A stretch of 64,000 nt of DNA from Hyalangium gracile (GTDB lineage Bacteria; Myxococcota; Myxococcia; Myxococcales; Myxococcaceae): contig NZ_JAHXBG010000037.1 of the NCBI RefSeq assembly GCF_020103725.1, positions 1-64,000 on the forward strand. The letters are read 5' to 3'. The notes under the pieces were generated by a model, which was given only the letters and a program-made list of their open reading frames with translations, was not told where the DNA came from and searched no databases. Of this stretch, positions 1 through 64,000 are shown one piece after another; the stretch's first letter is position 1; the number at the start of each line of letters is the position of its first letter. A program made the position numbers and the translations under genes.

Positions 1-543
1 TACCGGGCGGCCACGCACAACAAGGGCGTGATGAACGGCATCGACTCGGTGGCGATCGCCACGGGGCAGGACTGGCGTGCCATCGAGGCGGGAGCGCACG
101 CCTTCGCGTGCCGCAAGGGCCGGTACCGGCCGCTATCCACCTGGAGCCTGGAGGAGGGGCACCTGGTGGGGCGCATCGAGCTGCCCATGGCGCTGGGCAC
201 GGTGGGCGGGCCCATCAAGGTGCACCCCGGCGTGCAGGTGGCGCTGAAGCTGATGCGGGTGAGCTCGGCGCGCGAGCTGTCGATGGTGATCGCCGCGGTG
301 GGGCTGGCGCAGAACTTCGCGGCGCTGCGAGCGCTGGGCAGCGTGGGCATCCAGAAGGGCCACATGGCGCTGCACGCGCGGTGCGTGGCTGTGACGGCGG
401 GGGCTCGGGGAGAGCTGGTGGAGCGCATCGCCAACGAGCTGGTGAAGGTGGGCCACGTGAAGGTGGAGAAGGCTCGAGAGATCATCGCCGCGCTGGCCGC
501 GGAGGAGGGCGCACAGGCTCCGGCGGCGGCCAACCAGGCATAG
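1..543 (+). CDS. mvaA: Hydroxymethylglutaryl-CoA reductase, C-terminal part (5' end outside window)
   Basis: HMG-CoA reductase interconverts HMG-CoA and mevalonate. Reading frame 1 is open from the first base, so the gene begins upstream of the window; 180 residues are visible. The stretch THNKGVMNGID followed by IATGQDW holds the lysine, asparagine and aspartate typical of the active site, and GIQKGHMALHAR holds the catalytic histidine region. The sequence ends shortly after this helix with an Ala-rich tail and no membrane segment, as in soluble bacterial (class II) enzymes. It could act in isoprenoid precursor supply or in mevalonate use; the direction cannot be told from the fragment. The next gene is convergent, 36 bp away. 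Family identification is secure; the class II assignment is an inference. Confidence 0.93.
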   Translation, partial: YRAATHNKGVMNGIDSVAIATGQDWRAIEAGAHAFACRKGRYRPLSTWSLEEGHLVGRIELPMALGTVGGPIKVHPGVQVALKLMRVSSARELSMVIAAVGLAQNFAALRALGSVGIQKGHMALHARCVAVTAGARGELVERIANELVKVGHVKVEKAREIIAALAAEEGAQAPAAANQA

Positions 544-579
544 CCGCAGGCCACTACACGGGCCTGAGACTGCCCCAGT

Positions 580-1152
580 TCAAGGTGCGCTCCCCTGCGC
601 CCTCCGTGCCACAGGGTAGATGGCACGGAGGTTGAGCCTGTAGTGATAGACGGCGAGGTGATACTCGCCGGCAATCAGGATGAACGCATGGCCTGGGAGC
701 TCAGGCTGGCTGTCGAGCCACGCTTCCGCATCCGTTTGAGAGCTGAAAGCAGCCACCGGAGCGGGAAGCCCCTCACGTGTCATGTCCTCGAGGTAGTGCT
801 CGAGAGCGCCTGAATTGGGAAGGAGTTTGCGGACCCCCGTCTCGCGGACATAGATGACGCGGTGATACTCGTTGCCGACCAACACCTGAGCTCCCAAGGG
901 GGGCCTGGGATGCGTCTTCAGCCATGCGTCCGCCTCATCCAATGTCTTGAAGGCGGCAATCACCAGGGGCGGTGCATTGGCATCGAGGCTCTTTCGATAG
1001 TCCTCGAAGTCATAGGACTGGCCGCTGGCGGCGATGAACCTGATCGCATCAATGGCGACCAGGAGCTTCTCCTTCTTCTCTGGAGAGACCTCGTCTTCCC
1101 GCAGCTGCCCGAGCAACCCCTCTACGTCGAGGCAGAGGTTCACGATGCTCAT
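580..1152 (-). CDS. Two-repeat soluble protein paired with a lipoprotein; function unknown
   Basis: A 190-residue cytosolic-looking protein without signal peptide. It contains two similar segments of about 60 residues, each starting with a phrase like AAFKTLDEADAWLKTHP (second copy AAFSSQTDAEAWLDSQP) and continuing into a short beta-rich part with YHRVIY/YHLAVY. The start at 1152 is preferred because its ATG overlaps the stop of the upstream lipoprotein gene by four bases, indicating translational coupling; a longer open frame upstream lies antisense-like inside that gene's other frame. From memory, similar pairs recur as paralogues in Cystobacterineae genomes, some carrying the uninformative name 'head protein'. 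A protective partner of the lipoprotein is possible but not shown by sequence. Confidence 0.75.
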   Translation of the reverse strand: MSIVNLCLDVEGLLGQLREDEVSPEKKEKLLVAIDAIRFIAASGQSYDFEDYRKSLDANAPPLVIAAFKTLDEADAWLKTHPRPPLGAQVLVGNEYHRVIYVRETGVRKLLPNSGALEHYLEDMTREGLPAPVAAFSSQTDAEAWLDSQPELPGHAFILIAGEYHLAVYHYRLNLRAIYPVARRAQGSAP

Positions 1153-1790
1153 TGCGACACCACGATGGTGCAGGGGGGAAGAGCCACCCCGGATGAGGCC
1201 AGGATCACGGCTGGCGCAAGGACGACGAGCCCGGCTCCAGCCGAGACCACGACAAAAGCGACACCTGCGATGACGACTACACTGCCCACCAGCAGCGACT
1301 TGCGGTGACGCTTCAACCAATCCACCGCGGCGTCAATCGCCGTGAACTCTCGCGGTCGCAACTCTTGTAGCTCCAAACAGTCGAGATAGGGCTGCATGCA
1401 GCGACGGTTACAGTACTCTTCCTTTCCTCCCTTGCCGCGCCCGCCGGACGTCATATGGCCGAACCCTCGAGGAAGGGGACGGCTCATACACTCCCGCATG
1501 CACTCTCGGAGTTCCTCGTCGCAATCTCGCTGATGGCTCATGGCGAGCACGATGGTCCCCGTGGATGGCGACAAGCAGCCCATGGCTGGGGTGGCTTGCG
1601 AGAGTTCGACATCCTCAGCGCGCTGCCACGTGTGGTCCACACGGCCATCGGGCATCTCGCGGATGAGCAGCACGAAGCCAGAGAGCTCTGCGACGTCAGG
1701 AGGCGCGATGTAGCGCGTAGGGCTGCAGGAAGCGAGCAGGACGCCAAGCACCGAGGCGACGAGCCCCTCCGAGGACAGGTGAAGCCGCAT
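1149..1790 (-). CDS. Lipoprotein with C-terminal hydrophobic segment; possible polymorphic-toxin-like (SitA-like) family
   Basis: A 213-residue lipoprotein: an N-terminal hydrophobic stretch ends in the lipobox LASC with Cys22. The middle part is cysteine-rich (CDEELRECMRECM and YCNRRCMQPYLDC), suggesting disulfides. A basic segment WLKRHRK precedes a long small-residue hydrophobic stretch at about residues 165-200 that could insert into a membrane. It is the first gene of a two-gene unit with the downstream 190-residue protein (ATGA overlap). The overall plan, a lipoprotein with a hydrophobic or variable C-terminus and a coupled downstream gene, resembles the kin-discrimination SitA/SitI pairs of myxobacteria, but I see no recognisable toxin fold. 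That link is inference only. Confidence 0.75.
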   Translation of the reverse strand: MRLHLSSEGLVASVLGVLLASCSPTRYIAPPDVAELSGFVLLIREMPDGRVDHTWQRAEDVELSQATPAMGCLSPSTGTIVLAMSHQRDCDEELRECMRECMSRPLPRGFGHMTSGGRGKGGKEEYCNRRCMQPYLDCLELQELRPREFTAIDAAVDWLKRHRKSLLVGSVVVIAGVAFVVVSAGAGLVVLAPAVILASSGVALPPCTIVVSQ

Positions 1791-1943
1791 GCTCGGCCTT
1801 CTACTACGAAACCTGCCCTGCGCTTGCCTGATGGGGAAGGGCGCGGAGCCGGCGTGCGGGCCTCTGTCTTCGTGCGCGCGGGCTCATGGAACCGGGCAGG
1901 CGCCCCTATCGCCCGTGCGGGCAGGGGGCGAGCCTTGAGCGCT

Positions 1944-3047
1944 TCAGCTCGCCGGGTCCACCGCACCCGGCGCGGGCGGCTCCAGCTCACGGGCGGCGCC
2001 GACCGAGCGCCACCACGGCTCCACGGTCTCCACGCGAGACGGCACCACCGGCGCTCCGAGCCTGGGCATCACCAGGGGCACCCGCTGCTCCCGTCCGAGC
2101 CGGAGGAGCACCTCGGCCGGCTCGTCCCACGCGTGGATGGCGAGGTTGAAGGTGCCCCAGTGCACTGGCAGGAGCGCCCCGCCGCCGAGCAACTCCAGCG
2201 CCTTGAGCGCGTTCTCCGGCCCCAGGTGGATGTCGCCCCACGCCGGGTGGTACGCGCCGACTTCCAGCATGACGAGATCGAAGGGCCCGAGCCTCTGACG
2301 GATGGCGGCGTACTCCGGCGTCAGGCCCGTGTCGCCGCTGAAGAAGACCTTGTGCCTCGGGGTCTCGATGACGAACGAGGACCAGAGCGTGCGGTTGCGA
2401 TCTCCGAGTCCCCGGCCGGAGAAGTGCTGAGAGGGCGCGGCGGTGATGCGCAGCTCTCCGCGGGGGAGCATGGCGGACTCCCACCAGTCCAGCTCGGTGA
2501 TGCGCTCGGCAGGCACGCCCCACGCCTCCAGGTGCGCGCCCACGCCGAGCGACGTGTAGAAGGGCACGCTCGTGCGCGCCAGCTGCAGGATGGTGGGGTG
2601 GTCGAGGTGATCGTAGTGGTCGTGCGAGACGATGACGGCGTCCAGCGGAGGCAGCTGCGCAATCGTCACCGGCACGGGATGGAACCGCTTGGGCCCCGCG
2701 AAGGCCCAGGGAGAGGCGCGCTCGCCCCACACGGGGTCCGTGAGCACGCGCAGCCCGTCTATCTCGAGCAGCACCGTGGAGTGGCCGAGCCACGTGGCGC
2801 GCAGCCCCGTGTCCAGCGGACGGGCCCACGTCTCCAGCGGGCTCTCATACGGCAGGGGGGCAGGGGGCGTCCGACGCTGACCGCCCAGGAAGAACTCGCT
2901 CATCGTCGAGAACGTGGTGCCGGGCTTGAAGCCGGGCGTCACCGTCGCGGTGTTGTGGAAGACGCCCTCCCGGAAAAGGGACGAGGCGCGCACGCGCTCG
3001 AGACGGAGGCCTTGAGCCTTTCCACCGAAGACGGAACCCTTGGGCAT
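1944..3047 (-). CDS. Metallo-beta-lactamase-fold hydrolase, NAPE-PLD/UlaG-like
   Basis: A 367-residue hydrolase with the metal-binding motif HDHYDHLDH at residues 142-150 (HxHxDH), preceded by GHSTVLLEIDG near 88-98, which is characteristic of the N-acyl-phosphatidylethanolamine phospholipase D-like branch. Further metal ligands are likely in FFSGDTG and in LPVHWGTFNL. Members of this branch hydrolyse phosphodiesters or lactones; the substrate here cannot be read from sequence. No clear export signal is seen. The N-terminal 50 residues look like the extension common to outer-membrane-associated bacterial homologues. It is transcribed alone; its 3' end faces the start of the lipoprotein gene across 153 bp. 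Confidence 0.88.
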   Translation of the reverse strand: MPKGSVFGGKAQGLRLERVRASSLFREGVFHNTATVTPGFKPGTTFSTMSEFFLGGQRRTPPAPLPYESPLETWARPLDTGLRATWLGHSTVLLEIDGLRVLTDPVWGERASPWAFAGPKRFHPVPVTIAQLPPLDAVIVSHDHYDHLDHPTILQLARTSVPFYTSLGVGAHLEAWGVPAERITELDWWESAMLPRGELRITAAPSQHFSGRGLGDRNRTLWSSFVIETPRHKVFFSGDTGLTPEYAAIRQRLGPFDLVMLEVGAYHPAWGDIHLGPENALKALELLGGGALLPVHWGTFNLAIHAWDEPAEVLLRLGREQRVPLVMPRLGAPVVPSRVETVEPWWRSVGAARELEPPAPGAVDPAS

Positions 3048-3197
3048 GCCGACCGGTTTAACGCCCCAAGGCCCCGCGCGCCACCAGGCCGTTTCCAGGC
3101 CGCTGAGATGGAGTCGGCACCTGGCGCGCTACGGGGCGGCGTGGCAGGCACGGAACCGAGCATCCAGAGTGAGAGGGCGGTGGGGCCACGGTATGCA

Positions 3198-4094
3198 CTA
3201 CACGGACTCTGGGACTGCCCCAGCCGTGAGGTGCTCTGCCTCCCGAAGAATCACCTCGCGCATGCTCGTCGGCGCACGCCCGAGCAACTTCTGCAGCGTC
3301 GGATCGACGGCCGTGAACTCGCCATTGCGGCTCGCGCGGTAGAGGCCGAGCGAGATGGCGATCCTGGGGGCGGGCATGCCGAGCGCAGTGAGCTTCGCGC
3401 GCAGCTCGTCCTCCGACACGGTGCTTCGGCGGATGGGCCGCCCGAGGAGGCTCGACGCGATGTCGCACAGCGCTCCGAAGTCGAGCGCCTGCGCGGCCGT
3501 GAGCGGCGGCGTCGGGCCGTCGAACTGACCCTCGTTCGCCAGAATCACCGCGGCTGCCTCCGCGAGGTCGGCGTGCGTGGTCCAGGAGACCTTTCCGTCC
3601 GGGGGCGCCTCGAAGACTCCCATCCGCAGGGCCTGTCCCAGCAGGAACATCGCACTGGCGGCGTAGAAGCCGTTGCGAAGCGCGGTCCACGCCAGACCGG
3701 ACTCGCCCAGCATCTGCTCCGTCGCCGCATGGTCGAGCATCGGGGGAAACGCCGATGAACGGCTCGCGGCCATGTGGCTCGTGTAGACGATGCGGCGCGC
3801 TCCAGCAGCCCGAGCTGCGTCGATGGCGGCGCGATGCTGGGCCAGGGGATCGCCGCCAGTCGCAGCCGCATTCGACGAGACGATCAGGACCTGGGACGCG
3901 CCCTCGAAGGCATGCGCCAGACTCTTCGAATCCGTGAAGTCGCCTTGGCGCACTCGGACGCCGCGTGCCGCCAACTCCCGAGCCTTCTGCACGTCTCGGA
4001 CACTGACGGCGACCCGGTCCACCGGGACGCGGGTGACGAGTTTCTCCACGATGAGACGGCCCAGCTGCCCTGTGGCTCCGGTCACGACGATCAT
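3198..4094 (-). CDS. NmrA/QorB-like NAD(P)-binding SDR family oxidoreductase
   Basis: A 298-residue atypical short-chain dehydrogenase. The N-terminus carries the dinucleotide-binding motif GATGQLG at residues 6-12, followed by a complete Rossmann-like domain (RVRQGDFTD, VLIVSSNA, IVYTSHMAA). The YxxxK catalytic pair of classical SDRs is not evident, which fits the NmrA/quinone-reductase-2-like group that acts as redox sensors or quinone reductases. It is divergently transcribed from a TetR gene with a 122-bp shared intergenic region holding two inverted repeats, so the TetR protein very probably controls this gene. Confidence 0.86.
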   Translation of the reverse strand: MIVVTGATGQLGRLIVEKLVTRVPVDRVAVSVRDVQKARELAARGVRVRQGDFTDSKSLAHAFEGASQVLIVSSNAAATGGDPLAQHRAAIDAARAAGARRIVYTSHMAASRSSAFPPMLDHAATEQMLGESGLAWTALRNGFYAASAMFLLGQALRMGVFEAPPDGKVSWTTHADLAEAAAVILANEGQFDGPTPPLTAAQALDFGALCDIASSLLGRPIRRSTVSEDELRAKLTALGMPAPRIAISLGLYRASRNGEFTAVDPTLQKLLGRAPTSMREVILREAEHLTAGAVPESV

Positions 4095-4114
4095 TGAACG
4101 CCCTCCCGATAACG

Positions 4115-4138
4115 GTGGAAACGAAATTCTGTTACCAC
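4115..4138. promoter_or_regulatory. Candidate TetR operator, 8-8-8 inverted repeat
   Basis: Arms GTGGAAAC and GTTACCAC match at 7 of 8 positions when one is reverse-complemented, separated by GAAATTCT. The site lies 21-44 bp upstream of the reductase start and inside the divergent promoter region shared with the TetR gene. This location and size fit an autoregulatory TetR operator. This is an inference from symmetry and position. Confidence 0.5.
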
Positions 4139-4155
4139 TGATAGCAGAAGGCCAT

Positions 4156-4180
4156 TAACGCCGCTACCAATTCGCCGTTA
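4156..4180. promoter_or_regulatory. Second inverted repeat in the divergent TetR/reductase promoter region
   Basis: TAACG and CGTTA half-sites are separated by 15 bp. The site lies 37 bp upstream of the TetR start. It is weaker than the 4115-4138 repeat and could be a second operator or overlap a promoter. Confidence 0.3.
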
Positions 4181-4216
4181 GCGCCGATTCGGTGGTCGCG
4201 TGCTACCTTCGGCTCC

Positions 4217-4939
4217 ATGGACGACCGCAAGAAGTCCGCCGCGGAAGACGCCGAGGGCCCGGATGTGCGCGCGCGCATCATCGCGGCCGCCGCGGAGCTC
4301 ATCTCCGCCGGAGGGCCCGATGCCGCGACCACGCGGGCGGTGGCCGCCGCCGCCGGAGTGCAGGCGCCGACCATCTACCGGCTCTTCGGCGACAAGCGAG
4401 GCCTCCTCACGGCCGTCATCGAGCACGTGATGAAGAGCTACGTGTCGAAGAAGGCCGCGCGCAAGCCGCACCCCGATCCGCTTCAGGACTTGCGTGATGG
4501 CTGGGACACCCACGTCGCGTTCGGCCTGAGCCATCCAGGGCTGTTCGCGATCATGAGCAGCGAGCTGCATCCAGCCTCGCAGGCGCCTGCTGTCGGCGAC
4601 GGGGAGGATGTTCTGCGGCGGCGCATCCGGAAGATTGCGCTCGCGGGCCGGCTGCGGGTCAGTGAAGAGCGGGCGCTCGGCCTCGTGAGGGCGATGGGCA
4701 CCGGGGCGGTGCTCACGCTCCTACGCCAGCCCGAAGGGGAGCGCGACCTCGGACTCGCCGATGCCGCGCGCGAGGCGGTCATGGCGGCGATCACGAGCGA
4801 GGCGGCGACACCGGCGAACACGGATGTCCGCGCACTGGCTGCGGCGCTGCGTGCCTCCATGGACCGGATCAATGTCCTCACCCCAGGAGAGAGCATGCTG
4901 TTGAGCGAACTGCTCCAGCGCATCGCGGACGTCGAGTGA
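4217..4939 (+). CDS. TetR/AcrR family transcriptional regulator
   Basis: A 240-residue repressor-type protein. Residues about 10-60 form the TetR helix-turn-helix: ARIIAAAAELISAGG, then the recognition part TRAVAAAAGVQAPTIYRLFGDKRGLL. The remaining 180 residues are alpha-helical and should form the ligand-binding and dimerisation domain. It is divergent from the NmrA-like reductase gene; the intergenic inverted repeats are plausible operators, so the likely regulon is itself plus the reductase. The ligand is unknown. The ATG at 4217 has no strong ribosome-binding site but is the only start giving an intact HTH. Confidence 0.93.
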   Translation: MDDRKKSAAEDAEGPDVRARIIAAAAELISAGGPDAATTRAVAAAAGVQAPTIYRLFGDKRGLLTAVIEHVMKSYVSKKAARKPHPDPLQDLRDGWDTHVAFGLSHPGLFAIMSSELHPASQAPAVGDGEDVLRRRIRKIALAGRLRVSEERALGLVRAMGTGAVLTLLRQPEGERDLGLADAAREAVMAAITSEAATPANTDVRALAAALRASMDRINVLTPGESMLLSELLQRIADVE

Positions 4940-5292
4940 GCTCGCGCTAGCCCCGGGCTTGCGCCGCAGGGGGTAGAGCTGGAAGCACCTCACGTGACGC
5001 GGGAGCGCCTGGACCTCCCGTACCTGCCCGCAGCGAGTGAAGTTCACCCGCACGGGCGCGGACCCGTTACACGACGCGTAGTCCTTGCCCGGGAATGCGT
5101 AGTCCGGGCTTCGGTTTCGTGGAGTCCACCCGACGATAGGGGAGGTGAGTGCGCCGGCTCGCCTTTTCAGTGGTACGCCCCCAGATCTTCCCGGCATGCA
5201 GGCGCCGCCGGCCCTTCGCGGGAAGATTTTCAAAGCCCTTCGTTCCGCTCTCCGCAGGACCCAGCGTTCCACTCATCCCAGGAGAGCACACC
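4940..5292. other. Intergenic region, 353 bp, no gene seen
   Basis: Between the TetR gene and the next lipoprotein gene. No frame shows convincing codon bias. A 7-base direct repeat GTAGTCC occurs twice near 5080-5110, but I cannot assign it a role. The last 20 bases carry AGGAGA, the ribosome-binding site for the GTG at 5293. Confidence 0.5.
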
Positions 5293-6753
5293 GTGACCAG
5301 AAAATTCCTGTTGTTGGGCATTGCCGCACCGCTTTGCATGACAGCCGCCGTGGGCTGTGCGCCCGAACCCGGGCAGGAGGAGCGCCCGGGCCCGATGGAA
5401 ACGGCCCGCCAGTCGCTGGTCCTGACGGGACAGAAGTTCGTGGTCAATTCCGTCATGAATGGCGACGATGAGCGCTGCCGCGTGCCTTCGAGCCTGCTGG
5501 GGGCGGGAAACTTCCAGGCCAACCAGCAGCTTCTGATCCGGCGTGGCACCACGCTGCGCGGACTCTGCACCGTCGATGTCGTCGCCAGTACCTCGGGAGA
5601 CTTCGAGATGAGCTCGGCGGGGTTCTTGAACCGCGTCCGGATCTTCGGCGACCCGAGCCTCACCGCGACGGGCAGCACGGTCGAGGTGGCCAATGAGTAT
5701 GCGGCCGGGACCGCCCCGGGTATCGCCGAGCCGGCGACCTCGCTCACGGATGCCAATACCAACTCGGCCGGGAAGGTGAAGGAATACACGGCCCGCGCCA
5801 CGGGCGCACAGGTTGCCTACGCCGTCCCGCACCCTTTCGAGAAATACACCTTCGAGCAAGCCGAGCTCATTCACAACGCCGACCCGGTGCGCAACGCCAT
5901 CTGGGCCCTGGGAATCGACAACAACGTCTCGGGAAGCCTCAGCCGGTATCACATCACCTCCGCGGAGATCAGCGCGGACAGCTTCCCGGGGCTCGGAAGC
6001 TTCGTCAGCAACAAGATCACCAACGCGGTGTCCTTCCACGGAGAGCTGAGCTGCACCACCAGCGAGGTCCGGGTCGGCGGGGCCATCGAGCCAGCCTTCC
6101 GTCAGGGCGTGGCGGAGATCATCCGCGAGGAGCTGAATGACCCCACCCTGCGGGTGCACTGGAAGTCGGGCATCTGCTTCGATGGCACCGCGCCTGCCAA
6201 CTTCGTCAACGCCATGAGCATCGCCGGCCGCGGCTTGCAGCTCGAGCAGGACAGCACGCAGATTCTGGGCAACGCCACGCGTCGGGACCAGGTCGCCGCC
6301 GCCACGAAGTCCGTGTTCGACTGCCTGATCGACGGCGCGGACAACTCGCCCACGAGCACTCCGAGCACCCCCTGGTCCGTCAGCTCCGGCACGGCCAACT
6401 ACGCCACCTCGGGAGTCTGCGAGCGGTACATCGCCGAGATTGAGGTTCCCAACGTGCCAGGGGGCCACACGCTCTCCGCGGGCGCCGCCACGTGTGTCGA
6501 TGAACACACCGCGCACGTCGATTACTACCGCTGGACCGGGGTGGGGTACTGGGTGCGCATCGGCGGCGGCAACATCACCTACGTGGATGATGGCACCACC
6601 TGCAGCGCCCAGCTCTCGACGGAGACCGACTACACCTATCTCCAGCCGACGGGCGTGGGCAGTGGTTCGAGCGGAACCACCCGGCTGCGGGCCGTCGTCC
6701 GGGCCTCGGATGCGAGTGGCGCGGCCGTCCCCGCCTTCTTCTCGGTGCAATAG
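5293..6753 (+). CDS. Large secreted lipoprotein of unknown function
   Basis: A 486-residue protein. The GTG start at 5293 is chosen because AGGAGA lies 8-12 bases upstream and the product then begins with a classic signal ending in the lipobox VGC (MTRKFLLLGIAAPLCM then AAVGC). The mature part is rich in Thr, Ser, Gly and Asn and predicted beta, with paired cysteines (for example ERCRVPS, LRGLCTV, SCTT, ICFDG, SGVCERY, ATCVDE) spread over its length, so disulfides are likely. I recognise no enzymatic motif. It is transcribed alone. Surface or outer-membrane location is inferred from the lipobox. Confidence 0.75.
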   Translation: MTRKFLLLGIAAPLCMTAAVGCAPEPGQEERPGPMETARQSLVLTGQKFVVNSVMNGDDERCRVPSSLLGAGNFQANQQLLIRRGTTLRGLCTVDVVASTSGDFEMSSAGFLNRVRIFGDPSLTATGSTVEVANEYAAGTAPGIAEPATSLTDANTNSAGKVKEYTARATGAQVAYAVPHPFEKYTFEQAELIHNADPVRNAIWALGIDNNVSGSLSRYHITSAEISADSFPGLGSFVSNKITNAVSFHGELSCTTSEVRVGGAIEPAFRQGVAEIIREELNDPTLRVHWKSGICFDGTAPANFVNAMSIAGRGLQLEQDSTQILGNATRRDQVAAATKSVFDCLIDGADNSPTSTPSTPWSVSSGTANYATSGVCERYIAEIEVPNVPGGHTLSAGAATCVDEHTAHVDYYRWTGVGYWVRIGGGNITYVDDGTTCSAQLSTETDYTYLQPTGVGSGSSGTTRLRAVVRASDASGAAVPAFFSVQ

Positions 6754-6914
6754 GAGCACTCCTTCCGATACTCCCGAGGAGCCCGGCAAGAAGCAGTGCG
6801 CTAGTCCACTTCGGCAGCGCCTTGGGGGAAACCAGAGCATTCCGAAAACGGCGTCTCCTCGGTTGCCACCTCGCTTATCCTCGTGAGACTCGCTGTTGTC
6901 CTCGAGGAGCTGCC

Positions 6915-7502
6915 GTGATCAAGCACATTGCCACCATCATCATCGTCGTCGCGTTCGGACTCGCAGCGCCTGCGCCTGCGACACCTGCGCCAGGCACCGG
7001 GAGCGCCCCGGCGCCCACGGCGCAGCTCACGGGCGCGTGGGGCTTCAGCACCGGCGGCGCGATGGGCCCTGGCCAGTTCGCGGCCTGGCTCAGCGACCGC
7101 CGCGAGTACACGTTCGACGGCAAGGGGAACTACACTTTCATGCGGCGCCACAACGTGGATCGCGACCCCGACACGTCGATCATCCGCGAGCGCGGCACGT
7201 ACACGCTCGTTGGCGACGTGCTGACGCTGACACCGGCCAAGAGCGAGCGCGAGATCTGGAGCAAGGTGAAGACCGGCGCCACGGCTGGCGCGTACGACAA
7301 GCTCTTGCGCCGCGAGCAGGTCGCGCTCGAGAAGACCGAGTACCGCGTGTCATTCACGTTGTACCTCGACACGCAGGTCCAGAACCTGATGCTGACGCCG
7401 AGCGCGGCGACGCAGCGCGACGGCAACTTCAACGCGACGACGCAGTACCGGCTGTTCCGGCCCGACGGTAAGTACTACACGGCCATCCCGCCGCCCCCCT
7501 GA
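6915..7502 (+). CDS. Exported small beta-barrel-like protein (lipocalin-like)
   Basis: A 195-residue protein with a signal peptide (VIKHIATIIIVVAFGLAAPAPA) followed by a Pro/Ala-rich linker. The GTG at 6915 follows GAGGAG by five bases, which supports this start. The mature part opens with LTGAWGFS and contains YTFDGKGNYTFMRR, RGTYTLVGDVLTLTP and a long run of beta strands, the layout of bacterial lipocalin-like proteins that bind small hydrophobic ligands. No catalytic residues are recognised. The lipocalin comparison is a pattern judgement and could be wrong. Confidence 0.65.
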   Translation: MIKHIATIIIVVAFGLAAPAPATPAPGTGSAPAPTAQLTGAWGFSTGGAMGPGQFAAWLSDRREYTFDGKGNYTFMRRHNVDRDPDTSIIRERGTYTLVGDVLTLTPAKSEREIWSKVKTGATAGAYDKLLRREQVALEKTEYRVSFTLYLDTQVQNLMLTPSAATQRDGNFNATTQYRLFRPDGKYYTAIPPPP

Positions 7503-7514
7503 GCTGGCCGGCGA

Positions 7515-7736
7515 GTGTGGCCTGACTGCTCGTGGGGAGCCTCGAGAGCGCTCACCGGTGCCTTCCACTGGTGGGACATCGGTGCTTACGGTCACGTCGG
7601 TGCCGACCTCAACAAGCGCATCCAGACCGTGGGCCGGAGCTTCGGCTACACCGGCCCCATCGATGGTGTGCCCGGGCCGAATACCTACACGGCCGAGCAC
7701 AAGATCTGCGGCTACGCGGTGAACCGCGCCTTCTAG
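7515..7736 (+). pseudogene. Remnant of a protein with a C-terminal peptidoglycan-binding domain
   Basis: A 73-codon frame whose second half (LNKRIQTVGRSFGYTGPIDG followed by VPGPNTYTA) looks like the peptidoglycan-binding repeat found at the end of secreted hydrolases and phage endolysins. There is no signal peptide, no catalytic domain upstream and no clear ribosome-binding site, and it starts 12 bp after an unrelated stop. I read it as the tail of a lost gene rather than a functional one, though a small free-standing protein is possible. Confidence 0.4.
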
Positions 7737-7924
7737 CCCGACACCGACCCACGGCTCGCGCGTACTGTCTCAGGACGCGTCGTGCGCGTCCCGGGAGGAG
7801 AAGCCCCAGGTCGATGGCCCTCTCGCCCATGAGCCAGGTCGAAGCGCTCTCGATGGACCTCGTGGCGCGACGTCTGTCCAGCTGGCACCGTGTCGTCGTC
7901 GCATCGCCTCGCTCCGCCTGATGC

Positions 7925-8731
7925 TCACGCACCGCCTCGCTTCCGCATGGCCTTGAGCGCCATGCGGTCGACCAGGCCCGGGACGAGGAGCTTGAGGTAC
8001 ACGCCGATTCGGGCCTTGGCCGTCATCAGCACCTCGCGGTCACGCTGGTCGATGGCGCGGAGGATCCGCTCCGCGCAGGTGTGCGCGTCCATCGCGTCGC
8101 TGACCGAGTCCCTCGTGGCGCGCGGCTGGCCGTCGGAGCCCAGCGCCCGTACGCCGATGTCGGTGGAGACGTACCCCGGGGACACCACGAGCACGTCCAC
8201 GCCCGTGTCCAGCAGCTCGACGCGCAGCGAGTCGAAGAAGCCCTGCAGGGCGTGCTTGCTCGCGACGTACCCGGTGCGCTCCGGCACCGCGAGCTTCCCC
8301 TGGACCGAGGAGATGGCCACCAGCAGTCCCTTGCGCGCCTTGATGTGGGGCAGGGCCGCGTGGGTGCAGTACACGGCACCCAGGTAGTTCACGCGCATGA
8401 GTCGGTCGAAGAGCGACACGTCGCGGATGTCCTCGAAGCGGCTGCGCATGGAGATGCCCGCGTTGTTCACGAGCATGTCGATGCCTCCGAAGGCTTCCAC
8501 CGCGCGCTCGACCATGCGCCGGCATGCCTCGGGCTCGGCGACGTCCGTCGGCACGCCGAGCGCTCGCCCTCCCGCCTTCTCGCACCGCGCCGTCACCCGG
8601 GCCAGTGCCTCCTCGCTCCGCGCCGCCAGCACCAGGTTCGCTCCTCGCGCGGCGAGCGAGACGGCCAGCTCCTCGCCGATCCCGGAGGAGGCCCCCGTGA
8701 TGATGACGGTCTTCCCTTGCATCGTGGACAT
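7925..8731 (-). CDS. Classical short-chain dehydrogenase/reductase
   Basis: A 268-residue NAD(P)H-dependent oxidoreductase. Cofactor motif TGASSGIG spans residues 12-19, NNAG residues 89-92, and the catalytic set is Ser141/142, Tyr155 and Lys159 (YVASK). An arginine-containing VLAARS after beta-2 suggests NADP(H). The C-terminal 40 residues are basic and hydrophobic (YLKLLVPGLVDRMALKAMRKR), typical of DltE/YusZ-like SDRs that act on lipid-like substrates near membranes. It stands alone, with a perfect inverted repeat about 170 bp upstream of its start. Confidence 0.92.
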   Translation of the reverse strand: MSTMQGKTVIITGASSGIGEELAVSLAARGANLVLAARSEEALARVTARCEKAGGRALGVPTDVAEPEACRRMVERAVEAFGGIDMLVNNAGISMRSRFEDIRDVSLFDRLMRVNYLGAVYCTHAALPHIKARKGLLVAISSVQGKLAVPERTGYVASKHALQGFFDSLRVELLDTGVDVLVVSPGYVSTDIGVRALGSDGQPRATRDSVSDAMDAHTCAERILRAIDQRDREVLMTAKARIGVYLKLLVPGLVDRMALKAMRKRGGA

Positions 8732-8899
8732 GCGGCCCTTCTTGGCCGCGCGGCAACATCACCGTCAACCCCGGACTGCGCTCATGACGGCTCGGGGCTC
8801 AACACGTCGCTCCGCTTGGTCAACATGATGAAAGTGCCATGGGACAACCCGTCAGGAGACCTACCGCTAAGGAGGGCCCCTCTGGGCGCGTTCTCAGCC

Positions 8900-8924
8900 A
8901 ACTGGTATGCCTGTCATACCAGTT
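8900..8924. promoter_or_regulatory. Perfect 10-bp inverted repeat, operator-like
   Basis: Arms AACTGGTATG and CATACCAGTT are exact reverse complements, separated by CCTGT. The total of 25 bp and the TGGT...ACCA half-sites resemble sites of dimeric regulators such as GntR or TetR types. No regulator gene adjoins it. It lies 169 bp upstream of the SDR start, and downstream of the remnant at 8958-9118. Confidence 0.5.
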
Positions 8925-8957
8925 CGGTTCATGGCTGCCGCCCGCGGGGCGGCCCGT

Positions 8958-9118
8958 TCAACCAGACCGGTAGGGGACGCCGAGGGTCGGCCACGTTTGA
9001 GTGGTGGTGACAAGGCCCTCCAGGAACTGCACCGCGTTGACGGTGTTGCCCCCCATGGCGGCAGCCACGACCTCGCCACGTTGCCCGGGGTGGTCTCGCG
9101 AATGGCGGAGGCGTTGAA
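8958..9118 (-). pseudogene. Frameshifted remnant of an unknown gene
   Basis: On the minus strand one frame reads FNASAIRETTPGNVAR with high third-position GC. About 45 bases further on, the coding signal moves to the next frame and reads VVAAAMGGNTVNAVQFLEGL then VTTTQTWPTLGVPYRSG before a TGA at 8958-8960. The two pieces join sensibly if one or two bases are restored near 9065-9070. No start codon or complete domain remains. I do not recognise the family. Confidence 0.35.
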
Positions 9119-9299
9119 TCGCGAGCTTGCTCCCTGATGGCGGCGCCTCGAGGCCGTCCCCTGGGCGTGTCCGGGGACACGAGGCAAGCGCGGAAGGTCT
9201 CCTGGGCGGACATGGAGTCCCGGCGGGATGTCCGATGCTGTGCGATTAGATCGCTTCCTACCAGTCTACACCTGATGTGGCGCTAGGGTGCGGTGCGTC

Positions 9300-11966
9300 A
9301 TGGCTCGCACTCGTTCCGTAGACCAGGCCCTCCGCCGCGACGTCCGCCTCCTGGGGCGGCTGCTCGGAGAGGTCATCATCGAGCAGGAAGGGCAGGCCCT
9401 CTTCGATCTGGAGGAGCAGGTCCGTCACCTCGCCATCCAGCGCCGCCGCGGCCCCAAGCCCGGGCGTCGCGCCGCGGCCGGTGAGCTCGCCGCGCTCCTC
9501 CAGAAGCTCCCGCTGGAGCAGGCCGAGCCGGTGCTCCGAGCCTTCTCCGTGTACTTCCAGCTCGTCAACCTCGCCGAGCAGCACCACCGCATCCGCCGCT
9601 TCCGCGAGCACGCCAGCGATCCCGAGGCCACGCCGCAGCGCGGCTCCCTGGAGGCCGCGTTCCAGACCCTCAAGGACGCCGGTGTCTCCAAGGAGCGGGT
9701 GCGCGAGGCCATCAGCGGGCTCAATGTCACCCTGACACTGACCGCGCACCCCACGCAGGCCGCGCGCCGCACGCTGCTCGAGAAGCTCTACCGCATCCAG
9801 CGGCTCCTGGAGGACCGGGACCGCTGCACGCTGACGCCTCAAGAGATCGCCGATGATCTCGAGACCATGCGCGAGGAGATCACCGCGCTCTGGCAGTCGG
9901 ACGAGCTGCGGCGCATGCGCCCCACCGTGGGCGACGAGGTGAAGAACGTCCTCTGGTACGTGGAGGAGGTGCTCGCCGACCAGCTCGCCCGGCTGCCCGA
10001 GGTCATCTCCTGGGCCTTCGAGCGCGCCTATGGCGAGCCGCTGGGTCGTGTCCCCTCGCCGGTGCGGCTGCACTCGTGGGTGGGCGGGGACATGGACGGC
10101 AACCCGCTCGTGACGCCCGAGGTGCTCGCGGACACGCTGCGCGCCCACCGCGCCCGTGGCCTGCGCATGCTGCTGCACGACGTGGAGGTGCTGGGCGTCG
10201 CCCTGTCCCAGTCGGATCGGCACGCGCCCATGCCCAAGGAGCTGCGCGCCTCGCTCGAGGCGGATGAGGCCGAGCTCCCCGAGGTGGCGCAGCGGCAGGG
10301 GCCACGCACCGCCGGCGAGCCGTGGCGGCGCAAGCTGCGCTTCATGGAGACGCGCCTCCAGCTCGCGCTCCGGTATGTGGAAGGCGCTCGTGCCGGGCGC
10401 GCCGAGCCGATGTCTCCCGCGGCCTACCGGAGCCCCGCGGCCTTCCTGAAGGACTTGGAGCTCATCGAGCGCACGCTCCTCCAGGTGAAGGCGGAGCGCG
10501 CGGGCGTCAGGCAGGTGCGGCGGGTGCTGGAGCGCGTCAACGCCATGGGCTTCCACCTCGCCGAGCTGGAGTTCCGAGCCCCGGCCGAGGACGCGATCAG
10601 CGCGAGCGCCTCGCTGGATGGAGGCCCCGCTCCGACGGAGGGCGGCGCCCGGCTGCTCGCCGTGCTGGAGCGCGTGCGCGAGGCCCAGGCTGAGTCCGGT
10701 GAGGTGGCGTGCCGCACCTTCATCCTCTCCATGGCCAGCACCGCGGAGGACGTGCTGGCGGCGTTCCGGTGCGCCCGGCACGCGGGCCTCTGGGACATGG
10801 AGCGCGGCTGCGCCACGGTGGACATCGTCCCGCTGTTCGAGCAGCTCGGCGCGCTGGACGGCGGGCCCCAGGTCCTGCGGACCCTGTTCGCCGATCCCAC
10901 CTACCGTCGTCACATCCAGGCGCGGGGCGTGCAGGAGGTGATGGTGGGCTACAGCGACTCGGGCAAGGAGGTGGGGCTCCTGGCGGCGGCCGCGGCGCTC
11001 CACCGGGCCCAGGTGGCGCTCACCCAGGTGGCGAAGGAGGAGGGGATTCCCCTGCGCCTCTTCCACGGTCGCGGCGAGTCGGTGGCGCGCGGCGGCGGTC
11101 CCGCCCAGCAGGCCATCCTCGCGCTGCCTCCCGGCAGCCTCGTCGGCGGGTACAAGGCGACGGAGCAGGGCGAGGCGCTGGACCACAAGTACGCGCGGCC
11201 CGAGCTGGCCCGCCGCACGCTGGAGCTGGTGCTGGGCGGCGTGCTGGTGCACGTGATGGACGCGCAGCCGCGGCCCTCCGCCGAGGATGAGACGGTCTTC
11301 CGAGAGACGTTCGACACGCTGGCCGAGACGGGGCGGCGCCAGTACCGCGCGCTCGTGTGGGAGGACTCCCGGTTCGTCGAGTTCTTCAATGCCTCCACGC
11401 CGCTGGAGGAGATCTCCGCGCTGCCCATCGGCTCGCGCCCCAGCAAGCGCAAGGCGGGAGGGCTCGAGTCCCTGCGCGCCATCCCCTGGGTGTTCGCGTG
11501 GACGCAGAACCGCGCCATCCTGCCGGGCTGGTATGGCGTGGGCTCGGCGCTGGAGGCCTTCGCGGCGAAGCCGGAGGGCCTGGCCCTGCTGAAGCGGATG
11601 TACCGCGAGTGGCCGTTCTTCCGCACCGTGCTCGACAACGTGACGATGGTGCTCGCCAAGAGCGACATCTCCATCGCCTCGCGCTACGCGAAGCTCGCGC
11701 CCGATGCCACGCGCCCGCTGTGGCGCATCATCCGGGCCGAGCACTCGCGCACCCGCCGCTGGGTGAAGCGCATCACCGGCGAGGCGCGGCTGCTGGATCA
11801 CAACCCCCAGCTCCAGCGCTCCATCGCCCTGCGCAATCCCTACGTGGACCCCATGTCCTTCCTCCAGGTGGAGATGCTGCGGCGCAAGCGCGAGGGCCAG
11901 GAGGTGAGCCGGCCCTTGCTCCTCACGCTCAACGGCATCGCCGCCGGCCTGCGGAACACGGGCTGA
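9300..11966 (+). CDS. ppc: Phosphoenolpyruvate carboxylase
   Basis: An 888-residue enzyme that carboxylates PEP to oxaloacetate to refill the TCA cycle. Visible signatures are [10 protein letters not shown] from residue 148 (catalytic His150), VGYSDSGKE around 549-557 (Lys556), [14 protein letters not shown] from 588 (second signature) and FAWTQNR, plus the conserved C-terminal RNTG. Length matches the usual 880-960 residues. The ATG at 9300 is preferred over one 12 bases upstream because it gives the usual short basic N-terminus. It is monocistronic and convergent with the SGNH hydrolase gene, only 36 bp away. Confidence 0.97.
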
Positions 11967-12002
11967 GCCTCGGCTGGCGCTCCCACTCGCCCCGGCTTCT
12001 GA

Positions 12003-13301
12003 CTAGAGCCCGCCCCGGGCTCGGAGCACGCGGACCACCTCTGCGGCCATGACGCTGTGGCCCTGGGCGCTCGGGTGGATGCCGTCCACCTCCAGCCCGT
12101 CGATGAAGAGGTGCACGCTCGAGGGCGAGCGCGTCACGGCCTCCAGATCGATGACCTCGGCCAGCGTCTGGCTCCGGATCCACGTGTTGAAGGCGACCCG
12201 GTCCCGCTTCACCTGGTCATAGGTGCCGTAGTTCGTCTTCTCCTTGGGCAGCAGCGTGCTCACCCACACCCGGCAGAAGGGCTTCAGCCGGGTGAGCAGC
12301 GTCGTCATCCGCGTCTGGAGATCCGCCACGCTCAGGGACGTCAGATCATTGGTGCCCAGCAGCACCAGGCAGTCCGTCGCGCCGGAGACCGCCAGCACCT
12401 CTCGGTCCAGGTTCTGCAGCGCGCCCCAGAAGCCCTGGCCGGACACGGCGGCGTTCACCACCGGCACCCGGAGCTGCTGCTCCACCAGCGAGGGCCAGGA
12501 GTTCCGCACGTCGTTGTACGTGTCGATGTAGCCCTCGGTGATGCTGTCGCCGATGGCCACGAAGGCGCGGCCGGCGGTGGCCTCGACGTCCACGGTGGCG
12601 ATGCCGATGGCCTGCTGCGAGGCCTGCCCGCCCAGCGCGTCCACGCGCGTCGAGTACGCTCCGGAGCGCGAGAAGCTGCCGGGGAAGGCGTTGATGGCGC
12701 TCACTCCCAGCGCGCCGCTCACCTCGAACGAGATGGCCAGTTCCTCACGGAACCCCACCGGGAACACCACCGGATCCGACGTGACGAGCTTGCGCGAGCT
12801 CGCGGAGACCCCCTGCGAGCCATTGAAGGTGAGGGTGACGGGCGCCGAGGCCAGCGCCCCGTTGGCACCCGCGCGCGCCACGGTGGCCTTGTGCAGCGTC
12901 AGGCTCCCGTCTCCCGCGCTGAACGTCACGCGCAGCCGCTCGCCGGCCTTGCCCACCGGGACGCGCATGCGGAACGTCGTCAGGCTGCTCACGCTCTTGG
13001 ACCAGCGCAGCGCCTGGTGGAAGGCGGGCTGGAACACGGGCGCCGGGGTCGGCGCCGGCGGCGGATTCCCGGGCTCCGTCACGGGCGGCGGCTCCACCGG
13101 GATGGGCTGCTGCGGATTGCCCTGGGGCGGGGGGGCCTCGGCGACCGGACCTTCCTCCGGCTCGGGAGTCGTGGGCGGGGTGGAGACCTCTCCGGTCTCC
13201 TCCGGCTCGGGGTTGGCAGGCACCTCGAGCGCTTCGGGGCCACAGGCCACAAGGAGGCTCCAGGTACACATGAGGACCCAGAGGCCCGGTCTGCTCCGCA
13301 T
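12003..13301 (-). CDS. SGNH/GDSL-family hydrolase lipoprotein
   Basis: A 432-residue secreted esterase-like enzyme. The start at 13301 is chosen because AGGAGA precedes it and it gives a signal ending in the lipobox LVAC (Cys20). Residues about 25-90 are a Pro/Glu-rich linker, 95-240 a beta-rich domain, and 245-432 the SGNH fold: GDSI with nucleophile Ser253, a glycine in VSGQGF, GTND with Asn318, and DGIHP with Asp406/His409. The layout resembles carbohydrate-esterase-like SGNH lipoproteins that deacetylate polysaccharides, but the substrate is unknown. It is convergent with ppc. Confidence 0.9.
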   Translation of the reverse strand: MRSRPGLWVLMCTWSLLVACGPEALEVPANPEPEETGEVSTPPTTPEPEEGPVAEAPPPQGNPQQPIPVEPPPVTEPGNPPPAPTPAPVFQPAFHQALRWSKSVSSLTTFRMRVPVGKAGERLRVTFSAGDGSLTLHKATVARAGANGALASAPVTLTFNGSQGVSASSRKLVTSDPVVFPVGFREELAISFEVSGALGVSAINAFPGSFSRSGAYSTRVDALGGQASQQAIGIATVDVEATAGRAFVAIGDSITEGYIDTYNDVRNSWPSLVEQQLRVPVVNAAVSGQGFWGALQNLDREVLAVSGATDCLVLLGTNDLTSLSVADLQTRMTTLLTRLKPFCRVWVSTLLPKEKTNYGTYDQVKRDRVAFNTWIRSQTLAEVIDLEAVTRSPSSVHLFIDGLEVDGIHPSAQGHSVMAAEVVRVLRARGGL

Positions 13302-13644
13302 CTCTTCTCTCCTTGGCAGGGGGAGGGTTGAACGACCCCGCATCAACCAGGCAGCGCTGTCTTCCATTTGACTGCCTGTCCCGGTGCCAGGCGCCCCTGG
13401 CCGTGGAGCGGGCAGGGAGGCAGGGGCCTCACCGGAGACGCCCTGGGGCGAGGGCCAGAACTCCCAGACAATCGAGAATCACCGGAGAGCGGGCGAGCCT
13501 TCGTGCTATGGGCCCCCTTGAACAGGGCCGGCGAGACAGCCGACACTTGCCCCACGGTTGGGCGTGGGGCAGGAGGCGGTGAGGGCACAATCGTCGGGTC
13601 GGCCGTTTGCTGCGTAGCGCTGCGCTTGGGAGTTCCGGTTCCGC
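13302..13644. other. 343-bp divergent intergenic region
   Basis: Separates the SGNH hydrolase gene from the PilZ gene and must hold promoters for both. No gene-like frame is seen. A perfect 9-bp hairpin lies at 13548-13571. Confidence 0.5.
13548..13571. promoter_or_regulatory. Perfect 9-bp hairpin upstream of the PilZ gene
   Basis: TGCCCCACG and CGTGGGGCA are exact reverse complements around the loop GTTGGG. The hairpin ends 73 bp before the PilZ start and is not followed by a T-run, so it does not look like a standard intrinsic terminator. It may be an operator or a structured 5' leader. Confidence 0.35.
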
Positions 13645-14007
13645 ATGAACAGTGATTCCGCGGATGTACCAGCCACGGGGCAGCCTGCTCCGGCGAACCG
13701 CCGAGGTGAGGAGAGGGTGCCTGCCCGTTTCGAGGTCCACTTCAACTACACGCAGGACGCCGCCAAGGCCCTGCGCGCCTACTCGCTGAACGTGTCCGCG
13801 GGCGGGCTCTGCCTGCGCACCCGGAAGTCCTATGACGTGGGCTCGCCGGTCCGCATGGACATGGTCATCGAGGGCGAGTCCTTCCAGCTCCAGGGCATCA
13901 TCGCCTGGGTGCGCGACGAGGCCGAGGCCGTGGGCGTGCGCTTCACGGACATGAGCGAAGAGGACCGCGCCCGGCTCCAGCGCGTCATCGACAGCATCAA
14001 GCGCTAG
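13645..14007 (+). CDS. PilZ-domain protein, probable c-di-GMP receptor
   Basis: A 120-residue single-domain protein. The c-di-GMP-binding signature is intact: RGEER at residues 20-24 (RxxxR) and NVSAGG at 49-54 (D/NxSxxG), followed by the usual beta-barrel strands (GSPVRMDMVI, FQLQGIIAWVRDE, VGVRFTDMSEED). This form is common in myxobacteria, where such proteins tune motility, exopolysaccharide or development. It is transcribed alone. Target and partner are not visible. Confidence 0.92.
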   Translation: MNSDSADVPATGQPAPANRRGEERVPARFEVHFNYTQDAAKALRAYSLNVSAGGLCLRTRKSYDVGSPVRMDMVIEGESFQLQGIIAWVRDEAEAVGVRFTDMSEEDRARLQRVIDSIKR

Positions 14008-14028
14008 CCGCGCGAGGAGGGCCGCTGC

Positions 14029-14520
14029 TCAGGGGCCCTCGTGGCGGAACACCATGCAGTCGGCGACGAAGCCGCACGCCTCGTAGAAGCGCACCATCTC
14101 CGGCCCCGCGTCCTTGCGAGTGGCCAGCTCCAGCCGCTTCACGCTCAGCACCCGGGAGCGCTCGATGGCGTGCAGCAGCAGCGCCCGGCCCACCCCGCGG
14201 CGCCTCCAGGCCTCCGTCACCACCAGCTCGTCCACCGTGGCGATGCGCCCACGCAGCCGCAGCTGGGGCCGGTGCGACAGGCTCAGCATGCCCACCGGCT
14301 TGTCCTGCGGATCGCACGCCACGAAGATCTCGATCTCCGGATGGCTGGTGACCCAGTGGACCGTCTGCGTGTCCGAGCCGTCCGGAAAGCCCAGCTCCTT
14401 GAGGAGCGCGGCGAGCGCCTCGGCATCCCCCCGGCGTGCGCGGCGGACGCGGAAGGGGGACGACGACGAGGTCGCGGGAGCAGGGGAGGGCGGCGGGCTC
14501 TTGGCGATGGGCGTTGGCAC
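14029..14520 (-). CDS. GNAT family N-acetyltransferase
   Basis: A 163-residue acetyltransferase with a Pro/Ser-rich N-terminal lead of about 22 residues, then the GNAT fold. VDELVVTEAWRRRGVGRALL contains the acetyl-CoA pyrophosphate-binding RRxGxGRA segment, and the ending MVRFYEACGFVADCMVF is the typical C-terminal GNAT block. The start is GTG at 14520. The substrate is unknown. It is convergent with the PilZ gene (21 bp apart) and lies 86 bp after the E1 beta gene on the same strand, so read-through from that unit is possible. Confidence 0.9.
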   Translation of the reverse strand: MPTPIAKSPPPSPAPATSSSSPFRVRRARRGDAEALAALLKELGFPDGSDTQTVHWVTSHPEIEIFVACDPQDKPVGMLSLSHRPQLRLRGRIATVDELVVTEAWRRRGVGRALLLHAIERSRVLSVKRLELATRKDAGPEMVRFYEACGFVADCMVFRHEGP

Positions 14521-14606
14521 GTCGGTTGGGAGTCTAACGAAAGGGCCGCCGCTCCTCCAAACTGGAAGGCACGACGGCCCGGAGTCCTACACGTGCGCCC
14601 AGGTGC

Positions 14607-15662
14607 TCACGGCTCCTCGGAGGCCAGCTTCCGCAGGGCGTCGGTGATGTCGCCGAGCTGCGGCACGGAGGCCATCTCCAGGTTGTCCGACAGGCCGATG
14701 CCGGGCACGAACTTGCCGGCCAGCAGCCGAGGCGGCGCCAGCAGCTTGTAGAAGAGCTCCTCCACCGAGCGGCGCACCAGGTGCTCGCCGAAGTTCGTCA
14801 CCTCGGTGTCCTCGTTGACGAAGAGCACGCGGCCCGTCTTCTCGATGGAGCCCTTCACCAGGTCCCAGTCATACGGCCAGAGCGTGCGCAGATCGATCAC
14901 CTCCACGCTCACGCCCTGCTCGCGCAGGGTGTCCGCGGCCTTGGCGCACATGGGCAGGGTGCGGCCGTAGCTGACGGCCGTCACCTGCGTGCCCTCGCGC
15001 ACCACCTTGCCCTTGCCGATGGGCACCGCGTACGGCTCCAGCGCCGGCCACTGCGGCTTCCACGCCGTGCGGTCTCCCAGCGGCGCGTCGATCATCTTCG
15101 ACAGCTGGCGCTCGTCCTCGGGCTCGCCGGGGATGCGCTCCTCGCCCTTCACGCGCAAGAGCGCCTTGGGCTCCAGGAACATGACGGGGTTGAGCTCCTG
15201 GCAGGCGGAGATCATCAGCCCGTACGCATCCAGCGGGTTGGAGGGCATGACGATCTTCCAGCCCGGGATGTGCGTGGCCGTCGCGTCGAACGAGTGCGAG
15301 TGGTAGATGGACCCGCGGATGCCGCTGCCCACCGGCGTCTTCACCACCATGGGCAGGTTCCAGTCCCCGTTGCTGGACCAGTGCGTGTTGCCGGCGATCT
15401 TCAGCAGATCGATGGTGTTGAAGATGTAGTCGGCGAACTGGATCTCGGCCACCGGGCGCTGGCCCGCCATGGCCAGGCCGATGGCCGCGCCGATGATGCC
15501 GCGCTCGTCCAGCGGCGAGTTCCACGCGTTCTTCAGGCCCTGGGTGGCCGTGAAGACGCCGCCCAGCGGGGCGCCCACGTCCTCGCCGAAGATGTCCATC
15601 ACGCCGAGGTTCTCCTCGGCGTAGTGCAGGGCCATGCGGACGGCCTGTGCCATGTTGGCCAT
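14607..15662 (-). CDS. Branched-chain 2-oxoacid dehydrogenase E1 component, beta subunit
   Basis: A 351-residue transketolase-like subunit. With the alpha subunit it decarboxylates branched-chain 2-oxo acids, delivering isobutyryl-, isovaleryl- and methylbutyryl-CoA precursors. Typical blocks are MDIFGEDVGAPLGGVFTAT near the start (with the TPP-contacting Glu), GLAMAGQRPVAEIQFADYIF, the C-terminal domain VTAVSYGRTL, and VEVIDLRTLWPYD. It starts two bases after the alpha-subunit stop. In Myxococcus xanthus the homologous esg locus provides isovaleryl-CoA for iso-fatty acids and the developmental E-signal. I infer the same role here. No E2 or E3 gene is nearby. Confidence 0.9.
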   Translation of the reverse strand: MANMAQAVRMALHYAEENLGVMDIFGEDVGAPLGGVFTATQGLKNAWNSPLDERGIIGAAIGLAMAGQRPVAEIQFADYIFNTIDLLKIAGNTHWSSNGDWNLPMVVKTPVGSGIRGSIYHSHSFDATATHIPGWKIVMPSNPLDAYGLMISACQELNPVMFLEPKALLRVKGEERIPGEPEDERQLSKMIDAPLGDRTAWKPQWPALEPYAVPIGKGKVVREGTQVTAVSYGRTLPMCAKAADTLREQGVSVEVIDLRTLWPYDWDLVKGSIEKTGRVLFVNEDTEVTNFGEHLVRRSVEELFYKLLAPPRLLAGKFVPGIGLSDNLEMASVPQLGDITDALRKLASEEP

Positions 15663-15664
15663 GG

Positions 15665-16672
15665 TTATTTCTTCTCCGCGTAGATGTGGTTCCAGATCGT
15701 CTCGGGGGCCGGCTGCGGCTCGTCGCGCACCTGGCGGGCCGCCGCGGCCAGCTCCTCGGTGTAGCGGCCGCGCAGCTCGTCCATCTGCTGGCGCGTCAGC
15801 ACGCCGTCCTTCTCCAGCTTCGCCTCGAACTCCTTGATGGGATCCACCTCGTTGGCCACGAAGTTGGCGCCGGACGCCGAGGAGTGGCCGTACAGGCGCG
15901 ACACCAGCGCCTCCATCAGGAACGGCTTGCGCTCGGTGCGCACGTAGTCCATCGCCTCCTTCAGCTCGCGGTAGGACTCGATGGGATCGTTGCCGTTGAT
16001 CGTCTTGCTGCGGATGTTGAAGGCGCGTCCCCGGTCGGAGATGCGCGTCTCGCCGTGCTGGCCGTCCGCGCTGGTGGAGATGCCCCACTTGTTGTTGGTG
16101 ACGATGATGAGGATGGGCAGCGGGTTGGCGGGGCGGCTGCTCCACACCAGGCAGGTGGCGAAGTCGCCCTCGGCCGTGCCCGCGTCTCCGCCGGTGACGA
16201 TGGTGATGCCGTCACCGCCGTGGCGCTTCTGCGCCATGGCCGTGCCCGGGGCGATGGAGTACTGCACCTCGATGGGCGAGGACACCGGGGCGATGTTCCA
16301 CTCCCGCTTGGAGAAGTGGCCCGCGAAGTTGCGGCCGCCCGAGTACGGGTCGGTGGCCGTGTTCTTCATCTGCCGCAGCGCCCCGATGGGCTCCTCGCCC
16401 AGCGCCAGCATCGTGCCTGACTGCCGGTAGTGCGCGTGCAGGTAGTCGTAGTCCAGCCCCTGGCCCCTCTTCATCAGCAGGCCCAGCGGGACGTTGAACG
16501 CCTCCTCGCCGGGGCCGCCGATCCAGAAGTAGCCGTGGCCCTGCTTGTACATCTGGATGAGGCGCTCCTCGAGGGCGCGCGTCTTCACCATCAGGTCGTG
16601 GATCCGGACGAGCAGCTCGCGCTCGAGCGGAGCGGATGCTTCATCGCGGTTGATCAAACGAGGTCGTGACAC
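15665..16672 (-). CDS. Branched-chain 2-oxoacid dehydrogenase E1 component, alpha subunit
   Basis: A 335-residue thiamine-diphosphate subunit. The TPP/Mg motif runs from GGDAGTAEGD (residues 161-170) to NNKWGIS (193-199). FNVPLGLLMKRG, YLHAHYRQSGTML and the phosphorylation-loop-like RLYGHSSASG support the E1 alpha assignment. The GTG at 16672 is preferred because AGGAAG lies just upstream; an in-frame ATG 57 bases earlier has no site. It is the first gene of the pair. Branched-chain rather than pyruvate specificity is inferred from similarity to the myxobacterial esg genes. Confidence 0.9.
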   Translation of the reverse strand: MSRPRLINRDEASAPLERELLVRIHDLMVKTRALEERLIQMYKQGHGYFWIGGPGEEAFNVPLGLLMKRGQGLDYDYLHAHYRQSGTMLALGEEPIGALRQMKNTATDPYSGGRNFAGHFSKREWNIAPVSSPIEVQYSIAPGTAMAQKRHGGDGITIVTGGDAGTAEGDFATCLVWSSRPANPLPILIIVTNNKWGISTSADGQHGETRISDRGRAFNIRSKTINGNDPIESYRELKEAMDYVRTERKPFLMEALVSRLYGHSSASGANFVANEVDPIKEFEAKLEKDGVLTRQQMDELRGRYTEELAAAARQVRDEPQPAPETIWNHIYAEKK

Positions 16673-16796
16673 GCGAGGCTTCCTGGAGAGTGGGGAGACG
16701 CCCCTATACCCCAACCGATCCCGGTGCACTCAAGGGTGCTTCGCGCGCGGATGTCCGCCAGTCTGGAAATGCACCGGGCGTGGCGCGGTGCGGCAA

Positions 16797-18032
16797 TCAG
16801 CCGGGCTTCTCGGAGTCATGCGTCCCGCGTGCGGGCAGGGGCTGGGAGCGGGCGCGGCCCTGGCGCAGCTCGCGCGCACGCTCGGCGAGTGCGGGCTGAT
16901 GCGAACTGTCGGCGCGTGTGGCGATCAGCGCGAGCGTCTCGTCCCCCAGGTGCGCCTGGGCGGCGGTGGCGAGCAGGCCGGTGATGTCCGCGTAGCGCCG
17001 GGCCTCCAGCAGCGCGGTGATGAGGGCGTGGCCCGCTGGCGCCGAGGGCGCCTGCTCGAAGGCGGCCCGCAGCGGGCGGATGGCCAGCTCCGGCAGGCCG
17101 TTGCCCAGGAGCAGCTCGCCCACGAACCGCGAGTCATGGGGCAGCTCGGGCAGGTCCTCCTCGCGGACGCTGGCGCGCCCGGACTCCGTGCGCCGCGCTG
17201 GCGGTGAGGCGGGGCGCTCAGGCGGTGGCTCGCGGGGCTTCGGGGGCGGCTCGAGTCGCTCGGCCCGCGGCCTGCCCGTGGGCCGGCGCAGCTCCGAGAG
17301 GAATCGCTCCACCCCCGGCGAGGCCTGCCCTGCCTCGTGGGCGGGCCGCAGGCGCTGCGAGGCGGCGCGGATCTTCTGGATGTACTTGCGCTCGATCCAG
17401 GCCCGCGCGAACCCGCTCACGTTCATCCCTCCGAGCACGAGCGCCAGCAGGCCCAGCCAGAGCTCCCTCCAGATGATGGCGAGCACCAGGCCACAGACGG
17501 CCGTCACCAGGGAGATGGCATAGATGAGCCACTCGTAGCGCGGCCCGCCCCGCTCACGGACGATGGCCGCCAGCACGTGGCCCCCATCCAGGGGGAGCAG
17601 GGGGAGCAGGTTGAACACCCCCCAGCCGAAGTTCGCCCAGAGCAGCGACCGCACCGCGGTGCGCACCAGCCCGCCTGCCTGCCCCACGGGCGTGAAGTGA
17701 GCGATCGCCAGCACGAGCCCTCCCAGCAGGAAGCCGGCGACGGGCCCCGCCAGGGAGATCCATAGGTCCTGGCGGTGGGTGAGGGGCCTGCCGCTCTCGC
17801 TCCGGGTGGTTCCCCCCAGCCCGTGCAGCGAGATGCTCGACGCGTGCCCGAAGTGGCGGAACGCCAGCGCGTGCCCCAGCTCGTGGATGAGCACGGAGAT
17901 GAAGACGACACAGAACCACACGACCAGGCGGGCAGGGTTGTTCCACCCGGTCAATCCGGTCGCCAGAGCCGTCAGGAAGAAGAGGGGGTGGACCTGGACG
18001 GGAAACCCGGCCACCCGGAATCGCAGCGCCAT
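16797..18032 (-). CDS. M50 (site-2 protease) family membrane metallopeptidase with soluble tail
   Basis: A 411-residue integral membrane protein. HELGH at residues 50-54 and LDGGH at 148-152 give the zinc ligands (two His, one Asp) in membrane segments, as in site-2 proteases. About five or six hydrophobic segments occupy residues 10-215. The remainder is a basic, Pro-rich linker (PPPKPREPPPERP) followed by about 110 helical residues with a TPR-like rhythm, probably a docking domain. It has no PDZ or CBS domain. It is divergent from the phosphatase at 18179, with 146 bp between, so it might process an anti-sigma factor or signalling protein. That role is inference. Confidence 0.88.
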   Translation of the reverse strand: MALRFRVAGFPVQVHPLFFLTALATGLTGWNNPARLVVWFCVVFISVLIHELGHALAFRHFGHASSISLHGLGGTTRSESGRPLTHRQDLWISLAGPVAGFLLGGLVLAIAHFTPVGQAGGLVRTAVRSLLWANFGWGVFNLLPLLPLDGGHVLAAIVRERGGPRYEWLIYAISLVTAVCGLVLAIIWRELWLGLLALVLGGMNVSGFARAWIERKYIQKIRAASQRLRPAHEAGQASPGVERFLSELRRPTGRPRAERLEPPPKPREPPPERPASPPARRTESGRASVREEDLPELPHDSRFVGELLLGNGLPELAIRPLRAAFEQAPSAPAGHALITALLEARRYADITGLLATAAQAHLGDETLALIATRADSSHQPALAERARELRQGRARSQPLPARGTHDSEKPG

Positions 18033-18178
18033 GGCAGAGCAGGTATGTTCATCCTAATCGGGGCGGTGGTTGGCCGCAGGAGGGGGGGCCGGGGGCTCGC
18101 ACTCCCATGGAAGTACGCTAAAGTCCCGCCGCTCCTCACGTCAGCCCGTGCCTGTCTGGCGCGGCCCGCAGCCCAGGT

Positions 18179-19966
18179 GTGCCCTTGTCCAAGCCGAACT
18201 CGCGCCTCAGCCCCGTGTCTGAAGACGCCTCGCAGACCGCGATCCCTCGTGGCCCGGAGGGGACCGGAGTCGGTCCTCGCCCCGTGGAGCCGACGGGGAC
18301 CCATCACACCGTCCAGTTCACCAGCACCACGGTGGCCGCTCCCGTCGCTGGAGAGATGACGGGCACCATCGTCGCGCCGCTCGAGGCCGGCGAGCTGCCG
18401 GACGTGGCCTCCATTCGCGGCATGCGGCTGGACCAGCTGCTGCTGCTGACCACCGGCGCGCTGGTGATCGTCATCGTGAGCCTGCTGGCGGTGACGTCCT
18501 TCATCTCCACCACCTCCCAGTTCGAGGAGACCGCGGCCAGCTTCACCGAGCGGCTGCAGAACCAGGCCCGCGAGCTCGGTCAGACGGTGAGCCACACCCT
18601 GGCGCTCACCTCCGCCACCTCGCTGCGCGACAACAACTACGGGTTCCTCACCGAGGTGGCGCGCTCCATCATCGAGGACAACAAGAACATCCTGCGCGTG
18701 CAGATGTTCGACGCCGAGGGCCTGCTGGTGGCCGACTCGGACAAGGACGCGAAGCTGGGCACCGCCTCGGGCCGCAAGGCGGAGCGCGGCTGGGCCAGCG
18801 CCTCGTTCCAGGGCCAGCCCGTCTTCGAGTTCCACGAGCCGCTCGACTACGGCTCGCAGAGCGGCAAGGGGCTCATCGTCATCAGCTACTCGCTGGAGTC
18901 GCTGCAGAAGCAGCTCCACGAGCTGGAGGAGGCCCGGGACGAGACGCTGCGCAACACCACGCTGCGCACCGTGGGCCTGGGCGGTGGCTTCGTGCTGCTG
19001 GCCGCCGTGCTGGTGGCCTTCCAGAGCCGCCGCATCACCCGCCCGCTCGGCGTGCTCACCCGCAAGGTGATGCAGCTGGCCGCCGGAGATCTCAACGCGC
19101 GCAGCACCGGCCACGCCGCGGGCGCCGGGCGCGAGGTGCGCACCCTGGGCGTGGTGTTCAACCACATGGCCGAGCGCATCAAGGTCCTGCTCGAGGACGT
19201 GCGCGTCAAGGCGCAGCTGGAGCGGGAGATGTCCCTGGCGCGCACCGTCCAGGAGACGCTGTCTCCGGGCCGCGAGGCGCTCCAGGTGGGCCCGCTGCGC
19301 ATCGCCGGCGTCGTCGTCACGGCGGACGCGTGCGGCGGTGACTGGTGGTTCCGCGCTCCGCTGGACGAGCAGCGCGTGGCCATCGGCATCGGCGACGTCA
19401 CCGGCCACGGCCTGTCCACGGCGCTGGTGGCCACCAGCGCGACCAGCGGCTTCGCCTCGGCCATGACGATGCGCGAGCCGGATCAGCTCAACTCGCAGGT
19501 GCTCATCAGCGCGCTCAACATCACCCTGGCCCACCTGGGCCGCGGCGAGTACCAGATGTCCAGCGCGCTGGCGGTGATCGACACGCAGACGGGCTTCATC
19601 GACTACGCGGCCGGAGGCCACCCGGCGGCGGCCGTCTACAACCGGCTGTCCGGGCAGTTCGCCTCGCTGCCGGCGCGCGGCCCGCTGCTGGGCGCCTCGG
19701 TGACGTCGCAGTACTCCTCGCGCCAGGCGCAGCTGCGCCCGGGCGACATCGTCGTCTGGTACTCGGACGGTCTCACCGAGTCCCGCGACGCGGCCGGCAA
19801 GCTCTACGGCACCCAGCGCCTGAGCGCCGCGGTGCAGGCCAACTCCCAGCTCTCCGCCGAGGGCCTGCGCGACGCCATCCTGGCGGACGTGCGCTCCTTC
19901 AGCGCCGGCCAACCCCAGCGCGATGACATCACCGTCGTCGTCGCCGAGTTCAGTCCTGCCTCCTAG
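18179..19966 (+). CDS. Membrane sensor with HAMP and SpoIIE/RsbU-type PP2C phosphatase domain
   Basis: A 595-residue protein with a cytosolic N-terminal lead of about 85 residues, TM1 at 87-108, an extracytoplasmic sensor region 109-262, TM2 at 263-283, HAMP at about 284-340 and a PP2C/SpoIIE domain 370-593. Metal and phosphate residues are in GGDWW (386-390), DVTGHG (406-411), YSDGLTE (528-534) and RDDIT (581-585). Such enzymes dephosphorylate STAS anti-anti-sigma proteins in partner switching. It starts a tight three-gene unit (12 bp to the next gene). A STAS domain and an anti-sigma-type ATPase are encoded 7-9 kb downstream on the same strand and are its plausible partners. Confidence 0.92.
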   Translation: MPLSKPNSRLSPVSEDASQTAIPRGPEGTGVGPRPVEPTGTHHTVQFTSTTVAAPVAGEMTGTIVAPLEAGELPDVASIRGMRLDQLLLLTTGALVIVIVSLLAVTSFISTTSQFEETAASFTERLQNQARELGQTVSHTLALTSATSLRDNNYGFLTEVARSIIEDNKNILRVQMFDAEGLLVADSDKDAKLGTASGRKAERGWASASFQGQPVFEFHEPLDYGSQSGKGLIVISYSLESLQKQLHELEEARDETLRNTTLRTVGLGGGFVLLAAVLVAFQSRRITRPLGVLTRKVMQLAAGDLNARSTGHAAGAGREVRTLGVVFNHMAERIKVLLEDVRVKAQLEREMSLARTVQETLSPGREALQVGPLRIAGVVVTADACGGDWWFRAPLDEQRVAIGIGDVTGHGLSTALVATSATSGFASAMTMREPDQLNSQVLISALNITLAHLGRGEYQMSSALAVIDTQTGFIDYAAGGHPAAAVYNRLSGQFASLPARGPLLGASVTSQYSSRQAQLRPGDIVVWYSDGLTESRDAAGKLYGTQRLSAAVQANSQLSAEGLRDAILADVRSFSAGQPQRDDITVVVAEFSPAS

Positions 19967-19978
19967 CCCCAGAACCCC

Positions 19979-22501
19979 ATGAGTCGCCTCTCTCGAACCC
20001 CACCGGTGCGCCGCCTCGCCGCGGCGCTCGCCCTCGTTCACGTCCTCGCTGGCACGGCGGCCCTCGCGCAGTACCGGCCGCCGCCGCTCACCGAGTCCCA
20101 GCGCATGGTGCAGGAGGGCGATGCCGCCCAGGTCGCCGCCAGCGCCGCCGTCACCGCCGGCAACAAGAAGGAGGCCGAGGAGAAGTACCGCAAGGCGCTC
20201 GGCCTCTATGAGCAGGCGCTCGCCACGGACCCCAGCTCGGTGCCGGCCGCCGTGGGCCTGGGCACCGTGGGCAACGCCCTGCAGGCCTTCGCCCAGGTGG
20301 TGGACAAGCTGCAGCCGGTGATGACCGCCAACCCCACCGAGGTGGCGGTGGCCTATCCACTGGGCGTGGCCTACTTCAAGCTGCGCCGCTTCGTGGAGGC
20401 CGTGCCGCTGCTGGAGCAGGTGTCCACCGCGGACAAGATCGACTACCTCATCGTCAACTACTACCTGGGCACCTACTACCTCTATGAGCAGCGCGGAGAC
20501 GTGGCCATCGCCAAGTTCCAGCGCTACCTGGCGCAGCGCCCGGAGAAGCTCGCGGGCAACGACTTCCAGATCCACGAGCTCATCGGCAAGGCCCACCTGA
20601 TCCGTCGGGACGCGGCCTCCGCGCGCGCCTCGTTCCAGCGGGCGCAGTCGGGCCGGCCCGAGTCCGTCACCGTGCAGATGGGGATGGCGGCCGTGCTGGA
20701 GATGGAGGGCAAGGAGAAGGAGGCCCAGGCGCTGGTGCAGGGCCTGGTGGGCCGCTTCCCGCAGGCGGCCGAGCCGAAGGAGCGCCTGGGGCGCATGCTG
20801 CTCAAGGCCGGCGACGTGGCCGGCGCGGAGACGCAGGCCGTGGCCCTGGTGAAGCTGGGCGGCACGGTGAACGCGCTGCTGCTGCTGGGCGACGTGCGCC
20901 TGGCGCAGAAGAAGCCCGCGGAGGCGGAGGCCGAGTACCGCAAGGTGCTCCAGCAGGTGCCCAACCTGGTGCCGGCGCAGATCTCCGTGGGCAAGGCGCT
21001 CCAGGCCCAGGGCCGCAACGAGGAGGCCATCCGCTACCTCGAGTCCGCGGCGCAGGCCGGCGGCAACAACCTGGATCTGTGGGCCTCGCTCGGCTCGGTG
21101 AACCGCCGCGCCGGCCGCTTCCAGCGCGCGGTGGAGGTGCACCGGCGCGTGGTGGAGCTCGCCCCCCGGCTGGCCCTGGGCTACAACCTGCTGGGCGCGG
21201 ACCACTTCGCCACCGGCCAGTGGGATCAGGCCGTCGAGGACTACACCAACGCCCTCTCCGTGGAGCCCGGCAACCCCACCGCCTCCAAGTGGCTGGCCCG
21301 CGCGCTGGCCCACCGCGCCCGCGGCCGCGCCGAGGGCAACCGGCTGGATGACGCCGTGAGAGACCTGCGCCGCGCGTACGATCTCGAGCGCAGCGCGGCC
21401 ATGGCCCGCAGGCTCGGGGCGGCGCTGCTGGAGAAGCGCGACTTCGCCGGGGCGCGCGCCGTGCTGGAGCAGGGCGTGACGCTGCCGGGCGCCACCTGGC
21501 GCGAGCACTGGCTGCTCGGCTACGCCCGGCACGGGGCGGGGGATGCCCAGAAGTCGCTCGAGTCCTTCGAGCAGGCCGCGAAGCTGACGGAGGAGCCCGG
21601 CGAGCTGGCGGACGTGTCCGTGGGCGCGGCGCTCGCGCAGGTGGAGCTGGATCGCGTGGACGAGGCCGTGCAGCGGCTGTCCGAGCCCGGCCCCTCGAAG
21701 GTCGCGCGCGAGCTGGCCCAGGCCAACCTGCCGCTCATGCTCCTGCGCCGCTCGCTCTCCAGCCTGGAGAAGGGTGACGCCGCGGCCGCGCAGAAGGACG
21801 TGGAGCTGGCCGAGAAGTTCCCGCTCAACAAGCAGCCGGATCTGGCGAAGCTGGCCGCCTTCACCCGCGCGCTCGTCTTCGCCGAGGAGAAGCGCTTCGG
21901 CGACGCCAGCGCCGCCCTCAAGCGCAGCCTCACCCCGGCCCCGCGCTGGGCCAGCGCCAACACGCGCGCCCTCACCGAGGCCTACCTGTCCTACCGCAAG
22001 GAGCAGGTGCCCCAGGCGCGCAAGGTGCTCGCCGCCGCGGCGAAGAAGCCCTCGCCCTGGCAGGCCAGGTGGATCGCCTCCCTCACCCAGGCGCTCAACC
22101 GCCTCGAGGGTGAGCGCGCGTACGCCTCGGGCAACTTCAAGCTGGCGGAGAAGGCCTTCAAGGCGGTGCTCGCCTCCGAGCCGGACAACGCCGTGCTCCA
22201 GCACAACCTGGCCTGCGTGGAGTACCGCAAGGGCAAGGCCGCCGACGCCGTGGCCACCTGGCGCAGGCTGGAGAGCTCGGTGTCCACCGCCACGCTCAAC
22301 CTGGGCATCGACGCCCAGGAGCGCCGCAACGACATCCCCGAGGCCGTGGAGTCCTACCGCCGCTACCTCTCCTCGAGCGGGGGCCCGCGCATGGCCACCG
22401 TGCGCGAGTGGGAGGACCGCCTGGTGTCCATCTACGGCATGAGCGGCGCCGCCGCCGACGCGAACCCCAACGAGGCCACCGCCTCGGAGACCACTCCATG
22501 A
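19979..22501 (+). CDS. Exported tetratricopeptide-repeat protein
   Basis: An 840-residue protein with a signal peptide (cleavage after TAALA) and almost continuous TPR-like helical repeats, for example KYRKALGLYEQALATDP, AEYRKVLQQVPNLVPAQISV and KAFKAVLASEPDNAVLQHNL. There is no lipobox or membrane anchor, so it is probably periplasmic. It is translationally coupled to the following binding-protein gene (ATGA overlap at 22498-22501), which suggests the two proteins act together. TPR arrays usually scaffold protein complexes. I see no enzymatic domain. Confidence 0.88.
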   Translation: MSRLSRTPPVRRLAAALALVHVLAGTAALAQYRPPPLTESQRMVQEGDAAQVAASAAVTAGNKKEAEEKYRKALGLYEQALATDPSSVPAAVGLGTVGNALQAFAQVVDKLQPVMTANPTEVAVAYPLGVAYFKLRRFVEAVPLLEQVSTADKIDYLIVNYYLGTYYLYEQRGDVAIAKFQRYLAQRPEKLAGNDFQIHELIGKAHLIRRDAASARASFQRAQSGRPESVTVQMGMAAVLEMEGKEKEAQALVQGLVGRFPQAAEPKERLGRMLLKAGDVAGAETQAVALVKLGGTVNALLLLGDVRLAQKKPAEAEAEYRKVLQQVPNLVPAQISVGKALQAQGRNEEAIRYLESAAQAGGNNLDLWASLGSVNRRAGRFQRAVEVHRRVVELAPRLALGYNLLGADHFATGQWDQAVEDYTNALSVEPGNPTASKWLARALAHRARGRAEGNRLDDAVRDLRRAYDLERSAAMARRLGAALLEKRDFAGARAVLEQGVTLPGATWREHWLLGYARHGAGDAQKSLESFEQAAKLTEEPGELADVSVGAALAQVELDRVDEAVQRLSEPGPSKVARELAQANLPLMLLRRSLSSLEKGDAAAAQKDVELAEKFPLNKQPDLAKLAAFTRALVFAEEKRFGDASAALKRSLTPAPRWASANTRALTEAYLSYRKEQVPQARKVLAAAAKKPSPWQARWIASLTQALNRLEGERAYASGNFKLAEKAFKAVLASEPDNAVLQHNLACVEYRKGKAADAVATWRRLESSVSTATLNLGIDAQERRNDIPEAVESYRRYLSSSGGPRMATVREWEDRLVSIYGMSGAAADANPNEATASETTP

Positions 22502-23400
22502 AGATCGCTCGCCTGACGTTGATCGGGCTCGCGCTGGTGTGTGCCTGGGCACCCGCCGCGTGGGCCGAGAAGAAGACCACCCTGGGCGTGTTCCTGCCCA
22601 CCACCCTGGCGGACGGCCAGGAGCGCTTCAACTTCGCCGAGAAGCTCGCGGCCGAGGTGGGCACCGCGCTGGGCCAGTCCGTGGCGGCCAAGAGCTTCGG
22701 CCGCTACGAGGACTTCTCCAAGGCCATCTCCGACGGCACCCTGGACTTCGCGGTGGTGGACTCGTGGGCCGCCGTGCAGCTGGGCTCCAAGGCCGCCCCC
22801 GTGGCCTTCGCCGCGCTCTCTGGCGACACCTGGCAGCGCTGGGCCGTCATCTCCTACGGGAAGGGCTCCGTGAAGGACATGGCCGGCAAGCGCCTGGCCA
22901 TCGCCAAGGGCTCGGGCTCCCTGGATCCGAAGTTCGTCTCCAACGTCGTCTTCGCGGGCGATCTGGATGCCCAGAAGCACTTCAAGATGGTGTCGGTGCC
23001 CAACGTGGAGTCCGCGCTGAAGATGCTGGAGGCCAAGAGCGCGGAGGTGGCGCTGGTGCCGCTGGCGCACGTCCCCAAGGACGCGCGCGTGCTCTACCGC
23101 AGCACGAAGGTGCCCGGCGCCATGCTCGTCGCCTTCCGGGGCGCCGATCAGCTGGAGGAGAGCCTGCCCAAGGTGGGCGCCGTGCCGCCCTTCAGCGCCT
23201 TCGTGAAGTCGCAGGGCCGGGACTTCGATGACTTCCGCAAGCTCGTCCAGCAGGGCCCGCCGCGCCGCCAGCCGGTGATCGTCGAGTCCTCGGTGCTGCG
23301 GGTGGACACGGACGCGCTGGTCAGCTCCGGAGAGCTCAACCCCGTGCTCCCCAACTTCGTCACCGCGATGGACCTCTCGGACGAGCAGCCGGACGACTGA
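22498..23400 (+). CDS. PhnD-like periplasmic substrate-binding protein
   Basis: A 300-residue protein with a signal peptide (cleavage near AWA) and a type II periplasmic-binding fold of the phosphate/phosphite/phosphonate group: TLGVFLPTT at the first strand, GRYEDFSKAISDGTLDFAVV, then the hinge WAVISYGKGSVKDMAGKRLA, SGSLDPKFV and a second lobe. No permease or ATPase gene is in the window, so a sensory or partner-binding use is more likely than ABC uptake. It is coupled to the TPR gene. The ligand cannot be read; phosphonate binding is only a family-level guess. Confidence 0.82.
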   Translation: MKIARLTLIGLALVCAWAPAAWAEKKTTLGVFLPTTLADGQERFNFAEKLAAEVGTALGQSVAAKSFGRYEDFSKAISDGTLDFAVVDSWAAVQLGSKAAPVAFAALSGDTWQRWAVISYGKGSVKDMAGKRLAIAKGSGSLDPKFVSNVVFAGDLDAQKHFKMVSVPNVESALKMLEAKSAEVALVPLAHVPKDARVLYRSTKVPGAMLVAFRGADQLEESLPKVGAVPPFSAFVKSQGRDFDDFRKLVQQGPPRRQPVIVESSVLRVDTDALVSSGELNPVLPNFVTAMDLSDEQPDD

Positions 23401-23753
23401 CGTCGGGCTGAGCACAGGGCCCGGGCTGGGGAAACCCCCCGGGGAGGGTAGAAAGGGCGGGCGCGCCTCCTCCACCTGTCAGGTGGGGGAGGGGTGGGGG
23501 TATGGGCAGGTAGGGGGGAGCCGGGGGGCGAAGCTGGGGCAGTCTCAGGCCACGGGGGCAGGTGCCGTGGCGCGGGTGGGACAAGCTGCTCCCGAGCGGG
23601 TCTGGTCCGCCACTTGGCTCACATCAATGCAGTAGGGTAACTTGAATCTGACAGTTCGAGCGCTGGAGCCCAACCCTTGGCAGGAGGGGGCCCTGCGCTC
23701 CTCCTGGTGGATCGGGGCTTCAAGAACCGTAAAAGGCTGCTCCTCTAGCGGAT
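23401..23753. other. 353-bp gap with two GC-rich inverted repeats, between two halves of the signalling cluster
   Basis: Exact repeats are CCACCTG/CAGGTGG with a single-base centre at 23472-23486 and GCCACGG/CCGTGGC with a 9-base loop at 23549-23571. Neither is followed by a T-run. The gap may hold a terminator for the upstream unit and a promoter for the receptor gene. I could not pick a promoter by eye. Confidence 0.45.
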
Positions 23754-26336
23754 GTGAGAATGATGCACTCTTCTGTAACGAGTTGGCCGCGCCGTGTCGC
23801 GGCTTTGGTTCTCTCCGGGCACCGCGAGGCTCGCGCGTACCTGCGGATCTCCCTGGCCGTCTGTCTCGCCGTAGGTCTCGCCGCCGGCACGGCCGAGGCC
23901 CAGACCAAGCCGAAGTCGGTCAGCGCCGCTGATAAGTCCAAGGCCGCCAAGGCCAAGAAGCCGCCCAAGAAGGGCAAGGCGACGCCCTCCGCGACGACCT
24001 CCTCGCCCGCCCCCGCGCCCACTCCGGCTCCGGCCTCTTCCACCTCTCCCTCCATGCTGGAGGGGCTGAGCACGGATGATCCGACGGTGTCTCCGCCGGC
24101 GGAGGATCCCGCCTCCTCGAGCAGCAGCAGCAACTCGCTCGCCCTGCCGACGCCGCCTCCGCCCGAGCCGGCTCCGGCCCCGGCCCCCATCGCGGCCCCC
24201 GCGCCCGCTCCGGCCTCGTCGCCGAGCACGGCCACGGCGCCTTCCTCCGGCGGCCTGGGCGCGGACCCCGCGTCGAGCTCCAACGTCCCGCTGTCCTCTC
24301 CCTTCGCGGGCCCCGAGGGCTCGCGTCCGCTGCCTCCGCCCTCCAGCATGGCGGGTGTCGGCCTGGAGGATCCGCTCGCGGGTCAGAGCTCCATCGAGGA
24401 GGGCGTGAACAAGCTGCTGAGCGAGGCCGTGGTGACGACGGCCGGCAAGCGCCAGCAGCGCATCTCGGACGTGCCCCTGACGGTGGCGTGGATCCCCGCC
24501 GAGGAGCTGGAGGGCACCGGCGCCTTCACCCTCTGCGAGGCCATCCAGTACTTCCCCGGCCTGGAGTGCCGGCGCGGCGCCATGCGCAAGGTGGCGGTGA
24601 GCGCGCGCGGCCTGGGCTCCAACTACCTGTCCAACCGCCTGCTGCTGCTCAAGGACGGCCGCCCGCTGACGGACCCCTGGACGGGCCAGTTCTACGCGGA
24701 TGAGACGACGCCGCTCATCAACCTGAAGCAGGTGGAAGTCATCCGCGGCCCGGGCTCCTCGCTGTACGGCTCCAACGCCTTCAGCGGCGTGATCAACCTC
24801 ATCGAGCGCGACCCGAGCGACCTCATGAAGGAGGGCCGCGACGTGGGCGCCGACGCGCGCGTGCTGGCGGGCCAGGACAACACCTACCGCGTGCAGGCCA
24901 CGGCGGCCGGCCGCGCCGGTCCGGTCGAGGCGCTGGCCAGCTACTACGGCTTCAGCTCGGACGGCCCGCAGCTCTTCAACAACGACCAGAAGGGCATCAT
25001 CGACACCAACGAGGACTCGCTGGTCCACCAGGTCAGCGGCAAGGTGAAGGTGAAGGGCTTCGCGCTGAACGCGGACTACACCAGCGCCGACCTGGGCCGC
25101 CCGGGCGGTCAGCAGATCTCCACCGTGGGCAACTGCGGCCGCTGCCACTACACCGCGGACGACAACGAGCACGTGGAGAACCTCAACGCCTCGGCCCAGT
25201 TCGATCAGCAGGTGACCGACAACCTGCGCGTGTTCGGTCAGGGCTTCGCCTTCTTCAAGCGGCGCAACATCGACCTGAAGAACGAAGTCACGGGCGAGCT
25301 GCAGGCCACGCTGGGCAAGCGCCGCCGGTTCGGCGGTGAGGTGCGCGCGCTGCTCTCGCTGGACAAGCTCAACATCACCTTCGGCGGCGACGTGAAGGAC
25401 GACCTGGTCAACAACCAGAACGTCCTGGCGGGGCTGTCCATGGACGACACCACGCAGACCATCCTCGGTGGCTTCGTGGACGCCGAGTACCGGCCGCTCA
25501 CGCGCCTGGTGCTCAGCGCGGGCGTCCGCTACGACCGCTACCAGATCCCCCAGGAGGTGTGGGAGGTGGACTCGGACAAGGGGCAGGTGTCGCCGCGTGC
25601 CTCCATCGTGTTCCACGCGCTGGATGACCTGACGCTGCGCACCAACTACGGCCGCGCCTTCCGCGCGCCCACGCTGGCGGAGCTGGCCATCAACCAGCAG
25701 ATGTACGCGGCCACGCTGCTGGGCGCCTCGGACCTGCGCGCCGAGACGCTGGACACCTACGAGGTGGCGGTGGACTACTGGCCCTTCGAGCGCCGGGTGC
25801 GCCTGACGGCCACCGGCTTCTACAACCGCGCTCACAACTTCATCAACCAGCAGCTCATGTTCGGCTCCACCTCGCAGTTCCGGAACATCGGCGATGCGCG
25901 CGTGGTGGGCGCGGAGCTCGAGGCCGCGGCGCAGATCCCCTCCGCCAACTCCTCGTTCGACGTGGCCTACCAGTACCTGGACGCGCAGTCGCTGCCGTAC
26001 GGCGGCGGCAAGGGCTCGCAGCTGGACTACGCCCCGCACCACCGCGTGTACGCGCGCGCCCGCACCAACGTGGGCAAGGTGGGCTTCGCCGAGGTGTACG
26101 GCCTGTACGTGGGCTCGCGCTTCGATCCGGGCTACATCGTGGAGTCCACCGGCGAGGTGCAGCGCGTGAAGCTGCCGGGCTACGTCACCGCCAGCGCCCG
26201 CGTGGGCGTGAACGTGGTGGACGGCATGTCCGTGTCCCTGCTGGGCACCAACCTGTTCGACTCGAAGTACCAGGAGTCCCACGGCTTCCCGGCGCCTCCT
26301 CGGGGCGTCTACACGGAAGTCAAGCTGAACTACTGA
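23754..26336 (+). CDS. TonB-dependent outer-membrane receptor
   Basis: An 860-residue receptor. An unusually long N-terminus contains a hydrophobic export signal (near residues 30-48), a Lys-rich patch and about 150 residues of Pro/Ala/Ser linker. The plug follows at about 215-350 (ISDVPLTVAWIPAEELEG, FPGLECRRGAMRKVAVSARG, VEVIRGPGSSLYGSNAFSG) and then the 22-strand barrel ending in YTEVKLNY with the aromatic last residue. The GTG at 23754 and ATGs at 23760 and 23763 are all possible starts. A CxxCH motif, CGRCH at 461-465, lies in a probable surface loop. It starts a tight unit with the ATPase and kinase genes. Confidence 0.92.
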   Translation: MRMMHSSVTSWPRRVAALVLSGHREARAYLRISLAVCLAVGLAAGTAEAQTKPKSVSAADKSKAAKAKKPPKKGKATPSATTSSPAPAPTPAPASSTSPSMLEGLSTDDPTVSPPAEDPASSSSSSNSLALPTPPPPEPAPAPAPIAAPAPAPASSPSTATAPSSGGLGADPASSSNVPLSSPFAGPEGSRPLPPPSSMAGVGLEDPLAGQSSIEEGVNKLLSEAVVTTAGKRQQRISDVPLTVAWIPAEELEGTGAFTLCEAIQYFPGLECRRGAMRKVAVSARGLGSNYLSNRLLLLKDGRPLTDPWTGQFYADETTPLINLKQVEVIRGPGSSLYGSNAFSGVINLIERDPSDLMKEGRDVGADARVLAGQDNTYRVQATAAGRAGPVEALASYYGFSSDGPQLFNNDQKGIIDTNEDSLVHQVSGKVKVKGFALNADYTSADLGRPGGQQISTVGNCGRCHYTADDNEHVENLNASAQFDQQVTDNLRVFGQGFAFFKRRNIDLKNEVTGELQATLGKRRRFGGEVRALLSLDKLNITFGGDVKDDLVNNQNVLAGLSMDDTTQTILGGFVDAEYRPLTRLVLSAGVRYDRYQIPQEVWEVDSDKGQVSPRASIVFHALDDLTLRTNYGRAFRAPTLAELAINQQMYAATLLGASDLRAETLDTYEVAVDYWPFERRVRLTATGFYNRAHNFINQQLMFGSTSQFRNIGDARVVGAELEAAAQIPSANSSFDVAYQYLDAQSLPYGGGKGSQLDYAPHHRVYARARTNVGKVGFAEVYGLYVGSRFDPGYIVESTGEVQRVKLPGYVTASARVGVNVVDGMSVSLLGTNLFDSKYQESHGFPAPPRGVYTEVKLNY

Positions 26337-26342
26337 GCCGCT

Positions 26343-27209
26343 GTGAGAACTGCCCCCCACGTGGAGACCCCTCGGGGTCTCCTGCTGATTGCGGATCCCT
26401 CGCTCGCGCCGACGGTGCTCGAGCAGGTGGCCCCCACGCTCGCCAAGGGTGGGGTCTCCCTGTTCTCGAGCCTGGAGGACACGGGCGCCTCCTCGCGCGC
26501 CGCCGTGCGCCGGCTGGTCCTCTTCGACGGCCGGCTCACCCCCGCGCACGCGGAGCTGCTCAACCGCGATCCGCCCGCCCTGCTGCTCGCCACGCGCGCG
26601 CCGGAGAGCGGCCCCACGGAGTGGGAGGCGCAGATCCTCGGCTCGGCCATCAACGGTGGCATCCTGACGCCCGCGGGGCTGTCCGTGGCGCGCCAGAGCA
26701 TCCGGCGGCTGAAGGACGTGCAGCACGCCGCCGACGCCGCCTCCTTGATCGCTCAGGAGGCGGGGGGCTCCAAGACGGCCTCGCAGCTGGCCGCGGACGT
26801 GATGCACGAGCTGGCGGTCAACGCCTTGCTCGACGCTCCCGTGGACGCGCAGGGCCAGCCGAAGTATGCCCACCGTCGCACCGAGGTGCAGGAGGTGGAC
26901 GCGGAGGATGCGTGCGAGCTGGGGCTCGCGGTGGATGGCGCGCGCATCTATCTGGAAGCGGTGGATCGGTTCGGCCGGTTGACGACGGGACCGTTCGTCA
27001 GGGCGCTGGAGTCCTATGGCGGTCGGATCCAGGTCAATTCCTCGGGCGGAGGCGCGGGGCTGGGGTTGAGGAGGATGATCGAGCACAGCGACCTGATCGC
27101 CGTGCGTGTGGTGAAGGGGCGTGAGTCGCGTGTGCTTTGCGCGGTGGATCTGGGGGATGCGCGCCGCCGCGCGGCGCTCCCCAAGTCGCTGCTCTTCTGT
27201 ACGGAATGA
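26343..27209 (+). CDS. Pseudo-receiver fused to anti-sigma-type (RsbW-like) ATPase domain
   Basis: A 288-residue cytosolic protein. Residues about 10-120 have the alternating strand/helix pattern of a response-regulator receiver (GLLLIADPS, RRLVLFDGRL, ALLLATRAPE), but no clear phospho-acceptor set. Residues 140-270 carry GHKL ATPase boxes: N-box HELAVNALLDAP, a D-x-F-G-like box VDRFG, and G-box GGGAGLGLRRM. No DHp helix is present, so this is not a histidine kinase; the anti-sigma/RsbW class that phosphorylates STAS proteins fits best. It starts 6 bp after the receptor and overlaps the STAS-kinase gene (ATGA), implying coupled synthesis. Confidence 0.75.
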   Translation: MRTAPHVETPRGLLLIADPSLAPTVLEQVAPTLAKGGVSLFSSLEDTGASSRAAVRRLVLFDGRLTPAHAELLNRDPPALLLATRAPESGPTEWEAQILGSAINGGILTPAGLSVARQSIRRLKDVQHAADAASLIAQEAGGSKTASQLAADVMHELAVNALLDAPVDAQGQPKYAHRRTEVQEVDAEDACELGLAVDGARIYLEAVDRFGRLTTGPFVRALESYGGRIQVNSSGGGAGLGLRRMIEHSDLIAVRVVKGRESRVLCAVDLGDARRRAALPKSLLFCTE

Positions 27210-30200
27210 GGGTAGGGCCGGTGGAGAACCAGGGTTCTAACGCAATCATCAGCCAGTCCCGCGTGGGCAACATCACCCACGTGCGCATCTCTGGCGTCAT
27301 CGACGAGACGTTCCCGCTTACGTCCGCCTCCCCGGAGCTCACGGGGATCGTCATCGTCGATCTCGGCTGCGTCGACCGGATCAGCTCGTTCGGCGTGCGC
27401 AAGTGGATCGAGTTCGCGTCCAAGCTGCCTCAGGGCGCCATCAGCATGTACGTGGTCTACGCCCCGCCGGTGGTGGTGGACCAGCTCAACATGGTGGAGG
27501 GCTTCGCCGGCGTCACGCGCGTGCTCACGGTGCTGGCGCCGTACACCTGCAAGACGTGCAGCGAGGACCGGCTGCGCGCCGTCAACCTGATGGACGAGGC
27601 GCAGGTCATCTCCGAGAACCGCGCCCCCGAGCACAACTGCCCGGTCTGCTCCAACCCGCTGGAGTTCGCCGATCTGCCCGGCGAGTTCTTCGGCTACATG
27701 CGCCGGCAGAACCTGGGCACGGTGGATCCGGTGGTGATGCGCTACCTGCGCCTGGCCGTCGCCGCCGAGCCGCTGGACCTGCCCTCGCACCTGAAGGTGG
27801 TGCACGAGGACATCACCTACATCACCCTGGCCAGCGTCATCCGGGGCGATCTCAACGTGCGCCGGCTGGCCTCGGGCCTGGAGGGGCGCGTCGCGTTCGA
27901 CTTCGCGCACGTGGCCAAGGTGGAGCTGGAGGGCGTGCTCAAGCTGGAGCAGGTGCTCGAGACGGCCGCCAAGGGCGCGCAGGTGGTGCTCTGCCGCGTG
28001 CCGCCGGCGGTGCTCTCGCCGCTGGCCAAGTCCGGCAAGCCGCTGCCGGCGAAGATCCACTCGCTGTGGCTGCCGTACGAGTGCCAGAACTGCGGCCAGC
28101 TCCACCACCAGCGCCAGTACGCCTCCGGCTTCCTCCAGATGCTGAAGCAGAACGAGGGGCAGGAGCGCCCCTGCGTCGTCTGCGGCGGCGCCTCGCGGCT
28201 GGCCTCCATCCCCAACCTGCCGCAGTTCCTCGGCCGCGTCCCGCTCACGGACAAGCCGCTGGAGGACATCGAGGCGCTGGAGGCCCGCTCGAGGACGCAG
28301 TTCCTCTTCGGCTCCGCCAACGCCGAGCCCCAGCCCAACGCGGGCAACACGGACATCAGCGGCTCGCACGGCGGCAGCAAGCTGCAGATCATCCGCCGGC
28401 TGGGCCAGGGCGGCATGGCCGAAGTCTTCCTCGCCAAGCAGGTGGGCGTGAAGGGCTTCGAGAAGTTCCTGGTGATGAAGAAGATTCTCCAGCAGTTCGC
28501 GGAGAATCCCGAGTTCGTGGACATGCTCTTCGCCGAGGCCCGGGCGAACGCGCGTCTCACGCACCCCAACGTCGTGCAGACCTTCGACGTGGGCGTCACC
28601 GAGGGCGTGGCGTACATCCTCATGGAGTACGTGCGCGGCCCGGACCTGAAGCGGCTCATGAACGAGCTGCGCCGCAAGGGCCTGGCGCTGCCCATGGAGC
28701 ACGCGCTGCGCATCGTCGCGGAGACGGCCGCCGGCCTGCACTACGCCCACAGCTACGTGGATCCGGCCGGCAACGCGCACCCGGTGGTGCACCGCGACGT
28801 CAGCCCCCACAACATCCTCGTGTCGCTCGACGGCGCCATCAAGCTGAGCGACTTCGGCATCGCCAAGGTGCAGGGCGAGGATCACACCCAGGCCGGCGTG
28901 CTCAAGGGGAAGATCTCGTACATCTCCCCGGAGGCCGCCGCCGGCCGCCCGCTGGACGCGCGCAACGACGTGTTCGCCCTGGGCGTGGTGCTCTTCGAGC
29001 TGCTCACCGGCCAGCTGCCGTTCCGCCGCGATCACGACGCGGCCACGCTCAACGCCATCGTCCGTGAGCCGGCGCCCGTCCCCTCGCAGCTCAAGCCGAG
29101 CATCCCCCAGGACGTGTCGGACCTCATCCTCCGCGCCCTGGTGAAGGATCCGGCGCGGCGCACGCCCTCGGCGGCGGCGATGCGCGAGGAGATCGAGGCG
29201 GTGATGGCGCACCACCGGCTCAACTCCTCGCCGGCCGCGGTGGCCCAGTTCTTCAAGGACACGCTGGGCGACCGGCTGGTGGAGTACGCGCCCGCCGCGG
29301 CCTCCTCGCCGGGCTCCGGCTCGCACCCGCGCGTCAACCCCATCAGCGGGGAAGCCTCTCCGTCCGACACGCGCTCCTCGGCGCGGCTGGCGGGCTCGGC
29401 CACCAGCGCGGGCACCGGCTCGGGCTCACGCCCCAACCTGACGGGCTCCCGTCCAGGCACGGGCTCCGGGCCTCGTCCCAACCCGAACGCCACCCCCAGC
29501 CCCCGCACCGGGAGCGGCCCGCGTCCCATCCCCGCCTCGCAGCCGGCCCAGGCCGTCAGCGCCGAGGCCGCCAGCGCCGAGGCCGAGTCCGCCGAGCAGG
29601 CGAGGGTGAAGCAGGCCGCCGGACAGCAGGCCCGCCCCAGCCAGACGGGGCAGCGCCCCGCGCTCGGAAGCTCGGCCGGTGGGACGGCGCCGTCTCCCGC
29701 CTCGCGCTCCGGCATCCGCGCCATGCCCGCCGCGGGCGCGTCGCCCCAGGCCAGCGCGGCTCCGGCCGCCGTGGCGCAGGGGCCCACGACGGGGCAGCGG
29801 CCGTCGGTCGCGGCTCCAGCCGTTGCGGTGGCCACGGCCTCCGCTCCCCGCCCCAGCCAGCAGGTGGCCTCTCCGGCGCCGGTTCCGCGCAACTCCGCGC
29901 CCGTTCAGGCCCCCGCCGCGCAGTCCCGCGTCGCCATTCCGGCGGTCGCCCCGGCCCCTGTCCCCGTGGCTCCTGCGCCCGCGGTGACGCCTCCGCCGGA
30001 GCCCGAGCCCGCCCCGTCGCGCAACTGGCTCGTCATCGGCCTGGTGGCGCTGGTCGTCCTGGGCGGCGGTGGCTTCCTCGCCATGCGCATGCTGGGCGGC
30101 GGTGGCGGCATCGAGGTGGTCAACCTCGCCCCCGGTGAGAACCTCTACATCGGCGGGCTCCGGGTGGACGCCTCGCCGCGGATCGACAAGCCCGGCGCGC

Positions 30201-30526
30201 TGCTCGTCTCCACCGCCATGAAGGGCAGGCTGCACCGCTTCGGCAGGACGGAGCGTCGCGATCGCATCGACGCGCGGACCATCCCCGAGGCGGGCTCCCT
30301 GCAGGAGGGCAGCAAGGGCACGCTCAACGTCACGGGCGAGACCGAGGGCTGCAGCGTCCAGGTGGGCGGCCAGATGCTGCCGGGGAAGACGCCGCTCAAG
30401 GCGCCCATCGATGCCGGCAAGGAGCTGGACGTCGTCATCCTGTGTCCGGGCGGCGGCAGCAGCTCCGTGTCCGTGATGGCCGTGCCGGGCCAGGAAGTGG
30501 AGATCGCCCCCCGGACGGCGAAGTAG
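27206..30526 (+). CDS. STAS/zinc-ribbon/Ser-Thr kinase fusion with membrane anchor
   Basis: A 1106-residue multidomain protein. Residues 20-110 resemble a STAS domain (VIVDLGCVDRISSFGVRKW, with Ser60/61 at the phosphorylation position), followed by CKTC (115-118) and CPVC (145-148). A second STAS-like segment at 200-290 lacks the serine and is followed by CQNC (293-296) and CVVC (323-326). The kinase spans about 393-660: GQGGMAEVF, HRDVSPHN (529-536), DFG (549-551). A 270-residue Ala/Pro/Ser linker leads to a membrane segment near 940-963 and a PEGA-like end (CSVQVGGQMLPGKTP). The ATG at 27206 overlaps the ATPase stop. STAS plus kinase suggests it is both a partner-switch component and an effector. 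Confidence 0.88.
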   Translation: MRVGPVENQGSNAIISQSRVGNITHVRISGVIDETFPLTSASPELTGIVIVDLGCVDRISSFGVRKWIEFASKLPQGAISMYVVYAPPVVVDQLNMVEGFAGVTRVLTVLAPYTCKTCSEDRLRAVNLMDEAQVISENRAPEHNCPVCSNPLEFADLPGEFFGYMRRQNLGTVDPVVMRYLRLAVAAEPLDLPSHLKVVHEDITYITLASVIRGDLNVRRLASGLEGRVAFDFAHVAKVELEGVLKLEQVLETAAKGAQVVLCRVPPAVLSPLAKSGKPLPAKIHSLWLPYECQNCGQLHHQRQYASGFLQMLKQNEGQERPCVVCGGASRLASIPNLPQFLGRVPLTDKPLEDIEALEARSRTQFLFGSANAEPQPNAGNTDISGSHGGSKLQIIRRLGQGGMAEVFLAKQVGVKGFEKFLVMKKILQQFAENPEFVDMLFAEARANARLTHPNVVQTFDVGVTEGVAYILMEYVRGPDLKRLMNELRRKGLALPMEHALRIVAETAAGLHYAHSYVDPAGNAHPVVHRDVSPHNILVSLDGAIKLSDFGIAKVQGEDHTQAGVLKGKISYISPEAAAGRPLDARNDVFALGVVLFELLTGQLPFRRDHDAATLNAIVREPAPVPSQLKPSIPQDVSDLILRALVKDPARRTPSAAAMREEIEAVMAHHRLNSSPAAVAQFFKDTLGDRLVEYAPAAASSPGSGSHPRVNPISGEASPSDTRSSARLAGSATSAGTGSGSRPNLTGSRPGTGSGPRPNPNATPSPRTGSGPRPIPASQPAQAVSAEAASAEAESAEQARVKQAAGQQARPSQTGQRPALGSSAGGTAPSPASRSGIRAMPAAGASPQASAAPAAVAQGPTTGQRPSVAAPAVAVATASAPRPSQQVASPAPVPRNSAPVQAPAAQSRVAIPAVAPAPVPVAPAPAVTPPPEPEPAPSRNWLVIGLVALVVLGGGGFLAMRMLGGGGGIEVVNLAPGENLYIGGLRVDASPRIDKPGALLVSTAMKGRLHRFGRTERRDRIDARTIPEAGSLQEGSKGTLNVTGETEGCSVQVGGQMLPGKTPLKAPIDAGKELDVVILCPGGGSSSVSVMAVPGQEVEIAPRTAK

Positions 30527-30583
30527 CTCCCGCGGGGGGGACGGTGGGGGCGCTCGGCCCCCGCGCTCCCCGCGCAGTCCGCC

Positions 30584-30928
30584 TCAGTCGTGCGAGCCGA
30601 GGTGCCGGTCGCCGTGGCTGGGGCAGCTCCAGTGGAACGCGCACGAGCACTGCACGGCCCTCGCCCGGGCACAGCAGCGCCCGCCAAAGTGCTCCGGGAG
30701 CGCGGGCCGGGGCTCGGCTGACACGGTGGCGCCGCCGAGCCACCGGGCCTGCCAGCTCAGGCGCCCCCGGCTCTGCTTGAAGGACACCTGGCCGGAGCGC
30801 GCCGGGATGCGCTCACAGCACCCCTCCAGCATGCAGCCGGGGCAGAGGGAGCGCTCGCAGTGCGCGCACCAGTCAAAGATTTCATAGGCCTTGCCACGTC
30901 GTTCACAGCCCGCGCACACATCGAACAT
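30584..30928 (-). CDS. Small cysteine-rich, probably zinc-binding protein
   Basis: A 114-residue protein with GGAGG before the ATG at 30928. CxxC pairs at the start (CAGC, CAHC, CPGC, GCC) and later CCARARAVQCSC and a CPSH-H pattern suggest two or three zinc sites. There is no signal peptide and no known enzyme motif. It may be a metal-binding adaptor. It is convergent with the STAS-kinase gene (57 bp). Confidence 0.65.
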   Translation of the reverse strand: MFDVCAGCERRGKAYEIFDWCAHCERSLCPGCMLEGCCERIPARSGQVSFKQSRGRLSWQARWLGGATVSAEPRPALPEHFGGRCCARARAVQCSCAFHWSCPSHGDRHLGSHD

Positions 30929-31215
30929 CGCTGAGCCTCCCGGCTTCCTCGGCCACCGTAGGGGCCGGCTCCGACATGAAGGCGCGGCGCTACCTGGCGA
31001 GGGCGGAGGCCCGCGGCGCGGCCTCACGGCCCCACCCGCCGGGAACGTGTCGAATCCCCGGCCTGTTTTGGAGAGTAGGGGACGCGGAAGGTTCAGTGCC
31101 CGGCGGCCGAGGTTGCTCGCCTGCTCGCTGCCGTTGAGCCGACAAATGGGCTTTGCACCGAGATTGCATTGATTTGGTGGATTCCGAGGCTCCGCCTCCC
31201 TACATGGGAAGAGTC

Positions 31216-31743
31216 ATGTTGCAGCGCAGAAAGGTCATCGGGGTGATGGGCTCCGGGCGGGACGAGTACCGCGAGTGGGTGATCCCCCTGGCGCGGTGGA
31301 TCGCCGAGCACGGGTACGATCTGCTCACGGGCGCCGGAGAGGGGGTCATGCGCGTGGCGGCGGAGGCGTTCGTCGCCGTGCCTGGCCGGCGGGGCGTCTC
31401 CATCGGCATCGTCCCGGGCGAGCTGGTGGACGGGGTGTACAAGCCCCGTCCCGGCTACCCCAACCCGAGCGTGGAGCTGCCCGTCTTCACCCACCTGCCG
31501 CTGAGCGGAAACCAGGGCCAGGAAGTCATGAGCCGCAACCACCTCAACGTCCTGACGGCCCACGCCATCGTCGTCCTGCCGGGCGGCCCGGGCACTGCCT
31601 CCGAGGCCGCGCTGGCCGTGCGCTACCGCAAGCCGACCCTGCTCTTCGGGCCCGAGCGGGAATTCCGGCGTTTCCCGGAGCTGCTCGAGCGGACGGAGTC
31701 CCTGGAGCGAGTCTGCGACTGGCTGCTGGGTACGGTGCGGTAG
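31216..31743 (+). CDS. LOG/TIGR00725-like nucleotide-binding protein
   Basis: A 175-residue Rossmann-like protein: VIGVMGSG at the first loop, LLTGAGEGVMRVAAEAF, and the family signature LPGGPGTASE. These are shared by cytokinin riboside monophosphate phosphoribohydrolases (LOG) and the TIGR00725 molybdenum-cofactor-carrier-like group; the short length favours the latter. The ATG at 31216 is preferred because GGGAAGAG precedes it by three bases. Catalytic activity and substrate are not evident. The upstream 287 bp shows no gene. Confidence 0.8.
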   Translation: MLQRRKVIGVMGSGRDEYREWVIPLARWIAEHGYDLLTGAGEGVMRVAAEAFVAVPGRRGVSIGIVPGELVDGVYKPRPGYPNPSVELPVFTHLPLSGNQGQEVMSRNHLNVLTAHAIVVLPGGPGTASEAALAVRYRKPTLLFGPEREFRRFPELLERTESLERVCDWLLGTVR

Positions 31744-31860
31744 CCTCGGGCGCGCAAACCTGGCAGGTCGGCCGGGTGGACGTTCTGGTATGCTGAGTGG
31801 CGAACACTCCGCCGCTGTGTGTCTCTAGTGACACGGCATACCCCGGGCGTCGTTCCAGTC

Positions 31861-32262
31861 ATGATCAGTGCAGAGTACCCGCAGGCAAGTTGGTTCCTCG
31901 TGGTGTGCATCGGGGTGTTCCTGGTCGTCATCGCCCTGCCGCTGCTGTTGGTCCCGCTCACCTGGGCCCGGTGGTTCGGGTGGAAGCTGCCGGAGGGGAA
32001 CAACGATCTGACGGTGTACTTCGGGCGGTGCCTGGGCGCGACGGCGCTCACCCTCATCTTCGCGGTGGCGCACGGCATCCCGGATCCCAAGAGCCACCAC
32101 CTGCTCTTCGAGATCATCGCCATCGTCTCGGGGCTGATGATCCTCATCCACCTGTGGGGTGCCATCCGCAGGACACAGCCGCTCTCGGAGACGGTGGAGA
32201 TCGCCGTCTGGGTGGTGGTGTTCGCCTTCTCGTCCTGGATTCGCTTCTCCGTGCTGCCCTGA
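31861..32262 (+). CDS. Small four-helix integral membrane protein, unknown function
   Basis: About 133 residues with four hydrophobic segments (SWFLVVCIGVFLVVIALPLL, the LGATALTLIFAVAH region, IIAIVSGLMILIHLWG, and IAVWVVVFAFSSW). The frame is open further upstream to 31819, and the start is uncertain because no strong ribosome-binding site is seen. It lies 41 bp before the giant cyclase/ATPase gene on the same strand and may be its membrane partner. No family is recognised. Confidence 0.65.
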   Translation: MISAEYPQASWFLVVCIGVFLVVIALPLLLVPLTWARWFGWKLPEGNNDLTVYFGRCLGATALTLIFAVAHGIPDPKSHHLLFEIIAIVSGLMILIHLWGAIRRTQPLSETVEIAVWVVVFAFSSWIRFSVLP

Positions 32263-32303
32263 GCCATGCTCCCGCACACCCATCAGCGCGACAGGGGGGG
32301 GAA

Positions 32304-35300
32304 GTGAACGAGCGGATGACGCTGGCCTCACTGGCGCCCTATGTCCCGGCGGCGATCGTCCGCCGGCTGGCGCAGCTGGGAGAGGCGCCCCTGCCGCCCG
32401 TGGAGCCCGCGCGTGGCGCCAGCCTGCTGCTCGACATCGCCGGCTTCACCCCCATCGTCGTCTCGCTGAGCGGCGCGGGCCCCCGGGGCATCGACGCGCT
32501 CCAGCGCCTGCTGTCCAGCTACTTCACGGAGATGATCGAGGGCATCCGGGACTACGGCGGGGACATCTACCAGTTCGCCGGGGACTCGGTGCTGGCCCTC
32601 TTCGAGTCGGAGCGCGGCGAGACCGACGCGGACGTGGTGCGGCGCGCGGCGGTCTGCGGCACCCACGTGCAGAAGAAGCTGGCGCGCTTCGGCAGCCTGG
32701 AGCTGCTGGGCCAGCGCTTCACCCTGTCCTCGCGCATCGGCGTGGGCTTCGGTGAGTGCCACCGCATCATCCTGGGCGAGCAGGAGCAGTGGCTGCAGTC
32801 GGGGCTCATCGGCCAGCCGCTGGAGCAGACGGTGGCGGCGGAGAAGAAGGCGGCCGGCGGCGAGGTGATCCTCAGCCGCGAGGCCCGCGCGCTGCTGGCG
32901 TCCGACGCGGAGGGCGAGGCGCGTGACGGCTTCCTGCGCTACCTGCCCCCGGTGCACCCCACGCCGCTGCCGCCCCGCCCGCTGCCGGTGGGCGGCGCCC
33001 GGGCGCTGGGGCAGTGCGCGCTGCTGCTGCACCCGGAGCTGTTGCGCAAGGTCATCACCACGCACCAGGGCTTCGCCGGAGACTTCCGCGACATCACCTG
33101 TGTCTTCGTGCGCGTGGGCACCCAGCACTCCCACGCCGACGCGGAGGCGTTCGTCCGGGAGATGAACGCCTTCTTCACCTTCGCCCAGAAGGAGAGCAGC
33201 GCGCACCGCGGCGTGCTGCTGATGCCGGACTTCACGGACAAGGGCAACGTCCTCTACTTCGTCTTCGGCGCGCCCACCGCGCAGCAGAACAAGGAGCTGC
33301 TGGCCTGCCACTTCGCCAAGAAGCTGCTGCACGGCCTGGCGATGTTCCCCTTCATCGAGGATCTGCGCATCGGCGTGGCCACGGGCCCGGCGTACTGGGG
33401 CGAGATGGGGGCGCCGTCGCGCAAGGGCTACTGGGCGCTGGGCGAGGTGGTGAACATCGCCGCCCGGCTGATGGCGCACGCGAAGGAGCCCGGCGTCCAG
33501 GTGGACGCGAACACCCAGCGGAAGGTCCACCACGAGTTCTCCACGCTGCACGTGGAGGACGCGAAGCTCAAGGGCGTCTCGCGCGTGGTGCCCGTCTACC
33601 GCGTGCAGACCGAGTCGCGGCAGGTGCGCAGCCTGCTCATCAAGGGGCAGGGGGAGATCGTCGGCCGCCGCAAGGAGCTGGACACGCTGCGGCAGGCGGT
33701 GGAGGAGTCCATCGCCGGGGCCGGGCGCGTGTGCGTCATCTCCGGCGAGGCGGGCATCGGCAAGTCGCGCCTGTCCAGCCGGCTGGTGGAGCTGGCCGAG
33801 GCGCACGGCGCCTTCACGCTGTACGGCATCTGCTACTCGTACGAGACGTTCACCCCGTACTTCCCCTGGAAGGAAGTGCTGGTGCAGCTCTTCCAGCTGC
33901 GCGAGGGGGACGGGCCGGAGGCGCGGCTGGAGCGCATCCGCCGCGTCTTCGAGGGGCTGGAAGGCGTGGGGCCGGAGTGGGTGCCGGTGCTGGCGGGCAT
34001 CATGGGCCTGCCGGTGGTGGAGGACGAGCTCACCGCCTCGCTGGACGCGCGCCAGAAGAACCAGCAGGTGTTCCACATCATCCACCAGCTGCTGGTGCGG
34101 GTCTCCGAAGTCACCCCACTGCTGCTCTTCTTCGAGGATCTGCACTGGGCGGACCGCATCTCGCTGGATCTGATCGAGTACGTGGCCGCGCGCATCGCCC
34201 CGCTGCGCAAGACGCTGCTGGTGACGATGCGGCCAGGGGACGCGCTGCGCTCGCTGTACGATCTGGACACCTTCCGCCTGGTGGAGCTGTCCCAGCTCGA
34301 CGAGGAGGACACGCGCGAGCTCTTGCGGCTGCACCTGAAGCTGTCTCCGCCGAACACGGCCCTGGAAGACATGCTGATGGCCAAGGTCCAGGGCAACCCC
34401 TTCTTCATCGAGTCGCTGGTGGAGGGGCTGGTGGAGGAGGGGCACCTGGAGGAGTCCACCGCGGGCGGGCGGGTGCTGCGGCGCAGCCTGCAGAGCATCC
34501 GGATTCCGGACTCCATCCAGGACGTGGTGCTCAACCGCATCGATCTGCTGCCGGAGCTGGAGAAGCTCATCGTCAAGGTGGCGTCCGTGGTGGGGCGCAT
34601 CTTCTCGCTGGACGCCGTGCACGCGCTGCTGCCAGAGGGCATCGACCTGGACGAGGCGAAGCGGGCCATGGCGGCGCTCACCGGCCTGGGGATGATCCTC
34701 CTGGAGATGGAGGAGCCCTACACCTGCCTCTTCAAGCACATCGTCATCCGCGACGTGGCCTACAACACGCTGCTGGTGTCGGGGCGCGAGGATCTGCACC
34801 GGCGCCTGGCGCGCTTCCTGGAGGAGAAGGCCGCCGACACCGTCGTCAAGCCGGCGGGCATCCTCGCCTACCACTACCTGGCGGGGAACGACGAGGCGAA
34901 GGGGCTGGAGTACACGCTGATGGCCGCGCGGGCCGCCAAGCGGCAGTACGCCAACGAAGAAGCCATCCACCACTACAACAAGGCCCTGGAGGTGCTCTCC
35001 ACCTCGGAGACGCTGGATCGGGCCGTGGTGCTCGAGGACACGCGCCAGGTGATGCTGGAGCTGGCGCAGACGCTGCTGCAGGACGGCAACTACGACGCCG
35101 CCATCCAGATGTTCGAGCAGCGCCTGTCGGAGGAGGACGCGGCGGACCTGCGCGCGGAGATCCACGTCGGCCTGGGCCGCGCCTTCCAGGAGAAGGGCGC
35201 CACCGGCCGCGCCATCCAGGAGCTGGAGAGCGCGCTGAAGCTCATGGGGCGCGCGCCGCCGCGGACCCAGGCGGGGCTGGTGCTGCGCACGGCGTTCAAC

Positions 35301-36572
35301 ATGGGCATCCACCTGCTGAGCCGGGCCTTCCCGTGGATCCTCCGGCCGGTGCCGGCCCACAAGCTGGCCCTCTTCATCAAGCAGCTCAACACGCTCATCT
35401 CGCTGATCAAGATCTACTACTTCGTGGATCTGTCCAAGCTCACCTGGGCCACCCTGGTGTCGCTCAACATGGCCGAGCGCTCCCGCACGGACTACGGGCT
35501 GAGCCAGGCCAGCGGCTACTACGCCACCATGCTCTTTGGCGCCGGGCTGCTGAAGCGCTCGCTGCGCTACCTGACGCGGGCGCTGGAGTTCGGCAAGCGC
35601 TCGCGCGACGTGGTGGCGGAGGGCATCGCGCTCAGCCGCCTGGGCATCAACGCCCTGTTCAACAACGATCCGGAGCGGGCCGCCAGGCTGGAGGAAGAGG
35701 CCATGGCCATGCTCCGCGCGGCGGGCGAGCGCTGGGAGGTGCAGACCGCGACCATGATCGTCGCCACCAGCCACTTCACCTCCGGGCGCTTCGAGATCGC
35801 CGAGAAGTACTACCGGGACATGGGGGCGCTGGGCGTGGAGCTCAACGCGCTGATGCACCAGGGCTGGTCCCACGCCTGGGTGCCCATGTGCCGCTACCTG
35901 CGAGGCGACGGCGACGTGGCCGAGCTGTGCGCGGAGGTGGAGAAGGGGCTGAACATCAGCATCCAGGTGGATGATCTGGCCAACCAGTGCGCGGCGCTCA
36001 ACCACCTGGCCAACATCTCCGTGCGCGAGCACCGGGTGGAGGAGGCCGCGCAGGTGGCCGTGCGCGCCTTCAAGACGTTGTGGAAGTACCAGGTGCTCGT
36101 GCCGTTCCTGCAGATCGGCCTGGTGGACGCGGCGGAGGCCGCGCTCTTCGCGCTGGAGGAGGGCGCCACCTCGGTGCCGCGCGCGAAGCTCCTGCGCATC
36201 GTCCGGCTTGCCACCTTCAAGGCGCGGGCCCTGTCGCGCATCTACCCGTACCTGAAGGGGCCCTCGCTTCGGGTGACGGCGCGGGCCCTGAAGCTGCGCA
36301 AGGGCCTGGGCGCCGCCGAGCCCGTCTTCCTGGAGGCCATCTCCGTGCTGGAGAAGGGGCCCAACCGCTGGGAGCTGGGCGTGGCGTGCTTCGACGCGGC
36401 CGTCGCCCTGCCGCACCGCCGCTCGCAGCTGCTCGCGCGGGCCCGGGAGATCTTCACCGCCATCGGCGCCAAGGCCGAGCTGCGCCGCGTGCAGCGGATG
36501 ATGCCGCTGCTCGCCTCCCCCATGGCGCTGGCTCCCTCCACCTCCGCCTCAACTGAGCCGCTGCGGCTCTAG
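32304..36572 (+). CDS. Soluble-adenylyl-cyclase-like protein: tandem cyclase domains, ATPase and TPR region
   Basis: A 1422-residue cytosolic protein. Cyclase domain 1 (about 38-200) has both metal aspartates, D44 in LLDIAGFT and D94 in FAGDSV, but no NxxxR pair. Domain 2 (about 262-435) lacks both aspartates (R270, N315) but has MPDFTDKGN and NIAAR (N384, R388). Together they should build one active site, as in mammalian ADCY10. An AAA/NACHT-like ATPase follows with Walker A GEAGIGKS (481-488) and LLFFEDLHWAD, then about 700 residues of TPR-like helices. The GTG at 32304 follows a G-rich site. The likely product is cAMP; regulators are unknown. The 3' end overlaps the opposing gene by 24 bp. 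Confidence 0.9.
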   Translation: MNERMTLASLAPYVPAAIVRRLAQLGEAPLPPVEPARGASLLLDIAGFTPIVVSLSGAGPRGIDALQRLLSSYFTEMIEGIRDYGGDIYQFAGDSVLALFESERGETDADVVRRAAVCGTHVQKKLARFGSLELLGQRFTLSSRIGVGFGECHRIILGEQEQWLQSGLIGQPLEQTVAAEKKAAGGEVILSREARALLASDAEGEARDGFLRYLPPVHPTPLPPRPLPVGGARALGQCALLLHPELLRKVITTHQGFAGDFRDITCVFVRVGTQHSHADAEAFVREMNAFFTFAQKESSAHRGVLLMPDFTDKGNVLYFVFGAPTAQQNKELLACHFAKKLLHGLAMFPFIEDLRIGVATGPAYWGEMGAPSRKGYWALGEVVNIAARLMAHAKEPGVQVDANTQRKVHHEFSTLHVEDAKLKGVSRVVPVYRVQTESRQVRSLLIKGQGEIVGRRKELDTLRQAVEESIAGAGRVCVISGEAGIGKSRLSSRLVELAEAHGAFTLYGICYSYETFTPYFPWKEVLVQLFQLREGDGPEARLERIRRVFEGLEGVGPEWVPVLAGIMGLPVVEDELTASLDARQKNQQVFHIIHQLLVRVSEVTPLLLFFEDLHWADRISLDLIEYVAARIAPLRKTLLVTMRPGDALRSLYDLDTFRLVELSQLDEEDTRELLRLHLKLSPPNTALEDMLMAKVQGNPFFIESLVEGLVEEGHLEESTAGGRVLRRSLQSIRIPDSIQDVVLNRIDLLPELEKLIVKVASVVGRIFSLDAVHALLPEGIDLDEAKRAMAALTGLGMILLEMEEPYTCLFKHIVIRDVAYNTLLVSGREDLHRRLARFLEEKAADTVVKPAGILAYHYLAGNDEAKGLEYTLMAARAAKRQYANEEAIHHYNKALEVLSTSETLDRAVVLEDTRQVMLELAQTLLQDGNYDAAIQMFEQRLSEEDAADLRAEIHVGLGRAFQEKGATGRAIQELESALKLMGRAPPRTQAGLVLRTAFNMGIHLLSRAFPWILRPVPAHKLALFIKQLNTLISLIKIYYFVDLSKLTWATLVSLNMAERSRTDYGLSQASGYYATMLFGAGLLKRSLRYLTRALEFGKRSRDVVAEGIALSRLGINALFNNDPERAARLEEEAMAMLRAAGERWEVQTATMIVATSHFTSGRFEIAEKYYRDMGALGVELNALMHQGWSHAWVPMCRYLRGDGDVAELCAEVEKGLNISIQVDDLANQCAALNHLANISVREHRVEEAAQVAVRAFKTLWKYQVLVPFLQIGLVDAAEAALFALEEGATSVPRAKLLRIVRLATFKARALSRIYPYLKGPSLRVTARALKLRKGLGAAEPVFLEAISVLEKGPNRWELGVACFDAAVALPHRRSQLLARAREIFTAIGAKAELRRVQRMMPLLASPMALAPSTSASTEPLRL

Positions 36573-37964
36573 CCCCAGCTTCGCCATCTGCTGGGCGTCC
36601 CAGTCCTCGAGGGCATCCAGGCCCGCGATGTAGCGGCGCGCCTTGTTGCGCAGCGGGTTGCGGATGCTGAGGATCTCCGGCCCGGAGAAGAGGATCGTCG
36701 TCTTGTAGCGCGGCATGGCGCTCATGGTGAGCTTGGACCAGTAGTGCCGGGCCACGTTGGGCAGGCTGCCCAGGGTGTTGCACAGCCGGGTGAAGTGCTC
36801 CACCACCTCCGAGGGGTGGAGGTTCTTCGGGCGGTGGCACAGGGTGTAGCCGTCATAGTCCCGGCTGATGGTGCCCGGCAGCAGGCGCCCCGCCGCGTGC
36901 AGCTCCCGGAAGAAGGGCGTCTCCGGGTACGGGCTGACGATGCCCAGGAACGTCACCGAGAAGTACTTCAGGTCGGCCAGGTACTCCGGCAGCTTGACCA
37001 GGTACTCGTTGGTGTCTCCGTCCGCGCCGACGATCAATCCGAACGAGAGCAGGATGCCGGCGGAGAAGACGCGCTGGATGACGGCGTCCACCTCGGACAG
37101 CTTGTTCTGGCCCTTGTTCATCGCCTTGATGGAGTCCGGGTTGAGCGACTCCAGGCCGGTATAGATGTAGCGGCAGCCGGAGCGCGCCATCAGCTTCACC
37201 AGCGCCTCGTCCTTGAGGACGTTGAAGGTGAGCGCGCAGCCCCACGTCATCTTCAGCGGCAGCAGCGCCTCGCACAGCTCCCGCAGGTACTTGGGCGAGC
37301 CGCCCAGGTTGTTGTCCAGGAAGATGAACGACTTGCTCATGAGCCCCATGAAGTTGGGGTTCCACACCATGCGCGTCTTGATCTCGTCGATGACCTGGGG
37401 AATGGGACGGTAGCGGTACTTCTCGTGCCCGGTGAGCACGCAGAAGTTGCACGTGAAGGGGCAGCCGCGCGACGCCTCGATGCCCGGCAGCCGCACCTTG
37501 TTGCTGCTGAAGTCGATGAGATCGTACCGGTACGGCTGGATGGAGGCCGCCCCGAGCGAGGGCAGGCTGTAGCGCTTCTGGAGCTGGCCCTTCTCGAAGT
37601 CCTGGATCAGCGCGGGCACGTTGGGCTCGGGCTCGCCGGTGATGATGGCGTCGAAGTACCGGGCGGCGTCGTCGGCGAAGTGGCCCGCGTGGCGCCCGCC
37701 GGCCACCGTCGTCATCCCCCGCTGGCGGAACAGCGTGGAGAGCACCTTGGTGTGCTCGTAGTACGAGTGCAGATAGGAGAAGAAGACCAGATCCCAGTGG
37801 CGATCCAGCGGGATGTCCGTCTCCTTCTCGTTGAAGATCTCGATCTCGGCGTGCGGAGGGCAGAGTCCGGCAATCAGCTCGGGCACCGCCGACTGCATGA
37901 TGGAAGGCTCTTTGACGCGCTGACGCGTGGGGTGGGTGTACGTGGCGATGATGGCTATACGCAT
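36549..37964 (-). CDS. B12-binding-domain radical SAM protein
   Basis: A 471-residue enzyme. Residues 1-130 have a cobalamin-binding-like Rossmann fold (VFFSYLHSYYEH, TVAGGRHAGHF, IITGEPEPNV), though the DxHxxG cobalamin motif is not obvious. The radical SAM core follows with C168, C172 and C175 in CPFTCNFC, then GLESLNPDSIKAMNKGQNK typical of the B12/SAM class. These enzymes modify lipids, cofactors or natural products, often by methylation; the substrate is unknown here. It starts at the ATG at 37964; a longer open frame upstream lacks homology-like sequence. It lies 89 bp after the desaturase stop on the same strand, so a lipid-related job is a reasonable inference. Confidence 0.88.
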   Translation of the reverse strand: MRIAIIATYTHPTRQRVKEPSIMQSAVPELIAGLCPPHAEIEIFNEKETDIPLDRHWDLVFFSYLHSYYEHTKVLSTLFRQRGMTTVAGGRHAGHFADDAARYFDAIITGEPEPNVPALIQDFEKGQLQKRYSLPSLGAASIQPYRYDLIDFSSNKVRLPGIEASRGCPFTCNFCVLTGHEKYRYRPIPQVIDEIKTRMVWNPNFMGLMSKSFIFLDNNLGGSPKYLRELCEALLPLKMTWGCALTFNVLKDEALVKLMARSGCRYIYTGLESLNPDSIKAMNKGQNKLSEVDAVIQRVFSAGILLSFGLIVGADGDTNEYLVKLPEYLADLKYFSVTFLGIVSPYPETPFFRELHAAGRLLPGTISRDYDGYTLCHRPKNLHPSEVVEHFTRLCNTLGSLPNVARHYWSKLTMSAMPRYKTTILFSGPEILSIRNPLRNKARRYIAGLDALEDWDAQQMAKLGLEPQRLS

Positions 37965-38053
37965 AGTGGGGTGATGCAGGGTCAGGCATCGGCCAGGGGC
38001 ACCGGGCGGCCCCTGGCTCACGGCTCGCGCTCTCGCGCACCCGCTGCCGGGTG

Positions 38054-38896
38054 TCAGGTCGTGCCGCGGGCCTCGCCCTCGCGCCGGGTGGGCACGCGCA
38101 CGTCCCAGGCCAGCCCGAGCAGCTCCAGCAGGCGGATGAAGAGCCAGCCTGGATCCCACTGCCACCACGTCCAGCCGTGACGCGCCGAGGCCGGGTAGGC
38201 ATGGTGGTTGTTGTGCCAGCCCTCACCCAGGGCGAGCACGCTCACCCACCACACGTTGGTGCTCTGGTCTCGCGTCGCGTTGGGCCGTCCTCCCAGCCTC
38301 GGCAGGTGGCTGGCCGAGTTGACCAGGTAGGTGCTGTGCATCCAGCTCACCATGGGCAGGAAGAAGCAGGCGGGCAGCGCCTCCCAGCCCAGCACGAAGC
38401 CCAGCACCACCACCGTCACCACCTGGGGCACCAGCCGGTAGCGCAGCAGCCAGTGGTAGTAGCGGTGCTCGACGATGTCGCGGCACCACGTCTTCCAGTC
38501 CTCCGCGCCCGTGGAGTCGTCGTCGAGGATCCACCCCAGGTGGGCGTACCAGAAGCCGCGCTGGGGCGAGTGGATGTCCCCCGGGGCATCCGAGTGGGCG
38601 TGGTGGATGCGGTGGGTGGCCGCCCAGAGCAGGGGGCTGCCCTGGCCGGTGAGCATGGCCACGGTGACGAGCGCGTACTCCACCCAGCGCGGGCAGTCGA
38701 AGGCGTGGTGGCAGATGCGCCGGTGCAGGCCGACCGTGGTGCCCAGGCCGATGCTCACGTACACGCACAGTGCGATGGGCAGCGCATACGGTGGCACCGG
38801 GAGGAAGAACGCGGATGCCGCCAGGGCATGAACCACCACCAGATAGGCGACGACGAGCTTGTTGATGCGGGGACGCGGAGCAGAAGTGTCAGCCAT
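38054..38896 (-). CDS. Membrane acyl-CoA/fatty acid desaturase (delta-9 type)
   Basis: A 280-residue di-iron membrane enzyme. Three histidine boxes are intact: H58-x4-H63-H64 (HRRICHH), H95-x2-H98-H99 (HRIHHAH) and H228-x2-H231-H232 (HNNHH). Four hydrophobic segments surround them, as in stearoyl-CoA desaturases. It introduces a cis double bond into an acyl chain using O2 and an electron donor; no ferredoxin or reductase gene is adjacent. The start at MADTSAP (38896) fits the family length. It is divergent from a histidine kinase gene across 221 bp, so control by that two-component pair is possible but unproven. Confidence 0.92.
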   Translation of the reverse strand: MADTSAPRPRINKLVVAYLVVVHALAASAFFLPVPPYALPIALCVYVSIGLGTTVGLHRRICHHAFDCPRWVEYALVTVAMLTGQGSPLLWAATHRIHHAHSDAPGDIHSPQRGFWYAHLGWILDDDSTGAEDWKTWCRDIVEHRYYHWLLRYRLVPQVVTVVVLGFVLGWEALPACFFLPMVSWMHSTYLVNSASHLPRLGGRPNATRDQSTNVWWVSVLALGEGWHNNHHAYPASARHGWTWWQWDPGWLFIRLLELLGLAWDVRVPTRREGEARGTT

Positions 38897-39117
38897 GGCA
38901 CACGGCGGGTAGGTGGGTGCCCTACCGAACTTAGCCCGATTTGCGTGCCGTTGTAAGGTTTCCGCCCCACGGGCCCTGGCAAAATGCGTGGGCGGCAGTG
39001 GCAACCTGCCACGCTGGCGCAGTCCGCGAGCGGAGGGCGCTCGGGCGTCCGTGTGGGTGCGCAAGTTGCTAGGAGGGGGAACGCGGCCCGCGAGCGGGGC
39101 GTTGAGCGGTCCAAGCC

Positions 39118-41224
39118 ATGCGCCACACCCTCGTCCCCATCCTGCTGCTGTGCGTCGCGCTGGTCAGCGTGGGAGTGGGCGTGGTCGCCGTCATCCAGCG
39201 CAGCCGCGCGGAGCTGGTGCAGCAGTTCGCCCGGGATCGCCAGGCGCAGCTCGACGAGGCGACGCGGGGCGTCGTGGAGGCGCTGGAGGATGTGAGCGAG
39301 GACCTGCTCTTCGCCGGAGAGCTGCTCTCCCAGCCAGGCACCTCGGGGGAGCACCGGCGCGAGCTGCGGGCGCTGCTGGAGGTGATCGGCCAGTACAAGG
39401 TCATCGCCGCGTATGACGCGGCGGGCGTCGAGCAGCTGCGGCTGGTGGATCGCCGGGCCGACCCCGTGGTGGCGCAGGGGCGGTTCTTCCCGGAGCTGGG
39501 GGAGACGGCACGCCGGGCGCTCGAGCGTCCTCCGGGAAGCATCACCAGCTCGCCCCCGCTCGGTGGTGGGGAGGGCGGCTGGCTGCGCATCCTGGCCACC
39601 GCCATCCCGGCGGAGGAAGGGCGGGCCCGAGGCGCGGTGGCGGTCCTGGTGGACACGCAGTCCCTGTTTGCCCCGCTGCGCATCATCACCTCGGAGTCCG
39701 AGGCACGCCTGCTCCTCATCGGCGCGCACGGAAGGGCCAGCCCGGCGAGCGACGCGGGGCTGGTGAGCTGGTACCAGCGGCTGGAGGCGGAGCCAGGGCT
39801 CGTGCCCACGTATGCCTCGCTGGCGGAGAAGATGCGGGCCGGCGAGCGCGGCACGCTGTTGTTCCAGGAGCAGGAGGCGGAGCGACTGGGCATGGGGAGG
39901 GCGGAGGCGGTGGCCGTCTTCACCTCCATCCCGCTCAAGGGAGGCAGCCACTGGTCCGCCGCCACGCTGGTGTCCACGATCGCGCTGCGCTCCCACGAGC
40001 GGGGCCTCATCATGCGGCTGTCGCTGGCGGCCCTGCTGGTGACGGTGTTCCTCCTGGCCTTCGGGGTGTACGTCTTCCTGGCCCAGCGCCGGGCGGTGGC
40101 CCTGCGGGAGAGCCGCCGGCACGCGGATCGGCTCGCGCACCTGCACGACAAGACGCAGAAGATCCTCGACAACATCCCCACGGGGGTGCTGGCGCTCACG
40201 GAGCAGGGCCGCATCAGCGCGGTGAACCAGGTCCTGCGCTCGCGGATGCCGTCGAGTGTCGTCGGAGCCCCGCTCGCGGCGGCCTTCCCCCAGGCCTCCG
40301 AGCCGGTGATGACCCGCCTGAGGGAGCTGGTGGAGGCCGCCACCCGCGAGGCCCGGGTGCGCAGCCTGCTGGGCGAGCCGCTCGCGCTCTTCGGCGAGGA
40401 GGGGCAGTACAGCATCCACGCCGTGCCGCTGGAGGCGAGGGATCCGGAGGTGCGGGCGCTCCTCGTGGTCGAGGACCTCAGCAACATCCGCGCCCTGGAG
40501 ACGCAGCTGCTGCGCGCCGAGAAGTTCGCGACCGTGGGCGTGCTCGCCGCGGGCATCGCGCACGAGATTGGAACGCCGCTGGGCGTGGTGCGGGGCCGGG
40601 CCGAGTACGTGCTCGGGAAGCTGGGGGCCGCCCACCCCCAGGCGGCCGGCGTCGGCGTCATCATCGAGCAGATCGATCGGGTGAGCCGGACCATCCGGCA
40701 GCTGCTCGACTTCTCGCGGCTCCAGCCGGCGGCGGTGAGCCCCGTGGCCATCGGGCCGATGATTCGAGACGTGAGCGAGCTGCTCCGCCTGGAGGCCGAG
40801 CGACGTCAGGTGCGCATCGAGTGGGAGCTGCCCGAGGGGCTGCCCGCGATCGCCGCCGATCCGGACCAGCTCCAGCAGGTGCTCGTCAACCTGACCCTCA
40901 ACGCCTGTGATGCGTGCGGCGCGGGAGGCCGCGTCCGGCTGAGCGCGGCGGCGCCGGACGGCTCGTCCGCGGGGGCGTGGGGGTTCGTGACGCTCACCGT
41001 CGAGGATGACGGGTGTGGCATTCCCCCCGAGAGCCTCAACCAGGTGTTCGATCCCTTCTTCACGACGAAGAAGCGGGGGCAGGGGACGGGGCTGGGCCTG
41101 ACGGTGGTGGCCCACGTGGTGCGCAACCACGGGGGCCGGGTGGAGCTGGAGAGCGAGCCCGGCCGAGGCACCCGCGTCACCGTGCTCTGGCCCGCGACAG
41201 GGCCCATGGCGACCGAGGAGCGAC

Positions 41225-41235
<11 letters not shown>
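39118..41235 (+). CDS. Membrane sensor histidine kinase
   Basis: A 705-residue kinase with TM1 at about 6-26, an extracytoplasmic sensor region to about 295, TM2 at about 300-322, a PAS-like domain at about 345-460, a DHp helix with phospho-acceptor His482 (AHEIGTPLG), and a GHKL ATPase with N-box NLTLNACDACG, DDGCGIPP and GQGTGLGLTVV. The NtrB/ZraS-like DHp pairs naturally with the sigma-54 activator encoded next, whose start overlaps this gene by 11 bp. The signal is unknown. Confidence 0.95.
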
Positions 41236-42598
<1,363 letters not shown>

Positions 42599-42685
42599 GG
42601 TGGCGCGATACCAGGGTGGACGGCTCGGGCGCGGGCCTTCCCGAGGGAGGGCGAGGGCGGCATGTGCGTTGCTTGAGAGCAGGGC

Positions 42686-43216
42686 ATGCGCACCTTCCTC
42701 CTTCCCCTGACGCTGCTCGCGATGGGCGCGAGCGCCTGTGCCACGAAGTCCGCGGCCACGGTCTCCTCTGACGACATGGCCTCGGCGAACACGCCGGCTC
42801 GCTCCGAGCCGGTCAAGCCGCCGCCGCCTGCTCCGAAGGAGGTGGCCGAGCTGCCCCGGCTGGACTTCGGACCCATCTACTACGAGCTCGACTCGGCGAC
42901 CCTGCGGCCCGAGTCGCGAGCGCTGCTCGAGCGTGTCGCGGAGGCGCTGCGGCCGCGCTCCGAGGCACTGGTGGCGATCTCCGGACACACCTGCGAGCTG
43001 GGCACCACCGAGTACAACCTGGCGCTGGGCCAGCGCCGGGCCGCGGCGGCGAAGGACTACCTGGTGAAGCTCGGCGTGGAGCGGGATCGCATCTCGATCA
43101 TGTCCTACGGCGAGGAGCGCCCGGCGGAGTCGGGCAGCGGCGAGAGCGTCTGGTCCCGGAACCGCCGCAGCGAGTTCTCGGTCTCCGTGGCCCACGCGCG
43201 GGCGACGGGCCACTGA
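42686..43216 (+). CDS. OmpA-family peptidoglycan-associated lipoprotein
   Basis: A 176-residue protein with a signal ending near Cys18 (GASAC, a slightly atypical lipobox) and an OmpA C-terminal domain: LDFGPIYYELDSATLRPESR, VAISGHTCELGTTEYNLALG, RRAAAAKDYLVKLG and ISIMSYGEERP. It should link the outer membrane to peptidoglycan, Pal-like but without tol genes nearby. It is the first gene of a four-gene unit ending with nhaA (gaps 2, -8 and 25 bp). Confidence 0.9.
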   Translation: MRTFLLPLTLLAMGASACATKSAATVSSDDMASANTPARSEPVKPPPPAPKEVAELPRLDFGPIYYELDSATLRPESRALLERVAEALRPRSEALVAISGHTCELGTTEYNLALGQRRAAAAKDYLVKLGVERDRISIMSYGEERPAESGSGESVWSRNRRSEFSVSVAHARATGH

Positions 43217-43218
43217 TC

Positions 43219-43632
43219 GTGGCGACGGGACAGGCTGGCCACGCGCTGCTGCTGGGCGCTGACGACTCGCTCGCCGAGCTCCTCTCCGACGTGCTCGCGG
43301 AGGTGGGGATCTCCCTGCACGTGGGGGAGGAGCGCTCCGCCCGCCCGGATCTCGTGCTCGTCCAGGTCGAGCGAGGCGAGGGCATCCTGAACGCGCTGCA
43401 GCTGGCTCGGGATGGCACCTACCCGGCGCCTGTCTTCATCCTGCTCCCGTTCGCCGATGACAGGCTCATGCAGCGCGCGCTGCGGCTGGGCGCTCGAGGG
43501 TGCTTCGCGCTGGGGCAGCCGCTCGAGGGGCTGAGGCAGATGCTGCTCGCGGCGCTCCCGGCTTCCGGCAGGGCCGCGACCCCTTCGGCCCCCCGACGCA
43601 GGACTCCGCCTCCCGGGAGGTACGATGAGTGA
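43219..43632 (+). CDS. Degenerate response-regulator receiver domain protein
   Basis: A 137-residue single receiver-like domain followed by a Pro/Arg tail. The fold pattern is clear (HALLLGADDSLAELLSDVL, DLVLVQVERGEGILNAL, APVFILLP, ARGCFALGQPLEGL) and the acidic pair D15/D16 remains. The phospho-acceptor position holds Gln49 and the conserved lysine is replaced by Gln in LGQPLE, so phosphorylation is not expected. It probably acts as a protein-interaction module. It starts at GTG two bases after the OmpA gene and overlaps the next gene by eight bases. Confidence 0.75.
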   Translation: MATGQAGHALLLGADDSLAELLSDVLAEVGISLHVGEERSARPDLVLVQVERGEGILNALQLARDGTYPAPVFILLPFADDRLMQRALRLGARGCFALGQPLEGLRQMLLAALPASGRAATPSAPRRRTPPPGRYDE

Positions 43633-44059
43633 CTTCGAGCGGGAGACCACGCTCTTCGAGGATCAGGGCGTGCTCGTCACGAGCGAGCGGGTAGTCGCCG
43701 AGGGGCGCACATGGCCGCTCCGAGAGGTGGAAGGTGTGGACTCCATCCGCCGCGGCCCACGCATGTTTCCGTGGCTGATGACCTTGATGGGAGGCCTGGT
43801 CGTGGGGCTGCCCATGCTCCTGTCGGCCATGGCGAGTCCGAGCGCTCGGGGCGGTGAGCTCTACGAGCTGGCCCTGGCGCTGGCGGGGGCGGCCATCTTC
43901 GGCTCGATCGCCGCGCTCCTGCTGATGGGGGACACATACTGGCTCGTGTTGCGGATGCGGCAGAGTGAGGGTCGGGTTCTCCGCAGTCGGGACCCGCAGC
44001 GAATCTCACACCTGGTGGCGGTGGTAGCGCGGGCGGTGGCGGCGCGGCAGCGGACTTGA
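43625..44059 (+). CDS. Two-helix membrane protein, DUF6232-like
   Basis: A 144-residue protein: an N-terminal soluble beta segment (QGVLVTSERVVAEGRTWPLREVEGV), two membrane helices at about 49-69 and 80-102 and a basic C-terminus. This arrangement matches small proteins of the DUF6232 type as I recall it. Function is unknown. It lies in the OmpA-pseudo-receiver-nhaA unit and overlaps the preceding gene by eight bases. Confidence 0.6.
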   Translation: MSDFERETTLFEDQGVLVTSERVVAEGRTWPLREVEGVDSIRRGPRMFPWLMTLMGGLVVGLPMLLSAMASPSARGGELYELALALAGAAIFGSIAALLLMGDTYWLVLRMRQSEGRVLRSRDPQRISHLVAVVARAVAARQRT

Positions 44060-44084
44060 ACGGACAGAACAGAGAACGGGAGGA

Positions 44085-45449
44085 GTGGTGGGAGAGCGAG
44101 ATCCAGAGGGCGCCAGGAAGTCGAGCGTCCTCTTCAAGGCCGTGGTGCAGCCGCTGCAGGACTTCTTCCGGCTGGAGGCCGCGAGCGGCATCCTGCTGAT
44201 GTGCTCGGCGGCGATCGCGCTGGGCTGGGCCAACTCGCCGTGGCGTGACAGCTACACGGCGATCTTCGAGGCGCCGCTGACCATCGGCGTGGGAGGAAGC
44301 CAGGTCCACTTCACCGTCCACCACCTCATCAACGATGGGCTGATGGCCCTCTTCTTCTTCGTGGTGGGGATGGAGATCAAGCGGGAGCTCGTCGTGGGCG
44401 AGCTGCGCAGCCTCTCGCGAGCGCTCCTGCCGCTGGTCGCGGCGCTGGGAGGGATGGTGGTGCCCGCGGCCGTCTACGTGCTGCTCAACCGCGATGGGCC
44501 CGGGCTGAAGGGCTGGGCGATTCCCATGGCCACGGACATCGCCTTCTGCATCGGCTGCCTGAGCCTGCTGAAGAAGCGGGTGCCGCACGCGCTGGTGGTC
44601 TTCGTCACGGCGCTGGCCATCTTCGACGACATGGGCGGCATCCTGGTGATCGCCTTCTTCTACGGCTCGGGGCTCCACGTGAGCTGGCTGCTCGGGGCGC
44701 TGGCCGTGACGGTCGGGCTCTTCGTGCTCAACCGGCTGCGCGTGGTCAACGGGCTCGCGTACGGAGTGGGCGGGGTGGCGCTCTGGTACACGCTGCACCA
44801 CGGAGGCATCCACGCCACCATCGCGGGCGTCATCCTGGGGATGATGATCCCGACGCGCGCGCTGCGCTCATCCCTGGAGGTGCTCACGCAGCTCCATGCC
44901 CACACCGAGAACCTCCTGCGCCAGCGTCGCAACGAGGAGCTGGACGACGCGGAGGTGCTGTCCATCGAGGAGCGGATGGAGGACCTGGAGTCGCCACTCA
45001 ACCGGTTCGTGCACCTGCTACACCCCTACGTGGCCTTCGGCATCATGCCGCTGTTCGCGCTGGCGAACTCGGGCGTCTCCCTGGCGGGAGTCGGGCTGGC
45101 GGAGCTGAAGGACCCCATCTCGCTGGGGGCGGCGCTGGGGCTCTTCCTGGGCAAGCAGCTCGGCATCTTCCTCTTCGTGCTGCTCGCGGTGCGCCTGGGG
45201 CTGGCGTCGATGCCGGGGGGCGCCTCGCGGGTGAAGCTCTACGGAGTGGCGGTGATCGCGGGCATCGGCTTCACGGTGGCGCTCTTCATCGCGGGGCTCG
45301 CCTTCCCGGAGCCGAGCATCCTCGATCGCGCGAAGCTGGGAATCCTGATCGGGTCGCTGGTGTCCGGAGTGGTGGGGTACCTCGTCCTCCGGTTCACCTC
45401 GCCCGTGGAGGAGAAGCCCCAGGCGCAGGCCCTTCCGGCTCAGGTCTGA
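44085..45449 (+). CDS. nhaA: Na+/H+ antiporter NhaA
   Basis: A 454-residue inner-membrane antiporter that exchanges protons for sodium. Family blocks are intact: FFFVVGMEIKRELVVGEL, ATDIAFCIGCLSLLKKRVP and VTALAIFDDMGGILVIAFFY, the last with the paired aspartates used for ion and proton binding. About 11-12 membrane segments are seen. Between about residues 255 and 305 is a charged cytosolic loop (QRRNEELDDAEVLSIEERME), longer than in Escherichia coli. GTG codons at 44085 and 44088 are both possible starts, after GGGAGGA. It is the last gene of its unit and convergent with the next gene, 13 bp away. Confidence 0.95.
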   Translation: MVGERDPEGARKSSVLFKAVVQPLQDFFRLEAASGILLMCSAAIALGWANSPWRDSYTAIFEAPLTIGVGGSQVHFTVHHLINDGLMALFFFVVGMEIKRELVVGELRSLSRALLPLVAALGGMVVPAAVYVLLNRDGPGLKGWAIPMATDIAFCIGCLSLLKKRVPHALVVFVTALAIFDDMGGILVIAFFYGSGLHVSWLLGALAVTVGLFVLNRLRVVNGLAYGVGGVALWYTLHHGGIHATIAGVILGMMIPTRALRSSLEVLTQLHAHTENLLRQRRNEELDDAEVLSIEERMEDLESPLNRFVHLLHPYVAFGIMPLFALANSGVSLAGVGLAELKDPISLGAALGLFLGKQLGIFLFVLLAVRLGLASMPGGASRVKLYGVAVIAGIGFTVALFIAGLAFPEPSILDRAKLGILIGSLVSGVVGYLVLRFTSPVEEKPQAQALPAQV

Positions 45450-45462
45450 GGCGCCTCGCGGC

Positions 45463-46530
45463 TCAGAACGTGCCGCTCTGGATGACCTGCTCGGCGCGTG
45501 AGCACAGCAGGGACACGAACAGGCCGAACGCGGCGAAGCGCTCGTTGGTCGTCTGCCCCTTCGCATAGCGGTAGTAGATCTGCTGCGCGATGACGGCGAG
45601 CCGGAACAGGCCGAACACGTAATAGAAGTGGATGTCCTGGATGGGCAGGCCGGACTTCCGAGCGTAGGCCTCCACCACCTCGCGGCGGGTCATCATGCCC
45701 GGCGCGTGGGTGGGGAGCATGCGGGCCATCTGGAACTCCTCCGGATCATCCGCCTGGACCCAGTACGCCAGCGAGCAGCCCAGATCCATGAGCGGATCGC
45801 CCAGGGTGGCCATCTCCCAGTCGAGCACGCCGATGATCTTCAGCGGGTCCTTGGGATCGAGGACGACATTGTCGAACTTGTAGTCGTTGTGGATGAGCGC
45901 GGCGCGTCCGCTCTCGGGAGGCTGGTGCGCGGCGAGCCACTTCATGAGCTCCTCGGCGTCGGGCACGTCCTCGGTGCGCGCCTTGCGGTAGCGCTCGCTC
46001 CAGCCCTCGACCTGGCGGCGTACGTAGCCCTCGGGCTTGCCGAAGTCCGCCAGCCCCGCGGCCTGGACATCCACATGGTGCAGGGCCACCTGCACGTCCA
46101 CCAGGTGCTCGCAGAGCGTCCGCGCGTCCTGGGGGCTCAGGTGGAGGTTCGCGGGCAGATCCTTGCGCAGGATGAGGCCGTGGATGCGCTCCATCACGTA
46201 GAAGGGGCAGCCCATGACGCTCTCGTCCTCGCAGTAGACGACGGGCTTGGGGCAGTAGGGGAACACGCGCTGCAGGGCGGAGAGCACGCGGAACTCTCGC
46301 CCCATGTCGTGGGCCGTCTTCGCCTTGGTTCCGAAGGGAGGCCGGCGGAGCACCCACTCCTTGTCGCCCTGGCGCAGGAGGTAGGTGAGGTTGGAGGCGC
46401 CTCCCGCGAACTGGGTGATGTGCAGGGGGCCGGTGAAGACGGGGTTCTGGCGGGCCAGCCACTCCTGCAGCCTGCCAGCGTCCAGCTCCTCCCCGGAGCG
46501 CGGGGGCCGGGTCTCTTCGCGAGTGCTCAT
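45463..46530 (-). CDS. Aminoglycoside-phosphotransferase-like kinase (ACAD10/11 N-domain type)
   Basis: A 355-residue protein kinase-like enzyme. ITQFAGGASNLTYLL forms the nucleotide loop, LIHNDYKFDNVVLD the catalytic loop with its Asp and Asn, and GVLDWEMATLGDPLMDLG the metal-binding DxD-like motif. This form is the phosphotransferase found with acyl-CoA dehydrogenases, where it phosphorylates 4-hydroxyacyl groups for beta-oxidation; that substrate is inferred from family. No acyl-CoA dehydrogenase gene adjoins it in the window. It starts 10 bp after the phosphatase gene, forming a two-gene unit. Confidence 0.9.
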   Translation of the reverse strand: MSTREETRPPRSGEELDAGRLQEWLARQNPVFTGPLHITQFAGGASNLTYLLRQGDKEWVLRRPPFGTKAKTAHDMGREFRVLSALQRVFPYCPKPVVYCEDESVMGCPFYVMERIHGLILRKDLPANLHLSPQDARTLCEHLVDVQVALHHVDVQAAGLADFGKPEGYVRRQVEGWSERYRKARTEDVPDAEELMKWLAAHQPPESGRAALIHNDYKFDNVVLDPKDPLKIIGVLDWEMATLGDPLMDLGCSLAYWVQADDPEEFQMARMLPTHAPGMMTRREVVEAYARKSGLPIQDIHFYYVFGLFRLAVIAQQIYYRYAKGQTTNERFAAFGLFVSLLCSRAEQVIQSGTF

Positions 46531-46540
46531 GATCGTTCTC

Positions 46541-47236
46541 TCAGCGGTAGGTGAGCAGGCCGGGATCTCCCGCGAGCTCCAGGTGGGCCACGTTGTTGAA
46601 GCCGGACAGCATCAGCGTGCCGCGGCGCAGGCGCAGCTCGGTGAGGGAGGCGTTGTAGATCGTCCAGTTGAGGGCGAAGGTCTTCTCGGTGGTCAGCCCG
46701 AGCGCGGCCTGGACGGAGAAGGCGATGGGGCCGCCCGAGGTGACGATGACGATGCGATCGTGGTTGGAGCGGGCCATGCGCTCCAGGCTCTCGCGCAGAC
46801 GTGTCTGGAAGGCCTCCCACGACTCGAAGGGAGGGCGCTCGTGCGGGGTGCCGTCGACCCAGTGCTGCATCGCGCGCGCGAAGGCCGTCTGGAACTGACG
46901 GGTGTCCGAGAAGAGGGCGACGCGATCATCGGGCGACAGCCCCAGCTCCTGCATGACGCGGGGCAGGTACGCGCCGAAGATGGCCTCGTGATCGTACTCG
47001 TTGAAGCCGGCATGCGCGTCGGTGGACGGCGGTGTCTCCAGGCCCTGGAGCATCCCGGCGAGCGTGGCGCGCTGGCGGTCCAGGGTGCCGCTGATCCATG
47101 CGTCCGCGCGGAAGCCGGTGCGATGGAGGTGCTGGCCCAGCAGGAGCGCCTGGCGCTCGCCCAGAGGCGAGAGCCGGTCATAGTGGCTGGCCCCGAAGGA
47201 GGCCTGGCCGTGGCGGACGAGGTAGAGGCGGGTCAT
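46541..47236 (-). CDS. Histidine phosphatase family protein (phosphoglycerate-mutase-like)
   Basis: A 231-residue phosphatase with the catalytic VRHGQ motif (His9) at the N-terminus, LSPLGERQALLLGQHL, and the second catalytic histidine position represented by IVTSGGPI. The usual histidine of the second motif (VSHG) is replaced by a serine-containing SGG here, so catalysis may be altered. It is the first gene of a unit with the APH-like kinase, a phosphatase/kinase pairing. The substrate is unknown. Confidence 0.88.
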   Translation of the reverse strand: MTRLYLVRHGQASFGASHYDRLSPLGERQALLLGQHLHRTGFRADAWISGTLDRQRATLAGMLQGLETPPSTDAHAGFNEYDHEAIFGAYLPRVMQELGLSPDDRVALFSDTRQFQTAFARAMQHWVDGTPHERPPFESWEAFQTRLRESLERMARSNHDRIVIVTSGGPIAFSVQAALGLTTEKTFALNWTIYNASLTELRLRRGTLMLSGFNNVAHLELAGDPGLLTYR

Positions 47237-47327
47237 CTCTTGGCGGCAGGTGGGGGGAAACTAACAAGGTTCTCATGACACTGCGCGCCGATTCCAGGTA
47301 GCGTTGACACTTCAAAGGGGCGCGACG

Positions 47328-47833
47328 ATGAATGTGGACTCATGGCGCCTTCCTCTTGCGCGGAGGCATGCGCTGGGGCTTCGGCGCTGTCGTGGGTTGG
47401 CGCTGGCCATGCTGTTCGCGGGCTGCTCTCCAGCTCATCTGGATCCCGATGTCGTGCGTCCCTCGCCAGGAGCCCTCCTTCTGGAGCGCATCCCGGGACC
47501 AGGCTTCAGCGCCTTCGATTCCTAACTCCGATTTCCGAGGATGATGTGCTCTTCGTCGTGTCCCAGGGGCTGCGACATGGCTTTGAGGTCCGCACGAAGG
47601 ATGGCGACTTGCGGCTCTCCATTGTCGCTTTCTTCTCGGACGACCATGTCAGTCCGACGTGCAGTGGCTTCTATGTCTACACGCCGCAGACAAGCCAGAT
47701 CTTGAAATGGACTCGAGACGAAGGACGATGGGCCTGCGAGCAGACTCACGTCGTCAAGTGGCGCGAGGGTGACTCTCTGCGGTTCGATATCCAAGAGGCT
47801 CAGGCACCCTGTGCACAGAGGAATGCGCCATGA
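47328..47833 (+). pseudogene. Lipoprotein gene interrupted by a frameshift
   Basis: From the ATG at 47328 the first frame encodes a signal with lipobox FAGC (Cys33) and a short mature part, then stops at 47523-47525 right after GFSAFDS. From 47522 a second frame continues as LTPISEDDVLFVVSQGLRHG to the stop at 47831-47833, with good codon bias. Restoring one base at the junction gives a single lipoprotein of about 168 residues. No slippery heptamer is visible, so this looks like a mutation or sequencing error rather than programmed frameshifting. The end overlaps the next gene by four bases (ATGA), so coupling to a second lipoprotein was part of its design. Confidence 0.65.
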
Positions 47834-48447
47834 GGGGCTCGCTCCTGCTCATCGCAGTCGGTCTTTCCAGTTGTGTCCGGAGCCCGGTCCCCCACCCGGC
47901 GCCGTTGGAGCAGGATGAGTCCATCGTATTCCCGAAGTTCTCTGGTGCCGATACCCTCGTGACAGAAGAGCCGGGGCGAACATACGAGTTGGACGGGGCG
48001 ACGTTTCGGGCGCTCACGACCGCTTTTCAGGACTTCCTTCCCATGGCCACCCAGGAGTCTCCACCCTGCTGGAGCATGCCGGAGGCCTACCGCTACCGGG
48101 TCCTTCGGCAAGGGAACATCCTCTTCATCCACATCTCCGCGGAGCCTGCCGCCTGTGAAGGCAAGTTCCTGATGCTGGACTCTGGCGTGCGATACGCCAT
48201 CAGCGTGGATGGCCGCATCCTCAGGCGTCTGTTCACCGGAGAGCCCGAAGGGGTCCCCCCCCCTGTGCCCATGGATGGGGGGACGAGTGGAGGCTCGGTT
48301 GAGCTCGACCTCTCACCCCTCCAGGCCGCGCCCGCGGAGGACCTGCCCCCATTCTTGCGCGCGCGCGGGCTCGATGGAGGCATTGTGACGGAACTGGATG
48401 CGGGAGTGGCTCGAGACGGGGGCGTTACCGAGCCATTGGCTCGGTAG
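47830..48447 (+). CDS. Lipoprotein of unknown function
   Basis: A 205-residue protein with a short signal ending in the lipobox LSSC (Cys15). The mature part has a compact beta-rich region (YRYRVLRQGNILFIHISAEP, KFLMLDSGVRYAISVDGR) and an Asp/Gly/Pro-rich tail. It has few cysteines and no recognised motif. It is coupled to the frameshifted lipoprotein gene upstream, so the pair probably forms one surface complex. Confidence 0.7.
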   Translation: MRGSLLLIAVGLSSCVRSPVPHPAPLEQDESIVFPKFSGADTLVTEEPGRTYELDGATFRALTTAFQDFLPMATQESPPCWSMPEAYRYRVLRQGNILFIHISAEPAACEGKFLMLDSGVRYAISVDGRILRRLFTGEPEGVPPPVPMDGGTSGGSVELDLSPLQAAPAEDLPPFLRARGLDGGIVTELDAGVARDGGVTEPLAR

Positions 48448-48522
48448 GAGCCGCATGGCTGGGACGTCCCTTCAGAAGATCGATCGTTCCGTCGGAGGAG
48501 GCTGATTGAGGCCGGAGCCCGC

Positions 48523-49233
48523 TCAGCGGGCCTTGCCGATGTGCTTGTCGTAGTGCTCCTGCAGCGCGACGAAGTAGCCGCGCTCCTCCCAGAGCGCCGC
48601 GGCGAGCCGGTCCGCCAGGGAGGCCACCTCGGCGGCCTCTCCCTGCTCCGGACTGCGGGGCTGCCCCACCAGGGGATTCATCAGGGCCTTGGCGACCTCG
48701 GTGAGCAGCAGCCGGCTGCCCTCGAAGAGCCGCCCCAGCAGCTGGTTGATGGGCCGCGAGTCCATCTCCTTGCAGGCCGCCAGGATGGCGTCGTGCACCT
48801 TCAGCGCGGCGTCTCCCTCCAGCGAGCTCGCGCTCAGGTCCCCACGGACCAGGGCGTGCTGGAGCAGGTAGCCGTGGTGCAGGGAGTACGAGGCCATGTC
48901 CACGCAGTCCTTCACCCAGAGCACCAGGAAGGCCTTGCGCCAGACCCTCCGGAAGGGAAGGAGCGCCACCGACTTGAGGAACCCGAGCAGCTGGCTGCCC
49001 AGGGTGGACTTCACGTGCGAGCCGGCGAGGACCCTCAGGGCCTTGGGGGGAGCGGACAGGCCATGCTCCTGGAGCACGGCGCGGACCATGCGCTCGCGCA
49101 CCTGGCGGAGCGCGTAGTCGTCCAGGTAGGGGATGGGGATGAGCGGCGTCAGGCCGGAGACCACGGCATGGAAGGCCACGCGTCCGATCTGGGGCGGCGG
49201 AGCACTGGAGGGTCGCGGAGTCGACTCAGTCAT
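48523..49233 (-). CDS. Conserved-looking membrane-associated protein, unknown function
   Basis: A 236-residue protein with a Pro-rich N-terminus, a hydrophobic region FHAVVSGLTPLIPIPYLDDY, a second around residues 80-112 (LLGFLKSVALLPF, KAFLVLWVKDCVDMASYSL) and a helical C-terminal half. No signal peptide or enzymatic motif is seen. It is divergent from the DEAD-box helicase gene with 78 bp between starts, so the promoters overlap. Confidence 0.65.
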   Translation of the reverse strand: MTESTPRPSSAPPPQIGRVAFHAVVSGLTPLIPIPYLDDYALRQVRERMVRAVLQEHGLSAPPKALRVLAGSHVKSTLGSQLLGFLKSVALLPFRRVWRKAFLVLWVKDCVDMASYSLHHGYLLQHALVRGDLSASSLEGDAALKVHDAILAACKEMDSRPINQLLGRLFEGSRLLLTEVAKALMNPLVGQPRSPEQGEAAEVASLADRLAAALWEERGYFVALQEHYDKHIGKAR

Positions 49234-49311
49234 GCCCTATTCATACACCTCTCGACGCTGAGGCGTGTTCCGCCTCACCCGTTGGCTCGAGGAGTGATAC
49301 AAGCCGCTGAC

Positions 49312-51057
49312 GTGAAGGAACCTTCGACTCCTCCAGCTGATGTCACCTTCGACTCCCTCGGGCTCGAGGCCCCTCTCGTCGAGGCGATTCGTGCCCTCGG
49401 ATACGAGGAGCCCACCCCCATCCAGCAGGCGGCGCTCCCTCCGCTGCTCGCGGGCAAGGATCTGCTCGGCATTGCCGCGACGGGGACGGGGAAGACGGCC
49501 GCGTTCGCGCTCCCGCTCCTGCAGCACCTCACCCCAGGGAGCCGCGGGCCGTTCACCGCCTCGGCGCTCGTGCTCGTGCCCACGCGAGAGCTCGCCATGC
49601 AGGTGGCCGAGGCCATCCACCGCTATGGCCAGAAGCTGGGCGTGAGCGTGCTGCCCCTCTACGGCGGGCAGGTGATCGGCCAGCAGCTCCGGGTCCTCAA
49701 GCGGGGCGTGGACGTCGTCGTCGCCACTCCCGGCCGGGCGCTCGACCACCTCCAGCGCAAGACGCTGAAGCTCGAGGAGGTGCGCACCGTGGTCCTCGAC
49801 GAGGCCGACGAGATGCTCGACATGGGCTTCGCCGAGGATCTCGAGGCCATCCTGTCCGCCACGCCCGAGGAGCGACAGACGGCGCTCTTCTCCGCGACGC
49901 TCCCGCCGCGCATCGCCGCCATCGCCGAGCGCCACCTCCGTGAGCCCGTGCGGGTGCGCATCGCCCGCGAGAAGGTGGAGCCGGGCGAGCTGCCGCGCAT
50001 CCGGCAGACGGCCTACATCGTCCCGCGCGCCTTCAAGGTGGCCACGCTCTGCCGTGTCCTGGACGTGGAGTCCCCCACGGCGGCCATCGTCTTCTGCCGC
50101 ACCCGCACCGAGGTGGACGAGCTCACCGTGTCCCTCAACGGCCGCGGCTGGCGGGCGCAGGCGCTCCATGGCGGCATGAGCCAGGAGCAGCGCGATCGGG
50201 TCATCAAGCAGCTCAAGTCCCACACGACGGATCTGCTGGTGGCCACGGACGTGGCGGCGCGCGGGCTCGACATTCCGCGGCTGTCGCACGTGGTGAACTT
50301 CGACGTGCCCAACGCGCCCGAGGCCTACGTGCACCGCATCGGGCGCACGGGTCGGGCCGGGCGCGAGGGCGTGGCCATCACGCTCGTGGAGCCCCGGGAG
50401 CACCGGCTGCTGCGCAACCTGGAGAAGCTCACCGGCCAGCGCATCGAGATGGCGGCCGTGCCCACCGTGGCGGACCTGCGCGCCCGGCACCTGGAGCTCA
50501 CCCGCGCCTCGCTGCGGGAGGTGCTCGTGGCCGGAGGGCTCGATCCGTTCCGGAGCGTGGTCGAGGATCTGGCGGCCGAGTTCGACGTGATGGATGTCGC
50601 CGCCGCGGCGGTGAAGTCGCTCCAGGAGTCCCGAGACGATGGGCGCGGGGGGGATGAGGAGGAGATCCCCGTCGTGGCGCCTCCGACCGAGAAGCGATCC
50701 CGCTTCGAGAAGCCGGATCGCAAGGGCCCCGCGGAGCGCCCAGGGAAGAAGGCCGGGTTCGCCGAGCGCCCCGGGCGCGCCGAGCATGGGCCCCGCCGCC
50801 GAGCGGAGCGGCCGGACTGGGACATCACTCGTCTCTATATTGGAGCGGGCCGGAACGCGGGCATGCGCCCCGCGGATCTGGTGGGCGCCATCGCGGGCGA
50901 GGCGGGCCTGGAGGCCTCACAGATCGGCGCCATCCAGATTGCCGATGCCTTCTCGCTCGTGGAGGTGCCCGAGCCGGCCGCCGATCGCATCATCACGGCG
51001 CTGCGCCAGGCCACCCTGCGGGGCCGCAAGGTCCCTGTCCGCAGGGATCGCGGCTGA
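49312..51057 (+). CDS. DEAD-box RNA helicase with DbpA-type RNA-binding domain
   Basis: A 581-residue ATP-dependent RNA helicase. Motifs in order are Q-motif PTPIQQ (35-40), Walker A AATGTGKT (55-62), PTREL, TPGR, DEAD at 163-166, SAT in LFSATLPP, and HRIGRTGR in the second RecA domain. A basic linker is followed by a C-terminal DbpA-like RNA-binding fold (TRLYIGAGRNAGMRPADLVG, VEVPEPAADRII). DbpA-class helicases assist large-subunit ribosome assembly, and a similar role is likely. The start is uncertain: GTG at 49312 is used, with another GTG at 49294. No strong ribosome-binding site is seen for either. Confidence 0.93.
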   Translation: MKEPSTPPADVTFDSLGLEAPLVEAIRALGYEEPTPIQQAALPPLLAGKDLLGIAATGTGKTAAFALPLLQHLTPGSRGPFTASALVLVPTRELAMQVAEAIHRYGQKLGVSVLPLYGGQVIGQQLRVLKRGVDVVVATPGRALDHLQRKTLKLEEVRTVVLDEADEMLDMGFAEDLEAILSATPEERQTALFSATLPPRIAAIAERHLREPVRVRIAREKVEPGELPRIRQTAYIVPRAFKVATLCRVLDVESPTAAIVFCRTRTEVDELTVSLNGRGWRAQALHGGMSQEQRDRVIKQLKSHTTDLLVATDVAARGLDIPRLSHVVNFDVPNAPEAYVHRIGRTGRAGREGVAITLVEPREHRLLRNLEKLTGQRIEMAAVPTVADLRARHLELTRASLREVLVAGGLDPFRSVVEDLAAEFDVMDVAAAAVKSLQESRDDGRGGDEEEIPVVAPPTEKRSRFEKPDRKGPAERPGKKAGFAERPGRAEHGPRRRAERPDWDITRLYIGAGRNAGMRPADLVGAIAGEAGLEASQIGAIQIADAFSLVEVPEPAADRIITALRQATLRGRKVPVRRDRG

Positions 51058-51116
51058 GGGATTCCCGTAGGTCCCGGTGCATTGCGGCGCCGGAGAGCGC
51101 TCGATAATCTGTCCGT

Positions 51117-52103
51117 ATGGCCGAGGACGCGAGCGGCGGACCGCCCCAGACAGCTGGAGAAGTATCGGCGGAGATGGCCGAGCTCGAGAGCGTCAGCTCG
51201 CAGCCAGCCTACGACTCCTTCGTGGCCGCCGCGAAGGCCGTCGACCCGGCCACCATCGAGGAGTGCTGCGCGGATCTCGTGCTCACCTACCAGAACGTGA
51301 CGCGCGGAGTGGAGGCGGTGCTCGGCAGCGGGGCGGTGGTCATCGGCAAGCTGCCCAACGTGGACGTCGTGGAGCTCTCGATGCTCCCGCGGCTGGTCCA
51401 GGGCGTGGCCTTCGCCGCGCTGCAGGTCCAGCGGGAGCTCCGGTCCATCTCCTTCGGGACGCTGTTCGATCAGGCGCAGACCCTGCGCCGCAAGATGCGC
51501 AAGGCCGCCGACGCCCTCGCCGAGGCCGGCCTGCTGGCCGACGCCGACGCGGATGAAGTCCGCCTCCACGGGCAGCAGGACGTCCTGGAGGACTGCCTCG
51601 CGCTGGCCGCGGTGTTTCGGCGGAACGAGTCGAGGATCACCGGCCGCTCGCCCGTGAGCCCCACCGAGATCCGCGACGCGGAGCAGATCGCGGAGAAGCT
51701 GAAGGTGCTGCTCGGGCAGCAGGCGAGCACGGGCGATGGCGCGCCGAGCCTCGTGAGGTTCATCGAGATGCGCGACCGCTTCTGGACGCTGCTGGTCCTG
51801 CGCCATGACGTGCTGTGGCGCTGCGGTGCGTGGCTCTACGGCCGAGCGGTGGACGATCGCGTCCCACCCCTCGTGGTCCGCCAGCCCATGGTCCGCAGGC
51901 CTCGGAGCGCGCCGGCGGAGCGTGAGGCCGTCCGGCCGGAGCCGCGGCGGACCATGAACCCTCCGGCCATCATGCCCGCGCGGGTGAGTCCTCCCAGCGC
52001 GGCGCCCGTGCGCGAATCGACGCGGCACCTGGACGATCTGCAGCGCGAGCTGGAGAGGAAGACGCGCTTCCTCATCCGGATCGGCGCCATCCGCCCGCGC
52101 TGA
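51117..52103 (+). CDS. Helical protein of unknown function
   Basis: A 328-residue protein without signal peptide or clear membrane helices. Residues 30-240 are mostly alpha-helical and hydrophobic-heptad-like (VVELSMLPRLVQGVAFAALQ, LFDQAQTLRRKMRKAADALA). The C-terminal 80 residues are Arg/Pro-rich and end in a short helix (LDDLQRELERKTRFL). No domain is recognised. It follows the helicase by 59 bp on the same strand and may be cotranscribed. Confidence 0.65.
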   Translation: MAEDASGGPPQTAGEVSAEMAELESVSSQPAYDSFVAAAKAVDPATIEECCADLVLTYQNVTRGVEAVLGSGAVVIGKLPNVDVVELSMLPRLVQGVAFAALQVQRELRSISFGTLFDQAQTLRRKMRKAADALAEAGLLADADADEVRLHGQQDVLEDCLALAAVFRRNESRITGRSPVSPTEIRDAEQIAEKLKVLLGQQASTGDGAPSLVRFIEMRDRFWTLLVLRHDVLWRCGAWLYGRAVDDRVPPLVVRQPMVRRPRSAPAEREAVRPEPRRTMNPPAIMPARVSPPSAAPVRESTRHLDDLQRELERKTRFLIRIGAIRPR

Positions 52104-52145
52104 GCCCGTCCCGGTCCTCGGGCCCCGCCACGGCAGGGCAGGGCG

Positions 52146-53627
52146 TTACGGCGCGGGACTCTGCGCGTTGGTCGAGGTGGGAGCGGCGTCCGTCAGGACG
52201 ATCACCTCGGCGCGGCGGTTGAGCTGCCGCTCCTCCTCGGTGGCGGGCCTGGCGCTCAGCGGCCACTCCGCGCCGAAGCCGCGGATGCGCACCTGCGTCG
52301 CGGGGATGCCCTGGTTGACCAGGTAGCGGCGCACGGCCTGGGCGCGCCGCAGCGACATGAACATGTCGGAGGTGTCGGTGCCCTCGGTGTCCGCGTGGCC
52401 CTCGATGATGACGGTGCCTCCCCGGTGCAGCTCCGACAGCTGGAGCACGGCCTGATCCAGCAGCGGCACGACGCCCGGCAGCTCCGCGCTGCCCTGGGAG
52501 AAGGCAATCACCCCTCGCAGGACGACCTTCTCCTGCGGCGTGGGCTGATAGGGCCGCAGCGGCTCCTTCTTGCCCTGCTGCTCGGCGTTCTCCAGGGGAT
52601 CGCCCCGAGACAGGGAGTTGAGCTCCCAGGTGCTGACGGGGCGGACGCGCTCCTCCTCCTGCTGGCGCGTGGGGGTGGCCAGGGCGAGCTGGAGCTCGCG
52701 ATCGGCGGTCGCGTCCATGAAGGAGAGCTTCGGCGGAGGCTCGCTGCGGAAGCTGACGCCGGCCAGCATGCGGAAGCGAGGCGCTCCGAGGGCGCCGCCC
52801 AGGCCAGGGCCTCCCATGAGGAAGGCGTCCAGCCCCGCGGGCAGGGGGAAGCGCACGCCTCCGAGCAGATCCATGGACACCTGGGGAGACAGCGTGGCGC
52901 GCAGGCCCAGCTCTCCGCGCAGCCCCTTGCCCGTGGTGGCCAGCGCGGCGCCCAGGCGGATCTCCGAGTTGGCGCCCTGCTTGGCCGCGCCCGCGGAGGT
53001 GGCCAGGAGGATGGAGGGGCGGAACAGCACGCCCGCCTCGAGCGAGGGTGCCACCCAGCCCAGGCTGGTGCCCACCGTCATGCGCGCGTGGAAGCGGGGA
53101 CCATCATCTCCGGCCAGGGCCGAGCCGTTGCCGAAGGGCAGCCCCACGCCCAGATCCGCGGACAGATCCACCGGCTGGCGCTGGCGGCGGGACAGCAGGC
53201 CCAGCCGCGCCTGGAGCACGGGCGTGCCCAGTCCCTGGGCAGCCAGCTGGCCGAGGCCTACCAGCGCCGGATCATCTCCCTGCTGCCACAATACGAAGGG
53301 CAGCTGGGCGCTGACCTCGAGCCAGGGCAGGACGCCATAGCCGGCGGAGAGTAGCGCGGTGGCCCGGTTGCGCACCACCTGGAGGTCTCCCTCGCCGTCG
53401 TTCAGCACGAGGGGGAGCCGCTGGTAGTGCCCGAGCAGACTCACATTGAGGCCACCGGGGACCATCAGCTCCCCGTTGCCGACCAAGGTGGTACCACGCC
53501 CTACGTTGGTCTCCAGGCGCTCCAGGTCGAAGCCTGGCAACTGCTCGTCGGAGGACTGTGCCGCGGCCAGAGAACACACCAGCAGTGCTGCGGCCATTGC
53601 CCCCCTGGCGGATGAATGTAAGCTCAT
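52146..53627 (-). CDS. OmpA-family outer-membrane protein with N-terminal barrel-like domain
   Basis: A 493-residue protein with signal peptide (AMAAALLVCSLAAA). Residues about 40-290 show repeated amphipathic strands, likely a beta-barrel (GVLPWLEVSAQLPFVL, VDLSADLGVGLPFGNG, LRGELGLRATL). After a linker, 370-490 is an OmpA C-terminal domain (VVLRGVIAFSQGSAELPG, IIEGHADTEGTDTSD, SLRRAQAVRRYLVNQG, IRGFGAEWP). It should bind peptidoglycan and sit in the outer membrane. It is divergent from the repeat-protein gene, 42 bp apart, so the two may share control. ATG at 53627 is used; an alternative lies at 53597. Confidence 0.88.
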   Translation of the reverse strand: MSLHSSARGAMAAALLVCSLAAAQSSDEQLPGFDLERLETNVGRGTTLVGNGELMVPGGLNVSLLGHYQRLPLVLNDGEGDLQVVRNRATALLSAGYGVLPWLEVSAQLPFVLWQQGDDPALVGLGQLAAQGLGTPVLQARLGLLSRRQRQPVDLSADLGVGLPFGNGSALAGDDGPRFHARMTVGTSLGWVAPSLEAGVLFRPSILLATSAGAAKQGANSEIRLGAALATTGKGLRGELGLRATLSPQVSMDLLGGVRFPLPAGLDAFLMGGPGLGGALGAPRFRMLAGVSFRSEPPPKLSFMDATADRELQLALATPTRQQEEERVRPVSTWELNSLSRGDPLENAEQQGKKEPLRPYQPTPQEKVVLRGVIAFSQGSAELPGVVPLLDQAVLQLSELHRGGTVIIEGHADTEGTDTSDMFMSLRRAQAVRRYLVNQGIPATQVRIRGFGAEWPLSARPATEEERQLNRRAEVIVLTDAAPTSTNAQSPAP

Positions 53628-53669
53628 GAACAGGTAGAATCCTACCGCTCTTTGCGTGGGGAGGGGCAA

Positions 53670-55824
53670 GTGCTCCGAGTGAAACTCCTGGCCATACTGT
53701 GTGTCTCGGTGCTGCTTGCCTGCGGCTCCTCCGAGTCGGAAGGGCCGGGCTCACCGGGCTCATGGTTGCGTCAGCGGCTGGGGGGGCCGGCGCCCATGGC
53801 CCCCACGCTCTCGGTCGACCCTACGGCCCTGGGCTTCGATGAGCAGAAGCTCGGGACCGATAGCGCTACCCAGACGTTCACCGTGAGGAACTCGGGGAAC
53901 GGGACGCTCACCATCAACAACGTGGTCATCGCGGGGGGGAGCGCTTCGTCGTACACGCTCGATACGAATGGCGTGGTCCCGTTCGACCTGGGCGCGGGGA
54001 TTTCGCGGAGCATGACCGTGAAGTTCAACCCTGCGGCGGAGTTCCTGAACGCAGCGCAGGTCAACGTCAACGGTACGAAGAAAGTCGATCTCACGGGCTA
54101 CGGAGTGTTGTCCGCCGCCCACGTGAGCCCGTCCTCGCACACCTTCGGTGAAGCCGTCGTGGGGGGCCAGGGCGTTGCCCGGACCGTGACGGTGAAGAAC
54201 GTGGGGAATGCCGCCGTCAAGGTCACCCCTGCTCGCGGGGGAACCCACCACAGCTCCTTCACGGTCTCTCCGAGCACGGAGCAGACCATCGCAGTGGGGC
54301 AGACCGCCTCCTTCACGGTGACGTTCATTCCGCTGGCGGGTGGAGCGGCCACTGCGACGCTCAGCTTCACCACCGATGAGAACCCGGTCGCCACTCCCAC
54401 CTCGGTGGCCCTGTCGGGAACGGGAGTGGCCCCCGCCATCACCGTGGATCCCGGGTTGTCCTTCGGAGATGTGCGGACGAACACCAGTGTGGGCGGGCTC
54501 CTCACGGTGACCAACAGCGGCACGGGGACGCTGGAGATCACCGACATTACCAAGAGCGGCTCGGGGGCCGCGGCCTACACCTTGGCGAGCACGACCCTGA
54601 GTGTGGCGGCTGGACAGAGCCAGACCGTGGCGGTGACGTTCGCTCCCACCACCACGGGCCAGAAGGACGCGACGCTGACGCTGACCACCAATGTGGTGGG
54701 CAGCACCTCGGTCCCGGTCGCGCTGTCGGGCCGAGGCATCAACCCGACGATCCGGACACCGATCCCCACGCTGGCCTTCGGGGATCTGGAGAAGAACACG
54801 ACCACGACGCAGCAGCTGACGGTACACAACGACGGCGTCGGCACGCTGAACATCACCAACATCACCAAGGGTGGAGCCAACCCTGGGGCCTATAGCCTGT
54901 CGGCCACCACTCTGACGGTGGCGGAGGGGACGAGCGAGTCGGTGACGGTGACGTTCGCTCCCACCAGCGAGGGCCAGGCGGACGCGACGCTGACGCTGAC
55001 CACCAATGATTCGGCCAACCCCTCGGTGGAGGTGACGGTGACGGGCCGCGGCGTGCACCCCACCATCGCGGTGGCCAGCCCGCTGGCGTTCGGGGATCGG
55101 CAGATCAACGCGACGGCGACGCTACCGCTGGTGGTGACCAACAATGGCACGGGCACGCTGAACATCACCGGTATCGCCAAGGGGGGAGCGGACGCGGCCC
55201 TGTTCAGCGTCGCGGAGAGCACGCTGAGCGTGCCGGAGGGGGGGAGCCAGAGCCTGACGGTGTCGTTCACTCCGACGGCTCAGACAGGGGCCAGCGCCAC
55301 GCTGACGCTGACGACCAACGCGGTGGGCAGCGAGAGCGTCAACGTGACGCTGACAGGCAACGGCGTCAACCCCTCGGTGACGGTGACGAGCCCGCTGGCC
55401 TTCGGAGAGTGGCAGATCAATTCGAGCAAACAGCTGCCGCTGACGGTGACCAACAGCGGCACGGGCACGCTGGAAGTCACCAACATCACCAAGGCCGGAG
55501 CAGGCCAGGCGGCCTACAGCCTGTCGGGCACGACGCTGAGCGTGCCGGCCGGCGAGAGCCGCTCGGTGACGGTGACGTTCGCGCCCACCAGTGTGGGGCA
55601 GGCGGACGCCACGCTGACGCTGGCCACCAACTCCGTGGCCAACCCCTCGGTGCCCGTGACGGTGACGGGCCGGGGAGTGCACCCGAGCATCACGGTGGCC
55701 AGCCCGCTGGCGTTCGGAGATCGGCAGATCAACGCGACGGCGACGCTGCCGCTGGTGGTGACCAACAATGGCACGGGCACGCTGAACATCACCGGTATCG
55801 CCAAGGGGGGAGCGGACGCGGCCC
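53670..55824 (+). pseudogene. Giant ASH-like repeat surface protein, 5' part (in frame until a frameshift)
   Basis: About 718 codons of a repeat protein of roughly 2,640 residues. The GTG at 53670 follows GGGGAGGGG and gives a signal with lipobox LLAC. After it come units of about 104 residues of the 'choice-of-anchor D'/ASH type, each with a start like SPLAFGDRQIN, then TVTNNGTGTLNITGI and VTVTFAPTSVGQADATLTL and a turn GRGVNP. At 55824 the frame is lost in the middle of a unit (after GGADAAL) and the sequence resumes one frame over as FTNITKAGAGQ. The original frame runs on without repeat sequence to 56567. The rest of the protein is the next entry. The split could be a true mutation or an assembly collapse. 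Confidence 0.75.
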
Positions 55825-58800
55825 TTCACCAACATCACCAAGGCCGGAGCAGGCCAGGCGGCCTACAGCCTGTCGGGCACGACGCTGAGCGTGCCGGCCG
55901 GCCAGAGCCGCTCGGTGACGGTGACGTTCGCGCCCACCAGTGTGGGGCAGGCGGACGCGACGCTGACGCTGCACACCAACTCCATGGCCAGCCCCTTGGT
56001 GCCCGTGACGCTGACGGGGCGAGGCGTCAACCCGAGCATCACGGTGGCCAGCCCGCTGGCGTTCGGGGACGTGCAGAGGAACACGAGCGCTCCGCTGCCG
56101 CTGACGGTGACCAACAACGGCACCGGCACGCTGGAGATCACCAACATCACCAAGGCTGGCACGGGCCAGACGGCCTACAGCTTGTCGGGGACGACGCTGA
56201 GCGTGCCGGAGGGCCAGAGCCGCTCGGTGACGGTGACGTTCGCGCCCACCGCCCTGGGGCAGGCGGACGCGACGCTGACGCTGCACACCAACGTGGTGGG
56301 CAGCGCGACGGTGCCTGTGACGCTGTCGGGCCGGGGCGTGCACCCCACCATCACGGTGGCCAGCCCGCTGGCGTTCGGGGATCGGCAGATCAACGCGACG
56401 GCGACGCTGCCATTGACGGTGACCAACAACGGCACCGGCACGCTGAACATCACCGGCATCGCCAAGGGCGGAACGGACTCGGCCTTGTTCGGCGTCGTGC
56501 AGAGCACGCTGAGCGTGCCGGAGGGGCAGAGCCGGGACCTGACGGTGACCTTCAGGCCCACGGATGAAGTGGCGGCCAGCGCCACGCTGACGCTGACGAC
56601 CAATGCGGTGGGCAGCGAGACCGTCAACGTGACGCTGACGGGCCGGGGCATCAACCCCACCATCATGGTGGCCAGCCCGCTGGCCTTCGGAGAGCGGCAG
56701 ACGAACACGAACACACCGCTGCCGCTGACGGTGACCAACGGCGGCACGGGCACGCTGCAAGTCACCAGCATCACCAAGGGCGGAGCAGGCCAGGCGGCCT
56801 ACACGCTGTCGGGCACGACGCTGAGCGTGCCGGCCGGCCAGAGCCGCTCGGTGACGGTGACGTTCAATCCCTCCAGTGTGGGCCAGGCGGATGCCACGCT
56901 GACACTGGCCACCAACTCCGTGGCCAATCCCTCCGTGGTCGTGGCGCTGACGGGGCGGGGCGTCAACCCCACCATCCAGGTGCTGAACGCGCTGGCCTTC
57001 GGCGATCAGCAGATCAACGACACCGCGACGCGGACGCTGACGGTGGCCAACACCGGCACTGGCACGCTGAACATCACCAACATCACCAAGGGCGGAACGG
57101 GCTCCGCCTACTACGGCTTCACGCCGAGCACGCTGACGGTGCCCGAGGGCCAGAGCAGGGATCTGACCGTGACGTTCAACCCCACGGCGCAGGGGCTGGC
57201 CAACGCGACGCTGACGCTGACCACCAATGATGTGACCCGGTCGACGGTCACCGTGAGCTTGTCGGGTCGCGGCATCAACCCGACCATCACCGTGCCCTCC
57301 ACGCTCTCCTTCGGAGATCAGCGCGTGGGTGCCCCGGCCACCCAGCGGACGCTGACGGTGACCAACAACGGCACGGGGACGCTGAACGTCAGCAGCATCA
57401 CCAAGAGTGGCCCGAACGCCGCGGACTACGGTGTCACGCCGACCACGCTGACGGTGCCCGAGGGCCAGAGCCGCGATCTGACGGTGACCTTCAACCCGGC
57501 CGTCGGAGGACAGTCCGATGCAACGCTGACGCTGATCAGCAACGACGTCTCCCGGGGGCAGGTCGACGTGGACCTGTCGGGCCGCGGGATCAACCCGAAC
57601 ATCTCCGTGGCGGCGACGCTGCCGTTTGGCGAACTGCAGGTGAACACCAACGCGCAGCAGACGCTGACGGTGACCAACACGGGCACGGGCCTGCTGAGCA
57701 TCAGCGCCATCTCCAAGGGTGGCTCGGGGGCCGCCTACTACACCTTCACTCCTGGCTCGCTGGATGTGCCGGAAGGGCAGAGCCGGACCGTGGTGGTGAC
57801 GTTCAGCCCCACCGGCGTGGGCCAGGCGGATGCCACGCTGACGCTGACGACCAATGACGTGAACCGTCCCACGGCCACCGTGACGCTGACGGGCGCGGGC
57901 GTCAATCCCAGCATCACCGTGTCGGCGTCGCTGCTCTTCGGCGAAGTGCAGGTGAACACCAACAAGGCGGTGCCGCTGACGATCCGCAACAACGGCACGG
58001 GCACGCTGAACATCACCAACATCTCCAAGAGCGGGCCTGCCGCCGCTCTCTACAGCTTCACCCAGACCACCCTCAGCGTGCCCGGCGGGCAGGAGCGGGA
58101 CCTGGTGGTGACTTTCAGCCCCACCAGTCAGGGGCCGGCCGAGGCCACGCTCACGCTGGCCACCACGGACGTGAACCGGCCCTCGGTCCCCGTGACGCTG
58201 TCGGGCATCGGCGTCAATCCGGTCATCCTGGTGCCTTCCACGCTGGCCTTCGGAGACGTGGCGGTGAACCCCACCATTGCTCCGACGATGCCGCTGGAGA
58301 TCAGCAACACCGGCTCGGGCACCCTGCGCATCACCAACATCACCAAGTCTGGCGCGGGGGCCGCCTTCTACACCTTCGACGCCAACCCGATCGACGTCCC
58401 GGCCGGTCAGAGCAGATCCCTCACGGTGACGTTCAACCCCACCGTCGAGGGCCAGTCCAACGCCGTCCTCACGCTGACCACCAACGACGTGGCCCGAGGG
58501 ACGGTGACCGTGAGCCTCACCGGCTATGGCGGCAGGCCGAACATCGCGCTGTGCTCGCCCACGAACACGACTCCTCCCGTGTGCGAGCCCATCTCCGCGC
58601 TCGACTTCAAGGGAGTGCGGGTGAGCTCCGCCCGGCAGAAGACGATCACGATCAAGAACTCCGGCCGGGCCCCGCTCGTCATCTCCAGCGCACCGGTCGT
58701 GTCGCCCACGGGCGCCTTCTCCTATGTCGGGCCGAACGCCTTCACGGTGCCTCCCAACTCCGAGTTCAACATCGCGGTGTCCTTCGCGCCGACGCAGACC

Positions 58801-61470
58801 ACCAGCTACAGCGCCTCGCTCACCATCACGTCGAACGCCGTCCCCGCCTCGACGACGGTGGGCCTGACAGGGTTCGGCGCCAACCCGGATCTGACCGTCA
58901 GCACCTCATCGATCTTCTTCGGTGACGTCCGGGTGGGCGACACGAGCAGCCCGCAGAACGTCAACATCACCGTGAACAACGCCACCGGCCCCACGGATGT
59001 GACGCTGCAGAGCCTGCCGGTGGTGGGGCCCTTCGTCGTCGAGACGCCCACCACGCTGCCCACGACGATCCAGTCGGGCACCTCCTACACCTTCACCGTC
59101 AAGTTCAAGCCGACCGAGCCGTCCACGAACGGACCCGCGACGGGCTCCGTCACCATCAACACGGATCTCGCCCCGCGGCCGACGGTGACGCTCTCGGGCA
59201 ACGGCACCGTGTCCAAGGTGGAGCTGTCCGTGGCCGCGCTCAACTTCGGCAACCAGCGCGTGACGTACAAGAGCGGCGCCCAGCCGGTGATCCTCTCCAA
59301 CAAGGGGGCGGCGGCGCTGGCCATCACCCAGCTCATCTTCTCCAACCCCGCCTTCAGCCTGGAGGGCCTGACGCCTCCCTCGGAGGCCAGCCCGTTGACC
59401 ATCGCCGCCGGCGCGCAGCGGGCCTTGTCCGTGGCCTTCACGCCGGGGACGGTGGGCCCGTCCTCCGGCAAGCTCTTCATCATCAGCAATGCCTTCGTGC
59501 CGGCACCCGCGCTGGAACTGTCGGGCACGGGCGTCGACGGACAGATGAGCGTGACGCCCAGCGTGGTCTCCTTCGAGCCCGCGGATGTGGGCGGCACGGG
59601 CCTGCAGCAGAGCGTGGAGCTCGAGAACACGGGCGGCTATCCGCTCACGATCGAGGCGGTGGAGGACCCGACCGACCTCCAGTTCACCGTCTCCGGCCTG
59701 CCCGACGGGCTGGTGCTCCAGCCGAAAGACACCTGGCCGTTCACCGTCACCTTCACGCCGACCCAGCGTGGCTACTTCCCGTCCTCCGCCGTCATCCGCA
59801 GCGATGCCGTCACCAACAAGCTCTTCAGCCTGGCGATGTCGGGCACGGGCGTGGCCGCGGCCGCGGAGCTGCAGCCCCAGGATCTGAACTTCGGCAGCTC
59901 CAACGTGGGGGTGCCCGTCACCCAGGACATCTCCGTGAAGAACATCGGCGAGAAGCCGCTGTCCGTCTCCAACATCGCCTTCGCGGATGCCACGGCCAAC
60001 TCGGGCATGTCGCTGGACTTCACCCTGGACGCCACGGTGACGCTCCCCATCGTCGTCGATCCGGGCAAGAGCGCGCTCGTCCGGCTGAAGTTCACTCCGC
60101 GCGGCCCCAACCTGCGTGAGGCCAAGGCGCGCTTCTTCACGAACGCCGGCGTCGAGGAGGCTACCGTCGGTGGAACGGGCACCTCGCCGACCCTGCGGCT
60201 GGATCCGCTCGAGCTGCGGTTCTCCAACGTGCTGGTGGGCAACTCCTCGGCGCCTCAGACCATCACGATCACCAACAAGGGCACCGGCCCGCTCATGCTG
60301 ACGGAGATCAAGAAGGGCGGCACGGACGCGAGCGCCTTCGACGTCACTCCGCCGGCGCTGCCCACCACGCTGCAGCCCAACGGCTTCACCACCGTGTCGG
60401 TGTCGCTCAAGCCGGACGAGGAGCGGCTGTTCTCCGCTCAGCTCCAGATCCTGTCGAACGACGCCACCGCCCCCACCGCGGCGGTGGTCCTGTCGGGCGC
60501 GGGCGTGGGGCAGCAGATCCAGCTCTCCGAGACGTTCCTGGAGTTCGGCAACCAGCTGCTCAACAAGCCGTCGACGCTGCGCACGGTGCGCATCACCAAC
60601 AACGGCGACACGACGATCACCATGTCGGGCATCTCGGTGGAAGGGGAGGGGTCGACGCAGTTCACGCTCATCAAGCCCAACCTGCCCATCGACCTGAAGC
60701 CGCGCGAGAGCCAGACGGTCTCCGTGTCCTTCACGCCCCAGGCGGAGGTGGACGTGAACTGCAAGCTGAAGCTGGGCTTCAGCACGCCTGTGCCGCGTGA
60801 GGTGTCGCTGCACGGCCGCGGTATTCCCTCCGTGCTCGAGAGCAAGCCCACCTCGCTGGACTTCGGCGCGGTCCGCGTCAACCGTCCGCACCCGGCCGGG
60901 CTCGAGATCATCAACCGCAGCAGCGACACGGTCGTGCTCGCCAACCCCGTGCTCACCAGGCGCAGCGGCGACGCGAGCTTCTTCCGGTACGAGCCGGATG
61001 CCGTGGCGGGCCGGGCCATCGCGCCGGGCGCCTCCCTCATCGTGGCGCTCAACTACCAGCCCACGGTGGAGGATCTGACGGAGGCCACCCTGTCCTTCGA
61101 CACCGTCCCGGCCCAGCCTCGGCCACTGACCATCGAGCTCAAGGGCAAGGCGACGCAGCGCCTGCTCACGGTGGATCCGGGCAGCCTGGACTTCGGCCGG
61201 GTGGAGGTCAGCAACCCGGTGGCGCCCAAGGAGATCACGGTCGTCAACAAGTCCGCCCAGCCGCAGTGGGTGGTGGTGCAGCTGAAGCGGGGCGAGGGGA
61301 CGAACTTCGTGGTCGACAAGACCGAGCTGGACGGCCGTCCCATCCCCGCGCAGGGCAGCGCCACGTTCCAGGTGCACTTCCAGCCCAAGGCGGCGGGTGA
61401 GGAGACCAACGATCTCCAGGTCTACCTGCAGAACGAGTCCGAGCCCGAGGCCGTGATCCCGGTGAAGGGC
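53805..61470 (+). repeat. Tandem array of at least 24 ASH-like coding repeats, about 312 bp each
   Basis: Repeat starts can be read at LSVDPTALGFDE, AHVSPSSHTFGE, ITVDPGLSFGD, IRTPIPTLAFGD, IAVASPLAFGD and so on to LLTVDPGSLDFG. Units 4-11 are the most similar at DNA level, with long stretches such as CTGACGGTGACCAACA recurring nearly unchanged. This implies recent duplication or gene conversion. Units 16-24 diverge in sequence but keep the fold pattern. Confidence 0.85.
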
Positions 61471-61596
61471 CATGGCCGCCAGCTCACGGGCCAGGGCGGT
61501 GGCTGCTCCAGCTCCAACGTCGGGACAGGCGGCTCGGCGATGGTGGCGCTGCTCGCGCTGGTGCTGCTGGGAGCGCGGCGGCGGAGGCGCGAGTAG
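55825..61596 (+). CDS. Giant ASH-like repeat surface protein, 3' part with MYXO-CTERM-like tail
   Basis: About 1,923 codons continuing the repeat protein in a new frame. It contains part of unit 7 and units 8-24, with the later ones more divergent. The C-terminus is GGGCSSSNVGTGG, a hydrophobic stretch SAMVALLALVLLGA and RRRRRE, which matches the MYXO-CTERM sorting signal (Gly-Cys, membrane segment, Arg cluster). Together with the N-terminal lipobox the protein may be anchored or sorted at both ends. ASH-like repeats are thin Ig-like modules suited to adhesion or cell-surface assembly. If the split is real, a GTG at 55891 could start this part but would lack a signal peptide. Confidence 0.8.
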   Translation, partial: FTNITKAGAGQAAYSLSGTTLSVPAGQSRSVTVTFAPTSVGQADATLTLHTNSMASPLVPVTLTGRGVNPSITVASPLAFGDVQRNTSAPLPLTVTNNGTGTLEITNITKAGTGQTAYSLSGTTLSVPEGQSRSVTVTFAPTALGQADATLTLHTNVVGSATVPVTLSGRGVHPTITVASPLAFGDRQINATATLPLTVTNNGTGTLNITGIAKGGTDSALFGVVQSTLSVPEGQSRDLTVTFRPTDEVAASATLTLTTNAVGSETVNVTLTGRGINPTIMVASPLAFGERQTNTNTPLPLTVTNGGTGTLQVTSITKGGAGQAAYTLSGTTLSVPAGQSRSVTVTFNPSSVGQADATLTLATNSVANPSVVVALTGRGVNPTIQVLNALAFGDQQINDTATRTLTVANTGTGTLNITNITKGGTGSAYYGFTPSTLTVPEGQSRDLTVTFNPTAQGLANATLTLTTNDVTRSTVTVSLSGRGINPTITVPSTLSFGDQRVGAPATQRTLTVTNNGTGTLNVSSITKSGPNAADYGVTPTTLTVPEGQSRDLTVTFNPAVGGQSDATLTLISNDVSRGQVDVDLSGRGINPNISVAATLPFGELQVNTNAQQTLTVTNTGTGLLSISAISKGGSGAAYYTFTPGSLDVPEGQSRTVVVTFSPTGVGQADATLTLTTNDVNRPTATVTLTGAGVNPSITVSASLLFGEVQVNTNKAVPLTIRNNGTGTLNITNISKSGPAAALYSFTQTTLSVPGGQERDLVVTFSPTSQGPAEATLTLATTDVNRPSVPVTLSGIGVNPVILVPSTLAFGDVAVNPTIAPTMPLEISNTGSGTLRITNITKSGAGAAFYTFDANPIDVPAGQSRSLTVTFNPTVEGQSNAVLTLTTNDVARGTVTVSLTGYGGRPNIALCSPTNTTPPVCEPISALDFKGVRVSSARQKTITIKNSGRAPLVISSAPVVSPTGAFSYVGPNAFTVPPNSEFNIAVSFAPTQTTSYSASLTITSNAVPASTTVGLTGFGANPDLTVSTSSIFFGDVRVGDTSSPQNVNITVNNATGPTDVTLQSLPVVGPFVVETPTTLPTTIQSGTSYTFTVKFKPTEPSTNGPATGSVTINTDLAPRPTVTLSGNGTVSKVELSVAALNFGNQRVTYKSGAQPVILSNKGAAALAITQLIFSNPAFSLEGLTPPSEASPLTIAAGAQRALSVAFTPGTVGPSSGKLFIISNAFVPAPALELSGTGVDGQMSVTPSVVSFEPADVGGTGLQQSVELENTGGYPLTIEAVEDPTDLQFTVSGLPDGLVLQPKDTWPFTVTFTPTQRGYFPSSAVIRSDAVTNKLFSLAMSGTGVAAAAELQPQDLNFGSSNVGVPVTQDISVKNIGEKPLSVSNIAFADATANSGMSLDFTLDATVTLPIVVDPGKSALVRLKFTPRGPNLREAKARFFTNAGVEEATVGGTGTSPTLRLDPLELRFSNVLVGNSSAPQTITITNKGTGPLMLTEIKKGGTDASAFDVTPPALPTTLQPNGFTTVSVSLKPDEERLFSAQLQILSNDATAPTAAVVLSGAGVGQQIQLSETFLEFGNQLLNKPSTLRTVRITNNGDTTITMSGISVEGEGSTQFTLIKPNLPIDLKPRESQTVSVSFTPQAEVDVNCKLKLGFSTPVPREVSLHGRGIPSVLESKPTSLDFGAVRVNRPHPAGLEIINRSSDTVVLANPVLTRRSGDASFFRYEPDAVAGRAIAPGASLIVALNYQPTVEDLTEATLSFDTVPAQPRPLTIELKGKATQRLLTVDPGSLDFGRVEVSNPVAPKEITVVNKSAQPQWVVVQLKRGEGTNFVVDKTELDGRPIPAQGSATFQVHFQPKAAGEETNDLQVYLQNESEPEAVIPVKGHGRQLTGQGGGCSSSNVGTGGSAMVALLALVLLGARRRRRE

Positions 61597-61600
61597 CCGG

Positions 61601-63280
61601 ATGCCGTTCGACATCAAGAGGATCCTCGACCAGCTCGAGTCCGGCACCCCGGCGGAGTCCGCGGTGCCGGCCTGGCAGCAGGAGAGCTGGCAGGATCCGG
61701 ATGGGTTCGTCGCGGCGCTGGCCGTGGCCCACGTGGGCCGCGGGGCGCCGCTCAAGAGCCGCACCGCCCAGCACTACGACTTCTTCCACGATCTCGTCGT
61801 CCGCCACACCACGACGGATCGCGTGGCCCTGCGCAGCTATGACAGGCGGACGGGCTGGCAGACGCTGACCTACCGCCAGCTGCACGAGCAGGCCGCGCGG
61901 AGGGCCACCGACTGGGCCCGGCAGGGCGTCAAGGCCGGCGCCAAGGTGTGCCTGCTCTACTCCGTGGGGAACGAGCTCCTCATCTCCCTGGCGGCGGCCC
62001 TGGGGCTGGGGGCCTGCATCAGCTTCCTGCCACCTCAAGGCCGGCGCTTCATCGCTCGGCGGCTGGCCACGCTCGGGCCGGAGCACATCGCCGCCGAGCC
62101 GCACCAGGCGCTGATGCTGCAGGGCTTCGAGAAGCTGCTGCTGCAGAGCCGCGGCCAGGCCTCTCCGGCCTTCACCTCGCACACGTACAAGCCGGAGGAG
62201 CCGGTGGGCCTGCTGTTCTCGCCCCTGGTGGAGCCGGCGGGCACTCCGGCGCCGCTCTCGGCGGAGGATGCGTGGCGGGGGGCGCTGGTGGACGGCCTGC
62301 TCACCTTCGGCCTCGGGGCCGGCGAGCACCTGGCGGCCCCGGGCTACCACCCGCTGCAGCACATGCCGGCCTTCCTCTTCACCACGCTGCTGCGCGGGGC
62401 CACCTACCTCCACCTCGAGCTGGCGGATCTCGAGACGAACCCGGCGCTGATCAACGAGCACCCGGTGCGCGCGCTCGGGGTGAGCCCGGCGGTGAGGGAT
62501 CTGCTGCTGCGCACCCGCACCTCCCTGAAGAGCGTGGGCCACTGGTTCCGCAACCCCGAGGAGCCCATCGACTGGGTCGGCTGGCGGGCCTGGGTCAAGC
62601 AGTGCGGCGTGGCCGCGGTGCCGTCCGCCAACGTGCTGGTGGATCCGTCCGCCGGAGGCGCGGTGCTCGTCTCGCCACGGCGGGTGAGGGACATCCACAC
62701 CGAGGCGCCTCCGGCTCCCGGCCGTCGCTGGACGCTGGGAGACATCAACATGAGCGGCCAGGAGTCGGCGGGAGATGTGGGCATGTTCGCCCTCCTGCCG
62801 GACAAGGAGCGGCCGCCTCCCTACGTCGTCCTCACGCGCTCCTTTGGCGTGTACCACTACGGTGGGCCCCGCACGGCGAGGAGGGAAGGGCGCGTCTACC
62901 CGTCCGCCGAGGTGGCGGAGTTCGTCCAGACACTGCCCTTCGTCCGAGGCGCCGTCGTGGTGCCGGCTCCCACGGGTGGGGTGGCGGGCCACTACCGCTA
63001 CGTGCTGCTGATCTTCACCGGCGCCCAGCCTCAGCAGTCGGCGGTGTGGCTGCAGACGGTGCGGCGCGGCCTCGAGCTCGAGCTGGGCGCCGAGCACCTG
63101 CCGGATCGCACCGAGTTCATCCCGCTGTACCCTCGCAAGGTGAAGGGGCAGGTAGACGAGCCCTGGTGCCAGATGCAGTACCTGACAGGTGCGCTGTTCC
63201 GGAAGAGCACGGATCCGCTCTTTCAGGCCCTCACGGCGCTGCGAGGCCACCTGCTGGAAAAGTCGGAGCCGCCTGTGTGA
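61601..63280 (+). CDS. Degenerate adenylate-forming (AMP-binding) domain protein
   Basis: A 559-residue protein with the overall pattern of acyl-CoA synthetases/NRPS adenylation domains: HDLVVRHTTTDRVALRSYDR, TLTYRQLHEQAARRATDWAR, VCLLYSVGNELLISLAAALG, and a C-terminal subdomain. The usual P-loop is replaced by LLFSPLVEPAGTPAP (about 205-219), and the C-terminal catalytic lysine of the GK motif is Gln517 in KVKGQVD. Adenylation activity is therefore doubtful. It starts 4 bp after the repeat-protein stop and precedes a DUF4280 gene by 39 bp. Confidence 0.75.
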   Translation: MPFDIKRILDQLESGTPAESAVPAWQQESWQDPDGFVAALAVAHVGRGAPLKSRTAQHYDFFHDLVVRHTTTDRVALRSYDRRTGWQTLTYRQLHEQAARRATDWARQGVKAGAKVCLLYSVGNELLISLAAALGLGACISFLPPQGRRFIARRLATLGPEHIAAEPHQALMLQGFEKLLLQSRGQASPAFTSHTYKPEEPVGLLFSPLVEPAGTPAPLSAEDAWRGALVDGLLTFGLGAGEHLAAPGYHPLQHMPAFLFTTLLRGATYLHLELADLETNPALINEHPVRALGVSPAVRDLLLRTRTSLKSVGHWFRNPEEPIDWVGWRAWVKQCGVAAVPSANVLVDPSAGGAVLVSPRRVRDIHTEAPPAPGRRWTLGDINMSGQESAGDVGMFALLPDKERPPPYVVLTRSFGVYHYGGPRTARREGRVYPSAEVAEFVQTLPFVRGAVVVPAPTGGVAGHYRYVLLIFTGAQPQQSAVWLQTVRRGLELELGAEHLPDRTEFIPLYPRKVKGQVDEPWCQMQYLTGALFRKSTDPLFQALTALRGHLLEKSEPPV

Positions 63281-63319
63281 GGATGCTGCTTCGCGCCAGC
63301 CCTCGCAAAGGAGTGCACC

Positions 63320-63706
63320 ATGGGAGTCCAGGTCGTCACAGGGGCCATGTTGCAGTGCAGCTTCGGCGTCGCCCCCTCGTCGCTGGTGGTGCTGCCCGTC
63401 AACAAGGTGATGGCCACGACGCCCGCGGCCAACATCATGGACAACAAGCCCCTGGTGAACATCCTGCCCTTCGGCATGTGCCAGTCGATGGCCAACCCCA
63501 TGGTGGCGGCGGCGACGGCGGCGGCCATGGGGGTGCTGACGCCCATGCCGTGCATTCCCGCGACGGCGGCGCCTTGGATGCCTGGGTGTCCCAAGCTGCT
63601 GATCGGCAACATGCCGGCGGTGGACAGCAACTGCAAACTGATGTGCAACTGGGGCGGCGTCATCCAGGTCGTCTCGCCTGGTCAGGTCACGGTGCAAGAT
63701 GGGTGA
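63320..63706 (+). CDS. DUF4280 (PAAR-like) protein
   Basis: A 128-residue protein with AAAGGAG just before the ATG. It has the DUF4280 pattern: MLQCSFGVAPSSLVVLP near the start, MCQSMANPMVAAATAAAMG, a central PMPCIPATAAPWMPG and the C-terminal CKLMCNWGGVIQVVSPGQ. This family is PAAR-like and is found at the tips of type VI and related contractile secretion systems, sometimes carrying cargo. No cargo domain is attached here. It overlaps the next gene by eight bases. Confidence 0.85.
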   Translation: MGVQVVTGAMLQCSFGVAPSSLVVLPVNKVMATTPAANIMDNKPLVNILPFGMCQSMANPMVAAATAAAMGVLTPMPCIPATAAPWMPGCPKLLIGNMPAVDSNCKLMCNWGGVIQVVSPGQVTVQDG

Positions 63707-64000
63707 ACCCGCGAAGGTCGTCTCTCCCCTGGAGCCTCACCTCCTGGATCAGCTCCTGGAGGCCGAGGCGCCGGATCTGGACAGCGCTGACGAGCGCCTG
63801 GGGAAGGTCAACGATCTGGTGGCCAAGAGCGCCTACCTCGATGCGGCGCGGGCCGCCGAGGCGCTGCTGCGCGAGGGCCTGTACGACGTGCGCCTCGTGG
63901 GCCCCTACCTCCTCGGCCTCTTCCTCGAGGGCGGCCTGGCGGCGATGCCGGTGGTGTTCCACTCGCTCTCCAGCATGCTGCTGCGCAACTGGCAGTTCTT
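63699..64000 (+). CDS. TssA/ImpA-N-like protein, N-terminal part (continues beyond window)
   Basis: The ATG at 63699 lies within the end of the DUF4280 gene (eight-base overlap). About 100 codons are visible before the window ends. The stretch LDAARAAEALLREGLYDVRL then VGPYLLGLFLEGGLAAMP and LSSMLLRNWQFF resembles the ImpA-N segment of type VI TssA proteins, which has the rhythm 'A..LL.E.s.DLrva..l...l....G..gl...l..l..l....W'. The assignment is tentative because the C-terminal domain is outside the window. Confidence 0.5.
   Translation, partial: MGEPAKVVSPLEPHLLDQLLEAEAPDLDSADERLGKVNDLVAKSAYLDAARAAEALLREGLYDVRLVGPYLLGLFLEGGLAAMPVVFHSLSSMLLRNWQF

Follow-up and report, generated by a model that had tools for sequence, protein, structure and literature searches.

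The gene at positions 32304–36572 of the forward strand of the 64,000-nucleotide window, the whole stretch of DNA that was analysed, encodes a 1422-residue tandem class III cyclase with a STAND-type ATPase and a TPR tail. The protein probably is an active nucleotide cyclase with a single composite site, most likely producing cAMP, gated by its ATPase and TPR part and not switched by bicarbonate; we assign this reading a probability of about 0.58.

The open reading frame of the cyclase is uninterrupted and starts at GTG 32304 or ATG 32316. Its C1 domain, delimited by alignment and the structure model, spans residues 36–196 (32409–32891, forward strand). The C2 domain, residues 255–440 (33066–33623, forward strand), is additionally identified by Pfam, since Guanylate_cyc matched residues 313–425 (E 1.8e-8), in C2 and not in C1; the lack of a Pfam match in C1 counts against the active-cyclase reading. 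The STAND-type ATPase occupies residues about 450–700 (33651–34403, forward strand), and the position of the AAA_16 match within it, at residues 452–633 (E 1.6e-23), bears out the C1–C2–ATPase order given in the preliminary description. The ATPase contains the motifs GEAGIGKS, starting at residue 481, and FFEDLHWAD, starting at residue 609, which we take to be Walker A and a Walker B-like motif, respectively. The tail of TPR and helical repeats, matched by TPR_12 (E 3.8e-12), TPR_1, and other profiles, has approximate bounds at residues 871–1422 (34914–36569, forward strand).

The two cyclase domains carry complementary half-sites, as had been described. C1 has the metal aspartates D44 and D94 and lacks NxxxR, whereas in C2 the metal positions are occupied by R270 and N315, and the motifs FTDKGN (310–315) and NIAAR (384–388) are present. 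Residues D44, D94, R270, K313, N315, N384, and R388 are invariant in all 34 aligned rows of the cyclase clade, a count that excludes the split gene L036 and L074, which is truncated at a contig end. The equivalents of human sAC residues D47, D99, N412, and R416, with roles as listed in Table 1 of PMC12867704, are kept in 36 of 36 clade rows. R144 of the cyclase lies at the pyrophosphate position, K144 of the human enzyme, and is arginine throughout the clade (36/36). The position of human K340 is lysine in 36/36 clade rows and in 79/80 rows of the GTDB set, which comprises the best 80 of 427 relatives ranked by likeness to the Myxococcaceae protein L063 and is hence biased. The cyclase thus has the class III hallmark of two metal aspartates and an Asn/Arg transition-state pair at one interface, together with the DKG loop in C2 and the degenerate second site of sAC-like tandem cyclases.

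The AlphaFold2 model of residues 1–442 has a pLDDT of 93.1 and a pTM of 0.92; it is ligand-free, and its input alignment consisted of distant relatives 22–32% identical to the cyclase, which may have imposed family features on the model. Aligned with VIA-align, the model superposes on human sAC as a single C1/C2 pair (Z 42.5, 427 aligned residues, rmsd 2.9 Å), and on transmembrane cyclases with Z-scores of at most 35.1. A control from Chloroflexota (L085, 29% identity) resembles sAC in fold to at least the same degree (Z 44.4). The structure alignments covered 67 of 77 GTDB loci, with ten dropped by hand; L096, L134, and L155 were also excluded. Because C1 and C2 superpose on human sAC as one pair, the head-to-tail composite active site anticipated in the preliminary description is well supported by the model.

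The four residues that distinguish ADCY10 proper, the adenine-reading K334 and T405 and the bicarbonate-sensing K95 and R176, are all replaced in the cyclase. Q90 and V177 lie at the positions of K95 and R176, and glutamine and valine are found there in 36/36 clade rows. Since the equivalents of K95 and R176 are absent from the clade, a bicarbonate response is not expected from the sequence. A passage of PMC12867704 indicates that these positions vary in nonmammalian animal sACs too. In the base pocket, M307 replaces K334 (methionine in 36/36 clade rows) and W377 replaces T405, where the clade has serine in 28/36 rows and tryptophan in 8/36, including the cyclase's own lineage. For comparison, K334 and T405 are kept together in 61 of the best 80 of 427 GTDB tandem rows, and all four regulatory and adenine residues of the human enzyme occur in five of these best 80 of 427, four of them from Acaryochloris. 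With M307 and W377 in the pocket, nucleotide might no longer bind, or a different base might be recognized, which counts against the active-cyclase reading.

It is possible, but we consider it distinctly less probable, that the composite site binds nucleotide as a sensor for the ATPase and TPR part and yields no cyclic product. The replacement of both adenine-reading residues and the very long branch of the clade fit such a pseudo-cyclase, as does the match of the model to 6yii, a class III cyclase-like ATP-binding protein (Z 25.6). Inactive cNMP cyclase domains occur in bacterial NTP-dependent systems, according to a passage of PMC7159879. In two of three ortholog pairs, moreover, the catalytic part does not evolve more slowly than the remainder. 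However, the metal aspartates and the Asn/Arg pair are invariant in the clade and the pyrophosphate position is always arginine, and a pure binder need not retain both the metal and the transition-state residues.

The dN/dS ratio (NG86) of C1 and C2 combined is 0.29 relative to the nearest ortholog and 0.42 and 0.57 relative to two others. The rest of the protein has ratios of 0.18, 0.54, and 0.48 in the same pairs, so that the catalytic part evolves faster in the first and third (0.29 versus 0.18 and 0.57 versus 0.48), an observation that counts against the active-cyclase reading, and slower in the second (0.42 versus 0.54).

A cyclase whose substrate is not ATP but, for instance, a pyrimidine nucleotide, with the base pocket narrowed by tryptophan in the cyclase's lineage, is a doubtful alternative. 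The substitutions by M307 and W377 speak for it, as does the presence of tryptophan at residue 372 or 377 in 29/34 clade rows; a passage of PMC11224242 describes how clade D Pycsar cyclases recognize UTP by bulky residues in the pocket, and another in PMC7159879 links the superfamily of the neighbouring SLOG protein to nucleotide-derived signals. Against it, the serine that prevails in the clade is conservative with respect to threonine, 5/34 rows have no tryptophan at either 372 or 377, the six matches to PycC are weak and partial, and a scan of eight neighbours revealed no CNBD. It is slightly more doubtful still that the pocket was rewritten, from K334 to Met and from T405 through Ser to Trp, such that a non-adenine cyclic nucleotide is made or read by a three-gene module with the SLOG protein, in a nucleotide-handling role, and the membrane protein in fruiting myxobacteria. 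That the protein is a bicarbonate-responsive bacterial counterpart of ADCY10 is very improbable: fold, half-sites, and domain order agree, and a passage of PMC3918592 places sAC closest to bicarbonate-stimulated cyanobacterial and Stigmatella cyclases, but the K95 and R176 equivalents are missing in every clade row, the similarity to the human enzyme is the lowest of all tandem rows compared, and human sAC lies elsewhere in the trees.

The relationship of the cyclase to human sAC is real but not special. Human ADCY10, whose PDB chains end after C2, is the top PDB match for both domains, in register (phmmer, E 1.4e-17), and the best PDB chain other than ADCY10 has an E-value of 7.7e-9. Chance resemblance was ruled out by the match of both domains in register, the invariant residues, and a dN/dS below 1. 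Other bacterial proteins match human sAC much better than the cyclase does (E 1.3e-52 for Acaryochloris L090 and 6.8e-49 for L063, versus 1.4e-17), and the cyclase is 25.0% identical to it over 304 aligned positions. Each of the 36 clade rows has lower similarity to the human protein than any of the 93 other bacterial tandem rows compared; the GTDB and Myxococcaceae sets overlap, as L112 is identical to L069 and L146 to L067. The preliminary description regarded the protein as a special bacterial counterpart of ADCY10, which the phylogeny that it proposed does not support: human sAC falls among ordinary bacterial tandem cyclases and not with the cyclase clade, and in this form the refuting condition named there, a closer relation to two-domain bacterial cyclases of the ordinary kind, was borne out. 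Grouping human sAC with the clade is disfavoured (AU p 0.039), a marginal value obtained with one eukaryotic sequence and long branches on both sides. In the carefully searched tree of 29 hand-picked rows, the human protein groups with L158 and L130. The 75-row tree was a quick one, in which 55 of 75 GTDB rows were retained after rows at least 70% identical to an earlier row had been dropped; L096, L134, and L155 were excluded from both trees. A unique counterpart of ADCY10 is rejected. Proteins with the order C1–C2–ATPase are widespread across bacteria, bacterial relatives of sAC are already in print, and the cyclase is among the least ADCY10-like of them. A 2004 title by Kobayashi reportedly refers to a conserved domain structure of bicarbonate-regulated sACs from bacteria and eukaryotes. 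No title in the open-licence literature searched names the clade or its gene order.

The cyclase clade was found in 53 of 195 Myxococcota genomes and in every searched genome of five genera, which argues for a core gene and not a patchy island. A defence system was considered, for which the PycC matches are weak and partial. A viral copy was considered as well, and a scan of viral contigs with P0001, sensitive to close relatives alone, had no match. Directly upstream of the cyclase, after a 41-nt gap, lies the small membrane protein that had been noted before (31861–32262, forward strand, 133 residues), with about four hydrophobic helices recognized by eye, a conserved ATG start at 31861, and an alternative GTG at 31819. 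It is preceded by the gene of a SLOG-family protein (31153–31743, forward strand), identified by Pfam LDcluster4 (PF18306, E 1.2e-24) and a PGGxGTxxE stretch. The membrane protein may recruit the cyclase, as the preliminary description suggested. Its gene is directly upstream of the cyclase in 50/53 genomes, and the SLOG gene precedes it in 35 of the 38 genomes read. Genomes G054 and G070 keep the cyclase and lack the membrane protein, which is internally shortened in G071, and the distant G156 has the membrane protein with neither cyclase nor SLOG within the 15 kb read. This loss or shortening in 3/53 cyclase genomes, together with G156, counts against the favoured reading.

Based on the directly observed anatomy, residue conservation, distribution, and gene order, and on the predicted domain pair, a mechanism of the active cyclase can be put forward. 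Within the sAC-like tandem cyclases of bacteria, the protein would be a derived relative. The two metal aspartates of C1 and the catalytic Asn/Arg pair of C2 would together form one working site where the halves of the pseudo-heterodimer meet, and the mirror second site would be dead. The site may convert NTP to a 3′,5′-cyclic nucleotide, most likely cAMP, with activity and product deduced from the residues; selectivity for adenine would be reduced, since neither of the residues with which human sAC reads adenine is retained. Gating would probably occur when the C-terminal part, made up of the STAND-type ATPase and the TPR tail, binds a partner or ligand, and bicarbonate would not switch the enzyme. 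The fixed order of SLOG, small membrane protein, and cyclase genes belongs to one lineage of large-genome Myxococcaceae, in which any function of the two neighbours would be conjectural.

The active-cyclase reading corrects a natural guess, as a bacterial sAC-like cyclase need not be a bicarbonate sensor. A lineage with intact catalytic residues and an altered base pocket and regulatory site offers a test of substrate choice in sAC-type enzymes, and better bacterial counterparts of ADCY10 were located, mostly in Acaryochloris, among the best 80 of 427 GTDB relatives. The conserved order of the three genes constitutes a module that is accessible to experiment in bacteria of the Myxococcus type.

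Among known systems, the Pycsar cyclase PycC has the class III cyclase fold in common with the protein, and for the cyclase PADLOC returned six weak and partial PycC matches (best E 1.1e-10, best stretch 353–395) plus one match each of TPR and RtcR type; the SLOG and membrane proteins had no match. The cyclase–AAA–TPR part of TOMM_kin_cyc (TIGR03903) can be aligned to residues 252–907, but the score of 237.6 bits is below the cut-off of 705.75, and C1 stands in place of the N-terminal kinase. A protein from the same genome (L002), judged by eye to be of the kinase–cyclase–ATPase kind, is 54% identical to the cyclase from residue 380 on. The sAC-like tandem cyclases of Myxococcaceae (L063), Chloroflexota (L085), and Acaryochloris (L090), among others, share features with the cyclase: the C1–C2–AAA_16 order was present in 5/5 proteins scanned, complementary half-sites were seen by eye in 18 bacterial tandem rows, and the catalytic residues are shared by nearly all of the best 80 of 427 (D47 in 78/80, D99 in 79/80, N412 and R416 in 80/80). 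In the stretches read, no SLOG or membrane-protein partner lies beside these other tandem cyclases. The human ADCY10 core likewise has a C1–C2 pseudo-heterodimer with the aspartate pair in C1 and the DKG loop and N...R pair in C2, followed by a P-loop/STAND region, as stated in a passage of PMC12802110, where the word TPR does not occur; the cyclase differs from it in having Q/V for K95/R176 and M/W for K334/T405.

The tandem cyclase is encoded by an open frame of 1422 residues on the forward strand (32304-36572). The protein consists of a C1 domain (about residues 36-196), a linker, a C2 domain (255-440), an AAA_16 ATPase (452-633 according to Pfam), and a TPR/helical tail. The residues named in the preliminary description are correct: D44 and D94 in C1, R270 and N315 at the metal positions of C2, and the motifs NIAAR (384-388) and FTDKGN (310-315). 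Pfam recognised C2 and missed C1. A phmmer search of the PDB matched both domains, with human soluble adenylyl cyclase (sAC, ADCY10) at the top (E 1.4e-17; best chain of any other protein 7.7e-9). Identity to human sAC is 84 of 303 positions of the aligned core in the phmmer alignment and 76 of 304 in a wider MAFFT alignment.

The AlphaFold2 model of residues 1-442, built from 68 sequences, has a pLDDT of 93.1 and a pTM of 0.92. The first 24 ranks of a Foldseek search with this model are human sAC entries, and VIA-align superposes the two with a Z of 42.5 at 2.9 Å over 427 residues, the best transmembrane cyclase reaching 35.1. Based on the quality of the model and these matches, C1 and C2 are predicted to form a head-to-tail pair of the sAC type with one composite site, as the preliminary description had proposed. 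A control model of a Chloroflexota cyclase (L085), for which alignment rows common to both proteins were used, matches human sAC at least as well (Z 44.4, 29% identity).

The metal residues D47 and D99 and the catalytic N412 and R416 of human sAC are conserved without change in all 36 rows of the clade formed by the window protein and its orthologs; the K144 position is occupied by arginine. Residue roles follow Table 1 of PMC12867704, and that of T405 follows PMC12250328. The two bicarbonate residues are gone from all 36 rows (K95 to Gln, R176 to Val), and so is the adenine-reading K334, replaced by Met. The T405 position carries Ser in 28 rows and Trp in eight, namely the window protein, its six congeners, and the ortholog from G042. 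Next to the base pocket, Trp and Ser nearly trade places between residues 372 and 377 (33417-33434). Among 34 aligned rows, the pairs are W/S in 23, S/W in five, A/W in one, L/S in three, and T/S in two. Trp thus usually lines the pocket loop at either of two places (372 in 23/34, 377 in 6/34), and 28 of the 29 Trp-bearing rows have Ser at the other.

Bacterial counterparts of sAC are not a new idea, since reviews already state the kinship: PMC3918592 places cyanobacterial and myxobacterial (Stigmatella) cyclases nearest to sAC, PMC3085406 names (cyano)bacterial cyclases as the closest, and both cite Kobayashi 2004 for the conserved domain structure in bacteria. Neither this derived clade nor its pocket or gene order was found in the open-licence papers searched. 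A GTDB scan by family alignment gave 427 relatives, the best 80 of which come from Chloroflexota, Cyanobacteriota, Planctomycetota, Pseudomonadota, Acidobacteriota and other phyla. The order C1-C2-ATPase is common, because Guanylate_cyc and AAA_16 models match all five relatives scanned (four GTDB loci and the non-clade Myxococcaceae cyclase L063) and the frames of 65 of the best 80 span at least 1278 residues. The presence of a TPR part is less sure: of the five, only L090 (Acaryochloris) has a TPR match passing 1e-5.

The clade is more distant from human sAC (21.7-25.0% identity in 36 rows) than are the best 80 GTDB relatives (27.5-36.7%) or 13 other Myxococcaceae tandem cyclases (26.5-34.4%). 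Human sAC matches L090 with an E of 1.3e-52 and L063 with 6.8e-49 (phmmer). In a careful tree of 29 rows, a branch of length 3.61 separates the clade from the rest (support 100/100), and the human protein is placed with L158 and L130 (support 92/85 and 81/87). When the human protein is constrained to group with the clade, the likelihood drops by 11.6 log units (AU p 0.039), a marginal result involving two long branches and one eukaryotic row. The best 80 relatives keep K334 in 61 cases, T405 in 69, K95 in 65, and R176 in seven. Five tandem cyclases, L087, L088, L090 and L091 from Acaryochloris and L142, retain all four; judged by these residues, they make stronger candidates for bacterial counterparts of ADCY10 that have a bicarbonate site.

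A profile built from the clade only found members in 53 of 195 Myxococcota genomes at 712-826 bits, with one in two pieces (505 and 154, G027); the top non-clade match scored 176.5. In five genera, all the genomes scanned have a member: the window's genus (7/7), g5 (2/2), g6 (16/16), g8 (1/1), and g19 (27/27). The ortholog L036, in a single-contig genome of 10,260,756 bases (G038), lies in two frames, reflecting a frameshift or a sequencing error. The window's own 11.7-Mb genome contains 31 Guanylate_cyc matches. One paralog there (L002, G000:C5:397935-400934) has a kinase, recognised by eye, and a single cyclase domain in place of C1-C2. From residue 380 on, it is 54% identical to the window protein, as though the N-terminal part had been swapped. 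At the positions expected to hold N and R, the cyclase domain of L002 carries R and W.

The cyclase gene is preceded by genes for a SLOG protein (PF18306, E 1.2e-24) and a small membrane protein. In 31 of the 36 clade loci the SLOG gene lies upstream; in the other five (L047, L076-L079) the sequence stops before reaching its position. Longer stretches reveal it for two of these five, and G070 and G071 also have it, giving 35 of the 38 genomes read; the sequence of the remaining three ends early. It was found at none of 13 non-clade Myxococcaceae loci, where flanks span only a few hundred bases, and at none of the best 80 of 427 GTDB loci, many of them incomplete. The SLOG family itself is common, with three matches in the window's own genome and at least one in 13 of the 14 control genomes.

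The membrane protein is present at 35 of 36 clade loci. Its profile matches 53 of 195 genomes: 51 clade genomes, G156, and, weakly, G190. Comparison of coordinates shows a full-profile match adjoining the cyclase in 50 of the 53 clade genomes. G054 and G070 do not have the membrane protein, and that of G071 is missing its middle (residues 42-96); all three retain SLOG and cyclase. All eight 19-kb stretches keep the order SLOG, membrane protein, cyclase, and seven have a radical SAM gene nearby. The homolog in the distant Myxococcota genome G156 (L168, G156:C13:12050-12430, 151.5 bits) has neither SLOG nor cyclase within the surrounding 15 kb. Elsewhere in the window, 27137-30526 encodes a Ser/Thr kinase (Pkinase E 8.3e-42) with a STAS-like N-terminal part (STAS 1.4e-6).

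The invariant catalytic set and the C1+C2 dN/dS below 1 (0.29, 0.42 and 0.57 in three pairs by the crude NG86 method) favour an enzyme or, at a minimum, a metal-nucleotide site. The catalytic part is less constrained than the rest of the protein in two of three ortholog pairs by the same crude method, which counts against this reading. The loss of the K95 and R176 equivalents argues against bicarbonate gating. By analogy with its family, the STAND-type ATPase and TPRs may gate the cyclase. In human sAC, a STAND domain containing a P-loop is predicted, the truncated form is about three times as active as the full-length one, and none of the nucleotides tested had a specific regulatory effect (PMC12802110). 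ATP is the likeliest substrate by descent, but with the changed base pocket the product may differ. A base other than adenine is possible, since bulky pocket residues define the use of UTP in clade D Pycsar cyclases (PMC11224242).
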